NCBI RefSeq assembly: GCF_030269605.1 | Contig: NZ_BSTQ01000015.1 | Span: forward strand, 124,001 to 188,000 | Length of the DNA: 64,000 nt | Source of the DNA: Lentzea sp. NBRC 105346 | GTDB lineage: Bacteria > Actinomycetota > Actinomycetes > Mycobacteriales > Pseudonocardiaceae | Direction: 5' to 3' | Shown here: positions 1 to 64,000 of the stretch, one piece after another | Numbering within the stretch: the stretch's first letter is position 1 | Layout: each line of letters begins with the position of its first letter | Program-made: the position numbers and the translations under genes | Notes under the pieces: generated by a model | Told to the model about the DNA's origin: nothing | Seen by the model: the letters and a program-made list of their open reading frames with translations, nothing else | Database searches by the model: none

Positions 1-426
1 GAACACGAACACCGCCGCGGCCACCAGCTGACCGGCCTGCAGCACCACTTTCTCGGGGACGTCGGTGGGCACCGCCGAGCCCGCCGCGATGGCGACGAAC
101 GTGGCGACACCGCCGGTCGCCGCGGCCACCGCGACAGCGAAACGTGGGGTGAAACGCCGGACGTCGATCATCGCGATGATCGGCAAGGACAGGACTGCCA
201 AGGGCGCCACGACGGTGACCGGGGCGAGCCAGAACGCGAGGATCTGCAGGATCGCGGCCACGAACAGCACCGAGAAACCCAGCAGCCACCGGCGGCTGGC
301 GGCCAGCCGGTAGGCCCGGCGCAACGTCAGCTCGCCGACGTCTCGCACACCCGCGTGTTGCAGCGCGGCGCCGAGTGCGCTGCACACGGCGCCGAGGACC
401 GCGCATCCGATCGCGAGCCCGACCAC
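1..426 (-). CDS. DMT/NIPA-like integral membrane protein, C-terminus cut by window edge
   Basis: An open frame on the minus strand starts at a GTG (426) and runs off the left edge, giving 142 codons. The product is almost entirely hydrophobic: a first helix with the segment AVCSALGAALQHAGVR, a loop with LRRAYRLAASRRW, then at least three more helices. The small-residue-rich first helix followed by a Q/H/A motif resembles the DMT-superfamily NIPA-like proteins common in actinomycetes, which are about 280 residues long, so roughly half is seen. Substrate cannot be inferred. It is divergent from the iron-transport operon, with 62 bp between the two starts. Confidence 0.6.
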   Translation of the reverse strand, partial: MVGLAIGCAVLGAVCSALGAALQHAGVRDVGELTLRRAYRLAASRRWLLGFSVLFVAAILQILAFWLAPVTVVAPLAVLSLPIIAMIDVRRFTPRFAVAVAAATGGVATFVAIAAGSAVPTDVPEKVVLQAGQLVAAAVFVF

Positions 427-488
427 ATATCCAGCGTAATGCCGGCCTTTTGATACGGTCGGCCTCGCCTGATCGACAGGGGGAATCG

Positions 489-1490
489 ATGGGTGTCGGA
501 CGCGTCACCAAGGGCGCGGGCCTGGGGGCCGGACTCGTAGTACTGATATTGATGTGCCTGCTCAGCGTGTGGGTGGGCTCGCGTGACATCTCGTTCTCGG
601 CGACGTGGCACGTGTTGTGGAGCGACGACGGGTCGGTCCAGGCGCTGGTGATCCGCGACCACCGGGTGCCGCGCACGATCACCGGCCTGCTGGTCGGCGC
701 CTCGCTCGGGCTCGCCGGCGCGTTGATGCAGTCGTTGACGCGCAACCCGCTCGCCGATCCAGGGCTGCTCGGCGTGGAGCACGGCGCCGCGGCCGCCGTC
801 GTGGCCGGCATCGCGTTCCTGGGCGTCGGGTCGATCACCGGATACCTGTGGTTCGCGCTTGCCGGTGCGTTGCTGGCGTCGCTCGCGGTCCACGGGCTCG
901 GGGCGGCCGGCCGCGCGGCGTCGCCGGACCGGCTGGTGCTCGCCGGTGCGGCGATCAGCGCGGTGCTACTGGCGTTCATCTCCGCGATGCTGCTGCTCGA
1001 CCCGACGACGTTCGCGACGTTCCGGTTCTGGAACGTCGGCTCGATCGCCGGACGCCAGATGGACGTCGTGGCGCGCATCGCCCCGGTGATGATCGCCGGG
1101 ATCCTGCTCGCGCTGGGACTGACGCGCCCGTTGAACGTGCTGGCGCTCGGCGCGGAGACCGGGACGGCGTTGGGGCTGAACAACAATCGGATCCGGGTGC
1201 TCGGCGGGGTCGCGATCACGTTGCTGTGCGGGGCGGCGACCGCCGCGGCCGGGCCGATCGCGTTCGTCGGGCTGACCGTGCCGCACGTCGCGCGCGCGTT
1301 CGGCGGTTCGGACAACCGTTGGGTGTTCCCGTACTCGATGGTGCTGGCGCCGATCCTGTTGCTGGCGGCCGATGTGCTGGGCCGGATCGCCGCGCGACCG
1401 GGCGAGGTGGAGGTCGGGATCGTGACGGCCGTGCTCGGCGCGCCCGTGTTCATCGCCCTGGTGCGCCGCCGGAAGTTGGCGCGCCTGTGA
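489..1490 (+). CDS. FecCD-family iron-siderophore ABC permease, first subunit
   Basis: 333-residue polytopic permease of the FecCD/BtuC family, one half of the membrane channel of a ferric-siderophore importer. The conserved stretch LMQSLTRNPLADPGLLG lies near residue 80, and the usual nine to ten helices follow with the AAGPIAFVGLTVPH block near residue 255. The ATG at 489 is preceded by AGGGGG at a normal distance. A longer open frame reaches back to 375 but has no ribosome site. The stop overlaps the second permease by GTGA. No substrate-binding protein is attached to this operon and no iron box was seen upstream. The specific siderophore is unknown. Confidence 0.9.
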   Translation: MGVGRVTKGAGLGAGLVVLILMCLLSVWVGSRDISFSATWHVLWSDDGSVQALVIRDHRVPRTITGLLVGASLGLAGALMQSLTRNPLADPGLLGVEHGAAAAVVAGIAFLGVGSITGYLWFALAGALLASLAVHGLGAAGRAASPDRLVLAGAAISAVLLAFISAMLLLDPTTFATFRFWNVGSIAGRQMDVVARIAPVMIAGILLALGLTRPLNVLALGAETGTALGLNNNRIRVLGGVAITLLCGAATAAAGPIAFVGLTVPHVARAFGGSDNRWVFPYSMVLAPILLLAADVLGRIAARPGEVEVGIVTAVLGAPVFIALVRRRKLARL

Positions 1491-2422
1491 CACGGGTTCT
1501 GCTTCTGCTCGCTCTGCTCGCGGTCGGTCTCGTGACGCTGACGACCGGTGACGCGCCGGTCTCACTGTCCGAAGTGGTCGCTTCCCTGACCGGACAGGGG
1601 GATCGCGCGTCGGACTTCATCGTGCTGCGGCTGCGTCTGCCGCGCGTGTTGTGCGCGATCCTCGTGGGTGCGGCACTGGGTGTGGCCGGCGCGCTGCTGC
1701 AGTCGTTGACGCGGAACCCGTTGGGCAGCCCGGAGATCGTGGGACTGACGAGCGGTTCGGCGACCGGCGCGATCTGCGTGATGTTCTTCCTGCACGGCGG
1801 GATGACGGCGATCGCGCTCGGGGCGTTCCTCGGCGGCCTGCTGACCGCGTCGGTGGTCTACCTGCTCGCGATCCGGCGTGGCGGGCAGCTCGTGCTCGTC
1901 GGCATCGGGGTGTCGTTCGTGCTCGTGGCGGTCAACCACTTCCTGATCACGCGGGCGTCGGTCGAGGAGGCGCTGGTCGCGCAGGCGTGGCTCGTCGGCG
2001 GGCTGAACCTCCGGACGTGGGGCCAGGTGACCGCGGCCGGCGTCGGTGTCGCGGTGCTGCTGCCCGCCGCAATGCTGTTGTGGCGGCGGTTGACGTTGAT
2101 GGAGATGGGCGACGAGATCGCGCAGGGGCTCGGCGTCGACGTCCCGCGGTCGCGGTTCCTCGTGCTGGGCACGAGCGTCGCGCTGGCCGCGGTGGCGACC
2201 GCGGCGGCGGGACCGATCGGGTTCGTCGCGCTCGCGGCCCCGCAGCTCGCCCGCAGGCTGGCGCCGGGAGTGCTCGCGGCGGCGTTGATGGGCGCGTTGT
2301 TGTTGCTGGCCAGCGATCTGCTGGTGCTGCGGATCTTCTCGGTGCCGCTGCCGGTCGGGATCATGACCGGCGCGATCGGCGGCCTGTACCTGGTGTGGAT
2401 GTTGTGGCGGAGGACAGCGTGA
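1487..2422 (+). CDS. FecCD-family iron-siderophore ABC permease, second subunit
   Basis: 311-residue FecCD permease, partner of the preceding subunit. It starts at a GTG sharing four bases with the upstream stop, so it is probably translationally coupled. The family block LLQSLTRNPLGSPEIVGLTSG is present near residue 70, and AAGPIGFVALAAPQLAR near residue 240. The C-terminus (LVWMLWRRTA) lies inside a 101-bp imperfect tandem duplication, so the same tail sequence is encoded again about 100 bp downstream. The protein itself looks complete and of normal family length. Confidence 0.9.
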   Translation: MTRVLLLLALLAVGLVTLTTGDAPVSLSEVVASLTGQGDRASDFIVLRLRLPRVLCAILVGAALGVAGALLQSLTRNPLGSPEIVGLTSGSATGAICVMFFLHGGMTAIALGAFLGGLLTASVVYLLAIRRGGQLVLVGIGVSFVLVAVNHFLITRASVEEALVAQAWLVGGLNLRTWGQVTAAGVGVAVLLPAAMLLWRRLTLMEMGDEIAQGLGVDVPRSRFLVLGTSVALAAVATAAAGPIGFVALAAPQLARRLAPGVLAAALMGALLLLASDLLVLRIFSVPLPVGIMTGAIGGLYLVWMLWRRTA

Positions 2423-2578
2423 ACCGGCGGTGTGGGGAGAGCCTCACGTCGGCCTGCGACTTGCGGGCCGTCGCGGCCGGCGGTTCATACCTGGTGTGGA
2501 TGTTGTGGCGGAGGACTGCATGACCCGGCTGCGCGGGGAGAACCTGACGCTCGCCTACGACTCGCGGACCGTCGCCGA
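2377..2578 (+). repeat. 101-bp imperfect tandem duplication over the permease/ATPase junction
   Basis: Copy A spans about 2377-2477 and copy B about 2478-2578. The shared core TGGTGTGGATGTTGTGGCGG is identical in both, and the remainder agrees with scattered changes. Each copy holds the permease C-terminal codons followed by an ATPase-like start. Copy A keeps the real permease stop and copy B the real ATPase start. Confidence 0.9.
2419..2523 (+). other. 34-codon chimeric bridging frame created by the duplication
   Basis: A GTG at 2419 overlaps the permease stop (GTGA). It reads through the relic ATPase N-terminus (starting VNRRCGESL) into a second copy of the permease tail (LVWMLWRRTA), then stops in an ATGA overlap with the ATPase start at 2520. 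It would let ribosomes pass from permease to ATPase by two successive 4-nt overlaps. The peptide probably has no function of its own. Confidence 0.45.
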
Positions 2579-3308
2579 GTCGTTGACCGCGACCATCCCG
2601 GACGGGTCGTTCACCGTCATCGTGGGACCGAACGCGTGCGGCAAGTCGACGTTGCTGAAAGCGTTGGCGCGCATGCTGAAACCCGTGCACGGCACGGTGC
2701 TGCTCGACGGTGCGGCGATCACGTCGTATCGCTCGAAGGAGGTCGCGCGCCGGCTCGGGATGCTGCCGCAGACGGCCACCCCGCCGGGTGGCATCACGGT
2801 GACCGAACTCGTCGCGCGCGGCCGCTACCCGCACCAGGGCCTGCTGCGCCAGTGGACGCCCGCGGACGAGGCGGTGGTGTCGGAGTCGATGCGCAAGACC
2901 GGTGTCGACGACCTGGCCGACCGGCTGGTCGACGAACTCTCCGGCGGGCAGCGGCAACGCGTGTGGCTCGCCATGGTCCTCGCGCAGCAGACCGGCATCC
3001 TGCTGCTCGACGAGCCCACGACGTTCCTGGACATCGCGCACCAGCACGAGGTGCTGGACCTGTGCGCGGACCTGCACGAGTCCGGCGGCCACACGCTCGT
3101 CGCGGTGCTGCACGACCTGAACCAGGCATGCCGCTACGCGACGCACCTGATCGTCATGAAGCCCGACGAGGGCATCGTGGCCACGGGTGACCCGTCCGCG
3201 GTGATCACCGCCGACCTGGTGGAGGACGTGTTCGGGCTGCCGTGCCGCGTCGTACCGGACCCGGAGACCGGCACGCCGCTCGTCGTCCCTCTCAAACGCA
3301 GACGCTGA
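2520..3308 (+). CDS. Iron-siderophore ABC transporter ATPase (FepC/FecE type)
   Basis: 262-residue ATP-binding subunit for the two FecCD permeases. Walker A is GPNACGKST at residues 36-44 (an alanine where many relatives have glycine), the signature LSGGQRQR is at 140-147, Walker B ILLLDEPTTFLD is at 160-171, and an H-loop (VLHDLNQA) follows. The ATG at 2520 was chosen because it overlaps the bridging frame's TGA and begins the normal N-terminus TRLRGENLTLAYD. GH59 follows after only 31 bp with no obvious terminator, so read-through is possible. Confidence 0.93.
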   Translation: MTRLRGENLTLAYDSRTVAESLTATIPDGSFTVIVGPNACGKSTLLKALARMLKPVHGTVLLDGAAITSYRSKEVARRLGMLPQTATPPGGITVTELVARGRYPHQGLLRQWTPADEAVVSESMRKTGVDDLADRLVDELSGGQRQRVWLAMVLAQQTGILLLDEPTTFLDIAHQHEVLDLCADLHESGGHTLVAVLHDLNQACRYATHLIVMKPDEGIVATGDPSAVITADLVEDVFGLPCRVVPDPETGTPLVVPLKRRR

Positions 3309-3339
3309 TTCCATCCACATTCCATCGGGCCTCGCGAGT

Positions 3340-5274
3340 GTGCGCCCCATGTGGGCTCTCGTCTCCTCACTCGTGCTGGCGCTGGCCGTTCCCGTCGCGG
3401 CCGACACGTCGATCACCCTGGATCCCGCATCGCCCGGCCGGACGTTCGACGGCGTCGGTGCGATCAGCGGTGGTGGTGGCAACTCGCGGCTGCTGTACGA
3501 CTACCCGGAGCCGCAGCGCGGCCAGATCCTGGACTACCTCTTCAAACCGGGGTACGGCGCTTCGTTGCAGCTGCTGAAGGTCGAGATCGGCGGCGACACC
3601 AACTCCACGGACGGCGCCGAGCACAGCCACATGCACGCGCCGGGCGACCTGTCGTGCGACCGCGGCTACGAGTGGTGGCTGATGGAGCAGGCGAAGGCCC
3701 GCAACCCCAGGATCAAGCTCGCCGCCCTGGCGTGGGGCGCGCCGGGCTGGGTGGGGACGTTCTGGAGCGACAAGACCATCGACTACCACATCAAGTGGCT
3801 CGACTGCGCCCGCTCGCGTGGCCTCACGATCGACTACATGGGTGGGTGGAACGAGAAGGGCTACGACAAGGCCTGGTACCAGAAGTTCCACAAAGCCTTG
3901 CGCGCCAACGGATACAAGGCGCTGGTCGTCGGCGACGACGGCAACAAGGGCTGGGGCGTCGCCGACGACATGGTCGCCGACCCGGCGTTCGCCGCGTCGG
4001 TCGACGTGGCCGGGATCCACTACTCGTGCGGCTACCAGGGCACGGACAAGGGCAAGAAGTGCCTCGACAGCGCCAACGCGCGATCGCTCGGGAAACCGTT
4101 GTGGGCCAGCGAGACCGGCTCGCAGGACCTGAACACCGGCGTGTTCGCGTCGGTGCGCAGCTTCAACCGCGGTTACATCGACGCGCGCATGACTGGGTAC
4201 TTCAACTGGCCGCTGGTCGCCGCGATCACCCCGAACCTGCGGTGGAGCACGACCGGCCTGATGCTCGCCCGGCAGCCGTGGGCCGGCTCGTACGAGGTGG
4301 GCAAACAGGTCTGGGGGATCGCGCACACCACGCAGTTCACCGCGCCCGGCTGGAAGTACCTCGACCAGGCCTCGGGGTATCTGGGCGGCAACCGGGACAA
4401 CGGCAGCTACGTGTCGCTGCGGTCCGGCACCGACTACAGCACCGTCATCGAGACGATCGACGCCACGGCGCCGCAGAAGGTCGACTTCTCCGTGGCCGCG
4501 GGGCTCAAGCGCGGCAAGGTGCGGGTCTACGCCTCGGATCTTCGTTCGAACAATCCGGCTGACCACTTCGTGCGGCAGGCCGACATCACGCCCGTGGGCG
4601 GGAAGTACTCGCTGACCGTGAAGCCCGGTCATGTGTACACGATCAGCACTCTCACCAAGGCGGGCAAGGGCACGGCCGCGGGGCTGCCTCCCAAGCCGCT
4701 CGCCCTGCCATACCAGGACAACTTCGACTCCACCCCGTTGGACAAGCAACCCCGCTACCTCGCCGACATGGACGGCGCGTTCACCGTGGTGCCCTGCGGG
4801 GCGGGGCGGTGTGTGCGGCAGGTGATGTCGCAGGCACCGATCGTCTGGCGCAACGGCAAACGCAACCCGTCCGCGTTGCTGGGCGACGTCACGTGGACCG
4901 ACTACACCGTGTCGACCGATGTGCTGCTGGAGCATCAAGGGTTCGTCGAGCTGCAGGGCCGGGTCGGTACGCAGGGCCTGTCGCCGGACCGCGTGAACGC
5001 GTACTTCCTGCGCGTCACCGACGGCGGCGCCTGGTCGTTGCTGCGATCGGACACCACGCCGAAGCTGACGACGCTCGCCTCCGGAACCGTTGCCGCGCTG
5101 GGCATCGGCAAGTGGCACAAGCTGGCGATGACCTTCAAGGGAACGTCGATCACCGCGTCGATCGACGGCTCGCAGGTCGCCGCGGTGACCGATGGCGCTT
5201 ACGCCGCCGGTCAGGTGGGGATCGCGGTCAGCCAGACGATCAACGCGCGGTTCGACAACCTGCGGATCGGCTAG
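3340..5274 (+). CDS. Secreted GH59 galactosylceramidase-like glycosidase
   Basis: 644-residue protein with an N-terminal signal peptide (hydrophobic 4-21). The body follows mammalian galactocerebrosidase closely: FDGVGAISGGGGNSRLL, YLFKPGYGASLQLLKVEIGGD and HTTQFTAPGWKYL are family landmarks. The acid/base glutamate is E172 in GGWNEKGYD, and the nucleophile is E258 in WASETGS. The last 160 residues or so form the lectin/laminin-G-like domain. Family knowledge predicts removal of beta-galactose from galactosylceramide or related galactosides outside the cell. The start is GTG 3340 or ATG 3349. Its stop overlaps the convergent SARP gene stop. Confidence 0.9.
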   Translation: MRPMWALVSSLVLALAVPVAADTSITLDPASPGRTFDGVGAISGGGGNSRLLYDYPEPQRGQILDYLFKPGYGASLQLLKVEIGGDTNSTDGAEHSHMHAPGDLSCDRGYEWWLMEQAKARNPRIKLAALAWGAPGWVGTFWSDKTIDYHIKWLDCARSRGLTIDYMGGWNEKGYDKAWYQKFHKALRANGYKALVVGDDGNKGWGVADDMVADPAFAASVDVAGIHYSCGYQGTDKGKKCLDSANARSLGKPLWASETGSQDLNTGVFASVRSFNRGYIDARMTGYFNWPLVAAITPNLRWSTTGLMLARQPWAGSYEVGKQVWGIAHTTQFTAPGWKYLDQASGYLGGNRDNGSYVSLRSGTDYSTVIETIDATAPQKVDFSVAAGLKRGKVRVYASDLRSNNPADHFVRQADITPVGGKYSLTVKPGHVYTISTLTKAGKGTAAGLPPKPLALPYQDNFDSTPLDKQPRYLADMDGAFTVVPCGAGRCVRQVMSQAPIVWRNGKRNPSALLGDVTWTDYTVSTDVLLEHQGFVELQGRVGTQGLSPDRVNAYFLRVTDGGAWSLLRSDTTPKLTTLASGTVAALGIGKWHKLAMTFKGTSITASIDGSQVAAVTDGAYAAGQVGIAVSQTINARFDNLRIG

Positions 5275-6731
5275 GTGAGCCGGGCCAGGCTCGCCGACAC
5301 GAGCCGGACACGGTGCCGGTTGCCGGTGAGCTTGGCCAGTCGCGCGCTGCGCCGCAGGCAGGACGTGCCGCGGGACCGGTCGCCGAGCCCCAGGTACGCC
5401 TCGCCCTGCAGGTGCAGTGCGGCGCTGGCCAGCACGGACGAGCCGATCGTCCGGTGCATGTCCATGCTCTGCTCGCACAGGTCGACCGCGGAGGTGAACG
5501 CACCGCGCCGCACCGCGACCAGCGCGAGCGTGTCGAGCGCGATGGACCGGTCGGCGGGCGAGCGGCAGAGCTTCAGGTGGTCGTCGGCGAGCGCGGCCGC
5601 CGAGGCGAGCAGGCCGCGTCCGGCGCGGATCATGCTGAGGTTGTTCATCGCCCGAGCGATGCCCGCGGTGTCGCCGAGCAGGTCGAACAACGTGAGCGCG
5701 TGGCTCACCTGCGCGTCGGCCTGCACGAGCTGTCCGCGCAGGTAGGAGACGCCGCCCAGTTCGAGCATGCCCTGCGCGGCGGCGTGGTCGTCCTCCTGGG
5801 TGGAGGCCGCGGCGGCGAGCCTGCGCTGGTCGTCCCAGTAGCCGCGGCGGTGGGTGAACGCCCGCAGCGCGGTCGCGAGTGCCGCCGCCACGGCCGGATC
5901 CTCGGAGGCAACACCGGCGTCGACGATGGCCTGCCGCCGGTCCTCGAGCCACGCCAGAGCCTCGTGGTAGGTGCGGAATCGCTCGCTGCGACCGCGGCCC
6001 GGTCGCAGGAGCAGGTCGGCGTCCCGGACGCGTTCGAGGTAGTGGACCGCGAGGTCCGGTGCGGCCAGCGTGCGCTGGTGCGCGCGGCGCAGTTCGGGAC
6101 CGGGGGAGACGCCGAGGTCACCGGCCAGTACCTGTTCGGCGTCGCGGTACACGGCGACGGCCTCGGTCCACAGACCGGACTGGCGCAGCGCGGTGATCTG
6201 CAGCGCCCGCAGGCGTTCCCGGTACGGGTGGGCCGCGACGAGCCGGGCCAGCTCGGGCGTCCAGTCCTCGTCGCGCGCGAGCCCGTCGGCGATGCGCTGT
6301 TCCAGGACGCTCAACCGGCGCTCGGTGAGCCGGACGCGTTCCGCCGCGGCGAACGGGCCGGGGACTCCCTCGAGCGGGCAGCCGCGCCACAACGCCAGCG
6401 CGTCGTCGACCCGCCCGGCGGTCAGGAGCTCTTCGAACACGTAGACGTCCACTTCGGACGGTTCCAGCCGCAGCAGGTACCCGGTCGGGGTGGACATCAC
6501 GACCGCGGCCGCGGCGCGCCGTTCCCGGCCCGGCTCGATCAGGCGGCGCAGGCGGGCCACGTAGGTGGCGACGAGGTTCGCCGCGGTCGGCGGAACCTCC
6601 TCGCCCCACACGCCGTCGATGATCTCGTCCCGCGACACCGGCTGGTTCAGGCGCAACGCCAGCATCGCGAGCACCGCCCGTTGCTTGGCGGGCCCGAACA
6701 CGGTGTCCGGGCCCAGCAACCGGACGATCAT
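5271..6731 (-). CDS. SARP-type transcriptional regulator (winged helix + BTAD + TPR-like tail)
   Basis: 486-residue regulator. Residues 1-75 are an OmpR-like winged helix (LLGPDTVFGPAKQRAVLAMLALR, residues 5-27, then SRDEIIDGVWGEEVPPTAANLV), residues about 80-230 a bacterial transcriptional activator domain, and the remainder is alanine-rich helical repeat. No NB-ARC P-loop is visible, so it is a medium SARP. The ATG at 6731 overlaps the TGA of the GH85 gene (ATGA), so regulator and endoglycosidase are probably co-translated. The loop before PAKQR is shorter than usual. Target genes are unknown; the adjacent glycosidases are the obvious candidates. Confidence 0.85.
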   Translation of the reverse strand: MIVRLLGPDTVFGPAKQRAVLAMLALRLNQPVSRDEIIDGVWGEEVPPTAANLVATYVARLRRLIEPGRERRAAAAVVMSTPTGYLLRLEPSEVDVYVFEELLTAGRVDDALALWRGCPLEGVPGPFAAAERVRLTERRLSVLEQRIADGLARDEDWTPELARLVAAHPYRERLRALQITALRQSGLWTEAVAVYRDAEQVLAGDLGVSPGPELRRAHQRTLAAPDLAVHYLERVRDADLLLRPGRGRSERFRTYHEALAWLEDRRQAIVDAGVASEDPAVAAALATALRAFTHRRGYWDDQRRLAAAASTQEDDHAAAQGMLELGGVSYLRGQLVQADAQVSHALTLFDLLGDTAGIARAMNNLSMIRAGRGLLASAAALADDHLKLCRSPADRSIALDTLALVAVRRGAFTSAVDLCEQSMDMHRTIGSSVLASAALHLQGEAYLGLGDRSRGTSCLRRSARLAKLTGNRHRVRLVSASLARLT

Positions 6732-8644
6732 GTCAACGCGACCACAACCGGTGCCGAAGCGGCGAACGCCTCGCTCACCGACAGCACCTCCAGCGTCACG
6801 GTCTCCCCGGCGGCTTTCGCTACAGCCGGCACGAAGTAGGCGTCGTTCGGCGTGCCGCCGAGGAACGTCCTGGTGCCGTCGGAGTTGCGCCGGTACACGC
6901 GGTACTGCCGCGGCGGGGTCGCGGCGTGCGTCCATGTGAGCCGGACGGCCGCCGTGGTGGCGTTGGTCTGGCTCACCTGCTCGATCTTGACATTCGACGG
7001 CGACTGAACCGGTTGCGGCGCCGAGTCGTGCACGCCCAGCCGGCCGACGTACACCGTGAACGGGCCGCTGGGCAGCACGCGCAGGCCGATCTCGGTGAGC
7101 TCCTTGCCCGCGTGCCCGGTCAGGGGCACCGTGACACGTTGCCAGCCGGAGCCCTTCGACTGACCGACCGGGATGGTGATCGGCGCGCCACCGAACCGCA
7201 GCACCACCTGCAGCCGGGACGGTCCCGCGACGACCGAGTGGAACACGAGCTCCAGCCGGCTCGCCGCGCTGAGCTTCAGGTTCGCCGCGAACAGGCGGAG
7301 GTCGGCCGCGGCGGTGACGTCACCGGTGAGCTTGAGCGAGGTGCCGCCGTCGTAGGGGTTGTCGAAGTCGAGCGACGGCGTGAGCCCCCGGCCCTCGACC
7401 GTCCACCGCCACGTGGGCAGGACGTCCTGCAACGACAGGTTGTTCCACGGCGACGTGCTCAGCACCTGGCCGCCCACGGCGAACTTCCGGCCGTGCCCGG
7501 TGTTGAAGTTCGTGACGAACGGCAGCGTCGTGATCGGCGTCAGCTCGGTGACGTAGTGCGCGATGCCCTTCCACGAGGCCACCGATACCGTGTTCGACGG
7601 ATCGCCGTTCGGGCCGACCCAGAACCGGTTGTCGCGCGCGTAGAAGTCCGCGACGCTCGATGACGACTTGAAAGTCCACTCGGGACGGTAGAATCCGAGG
7701 GAGACCGTGTGCGGCTTGCCTTCGGGGAAGACCGAGCTCCAGCCGACGTTCGTGTTGTACCCGCTGGACTCCACGTCCACACCGGCCGCGAGGTCGTACG
7801 GGTCGCGGCCGAGCTGCTTCGCGAGCGCGGCCGAGTTGTTGAGACCGTTGGCGCTCCACCAGAAGTTGAGGAACATCTCGTCGCTGCGCTCGAAGAACAT
7901 CTGGTTCTGCGCGGTCAGCGCGTTCTGCCAGCTGACGCTGCCGGACTTCGTCATCGCGTCGTACCAGATGATCCGCAGGCCGCTGGCCTTCAGGTAGGTG
8001 ACGAAGTCGCGCATCTGTTCTGCCAACGCCGCGTCGCCGCCGGAGGTCTCCTGGTTGAGGAACCAGCCGTCGAACCCGTGGTGCCGCGCGACCTGGATCA
8101 TCTTGTCCGCGACGGGGAAGCGATCCCCGTTGCGCTGCACCAGATCGCGCACCCACTGCAGCTGTCCGCCGTAGACCGTGGGCGGCAGGAAGACGTTGCC
8201 GATCACACGCACGCCGTTGCGGTGCGCGGCGTCGGTGACGGTCGGGTTGGGCGCGAGGATCAGGCCCTCGGACGCGGAGCCGCCCCAGAACACGAGCTCG
8301 TCGATGTACTGCCAGTAGTTCGTGGCGTAGTAGTTCACGTCCAGCGAGCCCTGCGCCGGGTTGCCGCTGGTGGGCGCGTACGCGACGAGCGCCTGCACGC
8401 GGGCCTCGCCGGCGTGCGCGTGGGCGTTGGCGCGGCGGGCCGGCACGACGCGCTTGGCCAGCGGCACCGTGCTCCGGTTGTAGCGCGCGTCGGGGTCCGT
8501 GCTGGGGTTCCAGTTCAGCAGCGTGCTGGGGTGCCAGTAGGACGCATAGGGCTGCGCCGCCGGGGCGGCGGCAGCGGTCTGGGGGAGCAGCGTGGACAGT
8601 GCCGCGGTCCCGCCGAGGATCAGGAAGTGTCTCCGTGTGGCCAC
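6728..8644 (-). CDS. Secreted GH85 endo-beta-N-acetylglucosaminidase (Tat substrate)
   Basis: 638-residue extracellular enzyme. A twin-arginine signal (ATRRHFLILGG, cleavage after an AAAA stretch) opens the protein. The catalytic segment HGFDGWFLNQETSGGD carries the family pair N197 and E199, the residues that position the substrate acetamido group and protonate the leaving group in GH85. A C-terminal FN3-like domain (SNVKIEQVSQ to VVVALT) ends it. Enzymes of this family cut the chitobiose core of N-glycans. GTG 8644 was chosen because it places the Tat motif at the extreme N-terminus; upstream frame extension has no signal. It lies 16 bp behind the CaiB gene. Confidence 0.88.
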   Translation of the reverse strand: MATRRHFLILGGTAALSTLLPQTAAAAPAAQPYASYWHPSTLLNWNPSTDPDARYNRSTVPLAKRVVPARRANAHAHAGEARVQALVAYAPTSGNPAQGSLDVNYYATNYWQYIDELVFWGGSASEGLILAPNPTVTDAAHRNGVRVIGNVFLPPTVYGGQLQWVRDLVQRNGDRFPVADKMIQVARHHGFDGWFLNQETSGGDAALAEQMRDFVTYLKASGLRIIWYDAMTKSGSVSWQNALTAQNQMFFERSDEMFLNFWWSANGLNNSAALAKQLGRDPYDLAAGVDVESSGYNTNVGWSSVFPEGKPHTVSLGFYRPEWTFKSSSSVADFYARDNRFWVGPNGDPSNTVSVASWKGIAHYVTELTPITTLPFVTNFNTGHGRKFAVGGQVLSTSPWNNLSLQDVLPTWRWTVEGRGLTPSLDFDNPYDGGTSLKLTGDVTAAADLRLFAANLKLSAASRLELVFHSVVAGPSRLQVVLRFGGAPITIPVGQSKGSGWQRVTVPLTGHAGKELTEIGLRVLPSGPFTVYVGRLGVHDSAPQPVQSPSNVKIEQVSQTNATTAAVRLTWTHAATPPRQYRVYRRNSDGTRTFLGGTPNDAYFVPAVAKAAGETVTLEVLSVSEAFAASAPVVVALT

Positions 8645-8660
8645 GCGCTCACAGTGATGT

Positions 8661-9836
8661 TCAGACCAATCGGTCCGGTACCGCCGCTGCGGTGACTCCA
8701 TCGGACGACAATTGACGGATCTGCTGCGCTGGGTAACCGAGTTCGGCCAACACCTCGTCGTTGTGCTCACCGAGGTACGGTGCGTGCCGCCGAATGGACG
8801 CCGGCGTTTCCGAGAATTCCACGGGTGTCGGCACGACGCGGACCGTGCCCTCGGTCGGATGTTCCATTGTGTCCAATCGAGACACCACGTCGTCGAGATC
8901 CGTGACCCGGCCGAACGGGATGCTCTTCGTGGCGCACAACGCCTCCCACTCGTCGGTGGTGCGTTCGAGCGCGAGCTTCTCGACGACGTCGTAGAACGCC
9001 TCGAAGTGCTGGTACAGCGCGTCGCTGGAGGAGAACCGCGGATCGGTCGCCAGATCGGGCCGCCCGGCGACGTGGAAGAAGTCGGCCACGTTGCGCGGCC
9101 CGTACATCGCGATGCACGCCATGCCGTCCTTGGTCCGCACCGGCCGGTGGTTGGGTGCCAGCGACCGCGGGAAGCCGAACGGGCCGTGCCGCGGTTCGAA
9201 CGTGTCGCCGCCGAGGTGCTCGACGAGGTTGAACGCCAGCATGGTGTCCGTCATGGGCACCTCGATGCGCTGTCCGCGGCCGGTCTTACCTCTGTGCAGC
9301 AACGCGGCGAGCACGGAGTAGGCGATCGTCAGCGAGCTGACCTTGTCCGCCACGATGGTCGGCACATATCCGGGGGTGCCGGATTTCCGGCGCATCAGGT
9401 CGACCGTGCCCGAGGCGCCCTGCACGATCTCGTCGTACGCGGCGCGGTCCCTGAGGTCGCCGCTGAACCCCTGGGCCGAGCAGTAGACGAGCCGCGGGTT
9501 GTCCAGCTGCTCGTAGGACAGCCCGAGCCGGTCCAGCGCCTGGGGCCGCAGGTTCGTGACGAGCACGTCCGCGGTGTCGATCAGGTCCAGCATGACCTTC
9601 AGTCCGCGCGGGTCCTTGAGGTTGAGCCCCACCGACCGTTTGTTGCGGTTCACGCCCAGCACCAGCGACGACATGCCCCGGCTGCGGTACGGCGGCGGGA
9701 CGCGCAGCGTGTCGCCGGCCGGTGCCTCGACCTTGATCACGTCGGCGCCGAGGTCGCCGAGGATCTGCGTCGCGTAGGGCCCCATCACGACCGTCGAGAA
9801 ATCGATCACCCGAATGTCATCCAAAGATCCGTGCAC
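8661..9836 (-). CDS. CaiB/BaiF family III CoA-transferase
   Basis: 391-residue protein of normal family length. The N-terminus IRVIDFSTVVMGPYATQILG and DVIKVEAPAGDTLR is the family nucleotide-binding start, and the catalytic aspartate is the D of RAAYDEIVQG near residue 140. It would move CoA between carboxylic acids; the acid is not predictable. GTG 9836 faces a 91-bp divergent promoter region holding a perfect inverted repeat. It is followed by GH85 after 16 bp, so the three genes CaiB, GH85 and SARP look like one transcript although the chemistry of the first is unrelated. Confidence 0.88.
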   Translation of the reverse strand: MHGSLDDIRVIDFSTVVMGPYATQILGDLGADVIKVEAPAGDTLRVPPPYRSRGMSSLVLGVNRNKRSVGLNLKDPRGLKVMLDLIDTADVLVTNLRPQALDRLGLSYEQLDNPRLVYCSAQGFSGDLRDRAAYDEIVQGASGTVDLMRRKSGTPGYVPTIVADKVSSLTIAYSVLAALLHRGKTGRGQRIEVPMTDTMLAFNLVEHLGGDTFEPRHGPFGFPRSLAPNHRPVRTKDGMACIAMYGPRNVADFFHVAGRPDLATDPRFSSSDALYQHFEAFYDVVEKLALERTTDEWEALCATKSIPFGRVTDLDDVVSRLDTMEHPTEGTVRVVPTPVEFSETPASIRRHAPYLGEHNDEVLAELGYPAQQIRQLSSDGVTAAAVPDRLV

Positions 9837-9862
9837 ATTGAAAACTTAGCTTCCCGATGTGT

Positions 9863-9884
9863 ATCGAAACGCGCTAGTTTCGAT
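9863..9884. promoter_or_regulatory. Perfect 8-bp inverted repeat between divergent CaiB and PETase-like genes
   Basis: ATCGAAAC-N6-GTTTCGAT with both arms identical. It lies in the 91 bp between two divergent starts and resembles a dimeric repressor operator. The binding protein is unknown. Confidence 0.55.
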
Positions 9885-9927
9885 GTGCCGCCGCATTTGG
9901 TTCCCTGCGACCGATGAGGTGTACACA

Positions 9928-10794
9928 GTGGTGCACATCAGACCAGGTGGATTCTGGGCAGCGCTCGTCACCTTGGCGCTCACCCTCGCGCCCCTCCCCG
10001 CCTACGCGGCGGACAACCCCTATGAACGCGGCCCCGCACCCACGGCCGCCGCACTGGAAGCCGCCCGCGGCCCGTTCGCCACGGCCACCGCGATCGTGGC
10101 CCGGCAGTCCGGGTTCGGCGGCGGCACGATCTACTACCCGACCAGCACCGCCGAGGGCACGTTCGGCGCGGTCGCGATCTCACCGGGCTACACGGCGTCG
10201 CAGAGCAGCGTCGCCTGGTACGGCCCGCGGCTCGCGTCCCACGGGTTCGTCGTCATCACCATCAACACGCTGTCGGTCTACGACGACCCGGACAGCCGCG
10301 GCAGGCAGCTGCTCGCCGCGCTCGACTACGTCGTGAGTTCTTCGACGGTGCGCAGCCGGGTGGACGGCACGCGGCTCGGCGTGATGGGCCACTCGATGGG
10401 CGGCGGCGGTGCCCTGCGCGCGTCGGTCACGCGGCCGGCCCTGCAGGCCGCGATCCCGCTCGCCGGCTGGCACTCCACCAAGAACTGGTCGGGCGTGAAG
10501 GTGCCGACCATGGTCGTCGGCGCGGAGAGTGACACGGTCGCCCCGGTGTCTTCGCACTCCGAGCCGTTCTACAACTCGATCACGGCCGCGCCTGACAAGG
10601 CGTACCTGGAGCTGAAGGGCGCGGGCCACTCGGCGCCGAGCACGCAGGGGCCGAACGTGACGATCGGCAAGTACAGCGTCTCGTGGCTCAAGAGGTTCAT
10701 CGACAACGACACCCGCTACGACCAGTTCCTCTGCCCACCTCCGCGCCCCGACTCAAGGATCTCGGAGTACCGAGACACCTGCCCCCACGCCTGA
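9928..10794 (+). CDS. Secreted cutinase/PET-hydrolase-like alpha/beta hydrolase
   Basis: 288 residues with a signal peptide ending PAYA-AD, then [10 protein letters not shown], the mature start typical of Thermobifida cutinases and PETases. The catalytic triad is S156 (GHSMG), D202 (ESDTVAP) and H234 (AGHSAPS); the 46- and 32-residue spacings equal those I recall for TfCut2 (S130/D176/H208). The oxyanion tyrosine (SPGYT) and substrate-stacking tryptophan (AGWHSTK) are present, and two C-terminal cysteines can form the conserved disulfide. GTG 9928 sits 8 nt after GAGG. Expected activity is ester or polyester hydrolysis outside the cell. Confidence 0.92.
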
Positions 10795-10813
10795 CGGTAG
10801 AACTCACCCTGCC

Positions 10814-10853
10814 GGAAGGTGGGACTCGCGACTATCCGCGAGTCCCACCTTCC
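10814..10853. terminator. 17-bp perfect stem-loop after the hydrolase gene
   Basis: Arms 10814-10830 and 10837-10853 are perfectly complementary around a 6-nt loop, without a U tract. It ends only 9 bp before the next gene's GTG, so it must either insulate a leaderless downstream start or lie in its 5' leader. Confidence 0.7.
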
Positions 10854-10861
10854 CGCACCCC

Positions 10862-13318
10862 GTGTCCCACACTGGTGGTGTGGACGGGAGATTCGTGGGG
10901 CGGGCGCGTGAGCTTGAGCTGTTGCGTGCTGCTCGCGGGCGCGTCGTGCTCGTCGTGGGTGAGGCCGGGATCGGCAAGTCCGCCCTGGTCGCGCACCTCG
11001 ACGCCGTCGTCGGACGGGCCGTCGCCGACGAAGGTGCGCCCGAGTTCTGGCCCTGGCTGCGTGTGCTCGACGGCGTGGGGCTGAGCCGGGACCTGCTGAC
11101 CGTCGACCCGCTGCCGGGGGAGTCACGGGCGGCCGCACGGTTCCGCGCCATCACCCGGTGCGCCGACGAACTGCGCGGGACCGCACACACCATCGTCCTG
11201 GAAGACCTGCACTGGGCGGACGACGCCTCGATCCGCCTGCTGGCGCACCTGTCCATCGAGGACGGACCGACGGTGATCGCGACCAGTCGCGAAATGATGG
11301 ACGTGCCGAACGCGCGGATCGTCCGGCTGGGACCGTTGAGCCTCACCGACGTCGCCGAGTACGCGGGCCCGCAGCACGCCGAAGAGTTGTTGCGCCGCAG
11401 CGGAGGCAACCCGCTGTACCTGCGCCTGCTGTCCACAACGGACTCGAACGACGGCGAGCTGGCCCACCTCGTCAAGGCGCGGCTCGAACCCCTGCGGAAG
11501 TCCACAAGAGAGCTGCTCGACCGGGCAGCGGTCGTCGGCGACGACGTCGACCTCGACCTGATCGGAGAAGAGGGGCTCGACGAGGCGATCGCCGCCGGCC
11601 TGCTCACCGACGACCCGGCGAGCCCGCACACCGTCCGCTGGTCGCACACGCTGCTGCGCGAGGCGGTCTACGACGCGTTGCCGCGACGTCGAAGGATCGA
11701 ACTGCACCGGCAGCTGGCCGAGCGGACCACGGGCACCGACCGCGCCCGGCACCTGCTGCGGGGCGGCACGAAGGAGGAGGCACGGGCCGCGTGCCGGGAG
11801 GTCGGCTGGTTCGAACGCGCCCTGCCGCTCGCCGACACCGACGCCGAACGCGCCGAGCTGCACCTGGACATCGCCGAGCAGCTGTACCAGGAAGGCCTGG
11901 TCATGAAGGCGCTCGACCACTGCGAGCGCGCGTCGGACCTCGGCGATGCCGACGTGACAGCACGGGCGGCGGTCGTGGTGCGGGACGTGCAGGGCGAGGC
12001 GGTCGACCGGATCGTGGCGCTGTGCGTCCGGGCGCGGGAGCTGCTCGGCGACGAGGACAGCGCCCGGCACGCCAAGGTGCTCGCCCAGCAGGCGAAGCTG
12101 CTCGCCGACACACGGGGGCGCGCGCACGTCCGGCCGCTGACCGCGCGGGCACTGGAGATGGCCGACCGATCGGGCGATCCCGACGCGATCGTCTCCGCCA
12201 TGAAGGCGCGTCTCCTGCTCGTCGACAGCGTCGCGGAGGTGCTCCAACTGGGCAGCCGCATGATCGCCACGGGCAAGCCGGAGAACGCGCTGTGGGGCCA
12301 CGCGTGGCGGATCGACGGGTCGTTCTGGCTCGGCGCGATCGACCAGATCGACGCCGAGCTCGCCGAGCTGGGCGGGCTCGCGGACCGGATGCGCTGGCCG
12401 TTGGCCCGCTGGCACCACACCAGGTCGAGGGCGGCGCGGGCCGAGCTCGTCGGCCGGTTCGCCGAGGCGGAACGGCTGGCGCTGGAGTGCCGCGACATCG
12501 CGATGGGCATCGAGGACGGGTCCGCGATCGGGCTGTTCTACTCGTTCACGCAGCAGCTGGCGCGGTTCACCGGCGACTTCGACAAGTACGAGCTGCCCGA
12601 GCACATGGCCGAGATCGCCATGTACCTCCCGATCTACCTCAGCGCGAACGCGATGGTGTCGGTGGCGAAGGGCGACCGCGACGCCGTCCGGTTCGCCTAC
12701 GAACGCCTGTGCCCGATGATTCCGACGATGCCCGACGAGCTGCGGTGGCCGAACACCGGCATGTTCACCGCGCAGGTGGCGCTGTGGCTGGGCGAGCTCG
12801 AGTTCGCGCCGCTGCTGTACGACAACCTGCTGCCGCTCAAGGCGTACTACGCCAACCAGTCGCCCGGCTGCGAGGGCTCGGTGAGCCGCGTCCTCGGCAT
12901 GCTCGCCGCCGCGCTCGGCCGCACCGAGGATGCCGTCGCGCACCTGAACGATGCCATCGCGATGGAGAAGCGCATCGGCGCCCTGCCGTTCCTCGCCATG
13001 GCCCAGTTCGAGCTGGCCAAGGTGACCAGGCGGGACGAGCTGCTGGAGTCCGCCGTGCGCATCGCGCGCCACCTCGGGATGAAGCCGCTGGTGAAGCAGA
13101 TCGAGGCGCTGACGGCGATCCCGCTGACGGCCCGCGAGCAGGAGATCGCGCTGATGCTCGCCGACGGACTGGCGAACAAGGCGATCGCGGCGAAGCTCGT
13201 GCTGTCGGAGCGGACCGTCGAGACGCACGTGCGCAACCTGCTGCTCAAGCTCGGCCTGGAGAACCGGACCCAGGTCGCCGGCTGGGTCGTACGTAGTGGA
13301 CTTACGTGGTCGCACTGA
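10862..13318 (+). CDS. LAL-type LuxR-family regulator with AAA ATPase domain
   Basis: 818 residues. An N-terminal ATPase domain has Walker A GEAGIGKS near residue 35 and Walker B-like TIVLEDLHWAD near residue 110. A long helical TPR-like middle follows, and a C-terminal LuxR helix-turn-helix occupies about 755-815 (LTAREQEIALMLADGLANKA, SERTVETHVRNLLLKL). Such large ATP-binding LuxR proteins usually activate metabolic or secondary-metabolite genes in response to a ligand. The start is GTG 10862, or GTG 10880 just before DGRFVGRAREL; neither has a clear ribosome site. Targets are unknown. Confidence 0.87.
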   Translation: MSHTGGVDGRFVGRARELELLRAARGRVVLVVGEAGIGKSALVAHLDAVVGRAVADEGAPEFWPWLRVLDGVGLSRDLLTVDPLPGESRAAARFRAITRCADELRGTAHTIVLEDLHWADDASIRLLAHLSIEDGPTVIATSREMMDVPNARIVRLGPLSLTDVAEYAGPQHAEELLRRSGGNPLYLRLLSTTDSNDGELAHLVKARLEPLRKSTRELLDRAAVVGDDVDLDLIGEEGLDEAIAAGLLTDDPASPHTVRWSHTLLREAVYDALPRRRRIELHRQLAERTTGTDRARHLLRGGTKEEARAACREVGWFERALPLADTDAERAELHLDIAEQLYQEGLVMKALDHCERASDLGDADVTARAAVVVRDVQGEAVDRIVALCVRARELLGDEDSARHAKVLAQQAKLLADTRGRAHVRPLTARALEMADRSGDPDAIVSAMKARLLLVDSVAEVLQLGSRMIATGKPENALWGHAWRIDGSFWLGAIDQIDAELAELGGLADRMRWPLARWHHTRSRAARAELVGRFAEAERLALECRDIAMGIEDGSAIGLFYSFTQQLARFTGDFDKYELPEHMAEIAMYLPIYLSANAMVSVAKGDRDAVRFAYERLCPMIPTMPDELRWPNTGMFTAQVALWLGELEFAPLLYDNLLPLKAYYANQSPGCEGSVSRVLGMLAAALGRTEDAVAHLNDAIAMEKRIGALPFLAMAQFELAKVTRRDELLESAVRIARHLGMKPLVKQIEALTAIPLTAREQEIALMLADGLANKAIAAKLVLSERTVETHVRNLLLKLGLENRTQVAGWVVRSGLTWSH

Positions 13319-13353
13319 GGTGCCCGGCCCCGCGGATCCCGAGCATTGGCCAC

Positions 13354-13830
13354 ATGTTCGCCACCATCAAAGACATCGCACAGATTCCGGACGGTGCCCA
13401 CCGCCTCCAGCAGGTGGGTACGGGAGACAGGACGATCCTCGCGTTCTGGGCGACCGAGCAGGACGCCAAGGAGGCCTCGGACCAGGTCTACGAGGTCGAG
13501 GACACGATCACCGGCCCGTCGGCGGGTGGTCCGCGCGTCTGCTGCACGCTCGTGTTCATGGACGGTCCGCTGAGCCAGGAGCGGTGGGATGCCGGCGCGT
13601 TCGCGCACGAGCGGCGCATCAAGCCGTTCCTGGAGGGCTACGACGGGTACGTCGACGGCTGCGTGCTGGTCGACAAGGTGAAGCGGTCCGCCGTCGCGGT
13701 CGGCTTCGCCACGTCGTTCGAGAAGGCCGACGAGATCGGCAAGGCGGTCAACTCGATGGAGCTCGTGCCCGGCGAGGACCCGGCTCTCCTCACCGGCCCC
13801 GACCGAATCGAGCTCTACCGCGTTCTCTGA
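13354..13830 (+). CDS. Conserved hypothetical protein, possible dimeric alpha-beta barrel
   Basis: 158-residue soluble protein starting MFATIKDIAQIPDG. It contains two similar-looking halves (ILAFWATEQDAKEASDQVYE and SAVAVGFATSFEKADEIGKA, each preceding a helix), a pattern that suggests a duplicated ferredoxin-like fold such as in monooxygenase-like ABM proteins, but I do not recognise the family. The ATG was chosen over upstream in-frame extension because the extension overlaps the LuxR gene. It follows that gene by 35 bp and ends just before a strong terminator. Confidence 0.65.
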   Translation: MFATIKDIAQIPDGAHRLQQVGTGDRTILAFWATEQDAKEASDQVYEVEDTITGPSAGGPRVCCTLVFMDGPLSQERWDAGAFAHERRIKPFLEGYDGYVDGCVLVDKVKRSAVAVGFATSFEKADEIGKAVNSMELVPGEDPALLTGPDRIELYRVL

Positions 13831-13840
13831 CCGAGGGGTG

Positions 13841-13891
13841 CCGTTATGGCCACCTTCACTGCGTCCAGCGCAGTGAAGGTGGCCATAACGG
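13841..13891. terminator. 23-bp perfect palindromic terminator between convergent genes
   Basis: Arms 13841-13863 and 13869-13891 begin CCGTTATGGCCACCTTC and pair perfectly across a 5-nt loop. It serves both the small hypothetical gene and the convergent FtsX gene. There is no U tract. Confidence 0.85.
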
Positions 13892-13897
13892 TGGTTC

Positions 13898-16414
13898 CTA
13901 CTCGTAGGCGATGGCGTCCAGGACGTTGAGGCGGGCGGCGCGGATCGCGGGCAGGATCGCCGCGACCACACCGACCACCGCGGCCACCACCAGGTACTGA
14001 ACCATCGTCATCCACGGGAACCCGAGCTCCGTGATGCCCTCGTCCTTCAGCGCCGCGACGGTCGCGACGCCGAGCGCCGTACCGACCGCGATGCCGAGCA
14101 CCGCGCCGAACACCGAGATGACGATCGACTCGACGGTGATCATCCGCATCACCTGGGCGCGCCTCATACCGATGGCGCGCAACAGGCCCAGCTCGCGGGT
14201 CCGTTCGATCACCGACAACGCCAGCGTGTTGATCACGCCCAGCACCGCGATGATGATCGCCAGCGCCAGCAGGATCTGGATCATCAGCAGGACCGTGTCG
14301 AACTGCGAGGTCTGCTGCTTCACGAACGCGCTGCGGTCCTGCACCGAGACCTCGGGGTTGTCCGCGAAGAACGGCTCGATGGACTTCTGCACGTCCGTGA
14401 CCGACGCGCCCGAGTTCACCTGTACGAACGCGTTGTTCAGCTGCGGGATCCGCAGGTGCTCGATCGCGCTCGACGACAGCACCATCCCCTGCATCACCTG
14501 AGACTTGGCCCAGACGAACGCGACGGTGAACGTCGTCGCCTCACCCTTGGCCAGCTGGATCCTCATGGTGCTGCCGAGCTTCAGGTTCTTCTGCGTCGCG
14601 TAGTCCTCGCTGATCGCCATCTGCGTGGCGCCGAGCGGTGCGAACGTGCCTTCCTTGGCCTGCAGCCCGAACTGCTGCTGCATCGCGAGCACGTCCGTGA
14701 CCGAGGAGACCCAGGACTGCTCGTCGTTGACGAGCGCGGGCTCACCCGCGAAGCCGAACGCCGAGCGCACGCCGGGCTTCGCCTTGATCTTGTCGATCGT
14801 GTCGACCGCGAAGTGGGCCGACGTCCCGTCGGCGCCGGTCTCGCCGGAGATGATCAGGTCGGAGCGCACCTGGGTGTCGGCGAGCTTCGTGATGGACGCC
14901 GTCGCGGACGTCAGCACGACGCTCACACCGGTGATCAGGGCGATGCCGACCATCAGCGCCGCGGCCGTGATCGCGGTCCGGCGCGGGTTGCGCGCCGAGT
15001 TGCGCCGGCCCAGCAGGCCCGGCATCGACCACGACAGCAGGCGCCCGATCAGCGACACCATGGGGCGCGACACCAGCGGCGTCAGCAAAGCGACGCCGAC
15101 GAAGGCCGCCAGCACACCGCCGAAGATCAGCACCAGGCTCTGCTGGACGAACCCGAATCCCATCGCGGTGCCACCGGCCGCGAGGATCAGCGCACCGGCC
15201 ACCGTCGGCCGGGTGAGCGGACGGTCCGGCGTCGCCGCCTCCCGCATCGCCGCGACCGGCGCGATCCGCGACGCCCGCAGCGCGGGCATGACCGCCGCGA
15301 TGAGAGTCACCACGATGCCCACCGCGAACGACGAGATCACCGCGGACATCGGCAGGCCGATGCCGGCCAGCTTGAGGTTGCCGCCGCCGAACGTGGCGAA
15401 GAAGTTCGCCAGCAACGCACCCACACCGAAGCCCGCGCCGAGGCCGACGACGGACGCGATCAGGCCGATCACGAACGCCTCCAGCACGACCGAGCCGATG
15501 ACCTGTCCGCGGCTCGCGCCCATCGACCGCAGCAACGCGAGCTCACGGGTGCGCTGCGCGACGATGATGGAGAACGTGTTGAGGATGATGAAGATGCCGA
15601 CGAACAAGGCGATCCCGGCGAACGCCAGCAGGATGTAGTTGAAGAACTTCAGCCCCTCCTGGATCTGGTCGGCCTGGTCCTTCGCGAGCTGCGTGCCCGT
15701 CTTCACCACGTAGTCGCCGCCGAGCTCGGAGCTCAGCCGGTCGCGCAGCTGGTCCTGCGACGTGCCCGCGGCGGCGGTGACCTTGATGTCGGTGAACGTG
15801 TCCTTCTGCCCCAGCAACAGTTGCTGCGCAACGGGTTCGGTGAACCCAGCACTCAGTTCACCGCCGAGCGAATCACGGCCGCCGGGGTAGCCGAAGATTC
15901 CAGCGACGGTGAACTTCTTCTTGGGCTCCAACGTGATCAGCTCGATCTGGTCGCCCACCTTGAACCCGCCGGTGGACGCCAGGAATGCGTTGATCGTGAC
16001 CTGGGTGTCGGTCTTCGGGCCGGTGCCGTCGCGCATCTCGATCTGCGACTCGTCACCGGTCCACGCGAAGCCAAGGCGCGGCGCGCCCGCGGTCGTGAGG
16101 ACCTTGCCGTTCTTGCCGATCGCCCGCGCGGAGCCGTTGACCTGCCCGACCGCCTTCTCGACACCGTTGACGGCCTCGACCCGGTCGACCATCGTCGCCG
16201 GCAGCGTGCCCGGCGAACCCGCCTTCTCCTTGGCGGTGACGGAGACGTCCACGCCGGAGTAGACGTTGGTGAACAGGTCGGTGAACGAGCGGTTCAGCGT
16301 GTCGGTGAGCACGAACGAGCCGGACACGAACATCACGCCGAGCACGACCGCCAGCGCGGACAGCACCAGACGGAGCTTGCGTGACAGCAAACTCTTCAGT
16401 GTGGCTCTTAACAT
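13898..16414 (-). CDS. FtsX-like ABC transporter permease (two-module)
   Basis: 838 residues with an N-terminal helix after LKSLLSRKLRLVLSALAVVLGV, a large extracytoplasmic domain (about 50-250), three helices, a second extracytoplasmic domain (about 520-680) and three final helices ending LNVLDAIAYE. Both FtsX modules carry the SMGASRGQV / RAIGMRRAQV coupling motif. This is the layout of actinomycete MacB/LolCDE-like export or mechanotransmission systems. ATG 16414 forms TGATG with the ATPase stop and has GGGG 7 nt upstream; GTG 16417 is the alternative. Substrate is unknown. Confidence 0.9.
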   Translation of the reverse strand: MLRATLKSLLSRKLRLVLSALAVVLGVMFVSGSFVLTDTLNRSFTDLFTNVYSGVDVSVTAKEKAGSPGTLPATMVDRVEAVNGVEKAVGQVNGSARAIGKNGKVLTTAGAPRLGFAWTGDESQIEMRDGTGPKTDTQVTINAFLASTGGFKVGDQIELITLEPKKKFTVAGIFGYPGGRDSLGGELSAGFTEPVAQQLLLGQKDTFTDIKVTAAAGTSQDQLRDRLSSELGGDYVVKTGTQLAKDQADQIQEGLKFFNYILLAFAGIALFVGIFIILNTFSIIVAQRTRELALLRSMGASRGQVIGSVVLEAFVIGLIASVVGLGAGFGVGALLANFFATFGGGNLKLAGIGLPMSAVISSFAVGIVVTLIAAVMPALRASRIAPVAAMREAATPDRPLTRPTVAGALILAAGGTAMGFGFVQQSLVLIFGGVLAAFVGVALLTPLVSRPMVSLIGRLLSWSMPGLLGRRNSARNPRRTAITAAALMVGIALITGVSVVLTSATASITKLADTQVRSDLIISGETGADGTSAHFAVDTIDKIKAKPGVRSAFGFAGEPALVNDEQSWVSSVTDVLAMQQQFGLQAKEGTFAPLGATQMAISEDYATQKNLKLGSTMRIQLAKGEATTFTVAFVWAKSQVMQGMVLSSSAIEHLRIPQLNNAFVQVNSGASVTDVQKSIEPFFADNPEVSVQDRSAFVKQQTSQFDTVLLMIQILLALAIIIAVLGVINTLALSVIERTRELGLLRAIGMRRAQVMRMITVESIVISVFGAVLGIAVGTALGVATVAALKDEGITELGFPWMTMVQYLVVAAVVGVVAAILPAIRAARLNVLDAIAYE

Positions 16415-17163
16415 CACTGCGCCCCGACAAAGGCGTCGAGGTGCTTCATCGTCTCGAGCACGGCGTCCGCGGTCGGGTCCAGGATCTCGTTCACGATCAG
16501 GCCGTCCGCCAGGAAGATGACGCGGTCGGCGTAGGACGCGGCGTTCGGGTCGTGCGTCACCATGACGATCGTCTGGCCGAACTCACGCGCCGACTTCTGC
16601 AGGAATCCCAGCACCTCCGCGCCGGAACGCGAGTCCAGGTTGCCGGTCGGCTCGTCGGCGAACACGACCTCCGGCCGCGAAACCAACGCGCGGGCGCACG
16701 CCACGCGCTGCTGCTGGCCACCGCTGAGCTGGGTGGGCCGGTGGCTGAGCCGGTCGCGCAGGCCGACCGTGTCGATCACGGTGTCGAACCACGCGCGGTC
16801 GACCTTCCGGCCGCCGATCGCCAGCGGCAGCGTGATGTTCTCCTCCGCCGTCAGCGTGGGCAGCAGGTTGAACTGCTGGAAGACGAACCCGACCTGGTCG
16901 CGGCGCAGCTCGGTGAGTCCCTTGTCCTTCAGGCCCGTCACCTTGGTGTCGCCGATCCACACCTCGCCCTTGGTCACATCGTCCAACCCGGCAAGGCAGT
17001 GCATGAGGGTCGACTTGCCCGAACCGGACGGCCCCATGATCGCGGTGAACCGCTCGCGTTCGAACTCCACGCTCACCCCCGCGAGCGCGGTCACGGCGGC
17101 GTCGCCGGACCCGTAAGACTTCCACACGTCGACGGCACTGGCCGCGACTCCGGACGTTCCCAC
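16414..17163 (-). CDS. ABC transporter ATPase of the LolD/MacB class
   Basis: 249-residue ATPase for the FtsX-like permease. Walker A GPSGSGKST is at 44-52, and the Q-loop VGFVFQQFNLLPTL, signature LSGGQQQR and Walker B VVFADEPTGNLD are all intact. The tail carries the extra IVMVTHDPNAASYADRVIFL block of this class. GTG 17163 is chosen because GAGAGGGG stands 7 nt upstream; a longer frame to 17232 exists but lacks a ribosome site. It is one operon with the permease. Confidence 0.92.
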   Translation of the reverse strand: MGTSGVAASAVDVWKSYGSGDAAVTALAGVSVEFERERFTAIMGPSGSGKSTLMHCLAGLDDVTKGEVWIGDTKVTGLKDKGLTELRRDQVGFVFQQFNLLPTLTAEENITLPLAIGGRKVDRAWFDTVIDTVGLRDRLSHRPTQLSGGQQQRVACARALVSRPEVVFADEPTGNLDSRSGAEVLGFLQKSAREFGQTIVMVTHDPNAASYADRVIFLADGLIVNEILDPTADAVLETMKHLDAFVGAQ

Positions 17164-17267
17164 CTGAGTGCCCCTCTCAAAGACGTTTCGCCACATCTTG
17201 CTTGCTGCGCTTCGAAACCGAGTCGGGAACAACCCGGATAGGACCCTGGACTACTCGCCGTGCCCGG

Positions 17268-18260
17268 TCACGTGCGGGCAGTGAGGCGGGGGAGGACCTC
17301 GGCGCCGAACAGCCGAATCGTGTCCACAACGGACTCGTGCGGCATGCCTCCGATGTCGGCCATCACGAGATGCGTGTCGATGGTCAGCTCGGCCTGCAAC
17401 GTGTTGAGCCGATCCGCCACCTGCGCCGGATCCCCGCAGATCGCCGCCCCGGCAAGGATGAGCTCCAGGTCGATCTCGCCGTCCCCGCGCCACGGATCGG
17501 CGAACCGCGCGTACTCGCCGAGGTGCGGCCACCACCGTTCTCGTGCGTTCTCGTGCGCCACGAACACGTGGCTGGGGACGCCGACGCGTCCGTTCGGGTG
17601 CAGCTCGCGGTACCGGCGCACTACGTCTTTGTAGATCAGGGGATCCCTGAGGGTGCTCGGCAGCATCAGCGGCAGGCCGAGCTCGGCGCCGAGGTCCGCG
17701 CTCACCGCGCTGCCGCTGCCCATCCACACGGTCGGGTGCGGCGTTTGCACCGGACGCGGTGTCGTCGTGACCTCGGTGAGGTGGCCGCGGAACCTGCCGT
17801 CCCACGTGACCTTCGGTTCTCCCAGGAGCTTCAGGAGGAGCCTCAGGTGTTCCTCGAACCTCGGGCGTAGTTCCTGGGGGTTCACTCCGAACGCCGCGTG
17901 GGTCTGCTGGTCTACGCCGCGTGCCACGATCAGTTCGGCCCGGCCGTTGCTCAGCACGTCCAGTGTCGCCAGGCTTTCGGCCACCAGCACGGGGTCGTGG
18001 TGGGCGAGCAGGGTGACGCCCGTGGACAGCCGCAGCCGCTCGGTCCGCGCCGCGATCGAGGCCAGGAGCAGCTCGGGGGCCGATACGACGTAGCGGGTGA
18101 AGTGGTGTTCGCCGATGGCCACACCGGTGAAGCCCGCCTCCTCGGCGACGACGGCCTGCTCGACCATGGCGCGCAGGCGGTCGGCCTCGGAGACCTGCTC
18201 GCCCGTGCACGGGTTCGGCAGGTGGTCGCCGAGGATCAGCAGGTACACGTCGGTGCCCAT
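17268..18260 (-). CDS. LLM-class flavin/F420-dependent oxidoreductase
   Basis: 330-residue luciferase-like monooxygenase. Recognisable parts are AEEAGFTGVAIGEHHF near residue 45, RTERLRLSTGVTLLAHHDPV near 80, NGRAELIVARG and the C-terminal AGAAICGDPAQVADRL block. These proteins bind FMN or F420 in a TIM barrel and oxidise varied substrates, so function is open. The ATG at 18260 begins GTDVYLLILGDHL. It is divergent from a small acetyltransferase 48 bp away, and the ABC operon follows 104 bp downstream on the same strand. Confidence 0.85.
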   Translation of the reverse strand: MGTDVYLLILGDHLPNPCTGEQVSEADRLRAMVEQAVVAEEAGFTGVAIGEHHFTRYVVSAPELLLASIAARTERLRLSTGVTLLAHHDPVLVAESLATLDVLSNGRAELIVARGVDQQTHAAFGVNPQELRPRFEEHLRLLLKLLGEPKVTWDGRFRGHLTEVTTTPRPVQTPHPTVWMGSGSAVSADLGAELGLPLMLPSTLRDPLIYKDVVRRYRELHPNGRVGVPSHVFVAHENARERWWPHLGEYARFADPWRGDGEIDLELILAGAAICGDPAQVADRLNTLQAELTIDTHLVMADIGGMPHESVVDTIRLFGAEVLPRLTART

Positions 18261-18308
18261 GCCACGATGATTCCAGGGGAAGGCAGTCAAGGTGATCAGG
18301 AGCCGCCG

Positions 18309-18560
18309 ATGATCGTCGACAACCCGGAGAAGACCCGGTTCGAAGCGTGGGAGGACGACGAGCTCGTCGGCTTCCTCGACTACCGCAAGGTCGGCGACAA
18401 GACGGTCCTCGTGCACACCGAGAGCCTCGTCGAGGGCAAGGGCATCGGCAGCCGGCTGGCGAAGCACGCGCTGGACACCCTCGACGACGTGGTGGTGCAG
18501 TGCCCGTTCATCAAGAAGTACTTGGAGAGGCACCCCGAATACCGTGTTACCGTCGAGTAG
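18309..18560 (+). CDS. Small YidJ/YjdJ-type GNAT N-acetyltransferase
   Basis: 83-residue single-domain protein: FEAWEDDELVGFLDYRKVGD, then HTESLVEGKGIGSRLAKHAL with the GxGIGSRL acetyl-CoA loop, and a CPFIKKYLERHPEY tail. This matches the minimal GNAT family that includes human NATD1. AGGAG lies 6 nt before the ATG. The native substrate is unknown. It is 32 bp upstream of the MBL hydrolase and probably cotranscribed. Confidence 0.85.
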   Translation: MIVDNPEKTRFEAWEDDELVGFLDYRKVGDKTVLVHTESLVEGKGIGSRLAKHALDTLDDVVVQCPFIKKYLERHPEYRVTVE

Positions 18561-18563
18561 ATA

Positions 18564-18581
18564 GTTGCTGACGCTAACAAC
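18564..18581. promoter_or_regulatory. Weak palindrome upstream of MBL hydrolase
   Basis: GTTGCTGACGCTAACAAC, an imperfect dyad directly ahead of the ribosome site of the gene at 18593. It is a possible regulator site; only the outer GTTG/CAAC arms match perfectly. Confidence 0.2.
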
Positions 18582-18592
18582 GGGGTGGCGGT

Positions 18593-19588
18593 ATGCGGGA
18601 CTGGACCGAACCGGGCGCGCACGAGGTGGCACCCGGTGTGCACCGCATCCCCCTGCCGCTGCCCAATGACGGGCTGCACGCGGTCAACGTCTACGCGATC
18701 GAGGACGGCGAGGGGCTCGTGCTCGTCGACTCCGGCTGGGCCCTCGCCGAGGCCCAGGACCAGCTGGAACGGGCACTGAACACGCTCGGCCGGGGATTCG
18801 AGGACGTCACCCGGTTCCTCGTGACGCACGTGCATCGCGACCACTACACGCTGGCCGTGCACCTGCGCCGGTTGTACGGCAGCAAGATCGCGCTGGGCAT
18901 CGGTGAGCAGCCGTCGCTGGAGCGCGTGCTCGCCGGGCAGGCCGAGACGATGCTGACCGAGCTGTACACGTGGGGCGCACCGCATCTCGCGCAGACGTGG
19001 GCGAAGCTCATCGAGCAGATCGACCGCGCGAAGCTGCTCGAGGACTACGACCGGCCCGACGAGTGGCTCGGCGCCGACGAGATCGGGCTGGAGAAGCGCG
19101 TGCTGCGCGTCATCCCGACGCCCGGCCACACGCGCGGCCACGTGGTGTTCGCCGACGAGCAGGCCGGACTGCTGTTCTCCGGCGACCACGTGCTGCCGCA
19201 CATCACGCCGTCCATCGGCTTCGAGCCGGTGCGGCCCGAGCTGCCACTGGCCGACTACCTGGAGTCGTTGCGGATCACCCGGAACCTGCCCGACATGACG
19301 CTGCTGCCCGCGCACGGGCCGGTCGCGGGGAGCGTCCACGCGCGGGTTGACGAGCTGCTGCTGCACCACGAGGAACGCCTGGTCGCGATGCGTGAGGCCG
19401 TGCGCGGCACCGCCTACGAGACGGCCCGCAACGTGGGCTGGACGCGCCGGCAGCGCAAGTTCGACGACCTCGACCTGTTCAACCAGGTGCTGGCGGTCGG
19501 TGAGACGGCGGCGCACCTCGACGTCCTGGTGAAACGTGGTGAACTGACCGCGAAACGGATCGACGGCGTGCTCGAATATCAAGCGTGA
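18593..19588 (+). CDS. MBL-fold metallo-hydrolase
   Basis: 331 residues. The metal motif is H79-V-H81-R-D83-H84, followed by the GHTRGH histidine near residue 178 and the SGDHVLPH aspartate near 200, so two metals can be bound. A C-terminal helical segment (about 240-330) with a winged-helix look (VGWTRRQRKFDDLDLFNQVLA) is typical of LACTB2-like or actinomycete hydrolases acting on thioesters, lactones or RNA; I cannot choose. It ends in a GTGA overlap with the PlsC gene, which suggests a lipid context. Confidence 0.87.
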   Translation: MRDWTEPGAHEVAPGVHRIPLPLPNDGLHAVNVYAIEDGEGLVLVDSGWALAEAQDQLERALNTLGRGFEDVTRFLVTHVHRDHYTLAVHLRRLYGSKIALGIGEQPSLERVLAGQAETMLTELYTWGAPHLAQTWAKLIEQIDRAKLLEDYDRPDEWLGADEIGLEKRVLRVIPTPGHTRGHVVFADEQAGLLFSGDHVLPHITPSIGFEPVRPELPLADYLESLRITRNLPDMTLLPAHGPVAGSVHARVDELLLHHEERLVAMREAVRGTAYETARNVGWTRRQRKFDDLDLFNQVLAVGETAAHLDVLVKRGELTAKRIDGVLEYQA

Positions 19589-20295
19589 CGATGTTCGAGC
19601 TCGCGGCGCTGACGCCGCGGTTGCCGCGGCGCGGGCGGGGCTTCTGGTTCTCGCTCGCGATCGACGCGCTGTGGCCGATCGTGGTGCTGTTCGTGCGGAT
19701 GCGCATGGCGGGCAGGCACAACGTGCCGTCGAACGGCGGCGTGATCCTCGCCGCCAACCACCTCTCCAACGCCGACACCGTGTCGACGGTCGTGTTCACC
19801 CTCGCCTCCGGGCGGGTGCCGCGCATTTTCGCCAAGGCGAGCCTGTGGCGGATGCCGGTCGTCGGCTGGATCATGCGGTCCGGCAAGCACATTCCCGTAC
19901 AGCGCGGGACCGAACGCGCGGCCGAATCGCTCGACCTCGCGGTCGCCGCGCTGGACCAAGGGGAGTGCGTCGGCGTGTTCCCCGAGGGCACGTTCACCCG
20001 CGACCCGGACGGCTGGCCGATGAAGGCGAAGTCGGGCGCGGCCCGGCTGGCGCTGACCAGCCGCGCGCCGGTGATCCCGGTGGCGCAGTGGGGCACGCAG
20101 CACATCACGCCGCGCGGCAAGGTCGTCCCGAGGTTGCTGCCGCGCAAGACCGTGCACGTCGTCGCGGGCCCGGCGGTCGACCTGTCCGACCTCTACGACC
20201 AGGAGCTCACCCGCGAGGTGCTGGACGAGGCCACCGAACGGATCATGGCCGCGATCACGACCCTGTTGCGCGGCATCCGGTTGAGCGAATCCTGA
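19585..20295 (+). CDS. 1-acyl-sn-glycerol-3-phosphate acyltransferase (PlsC family)
   Basis: 236 residues with one N-terminal hydrophobic stretch. The acyltransferase motif NHX4D is present as NHLSNAD (H59, D64), and motif III is FPEGTFTRD near residue 130, followed by KSGAARLALTSRAPVIPVAQWG. It would acylate lysophosphatidic acid or a related acceptor at the inner face of the membrane. The GTG start shares four bases with the MBL gene stop, which argues for coupling. Confidence 0.88.
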   Translation: MTMFELAALTPRLPRRGRGFWFSLAIDALWPIVVLFVRMRMAGRHNVPSNGGVILAANHLSNADTVSTVVFTLASGRVPRIFAKASLWRMPVVGWIMRSGKHIPVQRGTERAAESLDLAVAALDQGECVGVFPEGTFTRDPDGWPMKAKSGAARLALTSRAPVIPVAQWGTQHITPRGKVVPRLLPRKTVHVVAGPAVDLSDLYDQELTREVLDEATERIMAAITTLLRGIRLSES

Positions 20296-20311
20296 CGGGG
20301 TAGCCACAGTC

Positions 20312-20446
20312 ATGACTACTCCGCAGGAAAACGTGAGGCCCGGTGGTGCAGGACTGTGGGCTCCCGTTGTGCCCGAGCAACGGGACTCGCAGGAGTGGGT
20401 GAGCCAGGAGGACGAGGACGAGCTCATCGTGAAGAGTGTCGACTGA
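20312..20446 (+). CDS. Short acidic hypothetical protein
   Basis: 44 codons from an ATG with GGGG about 12 nt upstream, encoding a peptide that ends in a cluster of glutamate and aspartate (QEDEDELIVKSVD). Third-position GC is about 75 percent, consistent with coding but lower than neighbours. It lies in the 176 bp between PlsC and the zinc-finger gene. No family is recognised and it may not be translated. Confidence 0.35.
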   Translation: MTTPQENVRPGGAGLWAPVVPEQRDSQEWVSQEDEDELIVKSVD

Positions 20447-20451
20447 GGGGG

Positions 20452-20470
20452 TGTCTAGCTAGACTAGACA
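20452..20470. promoter_or_regulatory. Palindrome and -10 element abutting a leaderless start
   Basis: TGTCTAGCTAGACTAGACA: 7-bp arms TGTCTAG/CTAGACA, with GTCTAGCTAGAC nested inside. TAGACT at 20460-20465 is a plausible -10 box, 6 nt before the ATG at 20472. Binding here would block transcription, and the downstream HTH protein is the natural candidate. Confidence 0.55.
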
Positions 20471-20471
20471 C

Positions 20472-20909
20472 ATGACGCTCGACGACGAGTTGCTCCGGCA
20501 GGCACGCGCGGCGTCCACCAAGTGGTCCGCCGCCCAGGACACCGCCGAACTGGCCAAGGCCGACTACCACCACGCCGTCCGCAGGCTGCACGCCGCGGGC
20601 GGCTCGCTGCGGGAGATCGCCGAAGCGCTCTCGCTCAGCCACCAGCGCGTGCACCAGATCGTGGCCGCCCGGCGCGAGAGCGGGCCGTCGTGCTCGTTCT
20701 GCTTCGCCGGGCAGAACCACGTTGCGAAACTCGTCGCCGGGCCGTCCGAGCTCATCTGCGACACGTGCGTGGGCAAGGCCCAGGCCAACGCCACCGGTGA
20801 CTGTTCCTTCTGCGGGGAGAACGGCCCGGTGTTTCAGCGAGAGGACGCGCGCATCTGCGACGGGTGCGTGCGGCTCGCCGCCGAGGTGGTGGCGGCGGCC
20901 GCCCTGTAG
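20472..20909 (+). CDS. HTH protein with two ClpX-type C4 zinc fingers
   Basis: 145 residues. An N-terminal helical region leads to a sigma-region-4-like helix-turn-helix (GSLREIAEALSLSHQRVHQIV, about 43-63). Two C4 zinc modules follow: CSFC...CDTC (about 71-99) and CSFC...CDGC (about 108-132), each like the zinc-binding head of ClpX. DNA binding plus a ClpX-like docking module suggests a regulator that interacts with a protease adaptor or other partner, but this is inference. The start is leaderless and preceded by a palindrome. Confidence 0.7.
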   Translation: MTLDDELLRQARAASTKWSAAQDTAELAKADYHHAVRRLHAAGGSLREIAEALSLSHQRVHQIVAARRESGPSCSFCFAGQNHVAKLVAGPSELICDTCVGKAQANATGDCSFCGENGPVFQREDARICDGCVRLAAEVVAAAAL

Positions 20910-20915
20910 TTCCTC

Positions 20916-21314
20916 CTACGACCGAGCCTCGGCGGTCTTGCGGTCGTTGGCCTTCTCGATGGCCCGCACCAGCTGCTGCTTGGTCATCGTCGACCGGCCG
21001 GGCACACCCAGGCGCTTCGCGATGTCGTACAGGTGCTGCTTGGACGCGTTGGCGTCCACACCGCCGGCCGTCGGAACCTCCCGATCACGGGTGCTGCGCG
21101 CGGCCTGGCGGTCCGAAGGCCCCTTCTCGCGCTTGGGTTCCCAATGGTCGCCGACCTTCTCGAACGAGTGCTTCAGCGCGGAGAACGCCGTGCGGTGCGC
21201 GCGTTCGCCCTCGCCGTAGGTCTCGACGGCCGAGTCGTGAGCCTTGATCCACGTGCGCTGCGCCTTCTTCGACGAGCGTGCGATCGTGCTGGGCAGTTCC
21301 TTGGCGCCGGGCAT
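20916..21314 (-). CDS. ChaB-family protein with Rho-N/SAP-like tail
   Basis: 132 residues. Residues 1-62 match ChaB (LPSTIARSSKKAQRTWIKAH, then ETYGEGERAHRTAFSALKHSFEK and DHW), and residues about 90-127 (ASKQHLYDIAKRLGVPGRST, TKQQLVRAIEKA) resemble the Rho N-terminal or SAP helix-extended-helix nucleic-acid module. ChaB in Escherichia coli is a proposed regulator of cation antiport, but the combination here is common in actinomycetes without a known role. It is convergent with the zinc-finger gene, only 6 bp apart. Confidence 0.8.
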   Translation of the reverse strand: MPGAKELPSTIARSSKKAQRTWIKAHDSAVETYGEGERAHRTAFSALKHSFEKVGDHWEPKREKGPSDRQAARSTRDREVPTAGGVDANASKQHLYDIAKRLGVPGRSTMTKQQLVRAIEKANDRKTAEARS

Positions 21315-21363
21315 GGTCGCTCACCTCCGGTACCGGGATACCCGCCGCCGGAGGACGTGAACG

Positions 21364-21804
21364 TCAGCGGGGCAGCTTGACCACGGTGACGAAGAAGTCG
21401 TCGATCTGCCGGACGACCTCGATGAACCGGTCGAAGTCCACCGGCTTGGTGACGTAGGCGTTGGCGTGCAGGCTGTAGCTGCGCAGGATGTCCTCCTCCG
21501 CCTCCGACGTCGTCAGCACGACGACCGGGATGGACCGCAGCTCCGGATCCGCCTTCACCTCGGCCAGCACCTCGCGGCCGTCCTTGCGGGGCAGGTTGAG
21601 GTCCAGCAGGATCAGGCCCGGCCGGGGCGCGTCGGCGTAGTCACCCTGGCGGCGCAGGAACTCCAGCGCCTCGACCCCGTCGCGCACCACGTGCAGCGCG
21701 TTGCGGATCTTGTGGTGCTCGAACGCCTCCTTCGTCATCAGCGCGTCGCCGGGGTCGTCCTCGACGAGCAGCACGTCGATCACGTTGAGCGAGGGGTCAG
21801 ACAT
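21364..21804 (-). CDS. Single-domain response regulator (Rcp1/CheY-like)
   Basis: 146-residue receiver only: acidic pair VEDDPGDA (15-22), phosphoacceptor D68 in [11 protein letters not shown] at LTTSEAEE and K in YVTKPVDFD. The segment [15 protein letters not shown] is typical of Rcp1-like partners of phytochrome-type kinases. The start lies 8 nt inside the histidine kinase 3' end, so the two are translated together. There is no output domain, so it signals by protein contact. Confidence 0.92.
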
Positions 21805-23314
21805 CGGTCTCCTCGGTGCCGGATCCGTCGAGTTCCTCGGCGGCGACGGGCAGGGTGAACTGGAAGGTCGTGCCTTGTCCCTCGTCGGTGTTCAACCAGA
21901 TCGTGCCGCCGTGGTACTCGACGATCTTGCGGCACATCGCGAGGCCGATGCCCGTTCCCGGGTAGGCGTCCTTCGGATGCAGCCGCTGGAAGATGATGAA
22001 GATCCGGTCAGCGTACTCGGCATCGATGCCGATGCCGTTGTCGCGGCACGTGAACAGCCACTCGTCGCCGGTACGCTCGGCGGTGATCGAGATCTCCGGG
22101 TGCTCGCCGTGGAACTTCAGCGCGTTGCTGACCAGGTTCTGGAACACCGCGCTGAGCAGTGAGGCCTCGCCGCGCACCGCGGGCAGGTCGCCGATCACGA
22201 CCTGAGCGCCGGTCTCCTCGATGCGTTCGGAGTAGTTCTCGACGACCTGGCGGACGACGTCGTTGAGGTCCACCAAGGTGTGCTCGCGGGTGATCCGCCC
22301 GACGCGGGAGAACGCCAGCAGATCATTGATCAGCACCTGCATGCGCTTCGCGCCGTCGACGGCGAAGTCGATGTACTGGTCCGCGCGCTCGTCGAGCTGC
22401 CCGCCGTAGCGGCGCTGCAGCAACTGGCAGAAGCTCGCCACCTTGCGCAGCGGCTCCTGCAGGTCGTGCGACGCGACGTAGGCGAACTGCTCCAGCTCGG
22501 AGTTGGACCGCCGCAGCTCGGCGGAGTATTCGTCCAGTTTGGACAGTTCCTGCACGATCCGCGCGCGCATCGCGTCGACGTCCTCGCCGAGCATGACCAC
22601 CTCGCGCGGCCCGTGCGCGTCGATCTCGCGATGGAAGTCGCCGGACGCGACCTCCCGCACCTCGTCGGCGAGCTGCGCCAGCGGCGTGACGACGATGCGG
22701 TACAGCACCACCGCGACCGCGGCGATGAGCAACACCAGCAACGTGCCCATGGCGATCGACAGGAGCAGCGCCGTGTTGGCCGCGTCGTCGAGGTCCGCCC
22801 GCGCCTGCTGTGCGTCGCGGCTGAGGTTCTGCTGCAACGCCGTGAGCTGCCCGCGGATCTGGTCGAAGATCGCTTTCGCGCGGTCCTGGTCGCCGGCCTG
22901 GGCGAGACCGGGACCGGTCGCCCGGACCTGGGCGATCACCGGCTCGGCGTACTCGGCGCGCCACTGCTCGGCCAACGCCTCGATGCGGTCCAGCGAGCCG
23001 TTCGGGTCGCCGACCAGCGAGCGCACCCCCGCCTCGGCCGCCGTCTGCTGCTTCTGCCCGTCCAGGTACGGCTGCAGGAAGTCCTGCTCTCCGGTGAGCG
23101 CGAACCCGCGCACGCCCGTCTCCTGGTCGAGCAGCGTGCGGCTGAGGTCCTGGGCGTGCCTGCTCGCGGGCTCGAGCTGATCGATGGCCCGCACCCGGTA
23201 GTCGGCCGTGCGGCCGAGGGCCACGACCATCGCGCCGACGGTGACCGCCGTCATCAGCACGAGGATGGCGACGGTCGCGACGAGCAGGCGTTTCGCAGGC
23301 CAGCGGCCCTTCAC
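21797..23314 (-). CDS. CHASE3/HAMP sensor histidine kinase
   Basis: 505 residues. Helix 1 is 10-33, a CHASE3-like extracytoplasmic domain spans about 40-180 ([18 protein letters not shown] is diagnostic), helix 2 is 183-207, then HAMP, then HisKA with H283 in [11 protein letters not shown], and an ATPase domain with NALKFH, DNGIGID and [12 protein letters not shown] boxes. The GTG start overlaps the PP2C gene stop. It would autophosphorylate and pass phosphate to the co-encoded receivers. Its ligand is unknown. Confidence 0.92.
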
Positions 23315-24468
23315 GGACGATCCCTCAGCAGCAGTACGGCCATGTCGTCGTCGAGCTCCCCGCCGTTGAGGTCCTTCACCTCGGCGATCAGCGGGTCCAG
23401 CCAGTCCGGCCCGTCGGGCACGAGTCTGTTGACGATGTCGCACAGCCGCTCGACACCGAGCCTTTCGGTGTCGTCCGGCACGCGGCCCTCGATGAGGCCG
23501 TCGGTGTAGCAGAGCAGCGACCAGCCGGGCGGCAGGTCGATGTCCACGCCCTGCCACTCGTAGTCCGGCAGCACGCCCAGCGGCACGCCGATCCGTGTCT
23601 TCGGCAGGTCCACCACCCGCTGGTCCACGATGAGCAGCGGCTCGGGGTGCCCGGCGAGGAAGTAGCGCGCCTTGCGGCGGTCCGCGGAGATGGTGACCAT
23701 GCACGCGGTCGTGAACAGGCTCTCGGCGTGCCGTTCGGCGACCAGCACCTCGTGCAGCGTCCGCAGCACCTTCTCGGCGGGCTGCCCGGACAACACCAGC
23801 GCGCGCCACGCGATGCGCAACGCCACCCCGAGCGCGGCCTCGTCCGGACCGTGCCCGCACACGTCGCCGATCACGACGTGCACCGTGCCGTCGTCGTCCG
23901 CGACCACGTCGTAGAAGTCGCCGCCCAGCAGCAGCCGCATCCCGCCCGGCTGGTAGCGCACCGCGAGCCCCAGGTCCGCGTGCTGCAACAGGGGAGGCGG
24001 CAACAGGCCGCGTTCCAGGCGGGTCTTCTCCGCCGCGAGGAGCTTCGCCTCCCGCAGCTGCCGCTGCGCCTCCTCGGCGCGACGCCGCTCGTAGGCGTAC
24101 CGGATGCTGCGCAGCAGCAGCTCCCCGTCCACCTGGCCTTTGACGAGGTAGTCCTCCGCACCCGCGGTGACCGCGTCTATGCCCTGCCGTTCGTCGGTGA
24201 CGCCGGTCAGCACGAGGATCGCGGGCGGGCTGGGCCGGTCGAGCAGCCGGCGCAGGCCATCCAGCCCGGTGGCGTCGGGCAGCCCCAGGTCGAGCAGGAC
24301 GCACTCCGCCTCCGCCAGCAGCGTTTCCGCTTCCTGCAGCGTCCGCGCCCGCGTGAGGATGACCGGAGCGCGAGCTTCGTCGAGGAGCGCCTCGACGAGC
24401 AGGGCGTCTCCTTCATCGTCCTCGACGAGCAGCACGCGCACGGTTTTCGTTCTCATCGCGGAGGACAT
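23311..24468 (-). CDS. Response regulator with PP2C/SpoIIE phosphatase output (RsbU/RssB-like)
   Basis: 385 residues: receiver domain 1-125 with phosphoacceptor D60 (CVLLDLGLPD) and K in YLVKGQVD, a coiled linker about 125-155, and a SpoIIE-type phosphatase domain 160-385 with GGDFYDVVADDD and DVCGHGPDEAALGV metal motifs. Such proteins dephosphorylate anti-sigma antagonists in partner-switching stress pathways. It is first in the three-gene cassette; the kinase and single receiver follow by overlapping codons. No anti-sigma or antagonist gene is nearby. Confidence 0.92.
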   Translation of the reverse strand: MSSAMRTKTVRVLLVEDDEGDALLVEALLDEARAPVILTRARTLQEAETLLAEAECVLLDLGLPDATGLDGLRRLLDRPSPPAILVLTGVTDERQGIDAVTAGAEDYLVKGQVDGELLLRSIRYAYERRRAEEAQRQLREAKLLAAEKTRLERGLLPPPLLQHADLGLAVRYQPGGMRLLLGGDFYDVVADDDGTVHVVIGDVCGHGPDEAALGVALRIAWRALVLSGQPAEKVLRTLHEVLVAERHAESLFTTACMVTISADRRKARYFLAGHPEPLLIVDQRVVDLPKTRIGVPLGVLPDYEWQGVDIDLPPGWSLLCYTDGLIEGRVPDDTERLGVERLCDIVNRLVPDGPDWLDPLIAEVKDLNGGELDDDMAVLLLRDRP

Positions 24469-24513
24469 TAACTCAGTGGAATTCGCCGTGTCCGGACGCC
24501 ACGATATCGATTT

Positions 24514-24984
24514 GTGAAGATCCGCCGCGCATTCGCCGACGAGCTACCCCACCTGCAGGACATCGAGAACGCCTCGGGTGAGCCGTTCCGCGCCATCGGC
24601 ATGCCCGAGATCGCCGACGACGACCCGATCTCGCTCTCGCTGCTGGCCGCCAGTGAGGTGTGGGTGGCCGTGGACTCCGACGACGTGCCGGTGGCTTTCG
24701 TGGCGCTTGGTGTGGTGGACGGGGTGCGGCACATCCACCAGGTCAGCGTGCATCCCGGCCATGCTCGGCGGGGGATCGGCGCGGCTCTGATCTCGCACGT
24801 CGCCGAGGGGCCGGTTTCGTTGACCACGTTCCGGGACGTGCCGTGGAACGCGCCCTACTACGCGCGGCTGGGGTTCGTGGAGATGGATGTGCTGGGGCCC
24901 GAGCTGGCCGCGGTGATGGCGGAGGAGGCGGCGCACGGGCTGACGGGGCGGGTCGCGATGCTGCTCACTCCGCCGCGGGATTGA
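24514..24984 (+). CDS. GNAT-family N-acetyltransferase
   Basis: 156 residues with the GNAT core VAFVALGVVDGVRHIHQVSV and the acetyl-CoA loop HPGHARRGIGAALI (about 80-93), then NAPYYARLGFVEMD. The GTG start is 45 bp from the divergent PP2C gene. The last 50 bp of the gene are partly duplicated directly downstream. The substrate is unknown. Confidence 0.85.
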   Translation: MKIRRAFADELPHLQDIENASGEPFRAIGMPEIADDDPISLSLLAASEVWVAVDSDDVPVAFVALGVVDGVRHIHQVSVHPGHARRGIGAALISHVAEGPVSLTTFRDVPWNAPYYARLGFVEMDVLGPELAAVMAEEAAHGLTGRVAMLLTPPRD

Positions 24985-25060
24985 GGCGGGGGCGCGGGTG
25001 CTGACGGGCGGGGTCGCGATGCTGCTCAACCGGCCGCAGGTGTGACGGCGGGCTGCGGGC
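24939..25060 (+). repeat. 61-bp imperfect tandem duplication of the acetyltransferase 3' end
   Basis: TGACGG plus GGGTCGCGATGCTGCTCA recur 61 bp apart (24941 and 25002). The first copy holds the real stop. The second is noncoding relic sequence. Confidence 0.75.
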
Positions 25061-25066
25061 GGAGTC

Positions 25067-25399
25067 GCGTGGTGGGGTCGGATTGCTGGCGGGGTTGGTA
25101 TCCGGGCGGCCTGGCCGGGGTGGCGGGATCCGCCCGCGGCGGCCCAAGCCGTGTGGCGGGGCTGGATTGGTGGCGGGGTTGGTATCCGGGCGGCCTGGCC
25201 GGGGTGGCGGGATCCGCCCGCGGCGGCCCAAGCCGTGTGGTGGGGCTGGATTGGTGGCGGGGTTCGTATCCCGGCGGTCGGCCGGGTGGCGTGACTCGTC
25301 CGCCGTGGGCGGAATCGTGCGGCAGGGGCCGGATCGGTGGTCAGGCTCGTACCCCGGCCGCCCGCCGCGGCCCGAGCCGTGCGGCGCAGCCGGATCAGT
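25067..25399. repeat. 84-bp minisatellite, two near-identical plus two decayed copies
   Basis: Units begin at about 25067, 25151, 25235 and 25317, with a partial fifth from 25379. Copies 1 and 2 share their last 60 bases exactly; copy 3 is 82 bp and diverged, copy 4 is 62 bp. The array fills the 410-bp gap between the acetyltransferase and the YkvA-type gene and reaches into the latter's last codons. No convincing gene was seen in it, although several frames stay open because of high GC. Confidence 0.9.
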
Positions 25400-25886
25400 G
25401 GCCGAGCTCGCCCCCGGCCGCCTTGCCCGGCGCCGGCGGCACCGCCCGCTGCTGCTTCTCCCACCGCAGGAACAACCCGGAAGCCGCCGACACACTCGTG
25501 AGCAGCCACACGAGCACCCCGGCGTCGTCCGTCACCCCGATGATCGGCAACAGCTCCGGCAGCACATCGATCGGCGACACCAGGTAGAGCAGAGCGAACG
25601 CCCACAGCGCGAGCCGGCTCTTGGGCAGCCCGGCGTACTGACCGCTGCGCATGCTGCGCACCAGCCGGGGGAGTGCCTTGAGCCGCTGGATCGGGTTCCC
25701 GATCGGGTGAGGCTCGCCGCGTAGCCGCCGGCGCCGCGCCCGGATGATCCCGACGCCGCCGACGACCACGCCCACGCCGATCAGGCTCCACCCGACCGCG
25801 ACCGGGGGCAGGCCGAGCAGGTAGTCGTCCCGCACGAGGAGCGTGATCAGCCCCACGACCGCGAGAAAGCCCCCGAAGACGACCAT
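25395..25886 (-). CDS. YkvA/DUF1232 membrane protein
   Basis: 163 residues. Two N-terminal helices (about 3-18 and 27-48) are followed by basic residues, then the DUF1232 domain with the hallmark YLVSPIDVLPELLPIIGVTDD (about 100-120) and a last helix. The C-terminal proline-rich tail (PAPGKAAGGELGH) is encoded at the edge of the minisatellite. The ATG forms TGATG with the upstream stop. Function of the family is unknown. Confidence 0.85.
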   Translation of the reverse strand: MVVFGGFLAVVGLITLLVRDDYLLGLPPVAVGWSLIGVGVVVGGVGIIRARRRRLRGEPHPIGNPIQRLKALPRLVRSMRSGQYAGLPKSRLALWAFALLYLVSPIDVLPELLPIIGVTDDAGVLVWLLTSVSAASGLFLRWEKQQRAVPPAPGKAAGGELGH

Positions 25887-26284
25887 CAGCTGGGTTCCTG
25901 GAACACCATGGCCGGGATGACCGGCCGTTCGGCGGCCTGCGGCTTCACGGGCTGCTCGAGCACCGGGACGACCGGTTCAGGCTGCTCTTCCTTCTTCACC
26001 GGCTTCTTGACCGCCAGCTTGGGTGCGGGGGCCTGGTCGAGCGCCGCGCGGGCCTTCGAGATCCAGACCTTCTGCATGTGCTCGTCCTTGGACCCGGCGG
26101 CCTCGGCGGTGAGTCCGGAGAGGACACCGCGGATGGCCGCCACGAGCGCCGGATGACGCCGGATCGCCTGCCACACCGCGTGATCACCCGGTAGCCGCGC
26201 GGACACGAGCTGCTTGACCTGCGGGCGCAGTTCCGGAATGGACATTTCGAGCCACCGGTCTACGACGGCAGGGCTGATCGCCAC
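25886..26284 (-). CDS. Hypothetical protein with Lys/Pro-rich tail
   Basis: 132 residues. The first 90 are predicted helical (VVDRWLEMSIPELRPQVKQL, RRHPALVAAIRGVLSG), and the last 45 are low-complexity with KKPVKKEEQPEP. GTG 26284 has GGAGG 8 nt upstream and is preferred over GTG 26290, which is too close. It is co-translated with the DUF1232 gene. No family is recognised. Confidence 0.65.
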   Translation of the reverse strand: MAISPAVVDRWLEMSIPELRPQVKQLVSARLPGDHAVWQAIRRHPALVAAIRGVLSGLTAEAAGSKDEHMQKVWISKARAALDQAPAPKLAVKKPVKKEEQPEPVVPVLEQPVKPQAAERPVIPAMVFQEPS

Positions 26285-26315
26285 GAACACAGCCTCCCAA
26301 GACGGATCTACTGCC

Positions 26316-26345
26316 CACAGGATGTCACGAATTCAACGTCCTGTG
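26316..26345. promoter_or_regulatory. Quasi-palindrome over a candidate promoter
   Basis: CACAGGA and TCCTGTG arms flank a GAATTC centre. On the minus strand TTGAAT-N17-CAGTAG runs through the same bases and could drive the gene starting at 26284. Confidence 0.35.
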
Positions 26346-26415
26346 TGGCGATCTGTTTCACTCGGAGTACCCGTTCGCAACCTTACCTAAAACCGGACAC
26401 TGGAAACAAAACAGA

Positions 26416-26454
26416 CGGTGTTGCGGCTCGGGAGCCCGCCGAGCCGCAACACCG
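26416..26454 (-). terminator. Rho-independent-type terminator of the flavoprotein operon
   Basis: 16-bp perfect stem (26416-26431 with 26439-26454), 7-nt loop, followed on the minus strand by a T-rich run TCTGTTTTGTTTCC. The 296-bp space 26285-26580 otherwise holds only the promoter of the preceding gene. Confidence 0.85.
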
Positions 26455-26580
26455 AGGAGACGCGCGTCGGACGGCGCGGGGACGGGGTCTCACCGCTGTG
26501 CGGCACGAGGTCCGCCACCTGGCCGCGCCAGCGGCTGACGAGACACCCGAACCCGCTGCCCTTGCCGTCCGAGCCCTGCA

Positions 26581-27951
26581 TCAGGGTCTCGCGCGCCCGC
26601 CACCGGACCGCACGGTCTCCGGCCGCGACCGCGAATGCCTGCGCCGCTGGAGCGGCGGGGACATCGAGGAGGAGACCGACGGGGGAATCGACAGTGCGGT
26701 GGTGGGAACCTGTTCGCGAACCGGGGGAGCCGGGGGTTCCGGAGCCGGGGCGGGCTCGGGAACCGGCGGGTTCGTCCACGTAGGACGTTCCAGTTCGACG
26801 GTGTTCTGCCGGAACAGTTCCGGCGTGTCCCTGATGATCCGGCCGGGCTGCTCCAGCCCGACGAGACCGACCAGCTTGCCATCGGCGATGAAACCGGTGA
26901 GGCCGTTGACGTCCGTGGTGTCCTTGCCCAGCACCGGAAGCCCGGCGCCCTGCACGCGCATGCCGTACATCTCGGTCCAGAACCGGGGTACGGGCGTGTA
27001 CGCCTTGGCGGCGGTCTTGCCGATCAGGAGGTTCTCGGCGGCCGCGCGGCCGCCCTCGACGGCGTTGAGCCAGTGCTCGACGCGCCGCAGCACGCCGCCG
27101 AAGCGCATGTTCGGCCACCGCGCCACGTCGCCGCACGCCACGATGTTCTCCGCACCGATGACGTGGTTCGTGGCGTCGCAGAGAACGCCGTCCTCGATGA
27201 TCAGGCCGGACCCGCGCAGCCACTCCACGGCGGGCGACGCGCCGACCGCGAGCACCACGCACGAGGCGAAGAACACCTGGCCGTCGGACAGGTGGATGCC
27301 GATGCCGCCGGGCTGGCGCACCCAGTGCCGGATGCCGACACCGGTCGCGAGCCGCACGCCGTGGTGCTTGTGCGCCTCGGTGATCGTCTTGCCGATGTCG
27401 TCACCGACGACACCGCCGAGCAGCTGCGGGGAGCGGGCGATCAACGCCACGTCACGGCCGAGGTGCCGCACCGAACAAGCGATCTCGCAGCCGATGAAGC
27501 CACCGCCGATGACGGCGACGAGGCCCTGGCTCTCCCGGATGTTGTTGCGGATGTTGATCGCGTCGTCCAGCGTGCGCAGCACGTGCACGCGCGGGTCGTG
27601 CCGGGGAGCGCCCTTCATCGTGCGGGCGTCCACACCGGTCGCGATGATCATGCCGTCGTACTTCATCTCCTCGCCGCCCGGCAGCCACACCGTCTGGCGG
27701 TCCGGCTCGAGGTGCAGCGCCGGCGAACCGAGGCGCCACTCGGCGTCGAGGTCCGGGTCGAACGACAGCAGGGAGTCGTCCGGGTGCCACTCGCCGGTGA
27801 TGATCTGCTTGGACAGCGCGGGCCGGTGGTAGGGCAGGTGGTGCTCGGCGGACAGGATGGTGACCGATCCGTCGAAACCCATCTCCCGCAACCGTTCCGC
27901 GGCACGGACTCCACCGAGCCCACCGCCCACGATGACGATGCGTTCGGCCAT
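26581..27951 (-). CDS. FAD-dependent ferredoxin/rubredoxin-reductase-like oxidoreductase
   Basis: 456 residues. The FAD Rossmann motif IVIVGGGLGGVRAAERLREMG is at 4-24, LPYHRPALSKQIITGEW follows, then the NAD motif VAVIGGGFIGCEIAC (about 140-155) and the second FAD motif VIGAENIVACGDVARWPN. Reductases of this type reduce small ferredoxins from NAD(P)H. The ATG overlaps the stop of the membrane ferredoxin protein (TAATG), so that protein is the likely partner. The last 60 residues are a proline/arginine-rich extension with no counterpart in typical relatives. Confidence 0.88.
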   Translation of the reverse strand: MAERIVIVGGGLGGVRAAERLREMGFDGSVTILSAEHHLPYHRPALSKQIITGEWHPDDSLLSFDPDLDAEWRLGSPALHLEPDRQTVWLPGGEEMKYDGMIIATGVDARTMKGAPRHDPRVHVLRTLDDAINIRNNIRESQGLVAVIGGGFIGCEIACSVRHLGRDVALIARSPQLLGGVVGDDIGKTITEAHKHHGVRLATGVGIRHWVRQPGGIGIHLSDGQVFFASCVVLAVGASPAVEWLRGSGLIIEDGVLCDATNHVIGAENIVACGDVARWPNMRFGGVLRRVEHWLNAVEGGRAAAENLLIGKTAAKAYTPVPRFWTEMYGMRVQGAGLPVLGKDTTDVNGLTGFIADGKLVGLVGLEQPGRIIRDTPELFRQNTVELERPTWTNPPVPEPAPAPEPPAPPVREQVPTTALSIPPSVSSSMSPPLQRRRHSRSRPETVRSGGGRARP

Positions 27952-28769
27952 TATCGGACACGCTCCTTGATGTCGATGGCGCGCATCGGGCAGGCGCGTG
28001 CGGCGGCGCGAGCCTGCGCGAAGTGTTCTTCGGGCGGGCGGCGGTTGTAGGTGAGGCGGTTGTCCTCGATGAGCTGGAAGACATCGGGCGCCTCGGCCTG
28101 GCAAGTGCCGTACCGGTGGCACTTCTCGTTGTTGACACTGACGTCCATGGCGTCGCCGTCACCCTGGTTGCCGGGCTCGGGCTCCAGCATGCCGATCTTG
28201 GTGAGCATCTCGGGTGGCAGGAACCGCGCCAGGGCCAGGGTCGCGGTCGGTACCAGCACGGTCAGACCGCCGAGCCACGTGATCGACAGGTTGCCGTTCG
28301 CGATCGCGCCGAACCAGGAGTGCACCACGGTGAGGGCCACCGCGATGTAGGCGGTTTGGTGGAAGCGCAACCACTTGCGGTAGAAGACCTTGTGGCGCAC
28401 CGAGGCGAAGATGGCGATGGCCGCCATCAGTTCCAGGCCGACGATGCCGAGCGCGTGGCGGAAGAAACCGCCCTCGACGAACGGCAGCACGAGCCGGATG
28501 AAGCCGAGGTTGCCGTCCCGCAGCAGCGAGAAGGCGAAGGCGTGCAACGCCCCGAACGCGATGGCGAGGCTGGCGAGCACCATGTGCCCGTTCTTCAGCC
28601 CCTCCCTGCCGGTGAGCTTCTGCGCCCATCCGGTCGCGATGAGCACGCCCCACGAGAGGGTCGCGCACATCAACACGTAAGCCAGCCTGGCGGAGATCTG
28701 GGCCATCTTCTTGACGCCTGAGTCGAAATCGGACGCCTGAGCCACCAGGAGCGGAATCTGGCTGGTCAA
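27951..28769 (-). CDS. Ferric-reductase-like membrane domain fused to a 3Fe-4S-type ferredoxin
   Basis: 272 residues. About five helices (35-185) carry histidines typical of haem-binding ferric-reductase-like domains (NGHMVLAS, FGALHAFAFS, FHQTAYIAV, VVHSWFG). A C-terminal ferredoxin domain follows with only three cluster cysteines, CHRYGTC and ACP, as in the 3Fe-4S ferredoxins that serve P450s. TTG 28769 is chosen because GGAGG stands 5 nt upstream; the first ATG (28706) would lose 21 residues. It probably passes electrons from the co-encoded flavoprotein across or into the membrane. Confidence 0.8.
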   Translation of the reverse strand: MTSQIPLLVAQASDFDSGVKKMAQISARLAYVLMCATLSWGVLIATGWAQKLTGREGLKNGHMVLASLAIAFGALHAFAFSLLRDGNLGFIRLVLPFVEGGFFRHALGIVGLELMAAIAIFASVRHKVFYRKWLRFHQTAYIAVALTVVHSWFGAIANGNLSITWLGGLTVLVPTATLALARFLPPEMLTKIGMLEPEPGNQGDGDAMDVSVNNEKCHRYGTCQAEAPDVFQLIEDNRLTYNRRPPEEHFAQARAAARACPMRAIDIKERVR

Positions 28770-28812
28770 TCGATCCTCCGGAAACGATGCTGCGGTTGCT
28801 GTTGTCGCGGGA

Positions 28813-28863
28813 ACCCGTCCGGTCCTGCCGTGCAGGAGTGGACACGTGAAGGACCGGACGGGT
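28813..28863. terminator. 14-bp stem with 23-nt loop in the leader of the membrane ferredoxin gene
   Basis: ACCCGTCCGGTCCT (28813-28826) pairs perfectly with 28850-28863. It lies between the DUF4142 stop and the TTG start on the same strand, so it may terminate or attenuate. Confidence 0.5.
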
Positions 28864-28942
28864 GGGAACAGGTCCGCGTTGGAGTGCCTCTGGCTTTGCT
28901 CACCACCTCCCATCCGGGGTGGTCGGGTCTAGCTCTGACGGT

Positions 28943-29662
28943 TCACCGCACCGGCTTTCGCGGGCGGAGGACTCGGAGGAGCGCGATCGTCGTGACGACT
29001 CCGGCGACGGAGACGACGAGGATCACCAGCATGTTGGGACTGCCGCCCTCGGGGTTCTGCAACGAGGCGTTGATGACGCCGCCGAAGGGAACCGGGTCGG
29101 CGCGTCCCGCGTCGCTGACGAGCTCGGTGCTCTCCAGCAGGGTCATGTGCTTCATGACGATGTCGATACCGACCTGGGCGAAGGGGCGGATCGCGTCGTT
29201 GGCCGTCTGCGTGCGGACCTTCGCGATGAACAGGAAGACCTGGCCGTGCGCCGCGCGCAGCCGGTCCGCGAAGGCCCGGTCGAACTCCGCGCCCTGCAGG
29301 CCCTCCAGCTCCTTCATCCAGGACTGCTGGGCCGGCGTGGGCATGTCGGGCAGCGTCATGCCGAACTGTTCGGCGAGCTTGTTCGACGCCTGGTCGAGCT
29401 TCATGTGGTCGAGCATCAGCAGCTTGCCGACCTCTTTGACCCGCTGGCTCTGGCCGACCTTGCCTGCCAGCTCACCCATGGGCATCTCCCACAGGCCTGC
29501 CTGCTTGACCTTGATGATGAGGTCGCGGTCGTTCTGGGTGAACGGCCCGGTCGGGGTGTCGACGGTGGGGTTGTTCTCCTGAGGCTGGGCCAGAGCGGCT
29601 GCGGAACCGCTGTGCAGCAGGAAGAACGTGGCCAGGACGGTGACTAGGGCTCTTTTGATCAT
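28943..29662 (-). CDS. Secreted, membrane-anchored DUF4142 protein
   Basis: 239 residues: signal peptide 1-26, a helical DUF4142 (ferritin-like) domain about 45-180 with HMKLDQASNKLAEQFG, and a C-terminal helix (MLVILVVSVAGVVTTIALLRVL) followed by RPRKPVR, a membrane anchor. Family members are extracytoplasmic and helical with unknown function. It sits between the lipoprotein and the redox pair on the same strand. Confidence 0.85.
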   Translation of the reverse strand: MIKRALVTVLATFFLLHSGSAAALAQPQENNPTVDTPTGPFTQNDRDLIIKVKQAGLWEMPMGELAGKVGQSQRVKEVGKLLMLDHMKLDQASNKLAEQFGMTLPDMPTPAQQSWMKELEGLQGAEFDRAFADRLRAAHGQVFLFIAKVRTQTANDAIRPFAQVGIDIVMKHMTLLESTELVSDAGRADPVPFGGVINASLQNPEGGSPNMLVILVVSVAGVVTTIALLRVLRPRKPVR

Positions 29663-29721
29663 CGTCGTGTGTGTTCGTCCGTCAGTTGGAGGGAGTCGGG
29701 TGGGTGCCGAAAAGATCGGGT

Positions 29722-30300
29722 TCAGGAGCCGGGCGGGGGAGCCGGCTGGCTGGACGTGGGGTTGGTTCCCGAGGTGGGTTGTTGCTGCTGTTGTCCTTTG
29801 TTCCCGGGAACGCCGGGCATGCCCGCGGTCAGGGACGCCTTCTGGCCGGTCGGCCCGGTGGCGAACCACTTGCCGCCACTGCCCTGTCCCTTCACGTCGC
29901 CGGGCTGTGCGTCCCCGGCGAACGTGTACTGCGGGACACCGTTGATGGTCAGCTGTTTCGTGCCGTCCGCCCTGGTCACCACGCCGAGGGTCAGGGGGTC
30001 GACACCGGTCGTCAGAGGAGTGCCTTCCGCGGGTACGGGCGGCCACTTCTTCGCGCACTCACCTTCGCAATTGGACTTCGGCGGTTTCACGCTGTCCCCT
30101 TCGAACCGGTACAGCGCCATGCCGTTGCCGTTCACCACATGCCAGCCGACCTGATCGGACTCGATGACCGTCAACAGCCCGTTCGCGCCCTTGCCCTGCT
30201 GTGCCACCGGTTTCGGACCCTGAGCGACGGGGTTGCCGCTCGTGCCACAGGCGGACAGCACCAGCGCGAGGGCTGGGAGTACGGCCAGGGCTCGTCGCAT
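29722..30300 (-). CDS. COG4315-type lipoprotein with Yx(F/W/Y)xxD motifs
   Basis: 192 residues. The lipobox is LSAC at about 15-18. The body carries the family motif twice: YRFEGD near residue 63 and YTFAGD near 126, with CEGECAKKWPPV between them. The tail is rich in Q, P and G. GAAAGGA precedes the ATG. The family often neighbours ECF sigma factors and redox membrane genes. An ECF-like promoter stands upstream, so it is the likeliest direct target of the divergent sigma factor. Confidence 0.88.
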   Translation of the reverse strand: MRRALAVLPALALVLSACGTSGNPVAQGPKPVAQQGKGANGLLTVIESDQVGWHVVNGNGMALYRFEGDSVKPPKSNCEGECAKKWPPVPAEGTPLTTGVDPLTLGVVTRADGTKQLTINGVPQYTFAGDAQPGDVKGQGSGGKWFATGPTGQKASLTAGMPGVPGNKGQQQQQPTSGTNPTSSQPAPPPGS

Positions 30301-30335
30301 CTGGTGAGTCCTTTCTCGGGTGAGGTACCGAGGAG

Positions 30336-30361
30336 TACGGACACGATCCGGCAACGGTTCA
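30336..30361 (-). promoter_or_regulatory. ECF-type promoter for the lipoprotein operon
   Basis: On the minus strand TGAACC-N16-CGTA, the GAAC/CGT architecture of ECF promoters, about 36 nt before the lipoprotein ATG. It lies in the divergent region with the ECF sigma gene. Confidence 0.5.
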
Positions 30362-30415
30362 TGGACAACGTGACGAATATTTGCCTCTCGACTTGAGACG
30401 GTTGATGGGGCAAGG

Positions 30416-30982
30416 ATGTCCCCCGTGGCGCGGCATAGACGTCAACGCGAGTTAGCAGACACACCAAGACCGGGGAGCCTCGAAGAGGAGTTGATTCGCC
30501 GGCTGTACGAAGAGTTCGGCAGCGCGCTGCTCGGGCACTGCATGAGACTGACGGGTCATGATCGGCAATGGGCCGAGGACATCGTGCAGGAAACGCTGGT
30601 CAGAGCATGGCGCAATGCCGAAAAACTGGAGCGCGACCCCGTACTGCTGAGAAGCTGGTTGTTCACAGTGGCACGGAGGTTGGTCATCGACGACCGGCGT
30701 AAGCGCAGCGTCCGTCCGCAGGAGTTCGAACTGACCCCTTCGGACGAGTCCCCTCAGGGCAATGAGGAGGACCGGACCCTGGCGGCCATCGTCGTGGCGG
30801 AAGCCATGAACGGCCTGTCCGAGGAACATCGGGAGGCTATTCTCGAGACGTACCTGCGGGATCGCACCGTTGGTGAGGCCGCGGCGGCGCTTGGAGTGCC
30901 ACCGGGAACCGTCAAATCAAGGGTGTACTACGCGCTGCGAGCGTTGCGGCGCGCGTTGCACGATCGGGGAGAGTCGCGGTGA
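30416..30982 (+). CDS. ECF RNA polymerase sigma factor
   Basis: 188 residues: region 2 about 25-95 (LLGHCMRLTGHDRQWAEDIVQE, RSWLFTVARRLVIDDRRKR) and region 4 about 125-182 (LSEEHREAILETYLRDRTVG, GVPPGTVKSRVYYALRALRR). GGGGCAAGG precedes the ATG. The anti-sigma gene follows with a GTGA overlap, the usual coupling. The neighbours resemble the SigL/RslA-like actinobacterial arrangement, but the subgroup was not verified. Confidence 0.93.
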   Translation: MSPVARHRRQRELADTPRPGSLEEELIRRLYEEFGSALLGHCMRLTGHDRQWAEDIVQETLVRAWRNAEKLERDPVLLRSWLFTVARRLVIDDRRKRSVRPQEFELTPSDESPQGNEEDRTLAAIVVAEAMNGLSEEHREAILETYLRDRTVGEAAAALGVPPGTVKSRVYYALRALRRALHDRGESR

Positions 30983-31722
30983 CAACGGCACCTGACCACC
31001 TCGACGTCGCCGCCTATGTGCTCGGCATCCTGGATGCCGACGAGGTGGAGGCGTTCGAGAACCACCTGACCGAGTGTCGCCGGTGCGCACTCGATCTGCG
31101 CGACTTCGCGGTGGTGCCGGACCTGATCGACGAAGCGGACGCGGGCGGCATGCTCAGGGGGACCGCCCCGGAACGCCCCGACGGCAAGTCGGTGCGCGTG
31201 ATGCTGGACCAGGTTGCGGCCAAACGGCGCAGGCGGCGCTGGTTCGTGGCGCAGGGCGTCGCGGCCGCGGCGGCCGGGATCATCGCGGTGACCGCGGTGA
31301 CCACGACGCTGATCGTCCGCGACGACAACGGCGGCGGCTCGAACACCGCCCAGCCCACGCAGTCGACGGAGACGTCGCAGACGCGCGTGGCGCAGAACTC
31401 GAAGGACACCAGCAAGGAGATCAAGAACGACAACCCTGCCACCGGCGTCGGCGTGAAGATCAACGCGACCGACGAGACGGCGGGAATGAACGTCCAGCTC
31501 GAGGTGAAGGGCATGAGCGGTCCCGCGAAGGGGCAGCTGGTCGCCGTCGCCCGGACCGGACGGGTGGCGCAGGTGGCGAGCTTCTTCGCGCCGGAGCCGA
31601 TCGCGGGCGAGAAGAAGTCCTTCTTCCTCGTCGGCACGGTCGCCATGCGCTGGCACGAGATCGCGATGTTCCGGCTGATGGACGACAACGGCAAGGTCCT
31701 CGTCGAGGTCCTCGCCTCCTGA
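30979..31722 (+). CDS. Membrane anti-sigma factor with zinc motif
   Basis: 247 residues. The zinc anti-sigma motif is H29-x3-C33-x2-C36 (NHLTECRRC) in the cytoplasmic N-terminus. A single helix about 89-113 follows KRRRRR, and the outer domain (about 115-247) is a beta-rich sheet resembling RskA-type sensors (VQLEVKGMSGPAKGQLVAVA). It holds the ECF sigma factor at the membrane and releases it on a redox or proteolytic signal. The stop codon lies at the start of a duplicated segment. Confidence 0.92.
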   Translation: MTTAPDHLDVAAYVLGILDADEVEAFENHLTECRRCALDLRDFAVVPDLIDEADAGGMLRGTAPERPDGKSVRVMLDQVAAKRRRRRWFVAQGVAAAAAGIIAVTAVTTTLIVRDDNGGGSNTAQPTQSTETSQTRVAQNSKDTSKEIKNDNPATGVGVKINATDETAGMNVQLEVKGMSGPAKGQLVAVARTGRVAQVASFFAPEPIAGEKKSFFLVGTVAMRWHEIAMFRLMDDNGKVLVEVLAS

Positions 31723-31738
31723 CCCAGACGTACCGGGT

Positions 31739-31774
31739 CCCCCGGTCGCGGCGTTGGCGCTCCGCGACCGGGGG
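31739..31774. terminator. Terminator hairpin, copy 1
   Basis: 13-bp perfect stem CCCCCGGTCGCGG with a 10-nt loop; outer pairs include a T-G wobble. Confidence 0.8.
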
Positions 31775-31942
31775 GCCTGTTTCGTTTCAGGGGGTCGGCG
31801 TTTCAGGGGTCAGGCCGCCCACATCTGGGCCGGGTTGAAAGAGCGTCCCGTTGTCGGTGTAGCCGATGACGACCGACAGGTGGCCGGTGGTATTGCCCCA
31901 GGTGCCGTCGCAGGCACGTCGCCTCCTGACCCGGACGTACCG

Positions 31943-31984
31943 GGTCCCCCGGTCGCGGCGTTGGCGCTCCGCGACCGGGGGACC
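31943..31984. terminator. Terminator hairpin, copy 2
   Basis: The same hairpin as copy 1 but with a fully paired 16-bp stem. It separates the convergent anti-sigma and peptidase genes. Confidence 0.85.
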
Positions 31985-32017
31985 TGTTTCGTTTCAGAGG
32001 GTCAGCGTTTCAGGGGG

Positions 32018-33640
32018 TCAGGCCGCCCACATCTGGGCCGGGTTGATGTAGGACCAGTCGTAGATCTGGTTGGCGCCGTCGTAGCTGCCGTCCGTGCCCG
32101 CGCCGTAGGTGTCGTGCACGTAGAACCGCCCGTTGTCGGTGTAGCCGATGACGACCGAGAGGTGGCCGGCGGTGTTGCCCCAGGTGCCGCTCATGATGAC
32201 GAACTTGCCCTGGTCGAGGTACGCCCTGACCTGCGCGGGGGTGTAGTTGCCCTGGGAGACCGCGGCGCCGTTGCGGGCCAGGAAGTCACGCTCCTTGTCC
32301 CACACCGCGCACGGCCGGGCGGGATTGCCGCCGCACGCGCGTTCGGTGATCCAGCCGTGGGCGCCCTTCCAGGCACCGTTGAGCGCCCAGTCCACCTGAG
32401 TCCGGTTGAACGTGGTGCCGCGGTTGGTGAACTCGTCGGTGATGTAGCGCCCCCACTTGGACCAGTGGCTGTACGGCGAGGAGACCTGCACACCGAACTC
32501 GTTCGGCAGCTGGTAGGTCACCAGGTCGATCACCGCACTCGTCGGGCCGCACGAGGAGTTGCCGTTGAACTCGTTGCGCGTGTCCCACAACTGGTGGATG
32601 TACTCCGCACGGTTCAATCTGGCGTTAATGGTCACGTCCCCGGACGGCGCATCCAGCTGTGCGGCGTTCAGCCCATTTCCCTTGCGATATCCGGAATTCG
32701 GAGAGCCGATGGTCACCTCGGCGCCGTCGAAACCGCTCAGCGGGTAGCGGAACGACAGGCCGGTGACGACCTTCGCGGCCTTCCCGCCGAGGTCCTGGAC
32801 GTACACGCCGTTGATCCCGTCGAGCTGCTGCGGGCCGAGCTTCTTGTCCGTCACGCAGCCCATCAGCTCGTAGGCGACCTTGCTGCCGTCCTCGCTCCAC
32901 ACCGCCGAGCGGTAGTGGCCCTTGGTCTCAGCGAGCAACTTCGTGACCTTGCCCGTCTCGGTGGCCAGACCCAGCGTGTTCGGCGCGCCGCAGCGGTAGA
33001 TCTCGTTCGCCTTGATGAAGCTGACGTGCCGCCGGCCGCCGATGTCGACGATCTTGAAGTTGCGGTACAGGTCGTCCTTGCTCGCGATCAACGTGGTCGT
33101 GGCGCCGGTGGCGATGTCGAACCGGCTCAGCGTCTCGACGTACGTGCTGTCGTCCTGCACGTCCGGGTGCTGCACGACGAGCAGACCGCCGCCGTCGCTC
33201 GTCCAGCCGAGGATCTTCGGCGCCCGGCCGCTCACCTCGCCGACCGGCTTGCCGTCGACGTGCACCGTGTTCTTGTCGAGGTAGGCGAGAACGCCCTTGG
33301 AGGAGAACTCGGCGGAGGTGATCTCCCCGCGAGCGATCTCGTGGATCCGTCCGGCGGGGGAGACGGTCACCAGGCCGCTGCCCTTGGTGCTGTCGAAGTC
33401 GGTGATCACGGCGGCGAGCGCGCCGTCGGAGGTTGCCGATGTTCTGAGGGTGAACGCCGGGTCGGAGACCGGGATCGTCGCACGTTTCACGCCACCGACG
33501 ACGACGTCGTAGCCGTTGGCCGCCTGCACCGCCCGCGCCTGGGACGGCCGCTCGGTGTACTGCTGCTGCGCCTGGACGGGGGAACCGGTCGCCGCGAGGG
33601 CCAGCAGTGCCAGTGCCGCCGCGATAGTGGATCTGTTCAT
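32018..33640 (-). CDS. Secreted C39-like cysteine peptidase with N-terminal propeller
   Basis: 540 residues. The signal peptide is 1-24, a TolB/WD40-like beta-propeller region covers about 30-320, and a C39-like peptidase domain covers about 325-540 with C364 in NSSCGPTSAV and H493 in TAGHLSVVIGY, then YVHDTYGAG. The N-terminal half has regularly spaced blades (TSATSDGALAAVITDF, SSKGVLAYLDK). It probably acts outside the cell on a peptide or isopeptide bond. ATG 33640 begins NRSTIAAAL. It is divergent from the AfsR-like gene. Confidence 0.8.
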   Translation of the reverse strand: MNRSTIAAALALLALAATGSPVQAQQQYTERPSQARAVQAANGYDVVVGGVKRATIPVSDPAFTLRTSATSDGALAAVITDFDSTKGSGLVTVSPAGRIHEIARGEITSAEFSSKGVLAYLDKNTVHVDGKPVGEVSGRAPKILGWTSDGGGLLVVQHPDVQDDSTYVETLSRFDIATGATTTLIASKDDLYRNFKIVDIGGRRHVSFIKANEIYRCGAPNTLGLATETGKVTKLLAETKGHYRSAVWSEDGSKVAYELMGCVTDKKLGPQQLDGINGVYVQDLGGKAAKVVTGLSFRYPLSGFDGAEVTIGSPNSGYRKGNGLNAAQLDAPSGDVTINARLNRAEYIHQLWDTRNEFNGNSSCGPTSAVIDLVTYQLPNEFGVQVSSPYSHWSKWGRYITDEFTNRGTTFNRTQVDWALNGAWKGAHGWITERACGGNPARPCAVWDKERDFLARNGAAVSQGNYTPAQVRAYLDQGKFVIMSGTWGNTAGHLSVVIGYTDNGRFYVHDTYGAGTDGSYDGANQIYDWSYINPAQMWAA

Positions 33641-33704
33641 GGGCCAAAGGTCACCCGGTCTTGGCATGTGAACGGTATGCGTCCGGTAGTTACGATCTGA
33701 CCCT

Positions 33705-36269
33705 GTGGAGTTCCGCCTGCTCGGGCCGGTTGAGGCTTATGCCGACGACGGCTCGCGGCTGCCCGTCGGACCTCCCAAGCAGCGCGCGGTGCTGGCGTTG
33801 CTGCTGGCCCAGGCCGGGCAGGTGCTCTCGGTCGACCGGTTGATCAGCGTCCTGTGGGACGACGCGCCACCGAAGACCGCGCTGAAGAACCTCCAGGTCT
33901 ACGTCTACCAGCTGCGCAAGATCGTGGGGTCGCGGCTGCTTTCCCGCCCGCCCGGCTATTTGATGTCCGTGCGTCCGGAGGAACTCGATCTCGTCCGGTT
34001 CACCGAGCTGCTGGACGTCGCGCGGCGTGAGCGGACGCCCGAGAGATATCGCGCGGCGCTTTCGTTGTGGCGCGGTCCGGCGCTCGCGGATTTGGCGGCT
34101 TCGGGATTGTTGCGCGGAGTCGTTGCGCAACTCGACGAATTGCGACTGGCCGCGCGCGTCGAATGTGCCGACGCCGAGCTCGACCGCGGCCGGCACGTCG
34201 AGATCATCGCGGAGCTGAACGGCTGGGTGCGCGAACATCCGTTGCACGAACGCCTGCGCGAACAACAGATGATCGCGTTGCACCGGTCCGGCCGGTCCGC
34301 CGAGGCGCTGGCGGCCTACCAGGAGTGCCGGACGCTGCTCGACGACGAGCTCGGTGTCGAGCCCGGCACCGGGCTGAAGCGTCTGCACGCGGCGATCCTG
34401 CGCGCGAAACCCGTTGCGGGAGAACCGGTCCGCCAGCTTCCGCCGGACGTGGCGTCGTTCGCCGGGCGCACCGCGGAGCTGGCCTCGTTGCGCGAACAGC
34501 TGGCGCGAACCGGCCGGGTCGCGGTGTGCGTGATCACCGGGCAGGCCGGCATCGGCAAGTCCGCGCTCGCCGTGCGGATGGCGCATTCGGTCGCGCGCGA
34601 CTACCCGGACGGCCAGCTCTACGCCGACCTCGCCGAAGGCAACCCGATCGACCGGTTCCTGCGGGCGCTGGGTGTCACCGACGTGCCCGTGGACCGGGTC
34701 GAGGCGGCGGCACAGCTGCGGTCGCTGACCGCCGAACGCCGGCTGCTCGTCGTACTGGACAACGTCGCGTCCGCCGGCCAGGTCCGCAGGCTGCTGCCCA
34801 CCGGTCCCGGCTCGGCCGTGCTCGTCACCTCCCGCCGCCCGCTCGCCGACCTCGCAGGCGCGTCCTACCTGCGGCTCGGCGCGTTGCCGATGAAGGAGGC
34901 CCTGCGGCTGCTCAACGGGGTCGCCGGGCGCGAGCGCGTCCAGGCCGACCGGACCGCGGCGACCCAGCTCGTCCGGTGGTGCGGCGGGCTTCCGCTGGCG
35001 CTGCGCATCATCGGCGCCCGGCTCGTCGCCCGTCCACAGTGGACACTGCAGGCGCTGGCGGACCGGCTCGCGGACGAGCGGCGCCGGCTGGACGAGCTCA
35101 AGCTCGGCGACCTGGCGGTGCGCACGGCGTTCGCCGTGAGCTATGCGGAGCTGGGAAGTTCCTTGGCAGCACGGACGTTCCGGCTGCTCGGCCTGGTCGA
35201 CGGACCTGATCTGGCGGTGACGTCGGCGGTCGCGCTGGCCGACGACCCGGACGTCGAGGACGCGCTCGCCGAGCTTGCCGACGCGTGCCTCGTCGAGGAA
35301 CCGGAGCCCGGCCGTTACCACCTGCACGACCTGCTGCGCCTGTTCGCCCGCGAACGCTGCCGCGCCGAAGAGTCCAGAGTGGACCGGACGAAGGCGTTGC
35401 GGCGGCTGCACGAGCACCTGCTGACCGCGTTGAACAACGGGCCGGACGACACGTGGCTGGAGGCGGAGCGGCTGAACCTGCTCGCCGCCGTGCGGCAGGC
35501 CGAACCCGCCACCGCGATCGCGTTCGCGCACGCGCTGTCGTGGTACTTCCGCCGCCGCTCCGAGGTCGTGGAGTGGGAGGCGATCAACGACATCGCGCTG
35601 GCGGCGGCCAGGGAGACCGGTGACCAGCGGGCGGAGGCGCTGGCGTTGAAGGAGCTCGGCGCGGCCTGCGAACGCGCGCTGCGCGTCGATGACGCGATGA
35701 CCCACTGGACCGCGGCGCTGGAGCTCTCACGTGAACTGGGGGATCGCGCGCTGGAAGCGTTCATGCTGAACAACATCGGCATCGTGCACTGGCGGCGGCG
35801 CGACCTCGCGGCGGCGCGCGAGTGCCTCGAGTCCTCGCTCGCGCTGCGCGTCGAGCTCGACGACGAGCCGGGCGCGGCGAAGGCGTTGACGAACCTCGGC
35901 CTCGTGCACGCCGCGGCGGGGGACCACACCGCGGCCCTGGAGTGCTACGAACGGACGTCGCGGACGTTCCGACAGGTCGGCGACCGCTCCGGTGAGCTGT
36001 TCGCGCTGGCCAACATCGCGCAGGCGCAACGGGAGCTGGGCGAGGAGGACCTCGCGCTCGCCTCGGTGACCGCCGCGCTGGATCTCGCCCGCGAGCTGGG
36101 GGACCGGCAGACCGAAGCGGGGCTGCTGCTCGACCTCGGCGGTGTCCACGAGCTGGCGGACCGTGCGCCGGACGCACGGGACGCCTATCGCGCCGCGCTC
36201 GAACTGTGCCGGATGATCGGTTTCCAGTGGGGCGAAGAAGAAGCGCTTCGTCGCTTAGCTATGGGGTGA
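33705..36269 (+). CDS. AfsR-type SARP regulator with NB-ARC and TPR domains
   Basis: 854 residues: winged helix 1-95 (MEFRLLGPVEAYADD, GPPKQRAVLALLL), BTAD about 95-240 (ELGVEPGTGLKRLHAAIL ends it), NB-ARC ATPase about 250-500 with P-loop GQAGIGKSAL and LLVVLDN, and TPR repeats about 600-850 (ALEAFMLNNIGIVHWRRRDLA and similar). The GTG start is about 11 nt after TACGAT. Such proteins are global or pathway activators. No biosynthetic cluster is adjacent, so its targets lie elsewhere or are the neighbouring binding protein. Confidence 0.92.
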   Translation: MEFRLLGPVEAYADDGSRLPVGPPKQRAVLALLLAQAGQVLSVDRLISVLWDDAPPKTALKNLQVYVYQLRKIVGSRLLSRPPGYLMSVRPEELDLVRFTELLDVARRERTPERYRAALSLWRGPALADLAASGLLRGVVAQLDELRLAARVECADAELDRGRHVEIIAELNGWVREHPLHERLREQQMIALHRSGRSAEALAAYQECRTLLDDELGVEPGTGLKRLHAAILRAKPVAGEPVRQLPPDVASFAGRTAELASLREQLARTGRVAVCVITGQAGIGKSALAVRMAHSVARDYPDGQLYADLAEGNPIDRFLRALGVTDVPVDRVEAAAQLRSLTAERRLLVVLDNVASAGQVRRLLPTGPGSAVLVTSRRPLADLAGASYLRLGALPMKEALRLLNGVAGRERVQADRTAATQLVRWCGGLPLALRIIGARLVARPQWTLQALADRLADERRRLDELKLGDLAVRTAFAVSYAELGSSLAARTFRLLGLVDGPDLAVTSAVALADDPDVEDALAELADACLVEEPEPGRYHLHDLLRLFARERCRAEESRVDRTKALRRLHEHLLTALNNGPDDTWLEAERLNLLAAVRQAEPATAIAFAHALSWYFRRRSEVVEWEAINDIALAAARETGDQRAEALALKELGAACERALRVDDAMTHWTAALELSRELGDRALEAFMLNNIGIVHWRRRDLAAARECLESSLALRVELDDEPGAAKALTNLGLVHAAAGDHTAALECYERTSRTFRQVGDRSGELFALANIAQAQRELGEEDLALASVTAALDLARELGDRQTEAGLLLDLGGVHELADRAPDARDAYRAALELCRMIGFQWGEEEALRRLAMG

Positions 36270-36350
36270 ACCCTACTTCTCGGTGGCGTCTCAGCTGGTG
36301 ATCATCGCTGCTCGCATCACCGCCGATGCCGAGATTGGGAGTGTCACCAC

Positions 36351-37529
36351 ATGCAGGCCAGGGTCACCACCGCCGTGCTCGTAGCAGCTCTCGCAGGAGG
36401 TTGCGCCGCCGAGGCGAGCAACGCCGCGAGCGGGGAACCCATCAAGATCGGATTCGTCAACAACGAACAAGGCGCATTCGCGGCACCGCAGTTGAAGACC
36501 GGCTCCGAGGTCGCCGTGCAGTACCTCAACCGCAACGGCGGCATCAAGGGCCGCCCGATCGACGTCGTCCGCTGCGCCACGGACGGCACGCCCGAGCAGT
36601 CCGCGCAGTGCGCCGAGATGTTCGTCCGCGAGAAGGTCGTGGTGTCCGTGGAGGGCGTCGACACCGGGGCGGACGCCGCGACGCCGATCCTCACGCAGGC
36701 CGGCATCCCGATCGTCGGCCACGTGCAGTTCTCGCCGGGCCAGATGCAGGACCAGAACTCGTACTTCTTCGGCGCCGCCGCCGTCGCGTACGGCACCGCG
36801 GCGCTCAAGTACTACGCCGACCAGGGCGTGAAGACCGTGACGTGGCTGCTGCCCGACGCCGAGACGAGCCACGCGTTCACCGAGACCGTCGCCCGGCCCA
36901 CGGCGCAGCGGTTCGGGTTGCGGTACAAGACGATCTACTACGACGCCGCTGATCCACAGTGGACGGTCCTCGCGCAGCAGGTCCTGCAGGAGGGGCCGGA
37001 GGCGAGCGGCAGCATCGCCGCGACCGAGGAACAGTGCGCGCACATGGTCCGCGCACTGCGCGACGTCAACTACAACGGCCGCATCCTCGCGTCGTCGTGC
37101 ACGGGTCTGCCGAAGGCCGTCGGAAAGCAGTCGATCGGCGTGGAACTGTCGCAGGACCACTGGAATCCGGGCGACCCGCTGTCCGCGCCGCCCGCGAACC
37201 AGGAGGAGATCAAGGTCTACGACGAGGCGATGAAGGAGGCCGGCCACACCGAGCCGGTGCCCGGCGCGGTGGTCTCGTTCGCCGACACCATGACCCTGTC
37301 GCGGGTGCTGTCGACGATCAACGGCCCGATCACGGCGTCCACTGTGGGCGAGGCGCTGCGCGGGGTGAAGAACCTGGACAGCTTCCTCGGTCCGCAGATC
37401 ACCTGTGACCACGGGTGGATGGGCAACTCCGCGTGTCACACGGCGTTGCTGTTCTACCGGTTCCAGCCCAACGGCGCTTTGAAAGCTCAGGTCCCCGACT
37501 ACATCGAGGTCTCGAAGCTCAAGCCCTGA
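36351..37529 (+). CDS. Orphan LivJ-like substrate-binding lipoprotein
   Basis: 392 residues. The lipobox is LAGGC near residue 18, then the periplasmic-binding type 1 fold (IKIGFVNNEQGAFAAPQLKT, then NRNGGIKGRPIDVVRCATDG). The two lobes are complete. The family feeds branched-chain amino acids, amides or urea to LivHMGF transporters, but no permease or ATPase gene is in reach, so it may act as a sensor or serve a distant transporter. GGGAG precedes the ATG. Confidence 0.87.
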   Translation: MQARVTTAVLVAALAGGCAAEASNAASGEPIKIGFVNNEQGAFAAPQLKTGSEVAVQYLNRNGGIKGRPIDVVRCATDGTPEQSAQCAEMFVREKVVVSVEGVDTGADAATPILTQAGIPIVGHVQFSPGQMQDQNSYFFGAAAVAYGTAALKYYADQGVKTVTWLLPDAETSHAFTETVARPTAQRFGLRYKTIYYDAADPQWTVLAQQVLQEGPEASGSIAATEEQCAHMVRALRDVNYNGRILASSCTGLPKAVGKQSIGVELSQDHWNPGDPLSAPPANQEEIKVYDEAMKEAGHTEPVPGAVVSFADTMTLSRVLSTINGPITASTVGEALRGVKNLDSFLGPQITCDHGWMGNSACHTALLFYRFQPNGALKAQVPDYIEVSKLKP

Positions 37530-37617
37530 CGGATACCGGTCACCGCCGCGGCGGCCGTGGTGACGACGATGGCGAGCGCGACGCCGAGCAGCAGCCGCGG
37601 CAACGCCGTCCGGTCCC
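37530..37617 (-). pseudogene. Short hydrophobic relic, possibly from a sensor kinase
   Basis: The minus strand reads RTALPRLLLGVALAIVVTT and then AAAAVTGIR, like a membrane helix of a sensor kinase, without a start and running into a stop within the binding-protein 3' end. It is too short to be functional. Confidence 0.3.
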
Positions 37618-37744
37618 ACGAACCGGGAGATCGCCCGGCAGCTGTTCATCACCGAGGGCACGGTGAAGAACCATGTGTCCAATGTGCTGCGCAAACTGGA
37701 GCTGCGGGACCGCACCCAGCTGGCCCTGGTCGTGAAAACCGTTA
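37618..37744 (+). pseudogene. Truncated NarL/LuxR-type response regulator, DNA-binding end only
   Basis: The frame reads TNREIARQLFITEGTVKNHV then SNVLRKLELRDRTQLAL, the C-terminal helix-turn-helix of a NarL-type response regulator. The receiver and the first part of the HTH are missing, there is no start codon, and the stop has been lost into the following palindrome. Confidence 0.75.
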
Positions 37745-37789
37745 GGGGCACCCTTGGGACGTCTGATGTCCCAAGGGTGCCCCTAACGG
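37739..37789. terminator. 22-bp perfect palindromic terminator
   Basis: Arms 37739-37760 and 37768-37789 start CCGTTAGGGGCACCCTTG and pair without mismatch over a 7-nt loop. It separates the binding-protein side from the convergent NlpC/P60 gene. Confidence 0.85.
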
Positions 37790-37797
37790 CACTGAAA

Positions 37798-38793
37798 TCA
37801 GGAGTTGTCGATCCGGCGGATCGTCGAGATCGGACCGATCGAGTCGATGTCCGCGATCTTCACCGGCTGACCCTCGGTCGACGCGTGCACTGCACGGGTG
37901 CCGTCGATGGCCATCGCGACGTGCGTCTGCGACGAGTAGTAGATGATGAGGTCACCCGCCTTGACGTTGCCCCGTGACACCGCGACGCCGATACCCGCCT
38001 GGGCCTGGCTGGTGCGGGGGATGCTGATGCCCGCGGACGCATAGGACTTCTGCGTCAGCGACGAGCAGTCCCACGCGTCCGGGCCGTTGGCGCCGTAGAC
38101 GTACGGGTCGCCGCGCTGCGCGAGCGCGAACTCGAGCGCCTTGCCCGCGGTGCCCGGCGGAACCAGGATCTTCGACATGTCGCCGTTGCTCTTGAGCGCG
38201 GCCTGGTCGGAACCACTGAGGCGGTTGTACGCGTTGCGCGCCTCGGTGATCTGACCGTCGAGCTTCTTCTTCTTGTCGTCGATCTCGGCCAGCAGCTTCT
38301 GGGCTGCGTCGGTGGCTTCCTTCGCCTTGCCGGACGCCTCGTTGGCCTTGTCGACCGCCGCTTGCAGCTTCGCCATCGCCTCGGCGTTGTCGGAGGCGAG
38401 CACGCCGAGCGCGGACATCCGGTTGAGGAAGTCCTGCTGGGACTCGCTGACGAGCAGCGCCGAGAGCTGGTTGAACCGCGCGCCCTCGAACGAGGCCTCG
38501 GTCAGCAGGTCGACGTGACCCCGCAGGGCCTCCTCGGCCTGCTTGGCGACGTTGAGGTCACCGTTGGCCTTGTCGAGCTCACCCTGCTTGGCCTTCAGGT
38601 CCTCCTGGGCCTTGAGGTGCTCGTCGTTGAGCTTCTCCGCCTCGTGGGACAGGTCGTTGTACTGCTTGAGCGCGTCCGACGCGTTGGCGGGCGGTTGAGC
38701 CACAGCCTGGCCACCGGGGAGGCTCGATGCCACGACGACCGCGGTCGCCAGCAGAGCTCCACGCACGGTGTGGCGTGAGGGTTGCGACACCAC
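37798..38793 (-). CDS. RipA-like NlpC/P60 peptidoglycan endopeptidase
   Basis: 331 residues: signal peptide about 1-32, a long coiled coil about 38-200 (EKLNDEHLKAQEDLKAKQGE and onward), then the NlpC/P60 domain about 215-331 with C243 (AWDCSSLTQ), H291 (QTHVAMAIDG) and H303. It would cut stem peptides during cell separation, held inactive by the coiled coil as in RipA. GGAGG lies 10 nt before GTG 38793. It is a close paralogue of the next gene upstream on the strand. Confidence 0.9.
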   Translation of the reverse strand: MVSQPSRHTVRGALLATAVVVASSLPGGQAVAQPPANASDALKQYNDLSHEAEKLNDEHLKAQEDLKAKQGELDKANGDLNVAKQAEEALRGHVDLLTEASFEGARFNQLSALLVSESQQDFLNRMSALGVLASDNAEAMAKLQAAVDKANEASGKAKEATDAAQKLLAEIDDKKKKLDGQITEARNAYNRLSGSDQAALKSNGDMSKILVPPGTAGKALEFALAQRGDPYVYGANGPDAWDCSSLTQKSYASAGISIPRTSQAQAGIGVAVSRGNVKAGDLIIYYSSQTHVAMAIDGTRAVHASTEGQPVKIADIDSIGPISTIRRIDNS

Positions 38794-39119
38794 GTCGCGC
38801 AGTCCTCCTTCTTCCTAGCAGCCGCCTGCGCAGGACTACTGCGCGTGAGGCGACAACCTTCGCGGGTGCCCCGTTGGAGCTAACGACCGGCCCGAAGGTC
38901 TCGGCCAGGTTACGGACTGGTGCTGGCTAAGTCCACCACCGGGTAGGTCGCTTCCGACCCGTAAATCGCGGATGGAAGTGCATTGGTTACGGATGGTACG
39001 TCCACCGTGGACCGTGCTCGCACGTGCCCCGTGCAGGTCAGCATCGGTCTGTGCCAAATGATCGGGAATTACGTCCATTCCGGATTCCGCGTGACCGACA
39101 TCATGGTCAAACGTGAACG
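38794..39119 (-). promoter_or_regulatory. 326-bp untranslated region with a stem-loop next to the ribosome site
   Basis: No gene is visible. On the minus strand a hairpin at 38823-38852 (CGCCT, 3-nt bulge, GCGCAG, loop, CTGCGC, AGGCG) stands 15 nt upstream of the GGAGG of the NlpC gene. Further upstream is a stretch containing TTAGCCAGCACC and GGGGCACCCGCGAAGG that looks like an ordered leader. It does not fit the c-di-AMP (ydaO) consensus known from such genes. Confidence 0.4.
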
Positions 39120-40091
39120 TCAGCCCACCACGCGACGGATGACGCTGATCGGTCCGATGGAGTCGATCGGGGCGATCTTCACCGGAACGCCCTCGGTGGA
39201 CGCGTGCACCGCGTTGGTGCCGTCGACGGCCATCGCGACGTGCGACTGACCCGAGTAGTAGATGATCAGGTCGCCGGGCGCGACCTCACCGCGGCCCACC
39301 GCGCGGCCGACCTTCGCCTGGTCGTACGTGACGCGCGGGATCGAGATGCCGGCGGCCGCGTAGGACTTCTGCGTCAGCGACGAGCAGTCCCAGGCGTCGG
39401 GCCCGTTGGCGCCGAACACGTAGGGGTCACCGCGCTGCGCGAGCGCGAACTGCAGCGCCACGCCCGCGGCACCGGCGGGAACGTTCACCGGACCGGTGTT
39501 GCCGGGGTTGGCCAGCGTGGCCTTCTGCGGCGCGGAGAGCGTCTTGTACTTCGCGCGGGCCTCGTTCACCTGCTTGTCCAGCTCGACCTTCTTGGCCGCG
39601 ATGTCGTCCACGAGCTTCTGGGCGGCGTCGGTGGCTTCCTTCGCTTTGCCGGACGCGGCGGTGGCCTTGTCGACCGCCGCCTGCAGCGTGCCGATGGCCT
39701 CGGCGTTGTCGGCGGCAAGCGCGTTGAGCGCGGTCATCCGGTTGAGGAAGTCCTGCTGTGACTCGGCGACCAGCAACGCGGAGAGCTGGTTGAACCGCGC
39801 GCCCTGGAACGAGGCCTCGGTCAGCAGGTCGACCCGGCCGCGCACGGCCTCCTCCGCCTGCTTCGCCGAGTTCAGGTCGCCGTTGGCCTTGTCGAGCTCG
39901 CCCTGCTTGGCCTTGAGGTCCTCCTGCGCCTTGAGGTGGTCCTCGTGCAGCTTCTCGGCCTGTCTCGCCAGCTCGTTGTACTGGTTGAGCGCGTCGTTGG
40001 CCGGCTGTGCGGTGACCGGCGACGGGGTGAACGCGGCCGCGGCGATGACGGCGGCGACAAGGGCTGACTTGGGCGTGCGGATACCCGGCAT
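39120..40091 (-). CDS. RipA-like NlpC/P60 peptidoglycan endopeptidase, paralogue
   Basis: 323 residues with the same plan: signal peptide to about 28, coiled coil about 35-195, NlpC/P60 domain about 207-323 with C236 (AWDCSSLTQ), H284 (QSHVAMAVDG) and H296. Identity to the downstream paralogue is high across the coiled coil (EDLKAKQGELDKANGDLN is identical) and the catalytic core, so this is a tandem duplication that has diverged. ATG 40091 is only 43 bp after the zinc-ribbon gene and has no long leader, unlike its paralogue. Confidence 0.9.
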   Translation of the reverse strand: MPGIRTPKSALVAAVIAAAAFTPSPVTAQPANDALNQYNELARQAEKLHEDHLKAQEDLKAKQGELDKANGDLNSAKQAEEAVRGRVDLLTEASFQGARFNQLSALLVAESQQDFLNRMTALNALAADNAEAIGTLQAAVDKATAASGKAKEATDAAQKLVDDIAAKKVELDKQVNEARAKYKTLSAPQKATLANPGNTGPVNVPAGAAGVALQFALAQRGDPYVFGANGPDAWDCSSLTQKSYAAAGISIPRVTYDQAKVGRAVGRGEVAPGDLIIYYSGQSHVAMAVDGTNAVHASTEGVPVKIAPIDSIGPISVIRRVVG

Positions 40092-40134
40092 AACGAGGCG
40101 TACGGCCGAACGGCCGCAGCGGTTCAGAAGGGTC

Positions 40135-40473
40135 TTAGGCCGCCGCGAGCACCGTGGTGCGAACGCGGGACTCCTCCAGCGCAGCGCGGCACGCCCGGAC
40201 CAGCCGGGACGTGGCCGCGCTGCCGCCCTCACCGCAGCGGCGGCAGCGCATGACGACGTCACCGGACAGCTCGTCGACGACGACGCCGAGCTCGCACCGG
40301 CAGTCCCGGCACCAGCGGTGGCGCGTCACCTGGTTGACGTGGATGGGGGACGACACACACTGGTGGATCCACCGGCCGTGCACGTGGCAGGTGAGCCGGT
40401 CGTCGGGCGCCAGGAAGCCGGTGTCCTCCGCGTGGTCCTCGAAGACCAGGCGATCCGCGAGCGTGGCGTCCAT
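40135..40473 (-). CDS. Small zinc-ribbon-like hypothetical protein
   Basis: 112 residues. Two CxxC pairs (CRDC and CRRC, about 25 residues apart) and a preceding HVHGRWIHQC suggest a zinc ribbon. The C-terminus is basic and helical. GGAGG precedes the ATG. It follows the MFS gene by 25 bp and may belong to that operon. No family is recognised. Confidence 0.65.
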   Translation of the reverse strand: MDATLADRLVFEDHAEDTGFLAPDDRLTCHVHGRWIHQCVSSPIHVNQVTRHRWCRDCRCELGVVVDELSGDVVMRCRRCGEGGSAATSRLVRACRAALEESRVRTTVLAAA

Positions 40474-40498
40474 GACGTCCTCCCATCCGGTGCTGTTA

Positions 40499-41683
40499 CT
40501 AAGACGTCGAAGCAGCCACCTTCGGTTCGACATGGAGCACGGACAAAATCCACGAACACAGCAGACCGAGTGCGGCCAGTCCCAGCCATGGCACCACGGG
40601 ATGGTTACGTGTCAGGTCGAGCACGGTGCCCGTGGCCAGGTTCCCGATCAGGATCCCCACGCCGACGATCGTGTTGTAGAGCCCGTAGTGCGTCGCGACC
40701 AGGCGGTTCTCCGACAGCGCCACGATCCGGTCCATCTCGAACGGGAACACGACCGAGGTCGCGACCGCGATGAGGGTCGCCGCCAGGATCACCGAGAGGA
40801 GACTCGGCACCAGCAGCGGCGGGAATGCCGCGGCCATGATCAGCATCCCGAGCACCAGCGACCGGTCCGGTCCGAACCGCTGCCGGAACCACGTGGTGAT
40901 GCGCACCTGCCCGGCGATCGCCACGACCCCGGACACCGCGAACAGGGCCGCGGACCCCACGGCACCGGCGCCGATCCGTTGCGCCTCCAGCGGGAGCGCG
41001 AGGTAGACCTGGAACGACAGCACGTACGAGAGCGTCATCGCCAGTGCGAACAGCACGAACCTGCGGTTGGCCAGCACCATGCGCCAGTCGTTGAGCACGG
41101 TCGACCGGGTGGCGTCCGGCGGCGATGCGGGCAGCGATCGGATCTGCAGCACTGTGAGCAGCGCGAACACCACGGCCGCGACCAGGCACGTGAGCCGGAA
41201 GTCGATCCCGGTCAGCGCCAGCCCGACGAGCGGGCCGACCAGGATCCCGGTCTGGTAGAAGACGTTGAACAGCGCGAACGCCTCGACTCGGCGCTCACCG
41301 GCGTCCCGCGCGACGTACGCGCGCACGGCCGGGTTGAACAGCGCCCCCGCGAACCCGGTCGCCGCCGACGCGACGATCAGCGCGGGCACGCTGTCGACGA
41401 ACCCGAGCAGGCCGAAGCCGACCGTCCGCAGCGCGCACCCGGCGACGATCAGCGGCTTGTAGCCGAGTCGGTCGGCGAGGGTGCCGCCGAGCAGGAACAT
41501 GCCCTGCTGGGTGAAGTTCCGGACCCCCAGGATCAGGCCGACCAGCCACCCGGCCAGCGCGAGCGTGCCGGACAGGTGCATCGCCAGGTAGGGCATCAGC
41601 ATGTAGAAGCCGATGTTGATGGTGAACTGGTTGAGCAGCAGGAGCTGGACGCTGCGGTCGAACGACCGGTATTGCCGGATCAC
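40499..41683 (-). CDS. MFS transporter
   Basis: 394 residues, twelve predicted helices, with the MFS loop [15 protein letters not shown] between helices 2 and 3 and a second weak copy ([14 protein letters not shown]) mid-protein. The GTG start overlaps the stop of the CysK-like gene (GTGA), so this is probably the exporter for whatever that enzyme's pathway makes. The substrate is unknown. Confidence 0.88.
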
Positions 41684-42714
41684 GCGCTCGCTCCCAACGG
41701 GTCGATGACCGCGTCGGTCACGGTCCATGCGAGGGCCTCGCCCCCGTCGAACAGCCGCGGGCCCGAGGGAGCACGGCCGAGTAACCCGTGGGTCCGGCAG
41801 TAGTCGTCGTTGTAGATGGTGTCGAAGTAGCGCTGTGGCCCATCGGGGAAGACGGCGGCGACGCGCAGGCCGGGTGAGGTCCGGGCGACCCAGCTGGCGA
41901 CCAGCGCGACCGCGCCGACGCTCCACCCGCCGGTCGCGTGGTGCCGGGCCGCGAGCGCGCGGCACGTCCACACCGCCTCGGCCGGCGCGACCCAGTGGAC
42001 CTGGTCGAACGAGCTGTAGTCGACGTTGCGCGGATAGATGCTCGACCCGAGACCGCGCATCAGGCGGGGCCGGGCGGGCTGGCCGAAGATCGTCGAGCCG
42101 ATCGTGTCGACGCCGACGAGTTTGAGAAATGGGTTGTGCTCCCGGACGATCCGCGAGACGCCCGCCGAGTGACCGCCCGTGCCGACCGAGCACACGAGCA
42201 CGTCCACTCGCCCGACCTGGTCGATCAGCTCCTCGGCCAGCGACGAGTAGCCGGCGACGTTGTCCGGGTTGTTGTACTGGTCCGGGCAGTACGAACCGGG
42301 CGTGCGCGCGAGGATCTCCTCGACCCGCTCCCGCCGCGCCTGCTGCCAGCCGCCGGTCGGGTGCGGCTCGGTGACGACGCTGATCTGCGCGCCGTACGCG
42401 CTCAGCATGCGGTGCACGATCGGCTCCATGCCGGGATCGGTCACCAGCGTCACCGGGTGGCCGTGCACGATCCCGGCGAGCGCGAGCCCGAACCCGAGCG
42501 TGCCGCTGGTCGACTCGACGATCCGGCCGCCCGCCGCGAGCTCACCGCGCTCACGGGCCCGGCCGATCATGTGCAACGCGGTGCGGTCCTTCATGCCGCC
42601 GGGGTTGGCGCCCTCGAGCTTGGCCCAGAACCCGCCTCCGGGGCCGGTCAGGTCGGAGATCCACAGGACAGGGGTGTTGCCGACGGCGGACGCCGGCGTG
42701 TGCGTGGTGCGCAT
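41680..42714 (-). CDS. PLP-dependent cysteine synthase family enzyme (CysK/Cds1/SbnA-like)
   Basis: 344 residues, fold-type II PLP enzyme. PLP lysine is K42 in [10 protein letters not shown], the substrate loop is [13 protein letters not shown] (about 70-82), and the phosphate-binding glycine loop is [13 protein letters not shown] (about 180). It could make or break cysteine (like mycobacterial Cds1, similar length) or supply diaminopropionate as SbnA does for siderophores; no SbnB partner is present. ATG 42714 has AGGGA upstream; a start at 42738 lacks one. It lies downstream of the iron-box promoter region. Confidence 0.82.
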
Positions 42715-42761
42715 GGGGTCCCTAATAAGAAGGTGCATGGACGTGAGCAGCTCTGGGCGGC

Positions 42762-43085
42762 TCAGGTCCGACTGACCCCGATGTCGAGCAGAAGCCGGCG
42801 CCCCGCGGACGAATCCGTTCTAGCGCAGGGGAAACCGGTCCGTCCATGGTGGACCAGATGCTGGAATTGAGACGCGAGGTCTCGTTTCTCGGCCACGTCC
42901 TGATGTGTGACCGCTGTGGTGGTGCTCTGGCCGACGATCTCGTCGTGATGGCCGGGCAGCGAGTGGTGGCAGTGCTCGGCACTGACGTGCGGCACGGCGA
43001 TCGCCGGCTCGTCCGGGCACATGGGCTGCAGAACGCAGCCGAGGAACGCGAAGACGACACCGAGAGTCGTCAACAGGTTCCGCAC
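42762..43085 (-). CDS. Small His/Cys-containing hypothetical exported protein
   Basis: 107 residues from a leaderless GTG. An N-terminal hydrophobic segment ([16 protein letters not shown]) is followed by [10 protein letters not shown] and a histidine-rich stretch ([14 protein letters not shown]). This could be an exported metal-binding protein; the LGC could be a poor lipobox. The promoter TGGACA-N17-TACGTT places the start 7 nt after the -10 box. It is first in the operon facing the siderophore-binding gene. Confidence 0.5.
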
Positions 43086-43092
43086 AGTGACC

Positions 43093-43121
43093 AACGTAGG
43101 GGTGTTCGGCGATCTTGTCCA
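43093..43121 (-). promoter_or_regulatory. Promoter of the CysK/MFS operon
   Basis: TGGACA (43121-43116), 17-bp spacer, TACGTT (43098-43093), 7 nt before a leaderless GTG at 43085. The iron box lies 7 bp upstream of its -35 element. Confidence 0.5.
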
Positions 43122-43127
43122 CCACTG

Positions 43128-43146
43128 TTAGGTTAGGTTGGCCTAA
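43128..43146. promoter_or_regulatory. IdeR/DmdR-type iron box
   Basis: TTAGGTTAGGTTGGCCTAA matches the 19-bp IdeR consensus TTAGGTTAGGCTAACCTAA at 16 positions. It stands 14 bp before the start of the siderophore-binding lipoprotein, so iron-loaded repressor should shut this gene off. Confidence 0.85.
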
Positions 43147-43159
43147 CCAAGGGGGTTTC

Positions 43160-44134
43160 GTGCGACTCGCCGCCGTACTGATCATCACCGGACTGCTCGC
43201 CGGCTGCTCGGCCGCGCCGGACACCGGCCAGGGCTGGTCGTTCACCGACGACCGCAACGAGACGGTCAGCGCGCGCGAACGTCCGCAACGGATCATCGCC
43301 CAGGTGTCCGCGGCCGGTGCGCTCACCGACTTCGGCGTCAAGGTGACCGGCACGTTCGGGCCGTTGAAGAAAGACGACGGCACTGTCGAGGCCGAGGCGG
43401 GCAGCGTCGACCCGGCGTCGGTCACCGACGTCACGGGCGGCGGCTACGGCGAGCTGAACCTGGAGAAGATCGCCGGGTTGTCGCCGGACCTGCTGGTCAG
43501 CGGCAAGTACGCCGAGTACGCGGGGCTGTGGCACGTGACCGAGGAGCAGGAGAAGTCGGTCCGGAAGATGGTGCCGACGGTCGGGATCCTGCAGTCCGGC
43601 AAGGCGCTGCCGGACACGATCGCCCGTTACCGCGACCTCGCGAAGGCGCTGGGCGGTGACGTCGACTCGGCACGGGTGAAGGCGGACTTCGACGCGTTCA
43701 CCAAGGCGTCCGACCGGATCCGCTCGATCGGATCCCGGATGCGCGCGGAGAACAAGACCGTGCTGGCGGTCGGCGGCACGACGGAGGGCTACTTCGTCGC
43801 GGTTCCCGCCCGCGCGCCGGACCTGGCGTACTACGTGAGCCTCGGACTGCCGATCACCACGCCGGCCAACCCCGACCTGCCCGGCGGCGGCTACTTCGAG
43901 CGGCTGTCGTGGGAGAACGCGGGCACCTACCGCCCGGACGTGTTGCTGTGGGACACCCGGCGCGCGTCGAACAAGCCCGAGGAGATGAAGCAGCACCCGG
44001 TGTTCGCCGCTCTCCCGGCCGCTGCCGCGAACAGGTTCGTGGGATGGGACGCCGTGGCGCCGATGTCGTACGCGAGCTACGCCAAGATCATGAATCGGCT
44101 GGCGGACCAGTTGGAAATCAGCCTCGGCCGATGA
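43160..44134 (+). CDS. Ferric-siderophore-binding lipoprotein (FecB/FhuD family)
   Basis: 324 residues. The lipobox is LLAGC at 13-17, then a type 3 periplasmic-binding fold ([23 protein letters not shown]-like [20 protein letters not shown], ending [20 protein letters not shown]). It captures a ferric siderophore for a FecCD importer. No permease is adjacent; the FecCD/FecCD/ATPase operon 40 kb upstream lacks a binding protein and could be its partner. AAGGGGG precedes GTG 43160. It is controlled by the adjacent iron box. Confidence 0.92.
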
Positions 44135-44846
44135 ACGGCATGGCCGTCGCCATCACGGTCATGAACTGCACGTTGGCGCCCACCGGCAGTCCCGCCATGT
44201 AGCGCACGGCATCGGCGACGTGCTGGACGTCCATCGTGGGTTCGGGTGCGACGGAACCGTTGGCCTGCATGACACCCTGGCTCATCCGCTCGGTCAGCGG
44301 CGTGGCCGCGTTGCCGATGTCGATCTGCCCGCAGGCGATGTTGTACCGCCGGCCCTCCAGCGAGATCGACTTGGTGATGCCGGTGACGGCGTGCTTGGTC
44401 GCGTTGTAGGCGATGGCGTTCGGCCGCGGGGTGGTGGCGGAGATGGAGCCGTTGTTGATGATCCGGCCACCCCGCGGGTCCTGGTCGCGCATGACCCGGT
44501 ACGCCTCGCGGGCGCACAGGAACACTCCGGTCAGGTTCGTGTCCACGACGGTCGTCCACTGCTGTGCGGTGAAGTCCTCCAGCGGGGTCGCGGGCACGTT
44601 CGTCCCGGCGTTGTTGAACAACACGTCGACGCGGCCGAACCGGGCGACGACCGCGTTGAACAGGGCGACCACTTCGGACTCCTGCGTGACGTCGGTCGGC
44701 ACCGCGAAGGCATCGGGTGCCGTCTCCGCCAACGCGTCCGGCCGCCGACCGGCCAGCGCCACCTGATAGCCCGCGTCGAGAAGCGTGCGCGCCACCGCGC
44801 GTCCGACGCCGGAACCCGCACCCGTCACCACCGCAACGCCCGTCAC
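44118..44846 (-). CDS. Short-chain dehydrogenase/reductase
   Basis: 242-residue classical [15 protein letters not shown] (8-19) for the nucleotide, NNAG near 85, active-site S and YNATK (about 150). The last 17 bp overlap the convergent siderophore-binding gene. The GTG overlaps the stop of the MFS gene upstream. The substrate is unknown. Confidence 0.87.
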
Positions 44847-45988
44847 GCCGGCGAGCCTACCGACGCCGGTTGAGACGCGAGGCCGGCCAGCACCGCGACG
44901 AGCTGGATGCCCGCCACGAACAGCACCACGGTGACCGGCCCGTGGAACAGCAGCGGCCCGGCGGCGAACGCGCCGAGCGAGAACGCGCCGATCTTGAGGC
45001 TCGCCCCGGTCGTCGACACCTGGCCGAGCAGGTCGGCCGGCGTGTACCGCTGCCGGGCGGTGATCAGCACGGTCAGCGTCGGCCCGGACGCGAGACCGGC
45101 GAGGAACGCCAGCGCCGCCAGCCACACCACGTCCGGCGCGAGCGTCCACGCCGCGAACGACACCGCGTACAACCCGGTCGTCACGAACAGGATCCGCTCC
45201 GGCCGCCACCGCGACAGGTACGGCCGCAGCACGATCACCGACACCAGGATGCCGAGGTCGAGCGCGGCGAACACGAGACCGGCGAGCTCGCGGTCCGACC
45301 CGAGGCCCTGGACGAGCCACGGCAGCGCGACCGGGAGCATCCCGAACCCCACGAAGCTCACCACGGACGTCACGGTCGCCGCCCGCAACGGCGGCATCCG
45401 CACCAGATGGGCGGTTCCGGCGCGCAACGCGGCCAGCAGTGAGTCGTGTAAGGACGGTCGCGGCGCCGCGAGCCGCAGGCCGAGCGTGACCACACCACCG
45501 GCCACCGCCAGTCCGGCGATCACGACCATCGCCGCCGTCGGCGACCACGCCGCCGCCACCACACCCGCGGCCGCGGGCCCGACGATCGCGGAGGCGCTGA
45601 ACAGCATCGAGTCGTAGGCCGTGACGCGCGCGAGGTCACCGCCCAGGCGCGGCAGCATGCTGGTGAACCCGCCGCTCGTCATCGGCAGCGTCACGCCGGA
45701 GACCAGCGCCAGCACCGGCAGCCACGGTGCGGGGGACAACACCATGCCCAGCGTCATCGTGGCGAGGACGAACTGGTTGCCCGCCAACGCGATCAGCGGC
45801 CGGCGCGTGCGGTCGAGCCAGGCGCCCAGCAGCGGTCCGGACAGGATGGACGGCAGCGTGTAGGCCGCCGCCGTGACCGCGGCCAGCATCTTGCTGTCCG
45901 TGCGTTCCTGCACCAGGAAGACGACAGCGAGCAGCACCATCTCGTCGGCGAGCCGCGCCAGTCCGGCGGAGGTCAGGTAACGCCACAC
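44843..45988 (-). CDS. MFS transporter
   Basis: 381 residues with about twelve helices; [16 protein letters not shown] is the loop 2-3 motif. The GTG start has no strong ribosome site, which together with a 54-bp divergent region suggests a near-leaderless transcript. It is coupled to the SDR by GTGA. Substrate unknown; resembles drug or sugar exporters of the MFS enterobactin-exporter-like group. Confidence 0.85.
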
Positions 45989-46042
45989 CCGTTCTGCCTA
46001 ACAGGCGGGCCTGACGCCGTCGATCCATTTACGCTTCCTCGC

Positions 46043-47221
46043 GTGCTCTCCGGCCCGTTCCGCCTGCTCTGGACCGCGCGCGTCGTGTCGTTCGCCGGTG
46101 ACTCGCTCAGCCTCGTCGCGCTGATGCTGCACGTCGAGGCGACGACCGGGAAGGCGATCGCGGTGGCGGCCCTGCTGCTCGCCGGTGACTTCGTGCCGTC
46201 GCTGCTGAGCCCGCTGGCGGGTGCGATCAGCGACCGCTTCGACCTGAAGCGGGTCATGATCACGTGTGAGCTGGTGCAGGGCGCCCTGCTCGCGCTCATC
46301 GCGTTCTCGTTGCCGCCCTTGCCGTTGCTGCTCGGGCTGGTCGCGCTGCGGGCGATCGCCGGGCAGATCCTCCTGCCCGCGTCGCGCGCCGCCGTGCCCG
46401 CGCTGGTCGACGACGAGTACCTGCCGAGGGCGAACTCGTTGCTGGGCTTCGGGACCAACGGCGCCGAGGTGGTCGGGCCGTTGCTCGCGGCGGCGCTCCT
46501 GCCGTTCCTCGGGATCCGTGGCGTGCTGCTCGTGGACGCCGCGTCGTTCCTCCTCTCCGCCGGGCTGTTGACGAGACTCGCGGCGCTGCCGCGCACGCCG
46601 GACGCGGAAACCCTGGTGGGACAGGCGAAAGCCGGGCTCACGCTGCTCTGGCGCGTACCCGCCCTGCGGGTGATCTCACTCGGGTTCTGCGCGGTCGTGC
46701 TGTGCAATGGGATCGACGACGTCGCGCTCGTCATGCTGGCGCGCGACACGTTCGGGGCGGGGGAGTCGGCGACGAGCCTGCTGCTGGCCGCGGTCGGCAT
46801 CGGCCTCTTCGCCGGCTACCTGGTGCTCGCCCGGTTGAAACCGCCGATGACCGTGCTGCTGGTCGCCGGGTTCGCGGTGAGCAGCGTCGGCAACCTCCTG
46901 ACCGGCCTCGCGGGCGCGGTGGCGTTCGCGTTCGCCGTGCAGACCGTGCGGGGACTGGGCATCGCGGCGATGGACGTCGCGAGCAACACGTTGCTGCAGC
47001 GGCTCGTCCCGCCCGCGATGCTCGGGCGGGTGTTCGGCAACCTGTACGGCGCGATCGGCGTGGCCGCGGCCGGGTCGTATCTCCTCGGCGGGCTGCTGCT
47101 CGACGCGACGTCGCCGCCGGTCACGTTCGTGATCGCGGGCGGGCTGGGCACGCTGGCGACCATCGCGGTGGCGGTGTTCTGGCCACGGCAAGCCGGTGGT
47201 CACACCGGTAGCCCGGTGTGA
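46043..47221 (+). CDS. MFS transporter
   Basis: 392 residues with about twelve helices. The N-terminus LSGPFRLLWTARVVSFAGDS and loop GAISDRFDLKRVMI are typical of the EntS-like MFS group. It is divergent from another MFS gene of similar type 54 bp away; both could arise from an old duplication. The stop codon lies within a 14-bp-stem terminator. Substrate unknown. Confidence 0.88.
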   Translation: MLSGPFRLLWTARVVSFAGDSLSLVALMLHVEATTGKAIAVAALLLAGDFVPSLLSPLAGAISDRFDLKRVMITCELVQGALLALIAFSLPPLPLLLGLVALRAIAGQILLPASRAAVPALVDDEYLPRANSLLGFGTNGAEVVGPLLAAALLPFLGIRGVLLVDAASFLLSAGLLTRLAALPRTPDAETLVGQAKAGLTLLWRVPALRVISLGFCAVVLCNGIDDVALVMLARDTFGAGESATSLLLAAVGIGLFAGYLVLARLKPPMTVLLVAGFAVSSVGNLLTGLAGAVAFAFAVQTVRGLGIAAMDVASNTLLQRLVPPAMLGRVFGNLYGAIGVAAAGSYLLGGLLLDATSPPVTFVIAGGLGTLATIAVAVFWPRQAGGHTGSPV

Positions 47222-47227
47222 CCACCG
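47194..47227. terminator. 14-bp stem terminator overlapping an MFS stop codon
   Basis: Arms 47194-47207 and 47214-47227 pair perfectly with a 6-nt loop. The MFS TGA (47219-47221) is inside the right arm. It serves both convergent genes. Confidence 0.75.
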
Positions 47228-47241
47228 TCCCTAGTGGACTG

Positions 47242-47781
47242 TCAGACGACTATCGCGATGGCTTCGAGCCTGCGGGACTGGCCGGTCGTCCCCGAGACCT
47301 GGCCGTTGCAGCGGGTGCCCTGCCACCCGATGTCCTGCAGGTGGGAGTTGTAGCAAATGCTGCCGATGCTCGCGCCGATCGCGATGGCCTCGAGCCGGCG
47401 CGACTGCCCGGTGGTGCCGGAGATCTCACCGTTGCAGCGGGTGCCCTGCCACCCGATGTCCTGGAGGTGCGAGTTGTAGCAGACGCCGCCGACGTCGGTG
47501 CTGACGACGATGACGATCGCCTCCAGCCGGCGCGACTGCCCGGTCGTGCCGGCGATCTCGCCGTTGCACCGGGCGCCCTGCCAGCCGATGTCCTGCAGGT
47601 GTGCGTTGTAGCAGACGGCCCGCGCGGCGGGGTTCACCTGCTTGAGCTCGGCCAGTTTCTCCTGCGCCTGCTGCAGTCCGACGGCCGGGTCGGGTGCTGC
47701 GTGGGCGGGTGTTACCGAGAGGAACGTCGTGACGAGCGCGATGATCACGCCGAGCACAGCGGATCTGCGTCTGTGAGGCAC
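47242..47781 (-). CDS. Secreted protein of three ChW repeats
   Basis: 179 residues. The signal peptide ends THAHA-like at PAHAAPD, followed by a short helix and three near-identical 47-residue repeats, each with CYN(S/A)HLQDIGWQG, RCNG and GTTGQSRRLEAI. This is the ChW (clostridial hydrophobic with conserved W) repeat, thought to bind carbohydrate or mediate surface contacts. Each repeat has two cysteines, probably a disulfide. AAGGGA stands 7 nt before GTG 47781. No catalytic domain is attached. Confidence 0.88.
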   Translation of the reverse strand: MPHRRRSAVLGVIIALVTTFLSVTPAHAAPDPAVGLQQAQEKLAELKQVNPAARAVCYNAHLQDIGWQGARCNGEIAGTTGQSRRLEAIVIVVSTDVGGVCYNSHLQDIGWQGTRCNGEISGTTGQSRRLEAIAIGASIGSICYNSHLQDIGWQGTRCNGQVSGTTGQSRRLEAIAIVV

Positions 47782-47917
47782 AGCGGAATCCCTTCGGTGG
47801 AATGGGTTTTCCCCGTCGGCGGCCCCTCCGACCTTTCCAGTGCCGGGCCCCGCTCGCACAGGAGCCAACCGGGGTATTTTGGTGGTACGCCTGCAGGGTG
47901 CACGAGGGGGAGTGATC

Positions 47918-48907
47918 ATGAAGGTAGTGGTCGCCGCGTTAGCGGCGATGCTGGCGATCGGAGCAACCGGATCCGCCGGCGCGGCACCGAAATTCCAGGT
48001 GTCGTCGACATCCTGGACCGCCAAGTCGCGTGGCTGGGCGCTCGGCACGGACGACAAAGGCACGGCGTTGCTGCGCACGGTCGATGGCGGCGCGTCGTGG
48101 CGGCGCACCACCACGCCGGACATCGCGCCCGGCACGGACCGGCTGCGCGTGTTCTTCGCCAACGAGATGGCCGGTGTGATCACCAACGGCGAGCGGCTGT
48201 TCGTCACCCGCACCGGCGGCGTCACGTGGCGCGAGGTGCTTTTGCCGACGCCGCAACGGGTTTCGTTCGGTGCGATCGCCGCGGACTCCACGTCGTTCCT
48301 CGTCGTGGTGTCGAGCCCGGCGGTGACGCAGCTCTACCGGTCGCCGCTGTCGGGCGGCTCCTGGAGCCCCGTGCCCGGAGTGTCGGTGACCGGCGCGGCG
48401 GACGGCGACATCGCGATGCTCGGCTGGCGGTCCTACGTCGTGCTGGCGAAGGTGCACGAGGAGCGCAGGTACTGGGTGAACGGCCGGCTCGGCTGGCAGG
48501 AGGCCAAGCCGCCGTGCGATGTGGACAGCGCGACCAAGCTCAGCGCGGTGGAGAACGCCGTCTTCGCGTTGTGCAGCTGGAATCCCGGCCAGGGGTTCAT
48601 GTTCAAGGAACTGCGTCAGGCCACAGTGGATGGTGAGTTCGCCACGGTGAGCCGTGGGCCGGACCAGGGCATCACGATCGACCTCGCGGCGGCGTCGCAG
48701 TCCACCGCGGTCGTGTCGGCCGTGGGGATCGGCGCGGGCTGGCTGCACCGTTCGGTGAAGGGCGAGTGGACCACGCCGTTCGTCCAGGAGGGCGGGCCGC
48801 TGTTCGACCTGGCGTTCACCGATCCGGACCACGGTTTCGCGGTGCAGGACGGCGTCATCTACCGGACGTCGGACGGCGGGGCCGGCTGGTCTCCGCTGCC
48901 GATCTGA
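47918..48907 (+). CDS. Secreted BNR/YCF48-like beta-propeller protein
   Basis: 329 residues with a signal peptide (1-24). Repeats of the form LLRTVDGGASWRR, FVTRTGGVTWREV and IYRTSDGGAGW are Asp-box/BNR motifs of a sialidase-like propeller, but no catalytic arginine triad or nucleophile is apparent. It is likely a binding or scaffold protein. GAGGGGGAG precedes the ATG. Its last 53 bp overlap the convergent TetR gene. Confidence 0.75.
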   Translation: MKVVVAALAAMLAIGATGSAGAAPKFQVSSTSWTAKSRGWALGTDDKGTALLRTVDGGASWRRTTTPDIAPGTDRLRVFFANEMAGVITNGERLFVTRTGGVTWREVLLPTPQRVSFGAIAADSTSFLVVVSSPAVTQLYRSPLSGGSWSPVPGVSVTGAADGDIAMLGWRSYVVLAKVHEERRYWVNGRLGWQEAKPPCDVDSATKLSAVENAVFALCSWNPGQGFMFKELRQATVDGEFATVSRGPDQGITIDLAAASQSTAVVSAVGIGAGWLHRSVKGEWTTPFVQEGGPLFDLAFTDPDHGFAVQDGVIYRTSDGGAGWSPLPI

Positions 48908-49661
48908 TCGCCGCCGCCACGCCGTCCAGTAGCACGGCCAGCCCGTCGGCGAACGCCGACCGGACCTTGTGCTCGTAGTCCGGCACGTCGTCGGGATCCT
49001 CGCTCTGCAACCACGTGAGCATCGGGAAGCGGGCGGCGAAGTCCGGCGCGACCTCCTGCAGTGCCGCGGACTGACCGGCCCACCACGCGTCGTCGGTGGT
49101 GCCGGTCGCCGTGCTGGCGTCGCGCGCCTCGGTGACGGACTCGGCCGACCCGCGCACGTAGTGCACGAGCGCGCTGACGATCGGCCGCAGCCGCGCGGCG
49201 GGCAGGCCGGTCGTGCGCAGGATCCCGGCGACGGCCTCCAGTGAGCCGAAGCTGTTCGGGCCGAGCACCGGCCGCGCCTGCGACACGTGCAGCATCCACG
49301 GGTGGCGCAGGTAGAACGCCCACAGCTGCTCCGCCCACGCCGTCACCGCGGGCCGCCAGCCGTCCTCGACGGGGTAATCGGCGGGCAGCTCGCCGAGCGT
49401 GCGGTCGTACATGAGGTCGACCAGCTCGCTCTTGTTCGGCACGTACGTGTAGAGCGCCATCGCCGTGCGGCCGAGCCGTTCCCCGACCGCGCGCATCGAC
49501 AGCGCGGCCATGCCGGACTCGTCGGCGACCCCGATCGCCGCGTCCACGATCGAATCCACGGTGAGGCCCTGCTTGGGGCCGGGCCGTGGCGAGTCGTCGT
49601 GCGTGCGCCAGAGCAGCGCCAGCGACCGCCGTGGGTCGCCCTGGCCGGCGAAAACAACCAC
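48855..49661 (-). CDS. TetR-family repressor
   Basis: 268 residues: HTH about 35-80 (GLTVDSIVDAAIGVADESGM, RAVGERLGRTAMALYTYVPNK) and a TetR_C_1-type ligand domain with LRHPWMLHVSQARPVLGPN. AAGGAG stands 7 nt before GTG 49661. It faces the UvrA-like gene across two operator copies, so it most likely represses itself and the UvrA/siderophore-interacting operon until it binds a drug-like ligand. Confidence 0.9.
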   Translation of the reverse strand: MVVFAGQGDPRRSLALLWRTHDDSPRPGPKQGLTVDSIVDAAIGVADESGMAALSMRAVGERLGRTAMALYTYVPNKSELVDLMYDRTLGELPADYPVEDGWRPAVTAWAEQLWAFYLRHPWMLHVSQARPVLGPNSFGSLEAVAGILRTTGLPAARLRPIVSALVHYVRGSAESVTEARDASTATGTTDDAWWAGQSAALQEVAPDFAARFPMLTWLQSEDPDDVPDYEHKVRSAFADGLAVLLDGVAAAIRSAAETSRPRRPTSGR

Positions 49662-49671
49662 CTTGCCACTC

Positions 49672-49685
49672 CTTACGGCATAAAG
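49672..49685. promoter_or_regulatory. TetR operator, copy 1
   Basis: CTTACGGCATAAAG, an imperfect form of the copy 2 dyad, just upstream of the TetR ribosome site. The centre is about 30 bp (three helical turns) from copy 2. Confidence 0.65.
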
Positions 49686-49701
49686 TAACGTCGCACTGAC
49701 T

Positions 49702-49716
49702 CTTTACACCATAAAG
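49702..49716. promoter_or_regulatory. TetR operator, copy 2
   Basis: CTTTACACCATAAAG: perfect CTTTA/TAAAG arms with a 5-bp centre, 16 bp before the UvrA-like start. It overlaps the likely -10 region of the UvrA-like gene. Confidence 0.7.
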
Positions 49717-49731
49717 TATCAGGGGGACAAG

Positions 49732-51986
<2,255 letters not shown>

Positions 51987-51990
<4 letters not shown>

Positions 51991-52751
51991 AGCTCTTGAC
52001 CGTGGTGGCCGTGCGGCCGCTGACCCCGCGGATGGTCCGGGTGACGTTCGCGGGGGAGGGACTGGACTCGTTCGAGACGTGGCCGGACCAGCAGCTGAAG
52101 CTGCTGTTCCCCAAGCCCGGTTTCTCTTTGCCCCGCTTGGACTTCGACGACGTCATGTCGTGGTATCAGGCCTATCTGGCGGTGCCCGAGGCCGCTCGGC
52201 CGTGGATGCGCAGCTTCACCGTGCGTTCGTACGACCCGTCCACCGCCACCATCGACGTCGACTTCGTGCTGCACGGCCCGTCCGGACCCGCTTCCCGTTG
52301 GGCCGCCGCGGTTTCGCCCGGTGACGTGGTGGGCCGGTACGGGCCGGATCGCATGTACCACAAGCCATTGGGTTCGGCCGACTGGTACCTGCTGGCCGGT
52401 GACGAGACGGCGATCCCGGCCATCGGGTCGCTGCTGGAGTCGTTGTCCGCGCCCGTGCAGGTCTTCGTGTCGGTTGTCGACGAGTACGAGAAGCAGGACC
52501 TCGGGCGGGAGGTTCAGTGGGTGCCGCGCGGGATGCTGCTGTCCGCGGTGTCGTCGGCGATCTTCCCCGACGGTTCGGTCTTCGCCTGGCTGGCCGGGGA
52601 GGCGGGCGAGGTGCGCGAGCTGCGGCGGCATCTGGTGGGGGAGCGGGGTCTGGCGAAGCAGTCGATCGACTTCACCGGGTACTGGCGGCGGTCGCTGACG
52701 CAGGACGACGCCCCGACCGAGGAGGATCTGGCCGACATCCAGGATCGGTAA
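51987..52751 (+). CDS. Siderophore-interacting FAD-dependent reductase (SIP family)
   Basis: 254 residues. The FAD block is [20 protein letters not shown] (about 75-94), followed by [14 protein letters not shown] and the NAD(P)H side [17 protein letters not shown] (about 130-147), ending [16 protein letters not shown] and GYWRRS. These features define ViuB/YqjH-like proteins that reduce ferric siderophores in the cytoplasm. The GTG overlaps the UvrA-like stop, an unusual partnership. Confidence 0.9.
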
Positions 52752-52752
52752 C

Positions 52753-53151
52753 GTGGAAAGCATGACCGAGCGCAAACCACCTGGCGTGTCGTTCGAGTCG
52801 TGGGTCGACCGGCAGATCCGCGAGGCACAGGAGCGCGGCGAGTTCGACAACCTCGCCGGCTCCGGCAAACCCCTGCCCGTCGAACCGTACGACGAGGACT
52901 GGTGGATCAAGAAGAAGGTCCGCGAGGAGGAGGGCACCGTCCTGCCCGCCTCCCTGCAGCTGCGCCGGGAGGCCTTCGACGCCCGCGCGCTCGCCGTCGC
53001 GGCGTCCTCCGACGACGAGGCCCGGCGGATACTTTCGGCGATCAACGCCCGCATCGTCGAGGCGTTGCGCAAGCCGTTGTCCGGGCCACCGCTGAACCTC
53101 ATGCCGTTCGACGTCGAGGCCGTGCTGCGGGAACGTCAGGCCGGCTCGTAG
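52753..53151 (+). CDS. DUF1992 (DNAJC28-like) protein
   Basis: 132 residues. The diagnostic block [20 protein letters not shown] then GKPLP (about 18-42) is followed by [10 protein letters not shown] and a helical tail. Function is unknown. The start is GTG 52753, one base after the reductase stop, or ATG 52762. Its last 16 bp overlap the convergent DHFR-like gene. Confidence 0.87.
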
Positions 53152-53678
53152 TCGATGATCGTGAGGCCGCTGTCGTAGTTCCGCTGTTCGACGGGCTTGA
53201 GCGGCTGCTTGCCGAACCCGTCCGCGAACAGCTTGCGACCCTCGCCGAGCACCACCGGGAACAGCATGATCCGGTAGACGTCGATGAGGTTCGCCTGCCG
53301 CAGCGTGTTGAACAGCTGCGCGCTGCCGTTGAGCAGCAGGTCGTTGCCGGGCTGCTCCCTGACCTTGCGGACCTCCTCGACGGGGTCGCCCTTGAGCAGG
53401 ATCGACCCTTCCCAGTCCGCGCTGTCCAAAGTGGATGACACGACGTACTTGGGCATCGTGTTGAACTTCTCGCCGAACTCGCCGGTCTCGGCCCGCATCT
53501 TCGGCCACGCCTCGGCGAACCCCTCGTAGGTCTTGCGGCCGAGCAGCAGCGCGTCGCTCGCCTGCAGCTCCGCCCACTTGAACTGGCCGACCTCGTCGCT
53601 GAACCACGGATGCGACCACTGGCCGGGTTCCTCGAAGACGCCGTCGAGGGACACGTACTCCACCGCGACAAGACGCAT
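53136..53678 (-). CDS. RibD C-terminal/dihydrofolate-reductase-like oxidoreductase
   Basis: 180-residue protein of the YyaP/YwjB-like family: MRLVAVEYVSLDGVFEEPG, ALLLGRKTYEGFAEAWP, YVVSSTL, NDLLLNGSAQLFNTLRQANL and FPVVLGEGRKLF. It probably binds NADPH and reduces an unknown small molecule. AAGGGTGGA precedes ATG 53678. Confidence 0.88.
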   Translation of the reverse strand: MRLVAVEYVSLDGVFEEPGQWSHPWFSDEVGQFKWAELQASDALLLGRKTYEGFAEAWPKMRAETGEFGEKFNTMPKYVVSSTLDSADWEGSILLKGDPVEEVRKVREQPGNDLLLNGSAQLFNTLRQANLIDVYRIMLFPVVLGEGRKLFADGFGKQPLKPVEQRNYDSGLTIIDYEPA

Positions 53679-53745
53679 GGCTCCACCCTTTCCTCGGTGT
53701 GTCACTCTCCCGTCGATCGGCTCTCGTAGCGATTCGACATCCGGC

Positions 53746-54522
53746 TCAAGATTTTTTCGCCAGTCGCGCGATCCGGCGGTCGAACGTCCGGTTCAGCACC
53801 GGCGAGACGAGGCCGCCCAGCCGTGCGAGCAGGGACGTTCCGGTGTCCGGGCAGATCAGGAACCTGCGCCGGTCCATGCCCTGGACGATCTTCTGAGCGA
53901 CGGCCTCGGGGGTCATCGGCTTGATCGTGCCGCTGATCGCGAACGTCTCCGCGGGCTTGAACCGGTTCTCATCGGCGAGCTGCGGCGTGTCGACGTCCGG
54001 CGGGAACACCACGCCGACGTGCACGCCGTGTGGCGTCAGCTCCGCCCTGAGTGACTCCATCAGGCCCCGGACCGCGAACTTCGCCGGCCCGTACGCGCTG
54101 TACCCGTAGATGCCGAGCAACCCGGTCGCCGAGCTGACGGCGACGATGCTGCCCGCCCTGTTCTTGACCATCTGCGGTGCCACGGCCCGGATCGCGTAGA
54201 GCGTGCCGAAGTAGTCCACCTCGATCATCTGCCGGAACACCTCGGTGTCCAGTTCGAGGAACCGGCCCGGACGTGCCAGCCCGGCGCAGCTGATCAGCGC
54301 GTCGCACGGACCGGCCTCGTCGACCAGGCCGTCGATCGCGGCGCTGAGTTTCGTTTCGTCGGACACGTCGACAGCTCGGGTGTTCGCGTTGAGCTCCTCG
54401 CCCGCCGCTTCGAGGCGGGCGGCGCCTCGGGCTATCAGTGAGACCGTCCAGCCGCGGGCCTTGAGGATGCGTGCGGTCGCGAGTCCGATGCCGCTCGAGC
54501 CGCCGGTGATGATCGCGTGCAT
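53746..54522 (-). CDS. SDR resembling 3-ketodihydrosphingosine reductase
   Basis: 258 residues: ITGGSSGIGLATA (5-17), NADP-type IARGAARL (36-43), active-site YGPAK (about 150), and the C-terminal run VFPPDVDTPQLADENRFKP followed by AETFAISG, which parallels the PPDTDTP...EENRxKPxET signature of eukaryotic KDSR/TSC10. It would reduce 3-ketosphinganine or another long-chain beta-keto substrate. No serine palmitoyltransferase is nearby, so the assignment by family is uncertain. Confidence 0.72.
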   Translation of the reverse strand: MHAIITGGSSGIGLATARILKARGWTVSLIARGAARLEAAGEELNANTRAVDVSDETKLSAAIDGLVDEAGPCDALISCAGLARPGRFLELDTEVFRQMIEVDYFGTLYAIRAVAPQMVKNRAGSIVAVSSATGLLGIYGYSAYGPAKFAVRGLMESLRAELTPHGVHVGVVFPPDVDTPQLADENRFKPAETFAISGTIKPMTPEAVAQKIVQGMDRRRFLICPDTGTSLLARLGGLVSPVLNRTFDRRIARLAKKS

Positions 54523-54595
54523 CGGCCCACCTTGCCAGGCCTCGCCGGGTCGCGGTAGGAAGGGTTCACCGCCACCGCGTCTTGTGGAGGCGGGC

Positions 54596-55166
54596 GTGCG
54601 ACTTCTTTCTTTGTTGCTGGTGACGGGCCTGACGGCCGTGCCCGTGCCGGCCAAGCAGGACTGGCTGCAGCTCGCGTTCGATCAGACCAAGTCCGCGAAC
54701 AACGTCTTCGAAACCGTCATTGGTCCCGGCAACGTCAACCGGCTTCGGCCGCTGTTCAATGTGCCGTTGAACGATGTGCCGGACGGTTCGCCGGTGTTGC
54801 TTTCCGGGGTTGCTACCGCCGCTGGGCTTCGGGATCTCGTCTACCTGCAAGGGGAACGTGGCAGGGTCAGCGCTTTCGACGCGCGCACGGGGTTGAGGTC
54901 TGATTTCGATCGGTTCCCGGTTCCGGGATGTCGAACTCCAGTCCGGCTGTCGACCCCAGCCGTCGGTACGTCTATGCCAATACCAACGACGGGCTGGTGC
55001 ACAAGCTTGCCGTTGCGGACGGGCCGAGTTGAGTCTCAAGTGGACCGCCTGGAGTAACTGGACCACGTCTCTCGTTGTGGCCAACGGGGTTCTCTACCTC
55101 GTGGACGGGAACTCCGGTGGGTTCGGTAGTGGGACTGATGGGCATCTCCTGGCTTGGTCGCTCTGA
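54596..55166 (+). pseudogene. Frameshifted PQQ-like beta-propeller protein
   Basis: An intact start (GGAGG, GTG 54596) and signal peptide lead into DWLQLAFDQTKSANNVFE and propeller sequence. Near 54930 the frame shifts: the continuation VDPSRRYVYANTNDGLVHKL lies in another frame, and after 55032 a third frame holds LSLKWTAWSNWTTSL, ending HLLAWSL at 55166. At least two frameshifts or small deletions make it nonfunctional, and only part of a propeller remains. The left inverted repeat of the HNH element begins a few bases after its stop. Confidence 0.85.
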
Positions 55167-55170
55167 GTTG

Positions 55171-55367
55171 GCTTGGACGCGGCTGCGCCGCGACACGTTG
55201 GCATTTTCGTGCGGGCCAGGCGCTGGGCGCCTGTCCCGCACGAAAATGCCAACGTACCGAGAAGGTGGTTGGCTGCCGTCGTGGTCCCGATCTGTTGGCT
55301 GGGTTGTGTTGTGTTGTGCGGTTGCGGGCGTGGCTGGGATGAGGTGGCTTGCGTTTTGATCGTTTTT
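55171..55367 (+). repeat. Left inverted repeat of the HNH element
   Basis: Starts GCTTGGACGCGGCTGCGCCG and ends at a CGTTTTT run. It is the inverted counterpart of 56686-56884. Confidence 0.88.
55195..55255. repeat. Palindrome inside the left inverted repeat
   Basis: Arms begin ACGTTGGCATTTTCGTGCGG and pair over about 29 bp with one mismatch around a 2-3-nt centre. Confidence 0.88.
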
Positions 55368-55449
55368 AAAAGAGGTTCACCCGATCGTGTGGCTTGTTTT
55401 CGCTGGTAGACGGCCTGTTGACTTGTGATCTTGCGGTAGAGTCGAACGC

Positions 55450-56676
55450 ATGGTCGACACGGATCTGTCCCTCCTCTCCAGTGGTGAGCTGCTTGACGGC
55501 TTCGCCGCGATGGAGCGTGAGATCCGTGTGCGTCATGAGCGGCTGCTGCGCTGGATCGCCGAGATGGACCGCCGTGGCCTGGCCGCGGAGCTCGGCTACA
55601 AGGACTTGGTCGGGGTGTTGAAGGACCGGGTGCACTGGGATCCCAGCGTGTCGAAGGCGAAGCTGCGCCGCGCGCGGCTGCTGACACACCAGCTGGGCCC
55701 GTCCGGCGCGGAGATCGAGCCCGAACTTCCGGCCACCGCCGAGGCGCTTGCTGAGGGCGCGTTGACCGAGGAGCATGTCGACGCGATCGCCAGGGCGATG
55801 AAGAACATGCCCGCCGATGCCACGCCCGACAAGGCGGCGTTCGTCGAGCGGCAGCTGGCGGAGTTCGGCCGGAAGTTCGAGCCGGGCTCGATCCGCGACT
55901 TCGGCAAGAAGATCATCTATCGGATGTTCCAGAACGACCCCGAACCCGACGAGAAGGATCCGGCGCCACCGAGTGACCAGCTGATCGCCCGCATGGAACG
56001 CGGCCGCTGCCGCGGCAGCTTCGATCTCGGCCCGGAGATCGGCGCTAAATTCCTGGGCGCGCTGGACCCGCTGGCCAAACCCCGCCCCACCGGCCCGGAC
56101 GGCCCCGACACGCGCACCTATGCCGAACGGCAGGGCGACGCCTTCGCCGAGCTGATCAACCTGGTGCTGCGCGCCGATGTCCTGCCCGAGCACGGCGGCG
56201 AGACCGTCACCCTCGCCGTGACGGTCTCCTACGACGACCTGGCCGCGAAGACCGGGCACGCGGTGCTGGACAACCAGGAACACATCCCGGTCAAGCAGCT
56301 GCGCAAGCTCGCCTGCGAAGCAGGCGTCATCCCCATCGTGATGGGCAGCCGCTCCCAGCCCCTCAACGTCGGCCGCAAGGCACGGCTGTTCAACAGCGGC
56401 CTACGCCGAGCCCTCGTCGCCAGAGACAGGGGATGTGCCTTCCCCGGCTGCAACCGCCCGCCACGGCACTGCGAAGGCCACCACATCAAACACTGGGCCG
56501 ACGGCGGCAAGACCAGCCTGCACAACGGCGTGCTGCTCTGCCGACGACATCATGACCTGATCCACCACAGCGACTGGGAAGTGAAGCTGCTCAACGGGAT
56601 CCCGTACTTCATCCCACCGGCCTTCCTGGATCCGCTACGGCAGCCGAGGCGCAACCCGCTGCACATGGTGAGCTGA
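55450..56676 (+). CDS. DUF222/HNH endonuclease of the 13E12 repeat family
   Basis: 408 residues. An N-terminal DUF222 helical domain (MEREIRVRHERLLRWIAEMD to about residue 300) is followed by an HNH nuclease domain near 325-375: CAFPGCNRPPRHCEGHHIKH, then NGVLLCRRHHDLIH with the zinc cysteines and catalytic histidines intact. This is the family repeated in mycobacteria as REP13E12. TAGAGT stands 7 nt before the ATG with no ribosome site, so transcription is probably leaderless. The gene is complete and looks active. Confidence 0.93.
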   Translation: MVDTDLSLLSSGELLDGFAAMEREIRVRHERLLRWIAEMDRRGLAAELGYKDLVGVLKDRVHWDPSVSKAKLRRARLLTHQLGPSGAEIEPELPATAEALAEGALTEEHVDAIARAMKNMPADATPDKAAFVERQLAEFGRKFEPGSIRDFGKKIIYRMFQNDPEPDEKDPAPPSDQLIARMERGRCRGSFDLGPEIGAKFLGALDPLAKPRPTGPDGPDTRTYAERQGDAFAELINLVLRADVLPEHGGETVTLAVTVSYDDLAAKTGHAVLDNQEHIPVKQLRKLACEAGVIPIVMGSRSQPLNVGRKARLFNSGLRRALVARDRGCAFPGCNRPPRHCEGHHIKHWADGGKTSLHNGVLLCRRHHDLIHHSDWEVKLLNGIPYFIPPAFLDPLRQPRRNPLHMVS

Positions 56677-56685
56677 CGCATGGGG

Positions 56686-56884
56686 AAAAACGGTGCCAAC
56701 TCCAGCCACCTCATGGCGACCGCGCCCGCAACCGCACCGAACGAACGCAAGTCTGGACAGGATCGGGACCACGACGGCAGCCAACCACCGTCTCGGTACG
56801 TTGGCATTTTCGTGCGGGACAGGCGCCCTAGCGCCTGGCCCGCACGAAAATGCCAACGTGTCGCGGCGCAGCCGCGTCCAAAGC
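56686..56884 (-). repeat. Right inverted repeat of the HNH element
   Basis: Inverted copy of 55171-55367. It begins 10 bp after the HNH stop and ends 16 bp before the XRE gene stop. Confidence 0.88.
56798..56859. repeat. Palindrome inside the right inverted repeat
   Basis: The same long hairpin as in the left repeat, with one extra central base. Confidence 0.88.
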
Positions 56885-56899
56885 TCAAACACGAAGCCG

Positions 56900-57163
56900 C
56901 TAGACGAGAACGCCCCGCCAAGCAGCAGCCAACTCCTCCACGGGCAACCCCAGAGCCTCGCCCAGGCAAACGATCGTCCCAAAGCCAGGCGAAGGTAACC
57001 GCCCAGTCTCAATCTTCCGCAGAGTCTCAGGCGAAATCCCAGCAGCCGAAGCAACCTCCACCAGGTCGCGACCACCACGCGCATGCCGCAACAAAGAACC
57101 AAGCCGCCGCCCGGCTTCGATCTGCGAGGGAGTGAGCGGTTGCCGAACCATGCCCCCAAGCAT
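56900..57163 (-). CDS. XRE-family HTH regulator
   Basis: 87 residues. The HTH is about 24-66: LRHARGGRDLVEVASAAGIS, PETLRKIETGRLPSPGF, then an amphipathic tail (CLGEALGLPVEELAAAW). ATG 57163 is chosen because TAATAC stands exactly 7 nt upstream, giving a leaderless transcript; ATG 57151 is the alternative. It is divergent from the methionine aminopeptidase gene across a shared palindrome, so it probably represses both. Confidence 0.8.
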   Translation of the reverse strand: MLGGMVRQPLTPSQIEAGRRLGSLLRHARGGRDLVEVASAAGISPETLRKIETGRLPSPGFGTIVCLGEALGLPVEELAAAWRGVLV

Positions 57164-57168
57164 AAGAC

Positions 57169-57184
57169 CGGTATTACTATACCG
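57169..57184. promoter_or_regulatory. Shared palindromic operator with two -10 boxes
   Basis: CGGTAT-TACT-ATACCG, perfect 6-bp arms. TACTAT (57175-57180) is 7 nt before the aminopeptidase ATG, and TAATAC on the other strand (57176-57171) is 7 nt before the XRE ATG. Confidence 0.7.
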
Positions 57185-57187
57185 TCC

Positions 57188-57949
57188 ATGATTGAGCTGA
57201 AGTCGCCCGCGGCGATCCAGAGCATGCACGTAACCGGGCGTTTCGTAGCCGAGGTGCTCCAAGAGGTCGAACAACGAGCCGAAGTGGGCGTCAACCTCCT
57301 GGACCTGGAGCACCACGTACGAGGCATGATCAAGCGACGCGGAGCGGAGTCGTGCTACTGGGACTACGCGCCGTCGTTCGGCAAAGGCCCGTTCCGCAAC
57401 GTCATCTGTCTGTCAGTCAACGACGCCGTACTGCACGGCCTGCCGCACGACTACGAGCTGCGCGTCGGCGACATACTCAAGGCCGACATCGCGGTCAGCA
57501 TCGACGGCTGGGTGGCCGACTCGGCGCGCACGGTCATAGTCGGCAACGCGGCGGATGAGGACCAAAGAATCAAACGAGCCACCGAAGAAGCGTTGGAGGC
57601 TGCGATCAAAGCAGCACGTCCGGGCAACCGCCTGGGCGACATCTCGGCAGCGATCTGGGCGGTGGCCCGCGACCACGGCTATCCGGTCAACAACGAGTTC
57701 GGCGGTCACGGCATCGGCCGCACGATGCATGAGGAGCCCCACGTCTCCAACAAGGGGCGAGCAGGACGCGGCCTCACGCTGCGCCCAGGCCTGACCCTCG
57801 CACTGGAGCCGTGGTTCGCCCGCACGACCGACCGGATCGTCTATGACCCCGACGGCTGGACCATCCGCTCGGCGGACGGCTCACGCACGGCCCACTCCGA
57901 GCACACGGTCGCCATCACCGAGGACGAACCCTTGGTGCTCACAAGGTAA
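57188..57949 (+). CDS. map: Type I methionine aminopeptidase
   Basis: 253 residues. Metal and catalytic residues are in place: the HGLP loop, D in ADIAVSIDG and D in VADSARTV, H in GGHGIGRTMHEEP, E in ALEPWF and E in AHSEHTV. It removes the initiator methionine from nascent proteins. Actinomycetes usually carry two or three copies; this one lacks the N-terminal SH3-binding extension and is leaderless, with a private XRE regulator, so it is probably an accessory or conditional copy. It ends base-to-base with the convergent binding-protein gene. Confidence 0.92.
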   Translation: MIELKSPAAIQSMHVTGRFVAEVLQEVEQRAEVGVNLLDLEHHVRGMIKRRGAESCYWDYAPSFGKGPFRNVICLSVNDAVLHGLPHDYELRVGDILKADIAVSIDGWVADSARTVIVGNAADEDQRIKRATEEALEAAIKAARPGNRLGDISAAIWAVARDHGYPVNNEFGGHGIGRTMHEEPHVSNKGRAGRGLTLRPGLTLALEPWFARTTDRIVYDPDGWTIRSADGSRTAHSEHTVAITEDEPLVLTR

Positions 57950-59491
57950 TCAGACGAACGACACCGACCGGAACTGGAACGAGGACAGCGGCAGGTTCCG
58001 GTCGGGCACGAACCCGGTGACGCGGCTGGAGTAGGCGTCGACCTGGTTCTTGAAGCTCCACACGATGTACCCGCCGGACTCGTACTCGATCTTCTGAGCC
58101 TCGCGCAGCAACCCGCAGCGCCGCTCCCGATCCGCCTCCGACCGGGCCTGCGCGATGAGCGACATGAACCGGGGATCCTGCCAGTGGCACTCGTTGTAGG
58201 GCGCGTCGGGCAACGACCCCTGGGCGACCTGCGGCAGGTAGCTGCGGGTGTACCAGAAGTCCTGCGCGAACGGCCACCGCAGGTAGTCGTCCTTGCCGTA
58301 GAAGACGCCGGCGTCCACCTCCCGCACGGCCACCTCGACGCCGGCGCCGCGGGCCTGTTCGGCGAACAGCCGGGCCGCCGCGACCACACCGGCGCCGATC
58401 GCGTCGGAGGTGACGAGCTCCACCTTCAACGCGGTGTGACCCGCCTGCGCCAGCAGGGAACGGGCCAGCTTGAGGTCTTGGCGCCGCTGCGGGAGGTCCT
58501 TGGCGAAGCACTGGTCGAAGGGGGCGTACAGGTCGTTGCCGACCCGGCCCTGGCCGCGCAGCGCCTGGCTGACCATCTGGTCGCGGTCGACGATCAGCCG
58601 GAACGCCTGGCGCACCAGCACGTTGTCGAACGGCGGTGTGTCCACCCGCATGGTGAACGGCGACCAGTTGCCGCTCTCCGAGATGAGCACGTTGACACCG
58701 GCGGCCTTCACCGCCGCCACCTGCGTCTGCGGCAGGTTGTCGATCGCCTCGACCGAACCGCTCAGCAGAGCGTCCAAACGGGACTTCTCGTCCGGGAAGT
58801 CGATGATCACCAGTTCGTCCACATAGGGCTCGTGCGGACGCCAGTACCGGTCGAACCGGGGGAAGGACGAACGCGAACCAGCGACGAACGAACCGAACCG
58901 GAACGGACCGGTGCCGACCGGGGTGCGCAGGTCGAAGCCGACCGGGACGATGCCGAGGTAGTACTGCGCCAGCTCGTCCTGGAACAGGGCGTGCGGCTGC
59001 GTCAGCTTGATCCGCAGCGTCAGCGGGTCGATCTTGCGTAACGAGCCGAGGTCGACGATCTGCAGCGCCGAGGCGCCCATGCCCGGCAGTTCCATGATGC
59101 GGCGCAACGAGAAGATGACGTCGTCGGCGTCCAACGCCTTGCCGTTGTGGAAGAACACCCCGGAACGCAACCGCAGCGTCCACTCGTCCAGGCCCGCGGA
59201 CGGTTCCAGCGAGGACGCCAGCACCGGTTCGATCTGGTAGGACGCGTCGCGGCGGAACAGCGGCTCGTACAGGTTCGACATGCGCGCCTGGTCCGGATAC
59301 GTCACGGACTTGTGCGGGTCGAGCGAGTCCTCGGTGCTGCCGCCGGTCACGCCGATCCGCAGCACGCCGCCGCTCTTGCGCGGGCCGAGCGCGGCGGAGC
59401 TGACCTGCCGCTGGTGCTCGTCGGTGCACGAACAGCTCAGCGCGCAGCCAAGGAACAGGCCCGCGCGAAACAGCTCTCTTCGAGTGATCAT
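57950..59491 (-). CDS. Family 5 (DppA/OppA) extracellular solute-binding lipoprotein
   Basis: 513 residues. An RRELF-containing signal leads to a CSC lipobox (ALSCSC, about 17-22). The body is the family 5 fold: GGVLRIGVTGGSTEDSLDPH, NLYEPLFRRD, LRSGVFFHNGKALDADDVIF, ending SGGYIVWSFKNQVDAYSS. It binds peptides or similar ligands outside the membrane. No permease or ATPase gene accompanies it. The ATG overlaps the stop of the GGDEF/EAL gene (ATGA), suggesting that ligand binding feeds the signalling protein. Confidence 0.9.
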   Translation of the reverse strand: MITRRELFRAGLFLGCALSCSCTDEHQRQVSSAALGPRKSGGVLRIGVTGGSTEDSLDPHKSVTYPDQARMSNLYEPLFRRDASYQIEPVLASSLEPSAGLDEWTLRLRSGVFFHNGKALDADDVIFSLRRIMELPGMGASALQIVDLGSLRKIDPLTLRIKLTQPHALFQDELAQYYLGIVPVGFDLRTPVGTGPFRFGSFVAGSRSSFPRFDRYWRPHEPYVDELVIIDFPDEKSRLDALLSGSVEAIDNLPQTQVAAVKAAGVNVLISESGNWSPFTMRVDTPPFDNVLVRQAFRLIVDRDQMVSQALRGQGRVGNDLYAPFDQCFAKDLPQRRQDLKLARSLLAQAGHTALKVELVTSDAIGAGVVAAARLFAEQARGAGVEVAVREVDAGVFYGKDDYLRWPFAQDFWYTRSYLPQVAQGSLPDAPYNECHWQDPRFMSLIAQARSEADRERRCGLLREAQKIEYESGGYIVWSFKNQVDAYSSRVTGFVPDRNLPLSSFQFRSVSFV

Positions 59492-62382
59492 CCGCGCGCC
59501 GCCGGCTGGAGACGGGCGGGCGGCTCCAGTTGCGGGCGGCCCAGCAGGTAGCCCTGCGCCTGGTCACAGCCGAGGTCGCGCAGCGCCGAGAACTGGTCCG
59601 GCTCCTCGACGCCCTCGGCGATCGTGGTCAGGCCCAGCGCCTGGCCCAGGCGGATCACGGCGGTGACGATCTCGCGGTCCGACGGGTCGGTGACGAGGCC
59701 GGAGACGAACGACCGATCGACCTTCACGAAGCTGACCGGCAGTCGTTTCAGGTAGCTCAGCGACGAGTAGCCGGTGCCGAAGTCGTCGATGCCGAGCCGC
59801 ACACCCATGTCGCGGATCTCCTCGAGCTGTCGCAACGTGTCCGCGTCGGCCTCCATGATCGCGGTCTCGGTGAGTTCCAGTGCCAGCGCCGTCGGTTCGA
59901 GGCCGGCGTCGGACAGGGCCGTCGACACGGTGGAGACGAGGTCGCGGCGGGTGGCCTGGCGGGCGGACAGGTTGACCGTGATCCGCAGGTCGTCGGGCAC
60001 CTTGCCCTCCGCGCGCCACGCGACGAGCTGGCGGCAGGCCTGCTCCAGCACGGTGTTGCCGATCGGCACGATCAGGCCGCTGTCCTCGGCGACCTGGATG
60101 AACTCGCCGGGCGCGAGCAGGCCGCGTTCGGGGTCGTTCAGCCGCACCAGCGACTCGACGGCGACCGGTGCGCCGGTGACGACGTCGACCACGGGCTGGT
60201 AGTGCAGGACGAACCGGTCCTCGCGCAGCGCCTGGCGCAGGACCGTGGTGATCGCGATCCGGTCGACGGACCGTTCGCGCAACGCCTCGTCGAAGATCTC
60301 GCAGCGGTTCTTGCCGCGCGCCTTGGCGCCGTACATCGCGGCGTCCGCGTCGCGCAGCAGGTCCTCGGGGGTCGGCGTGTGGCCGTTGGCGAGCGCGATG
60401 CCGACGGACGCGGTGACGACGACCTCGAACGTGCCGACGACGACCGGTGACGCGAGCGTCCGCGCCAGCCGTTCGGAGATCTCGAAGACGTTCTGTTCCT
60501 GCCGCAGGTCCTGGCACAGCACGACGAACTCGTCGCCGCCGAGCCGGGCGACGGTGTCGAACGGGCGGACGTGGTGCTGCAGCCTGCGGCCGACCTCGCG
60601 GAGCACCTCGTCGCCGACGTCGTGGCCGAGGCTGTCGTTGACGTCCTTGAAGCCGTCGAGGTCGATGAACAGCACGGCGGTCAGCATCGGGTGCCGTTCG
60701 CTGCGGGCCAGCACTTGGCGCAGCCGGTCCAGCAGCAGCGTCCGGTTCGGCAGGCCCGTCAGCGGGTCGTGCATGGCCTGCCGCATCAGCTGCGCCTCGG
60801 CCTCGCGGCGTTCGGTGATGTCCTCGACCTGCGTGACGAAGTACAACGGCTCGCCGCTCTCGGCGTGCACGACCGACGACGTCATCACGACCCACAGCAC
60901 GCGGCCATCGGCGTGCAGGTAGCGCTTCTCCATCCGGAACGGGCCGTGGTGGTTGTCGCGCATGGCCTCGGCCGCCGCGAGGCTCTGCTCGCGGTCGTCG
61001 GGGTGGGTGAACTCGGTGAACCCGGTGCCGAGCAGCTCGGACTCCGTGCGGCCGAGCATCTCGCACAACGCCCGGTTGACCTGCGTCAGCTTGAAGTCCA
61101 TGTCCACCAGGGACATGCCGATGGACGCGTTGTCGAACGCCTGCTGGAACCGTTCCTTGGCCTCCCGCAGCTGCGCCTCGGACGCGCGCTGCTCCTCGAC
61201 CATCGCCTGCAGCCGTTCGGCCATGGTGTTGAACGCGGCCGCCATCTCGCCGATCTCGTCGCGGCTGCGGACCTTGACCCGGCGGGTGAGATCACCGCCC
61301 GCGAGCGCGCCCGCGCCGCCGGCCACGCTGGAGACGTCCGTGCTGATGCGGCGGGACTGCCACACGGTGAGCAGCACGGTCACCATCAGCACCGCCAGCA
61401 CCGCGGCCAGCGCGAGCGCCCGGTCCAGCGCGTGGCCGTCGAGCCGATCGTTGATCAGCTGCTGCTCCTGGGCGTGCAGTGCCTCGGTCAGCCGCGCGAC
61501 CGACTCGACGGCGCCGCTGACCGCGGACTCGTACTCGGCGCGGTTCAGCTCGACCGTGGCCGCCTCCACGAACCCGCGGGTGGTGAGCGCGCCGAGATCG
61601 GTCACGGCCAGGTAGGCGTCGTGCAGCACGGGGCCGAGCGTCTTCCGCAGCAGGTCGCCCTCGCGGAACGTGGTGAAGAGGTCCTCCTGCAGGCCGTCCG
61701 CCTGCTGCGTCAGCGTCGCCACCGCGGCGGCCACGGCGGTGCGGTCCTGCAACGCGATCCGGCCGTCGACCAGCAGCCCGTCCACGGTGTCGCCGAGCCG
61801 GCCGATCCGGTCCACCAGCTCGGGCGTGCGCACGGCCAGCGCGTCGGCCACGTGATAGGTGTGCAGCTCGGGGTCCAGCACCAGGTTCGAGGTGACGCCC
61901 ACGTAGGCGATGAGCGTGCGCACGTCGCCGATCATCAGGGTGTGCGCGGCGTCGCTCGCGGCCTTGTCCGGCTGGCCGGTGCGCCACGCCTTCCACTTGT
62001 CCGCCTGGGCCTGCGGCGTGGCGTTGAGGTTGAGGTCTGCGCTGGTCGTCTTGAGGTGACCGCCGAGGCGCCGGTCGGTGTCGAGCAGGGCCGCGAAGTC
62101 CGCGTCCACCTTCGCGCTGTGCGCGGCCAGCTCACCTGCGGGCCGCTCCTCCGACAGCACCTGCCGGCTAAGCCTGCGGTGCACGGAGAGGTCGACGAGT
62201 AGTGCCGAGAGCGGCCGCAGGTACTCCAGGCCGCGCAGCTCGTTCTGGCAGAAGTCGATCCGCCTGCCGTTCTCGAGCATCAGCAGGGTCGTCGCGGTCG
62301 CGAGCGGCAGCGTGAACGCCAGCCCGATCATCGCGAGCTTGTGCCACACGCGCGATCGTCGGCGACCCTTCGGTGTTTGCAC
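59488..62382 (-). CDS. Membrane GGDEF/EAL cyclic-di-GMP signalling protein
   Basis: 964 residues: helix about 15-33, large extracytoplasmic helical sensor about 40-325, second helix about 325-345, HAMP about 345-400, PAS about 410-530, GGDEF about 535-700 with intact RLGGDEFVVL, and EAL about 715-955 with ESL in place of EAL, then NLSARQ, DDFGTGYSSL and EGVEE. It may both make and degrade c-di-GMP. The GTG start is weak and a longer leader is possible. It is followed by a coupled solute-binding protein, an uncommon pairing. Confidence 0.92.
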   Translation of the reverse strand: MQTPKGRRRSRVWHKLAMIGLAFTLPLATATTLLMLENGRRIDFCQNELRGLEYLRPLSALLVDLSVHRRLSRQVLSEERPAGELAAHSAKVDADFAALLDTDRRLGGHLKTTSADLNLNATPQAQADKWKAWRTGQPDKAASDAAHTLMIGDVRTLIAYVGVTSNLVLDPELHTYHVADALAVRTPELVDRIGRLGDTVDGLLVDGRIALQDRTAVAAAVATLTQQADGLQEDLFTTFREGDLLRKTLGPVLHDAYLAVTDLGALTTRGFVEAATVELNRAEYESAVSGAVESVARLTEALHAQEQQLINDRLDGHALDRALALAAVLAVLMVTVLLTVWQSRRISTDVSSVAGGAGALAGGDLTRRVKVRSRDEIGEMAAAFNTMAERLQAMVEEQRASEAQLREAKERFQQAFDNASIGMSLVDMDFKLTQVNRALCEMLGRTESELLGTGFTEFTHPDDREQSLAAAEAMRDNHHGPFRMEKRYLHADGRVLWVVMTSSVVHAESGEPLYFVTQVEDITERREAEAQLMRQAMHDPLTGLPNRTLLLDRLRQVLARSERHPMLTAVLFIDLDGFKDVNDSLGHDVGDEVLREVGRRLQHHVRPFDTVARLGGDEFVVLCQDLRQEQNVFEISERLARTLASPVVVGTFEVVVTASVGIALANGHTPTPEDLLRDADAAMYGAKARGKNRCEIFDEALRERSVDRIAITTVLRQALREDRFVLHYQPVVDVVTGAPVAVESLVRLNDPERGLLAPGEFIQVAEDSGLIVPIGNTVLEQACRQLVAWRAEGKVPDDLRITVNLSARQATRRDLVSTVSTALSDAGLEPTALALELTETAIMEADADTLRQLEEIRDMGVRLGIDDFGTGYSSLSYLKRLPVSFVKVDRSFVSGLVTDPSDREIVTAVIRLGQALGLTTIAEGVEEPDQFSALRDLGCDQAQGYLLGRPQLEPPARLQPAARG

Positions 62383-62488
62383 AGTCGCGACTGCCCATCC
62401 GGCTCCGTGGGAGTGAACTGACTCACCCTACTGGGGTACGGCTCCAGCATGGTGCTGGGGAATTGGGGATTCCACCAGCCCTGTCTCA

Positions 62489-62502
62489 ATTGGTCGAGTA
62501 AT
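62489..62502. promoter_or_regulatory. DasR/chitinase-box-like element 1
   Basis: ATTGGTCGAGTAAT, with the TGGTC core and partial dyad of GlcNAc-responsive DasR sites. It lies 127 bp before the chitinase start. Confidence 0.3.
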
Positions 62503-62550
62503 ACGTGGAACCGTTTCGCGAACACTATGGGTATTAGCCCGATTGCCGGG

Positions 62551-62562
62551 TTGTCTGGACCA
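62551..62562. promoter_or_regulatory. Chitinase direct-repeat-like element 2
   Basis: TTGTCTGGACCA; its reverse complement matches the Streptomyces chitinase repeat TGGTCCAGACCT at 10 of 12 positions. It lies 67 bp before the chitinase start. The 246 bp between the GGDEF gene and the chitinase hold no other feature. Confidence 0.35.
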
Positions 62563-62628
62563 TTTATGGGCCGGATGATCGATGCAGGCCGCCCAGGTAC
62601 TCGCACGTCCGAACAAGGGAGTCGGGGT

Positions 62629-63678
62629 ATGGGTCGCTGGAGGTCAGCAGCGCTCGCGGTCGGTCTGCTCGTCACGTCACTGGTCACGTCCGGGGTGGTC
62701 GCGCCGGGTGCGCAGGCCGCGGAGACGTGTGCGGTGAAGTCGCGGCCGTCGGGCAAGGTGCTGCAGGGCTACTGGGAGAACTGGGACGGCGCGTCCAACG
62801 GCGTGCACCCGCCGTTCGGCTGGACGCCGATCACCGACACGCGCATCAAGCAGCACGGCTACAACGTGATCAACGCCGCGTTCCCCGTCATCCGATCGGA
62901 CGGCACGGTGTTGTGGGAAGACGGCATGGACGCGGGTGTCAAGGTCGCCACCCCGGCCGAGATGTGCGCGGCGAAGGCGGCGGGCGCCACGATCCTGATG
63001 TCGATCGGCGGCGCGGCCGCCGGAATCGACCTCAGCTCCGCCGCGGTGGCCAACCGGTTCATCGCGACCGTCGTGCCGATTCTGAAGAAGTTCAACTTCG
63101 ACGGCATCGACATCGACATCGAGACCGGTCTGGTCGGCAGCGGCAACATCAAGACGCTGTCCACATCACAGGCGAATCTCATCAAGATTATTGATGGCGT
63201 GCTCGCGCAGATGCCGTCGAACTTCGGGCTCACCATGGCGCCGGAGACCGCGTATGTCACCGGCGGCAGCATCACCTACGGCTCCATCTGGGGCGCGTAC
63301 CTGCCGATCGTGAAGAAGTACGCCGACAACGGCCGGCTGTGGTGGCTGAACATGCAGTACTACAACGGCTCGATGTACGGGTGCTCCGGCGACTCCTACC
63401 AGGCGGGCACGGTCCAGGGCTTCGTCGCGCAGACGAAGTGCCTCAACACGGGGCTGGTCGTGCAGGGCACCACGATCCGTGTGCCGTACGACAAGCAGGT
63501 ACCCGGCCTGCCCGCGCAGCCCGGTGCCGGTGGTGGCTACATGTCGCCGTCGCTCGTCGGCCAGGCGTGGAACAGCTTCGGCGGATCCCTCAAGGGCCTG
63601 ATGGACTGGTCGATCAACTGGGACGGCTCGAAGAACTGGACGTTCGGCGACAAGGTCAAGTCACTGCAAGGTCGATGA
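62629..63678 (+). CDS. Secreted GH18 chitinase
   Basis: 349 residues. The signal peptide ends PGAQA-AE at about residue 31. GH18 landmarks: VLQGYWENWDG, the SIGG motif (ILMSIGGAAAG) and the catalytic DGIDIDIE with D161, D163 and acid E165, then MAPETAYV, MQYYNGS and MDWSINWDG. No carbohydrate-binding module is attached. It hydrolyses chitin to chitobiose. The ATG has AGGGAG upstream. It ends 23 bp inside the convergent enolase-superfamily gene. Confidence 0.93.
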   Translation: MGRWRSAALAVGLLVTSLVTSGVVAPGAQAAETCAVKSRPSGKVLQGYWENWDGASNGVHPPFGWTPITDTRIKQHGYNVINAAFPVIRSDGTVLWEDGMDAGVKVATPAEMCAAKAAGATILMSIGGAAAGIDLSSAAVANRFIATVVPILKKFNFDGIDIDIETGLVGSGNIKTLSTSQANLIKIIDGVLAQMPSNFGLTMAPETAYVTGGSITYGSIWGAYLPIVKKYADNGRLWWLNMQYYNGSMYGCSGDSYQAGTVQGFVAQTKCLNTGLVVQGTTIRVPYDKQVPGLPAQPGAGGGYMSPSLVGQAWNSFGGSLKGLMDWSINWDGSKNWTFGDKVKSLQGR

Positions 63679-64000
63679 CCACCGACTCGTCCACCTCGAT
63701 GCCCAGGCCCGGACCCGTGGGAACGCGGGCGGTCCCGGCGTCGAGGTGGACGGTCGACGTGGCGTACGGCGACTCGATGAACTGCCTGCCGTTCAGGTCG
63801 ACCGGCCCGCTGATCCCGAACGCGCCGAACAGATGCAGGCTCGCCGCCAGCCCCACGTCGGAGTCGGTCAGCCCGGACCCCATCAGCCGCACCCCGCAGT
63901 CCTCCGCGAGCTGGCACAGCCGCCGTGACAGGAGCAGGCCGCCGCTGCGCTGCACCTTCGCGATGGCGACGTCGATCGCGTCGAGCTTCACGAACGTCGC
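63656..64000 (-). CDS. Enolase-superfamily (mandelate racemase/muconate lactonizing) enzyme, 5' end outside window
   Basis: The last 114 residues of a larger protein: FVKLDAIDVAIAKVQRSGGL, then LCQLAEDCGVRLMGSGLTDS and GLAASLHLFGAFG, the C-terminal barrel strands and helices of the MR/MLE group, ending EVDESVVIDLAVT. The substrate cannot be told without the N-terminal capping domain and the catalytic lysines. The frame stays open through the right edge. Confidence 0.8.
   Translation of the reverse strand, partial: ATFVKLDAIDVAIAKVQRSGGLLLSRRLCQLAEDCGVRLMGSGLTDSDVGLAASLHLFGAFGISGPVDLNGRQFIESPYATSTVHLDAGTARVPTGPGLGIEVDESVVIDLAVT

Follow-up and report, generated by a model that had tools for sequence, protein, structure and literature searches.

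Many actinobacteria carry repeated DUF222 ('13E12') genes, which have, to our knowledge, no known function. The DUF222 element presented here invites comparison with better-known systems, i.e., REP/RAYT systems, homing endonucleases and insertion sequences with their MITEs. REP/REPIN sequences and their RAYT proteins (IS200/IS605-type) share with the element its dispersed palindromes, its paired inverted forms and the existence of both gene-carrying and gene-less versions; RAYT is a Y1/HUH enzyme, whereas the protein of the element is DUF222-HNH, with no HUH/Y1. Free-standing HNH homing genes are likewise selfish HNH genes without a transposase, but the element differs from them in its many unrelated sites, its defined inverted ends and its gene-less derivatives. 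Classical insertion sequences also carry one gene between inverted ends and, as MITEs, exist as gene-less derivatives; unlike them, the element has no known transposase, no target duplication is seen and a palindrome is nested in each end. The mycobacterial REP13E12 repeats also have a DUF222/HNH gene in a repeated unit and are listed together with HNH endonuclease/DUF222 (PMC10589994). The REP13E12 repeats of Mycobacterium tuberculosis are gene-conversion hot spots, whose copies recombine (PMC13061034). The passages concerned mention no palindrome-bearing inverted ends for REP13E12. Our literature search found no account of such DUF222-HNH elements.

The element occupies about 1.71 kb on the forward strand (55171-56884) of the window, the 64,000-nt stretch of Lentzea sp. 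NBRC 105346 DNA that was analyzed, and its limits derive from the aligned ends of 16 copies (12 left and 16 right ends). Terminal inverted repeats, a defining trait of classical DDE insertion sequences, are present: inverted-repeat comparison places the left one at 55173-55367 (forward strand) and the right one at 56686-56881 (reverse strand). A preliminary description had reported inverted repeats of about 197 bp around a single DUF222/HNH gene, nearly identical in their outer part and each with a palindrome of its own, and all of this is borne out. The arms measure about 195 bp overall and are near-perfect over the outer 120 bp or so, with matches of 98% in the outermost pair (55173-55227/56827-56881, 55 nt), 99% in the middle pair (55225-55292/56761-56828, 68 nt) and 79% in the innermost pair (55316-55367/56686-56737, 52 nt). 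The left palindrome, found by repeat comparison and folding, spans 61 nt (55195-55255) with 29-nt arms that match at 97%; the right one, found by repeat comparison, spans 62 nt (56798-56859) and lies inside a pair of 38-nt arms matching at 87%. Towards the left terminus, folding reveals a short outer hairpin, CGCGGC-TGC-GCCGCG (55178-55192), present in most aligned copies, and its mirror at the right end (56862-56876) is apparent from sequence reading and the end alignment. Folded as single-stranded DNA, the left end reaches -50.1 kcal/mol compared with -26.7 (sd 2.7) for 200 shuffles, none of which is equally stable (z -8.7).

Between the repeats lies the DUF222-HNH gene, here called type A (55450-56676, forward strand). 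On its left, the element follows a short remnant (54897-55166, forward strand) whose frame stops 4 nt before it; the preliminary description had called this neighbor a decayed PQQ-propeller gene, of which the short broken frame stands and the PQQ label is unconfirmed, since neither of its two pieces matches a Pfam family. On the right, a helix-turn-helix gene (56900-57316, reverse strand) faces the element and ends about 16 nt from it. The 408-aa protein matches PF02720 (DUF222, E 2.6e-38) and PF01844 (HNH, E 4.2e-5; 24 bits against a cut-off of 21.4), and nothing in NCBIfam above cut-off. No transposase gene was found in the element; 7 of its 10 other ORFs of at least 80 aa were scanned, and none matched a Pfam family above cut-off. 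The Cys/His/Asn columns of the HNH domain are invariant in alignments of 17 and of 29 sequences, and a domain with these residues, as in the homing family of nucleases, predicts nuclease activity. The gene is under purifying selection, with dN/dS of 0.07-0.44 in 36 pairs (dS 0.146-0.671). A predicted structure (mean pLDDT 80.1, pTM 0.41) found no match at E 0.001 in a fold search, with no confident structural match for DUF222 (best E 0.12) and a weak match over 53 columns to 4h9d, a nicking enzyme of the HNH type (E 0.95, prob 0.85). Sequence searches of solved structures likewise gave weak matches that involve the HNH part only, the best being IscB (E 0.0088).

The repeat is not confined to this locus. 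In the host genome (G000; 9.39 Mb in 67 contigs), the 120-bp left end used as query has at least 74 matches (40 of 100 candidates scored), including at least 32 near-full-length ends that mostly form inverted pairs around DUF222 genes. These near-full ends comprise at least 11 inverted pairs about 1.5-1.6 kb apart, at least one fused pair and at least 8 singles, of which several lie at contig ends. Protein searches recover 9 intact type A genes, 69-100% identical, as well as a broken copy with stops that retains only the inner piece of an end, with no full end detectable. A second DUF222 gene, type B, is about 30% identical to type A and occurs in 7 places, where two copies are cut by contig ends and one is split in two pieces. 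Its protein matches DUF222 and keeps the aligned Cys/His/Asn columns; despite their DUF222 match, this protein and one from another genus (G029) match no Pfam HNH family. The type B copies are 98% identical to each other, so their burst is recent. The type A copies, with a dS of at least 0.146, are not recent, and any present activity of theirs is putative. A DUF222 domain in repeated genes, the mark of the 13E12/DUF222 family, is thus present.

Types A and B are enclosed by nearly identical ends, and one copy lacks a gene altogether, with both ends fused (G000 C21:155302-155694). Alignment of the 12 left and 16 right ends reveals conserved termini, mostly CTTTGGACGCGG..., next to unrelated flanks, and 29 host flanks share almost nothing. 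Among the left ends, L032 has a different palindrome and L037 an altered one, and the outer hairpin is replaced by another one in L034, L035 and L037. No target-site duplication was seen by eye in the end alignments and element-less sites, where boundaries lack single-base precision. The best-matching host ends are 96-98% identical as against a dS of 0.146-0.671 in the type A genes. Because genes of about 30% identity have nearly the same ends, and because the ends are closer than the genes, gene conversion between copies is suggested.

The comparison covered 23 other Lentzea genomes (24 with the host), seven of which have an inferred species name: L. aerocolonigenes (G001), L. alba (G003), L. 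atacamensis (G006), L. flava (G009), L. kentuckyensis (G014), L. nigeriaca (G015) and L. terrae (G020). Ends of the window type occur in none of the 23 (E 1e-5), and a relative of the type A protein occurs in 22 of them (E 1e-10). The end of L. alba is of a different type, which has three matches in the host. The empty sites on which the preliminary description had made mobility depend do exist. At the host insertion L037, inspected in 22 of the 23 congeners (all except L. kentuckyensis), the same two facing genes are separated by 4-180 nt in 17 congeners and by 562-1886 nt of other DNA in the remaining 5. The L177 insertion of L. alba has four element-less counterparts, with gaps of 37, 7 and 7 nt and an 8-nt overlap, and L171 has one, less clean. 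As the repeats are multicopy and relatives have sites without the element, the unit in the window is mobile, and this mobility is well supported. A second, parallel insertion at L037 in L. alba was considered and rejected: the roughly 1.9 kb present there have no long inverted ends and hold a 548-aa ORF, putatively subtilisin-like by reading. Four congeners (L093, L095, L116, L117) hold other long palindromes of unrelated sequence at this site. In several species of Lentzea, the intergenic site of L176 is occupied by a DUF222 element or the remnant of one (L212-L217); in G022 (L212), a lone palindrome lies there.

Among 11 distinct palindromes from a motif search (the left palindrome of L032, among others, falls outside this set), the two arms differ by 1.09 mismatches within a copy compared with 3.42 when arms are re-dealt, the lowest of 2000 shuffles being 1.64; the arms covary. 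Of 28 host flanks, 15 have a facing ORF (at least 100 codons) whose stop is no more than 20 nt away, as do 8 of 20 flanks in L. alba; in a 400-kb control sampled at 4000 random positions, the share is 5.3% of sides (binomial p 1e-12 for the host and 4e-6 for L. alba, the two flanks of an element not being independent). Insertions therefore favor the few bases after stop codons, a preference to which selection against gene disruption may contribute. Terminator hairpins find no support as the insertion target, since 9 of 22 congeners have just 4-12 nt between the L037 genes; palindromes are present there in a few of the others. The element's own palindromes do not score as T-tailed terminators. 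Directly outside the ends of the L. alba elements (L168-L177), the bases are often TTAC, TCGA or TGA, which is perhaps a short target preference.

As a secondary observation, the flanks are biased in G+T. Read on the strand toward the element, G+T in the host falls from 0.61 at 0-100 bp to 0.53 at 1-1.2 kb, and 7 of 13 junctions lie above the highest value in the 400-kb control (0.602; control mean 0.500), one of the seven being uncertain because the left boundary of L039 is estimated. The mean is 0.610 for the 16 flanks that have a facing ORF, compared with 0.511 for 162 gene ends of the control (p 1e-6), and 0.569 for the other 12, compared with 0.488 for random 300-mers. Milder gradients occur in the unique flanks of G001, G003, G009 and G015, and solo copies have the gradient on their outer side and not on their inner one. 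At L037, 13 congeners that were measured have no bias, and within 300 bp the host departs from the congener consensus by C>T at 28/173 and by G>A at 5/165 (Fisher p 3e-5), an excess that fades by 600-1200 bp (8/265 vs 6/211). L177 displays the reverse pattern within 300 bp (C>T 0/114, G>A 11/182). The bias is not exclusive to elements: 17 low-copy DUF222 loci have side means of 0.55 and 0.54, above random 300-mers (0.488), and single control gene ends reach 0.700, a value not surpassed by any element flank that has a facing ORF. A run of G-rich near-repeats in the window (25050-25420; 0.635 at 25342) is as strongly biased as the element flanks and has no element end. The flank bias could stem from single strands laid bare by nicking or from transcription that runs into the palindrome. 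Strand bias inside the gene was rejected as a mark of a central break, since immobile genes follow the same trend.

The same anatomy recurs elsewhere. Across loci from G001, G003, G006, G009 and G015, 37 of 40 have a gene flanked left and right by inverted repeats (L140, L142 and L157 have no flanking pair), the repeats being short or distant in a few, e.g., L141, L144 and L147. Four further Lentzea species have multicopy DUF222-HNH elements of their own with long inverted ends, and a fifth, G006, has at least one, as one of its two loci has inverted ends. Their ends have a different core, CATCGCCGCTTCGCGACGAT..., and a palindrome of about 120-134 nt. In another genus of the same family (G029), inverted ends about 55-185 bp long are present at 12 of 23 distinct loci, a share that is not a rate since one case came from the first 8 loci and 15 loci were chosen afterwards; L380, the same place as L352, has the inverted pair although it does not pass the coordinate filter. 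Each of these 12 has palindromic arms in at least one end, and the sequences are unrelated. At five other G029 loci (L350, L351, L377-L379), one palindromic stretch, about 75 nt long, lies 3' of the DUF222 gene, and there are no paired ends. Many DUF222 genes are without ends of this kind. In Amycolatopsis and other taxa, long flanking repeats are convincing at 1 of 35 DUF222 loci (L330), and five more pass a loose test with short or distant repeats. Plasmid records yielded one match, in Arthrobacter, covering 15% of the element.

In a tree of 70 proteins, whose topology was read from the drawing, four genomes, G000, G001, G003 (support 0.83) and G015, have all their copies in one clade each, and the copies of G009 enclose those of G015. 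Neither of the two end types lies alongside the 14 Lentzea genes labeled immobile. In the tree, a clade nested among the mobile genes is made up of 13 of the 15 immobile ones, which suggests that immobile DUF222 genes derive by domestication. In L. kentuckyensis, two copies (L056, L077) carry a palindromic end on just one of their sides.

We consider it probable that the unit is an autonomous mobile element whose sole recognized gene, DUF222-HNH, acts on its palindromic ends. The preliminary description had proposed a mobile unit that uses an HNH nuclease in place of a transposase; the mobility holds, from multiple copies and element-less sites, and the role of the HNH protein is inferred by elimination, which makes it the most likely mobilizer. 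The strongest competing account, possible although rather unlikely in our judgment, is that the palindromic ends belong to a MITE- or REP-like element moved by another enzyme, with DUF222-HNH genes as passengers or captured selfish nucleases. It draws on one type of end around two genes only about 30% identical, and on gene-less forms, i.e., the fused ends described above and many solo palindromes. The L. alba end has matches in 23 of 24 Lentzea genomes (E 1e-8); with up to 34 candidates scored per genome, G008, G019 and G017 have at least 33, 34 and 28 palindromes and 1, 2 and 0 type A genes, respectively. All 20 loci inspected (10 in G008, 6 in G019 and 4 in G004) have a single palindrome with no second end within about 1.5 kb on either side, and three of them with ORFs listed have other genes on the inner side. 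Dispersed palindromic ends with gene-less copies, as in REP/RAYT systems, are thus present. Solo palindromes and a single-copy gene do not go together cleanly: G017 has its palindromes and no type A gene, and G023 a gene and no palindrome. Y1 transposases (PF01797) occur in 10 of 24 Lentzea genomes, including the element carriers G001, G003, G006 and G015; however, PF01797 searches found none in G000, G008, G009, G017 and G019. Paired ends, unrelated in sequence, recur around DUF222 genes in six genomes of Lentzea and in a second genus, a pattern that chance capture would hardly yield.

It is improbable that a homing nuclease gene spread by break repair, leaving inverted ends as a by-product of repair between copies. 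Membership of the HNH family, the variable outer length of the inverted repeats in G001 (about 105-384 bp) and gene conversion at REP13E12 repeats in M. tuberculosis (PMC13061034) would fit such an origin. Its copies, however, lie at many unrelated sites rather than a single cognate one (the G000 flanks differ; one site, that of L176, is common to several Lentzea), the palindromes covary as if functional, and gene-less copies exist. An old duplication, whether tandem or segmental, is barely conceivable, as is an assembly artifact, given the unique G000 flanks, the element-less sites and the same architecture in independent assemblies; in favor of such an origin, one could cite the several copies at contig ends, where repeats would be expected.

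For the autonomous element, we propose that DUF222 would recognize the folded or cruciform end and that the HNH domain would nick or cut there; DNA repair would then copy the element into new sites, favored just after a stop codon and without target duplication. Versions with ends only and no gene would be mobilized in trans, much as RAYT proteins move REPs. More tentatively, and as an open bet rather than our expectation, DUF222-HNH might constitute a new class of mobilizing enzyme, a nuclease that would recognize folded palindromic ends and place its element behind stop codons, accompanied by solo palindromes moved in trans and, later, by domesticated single-copy genes; it would form an HNH parallel to the RAYT/REPIN system.

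Altogether, the transposon-like element with its nested palindromic ends is real and mobile, and has so far been seen in Lentzea and in one other genus. The mobilizer idea is directly testable thanks to gene-less copies, single-copy relatives and sites that lack the element. If DUF222 does mobilize palindrome-ended elements, this would explain the copy number of DUF222 genes and add an HNH-based route to transposition.
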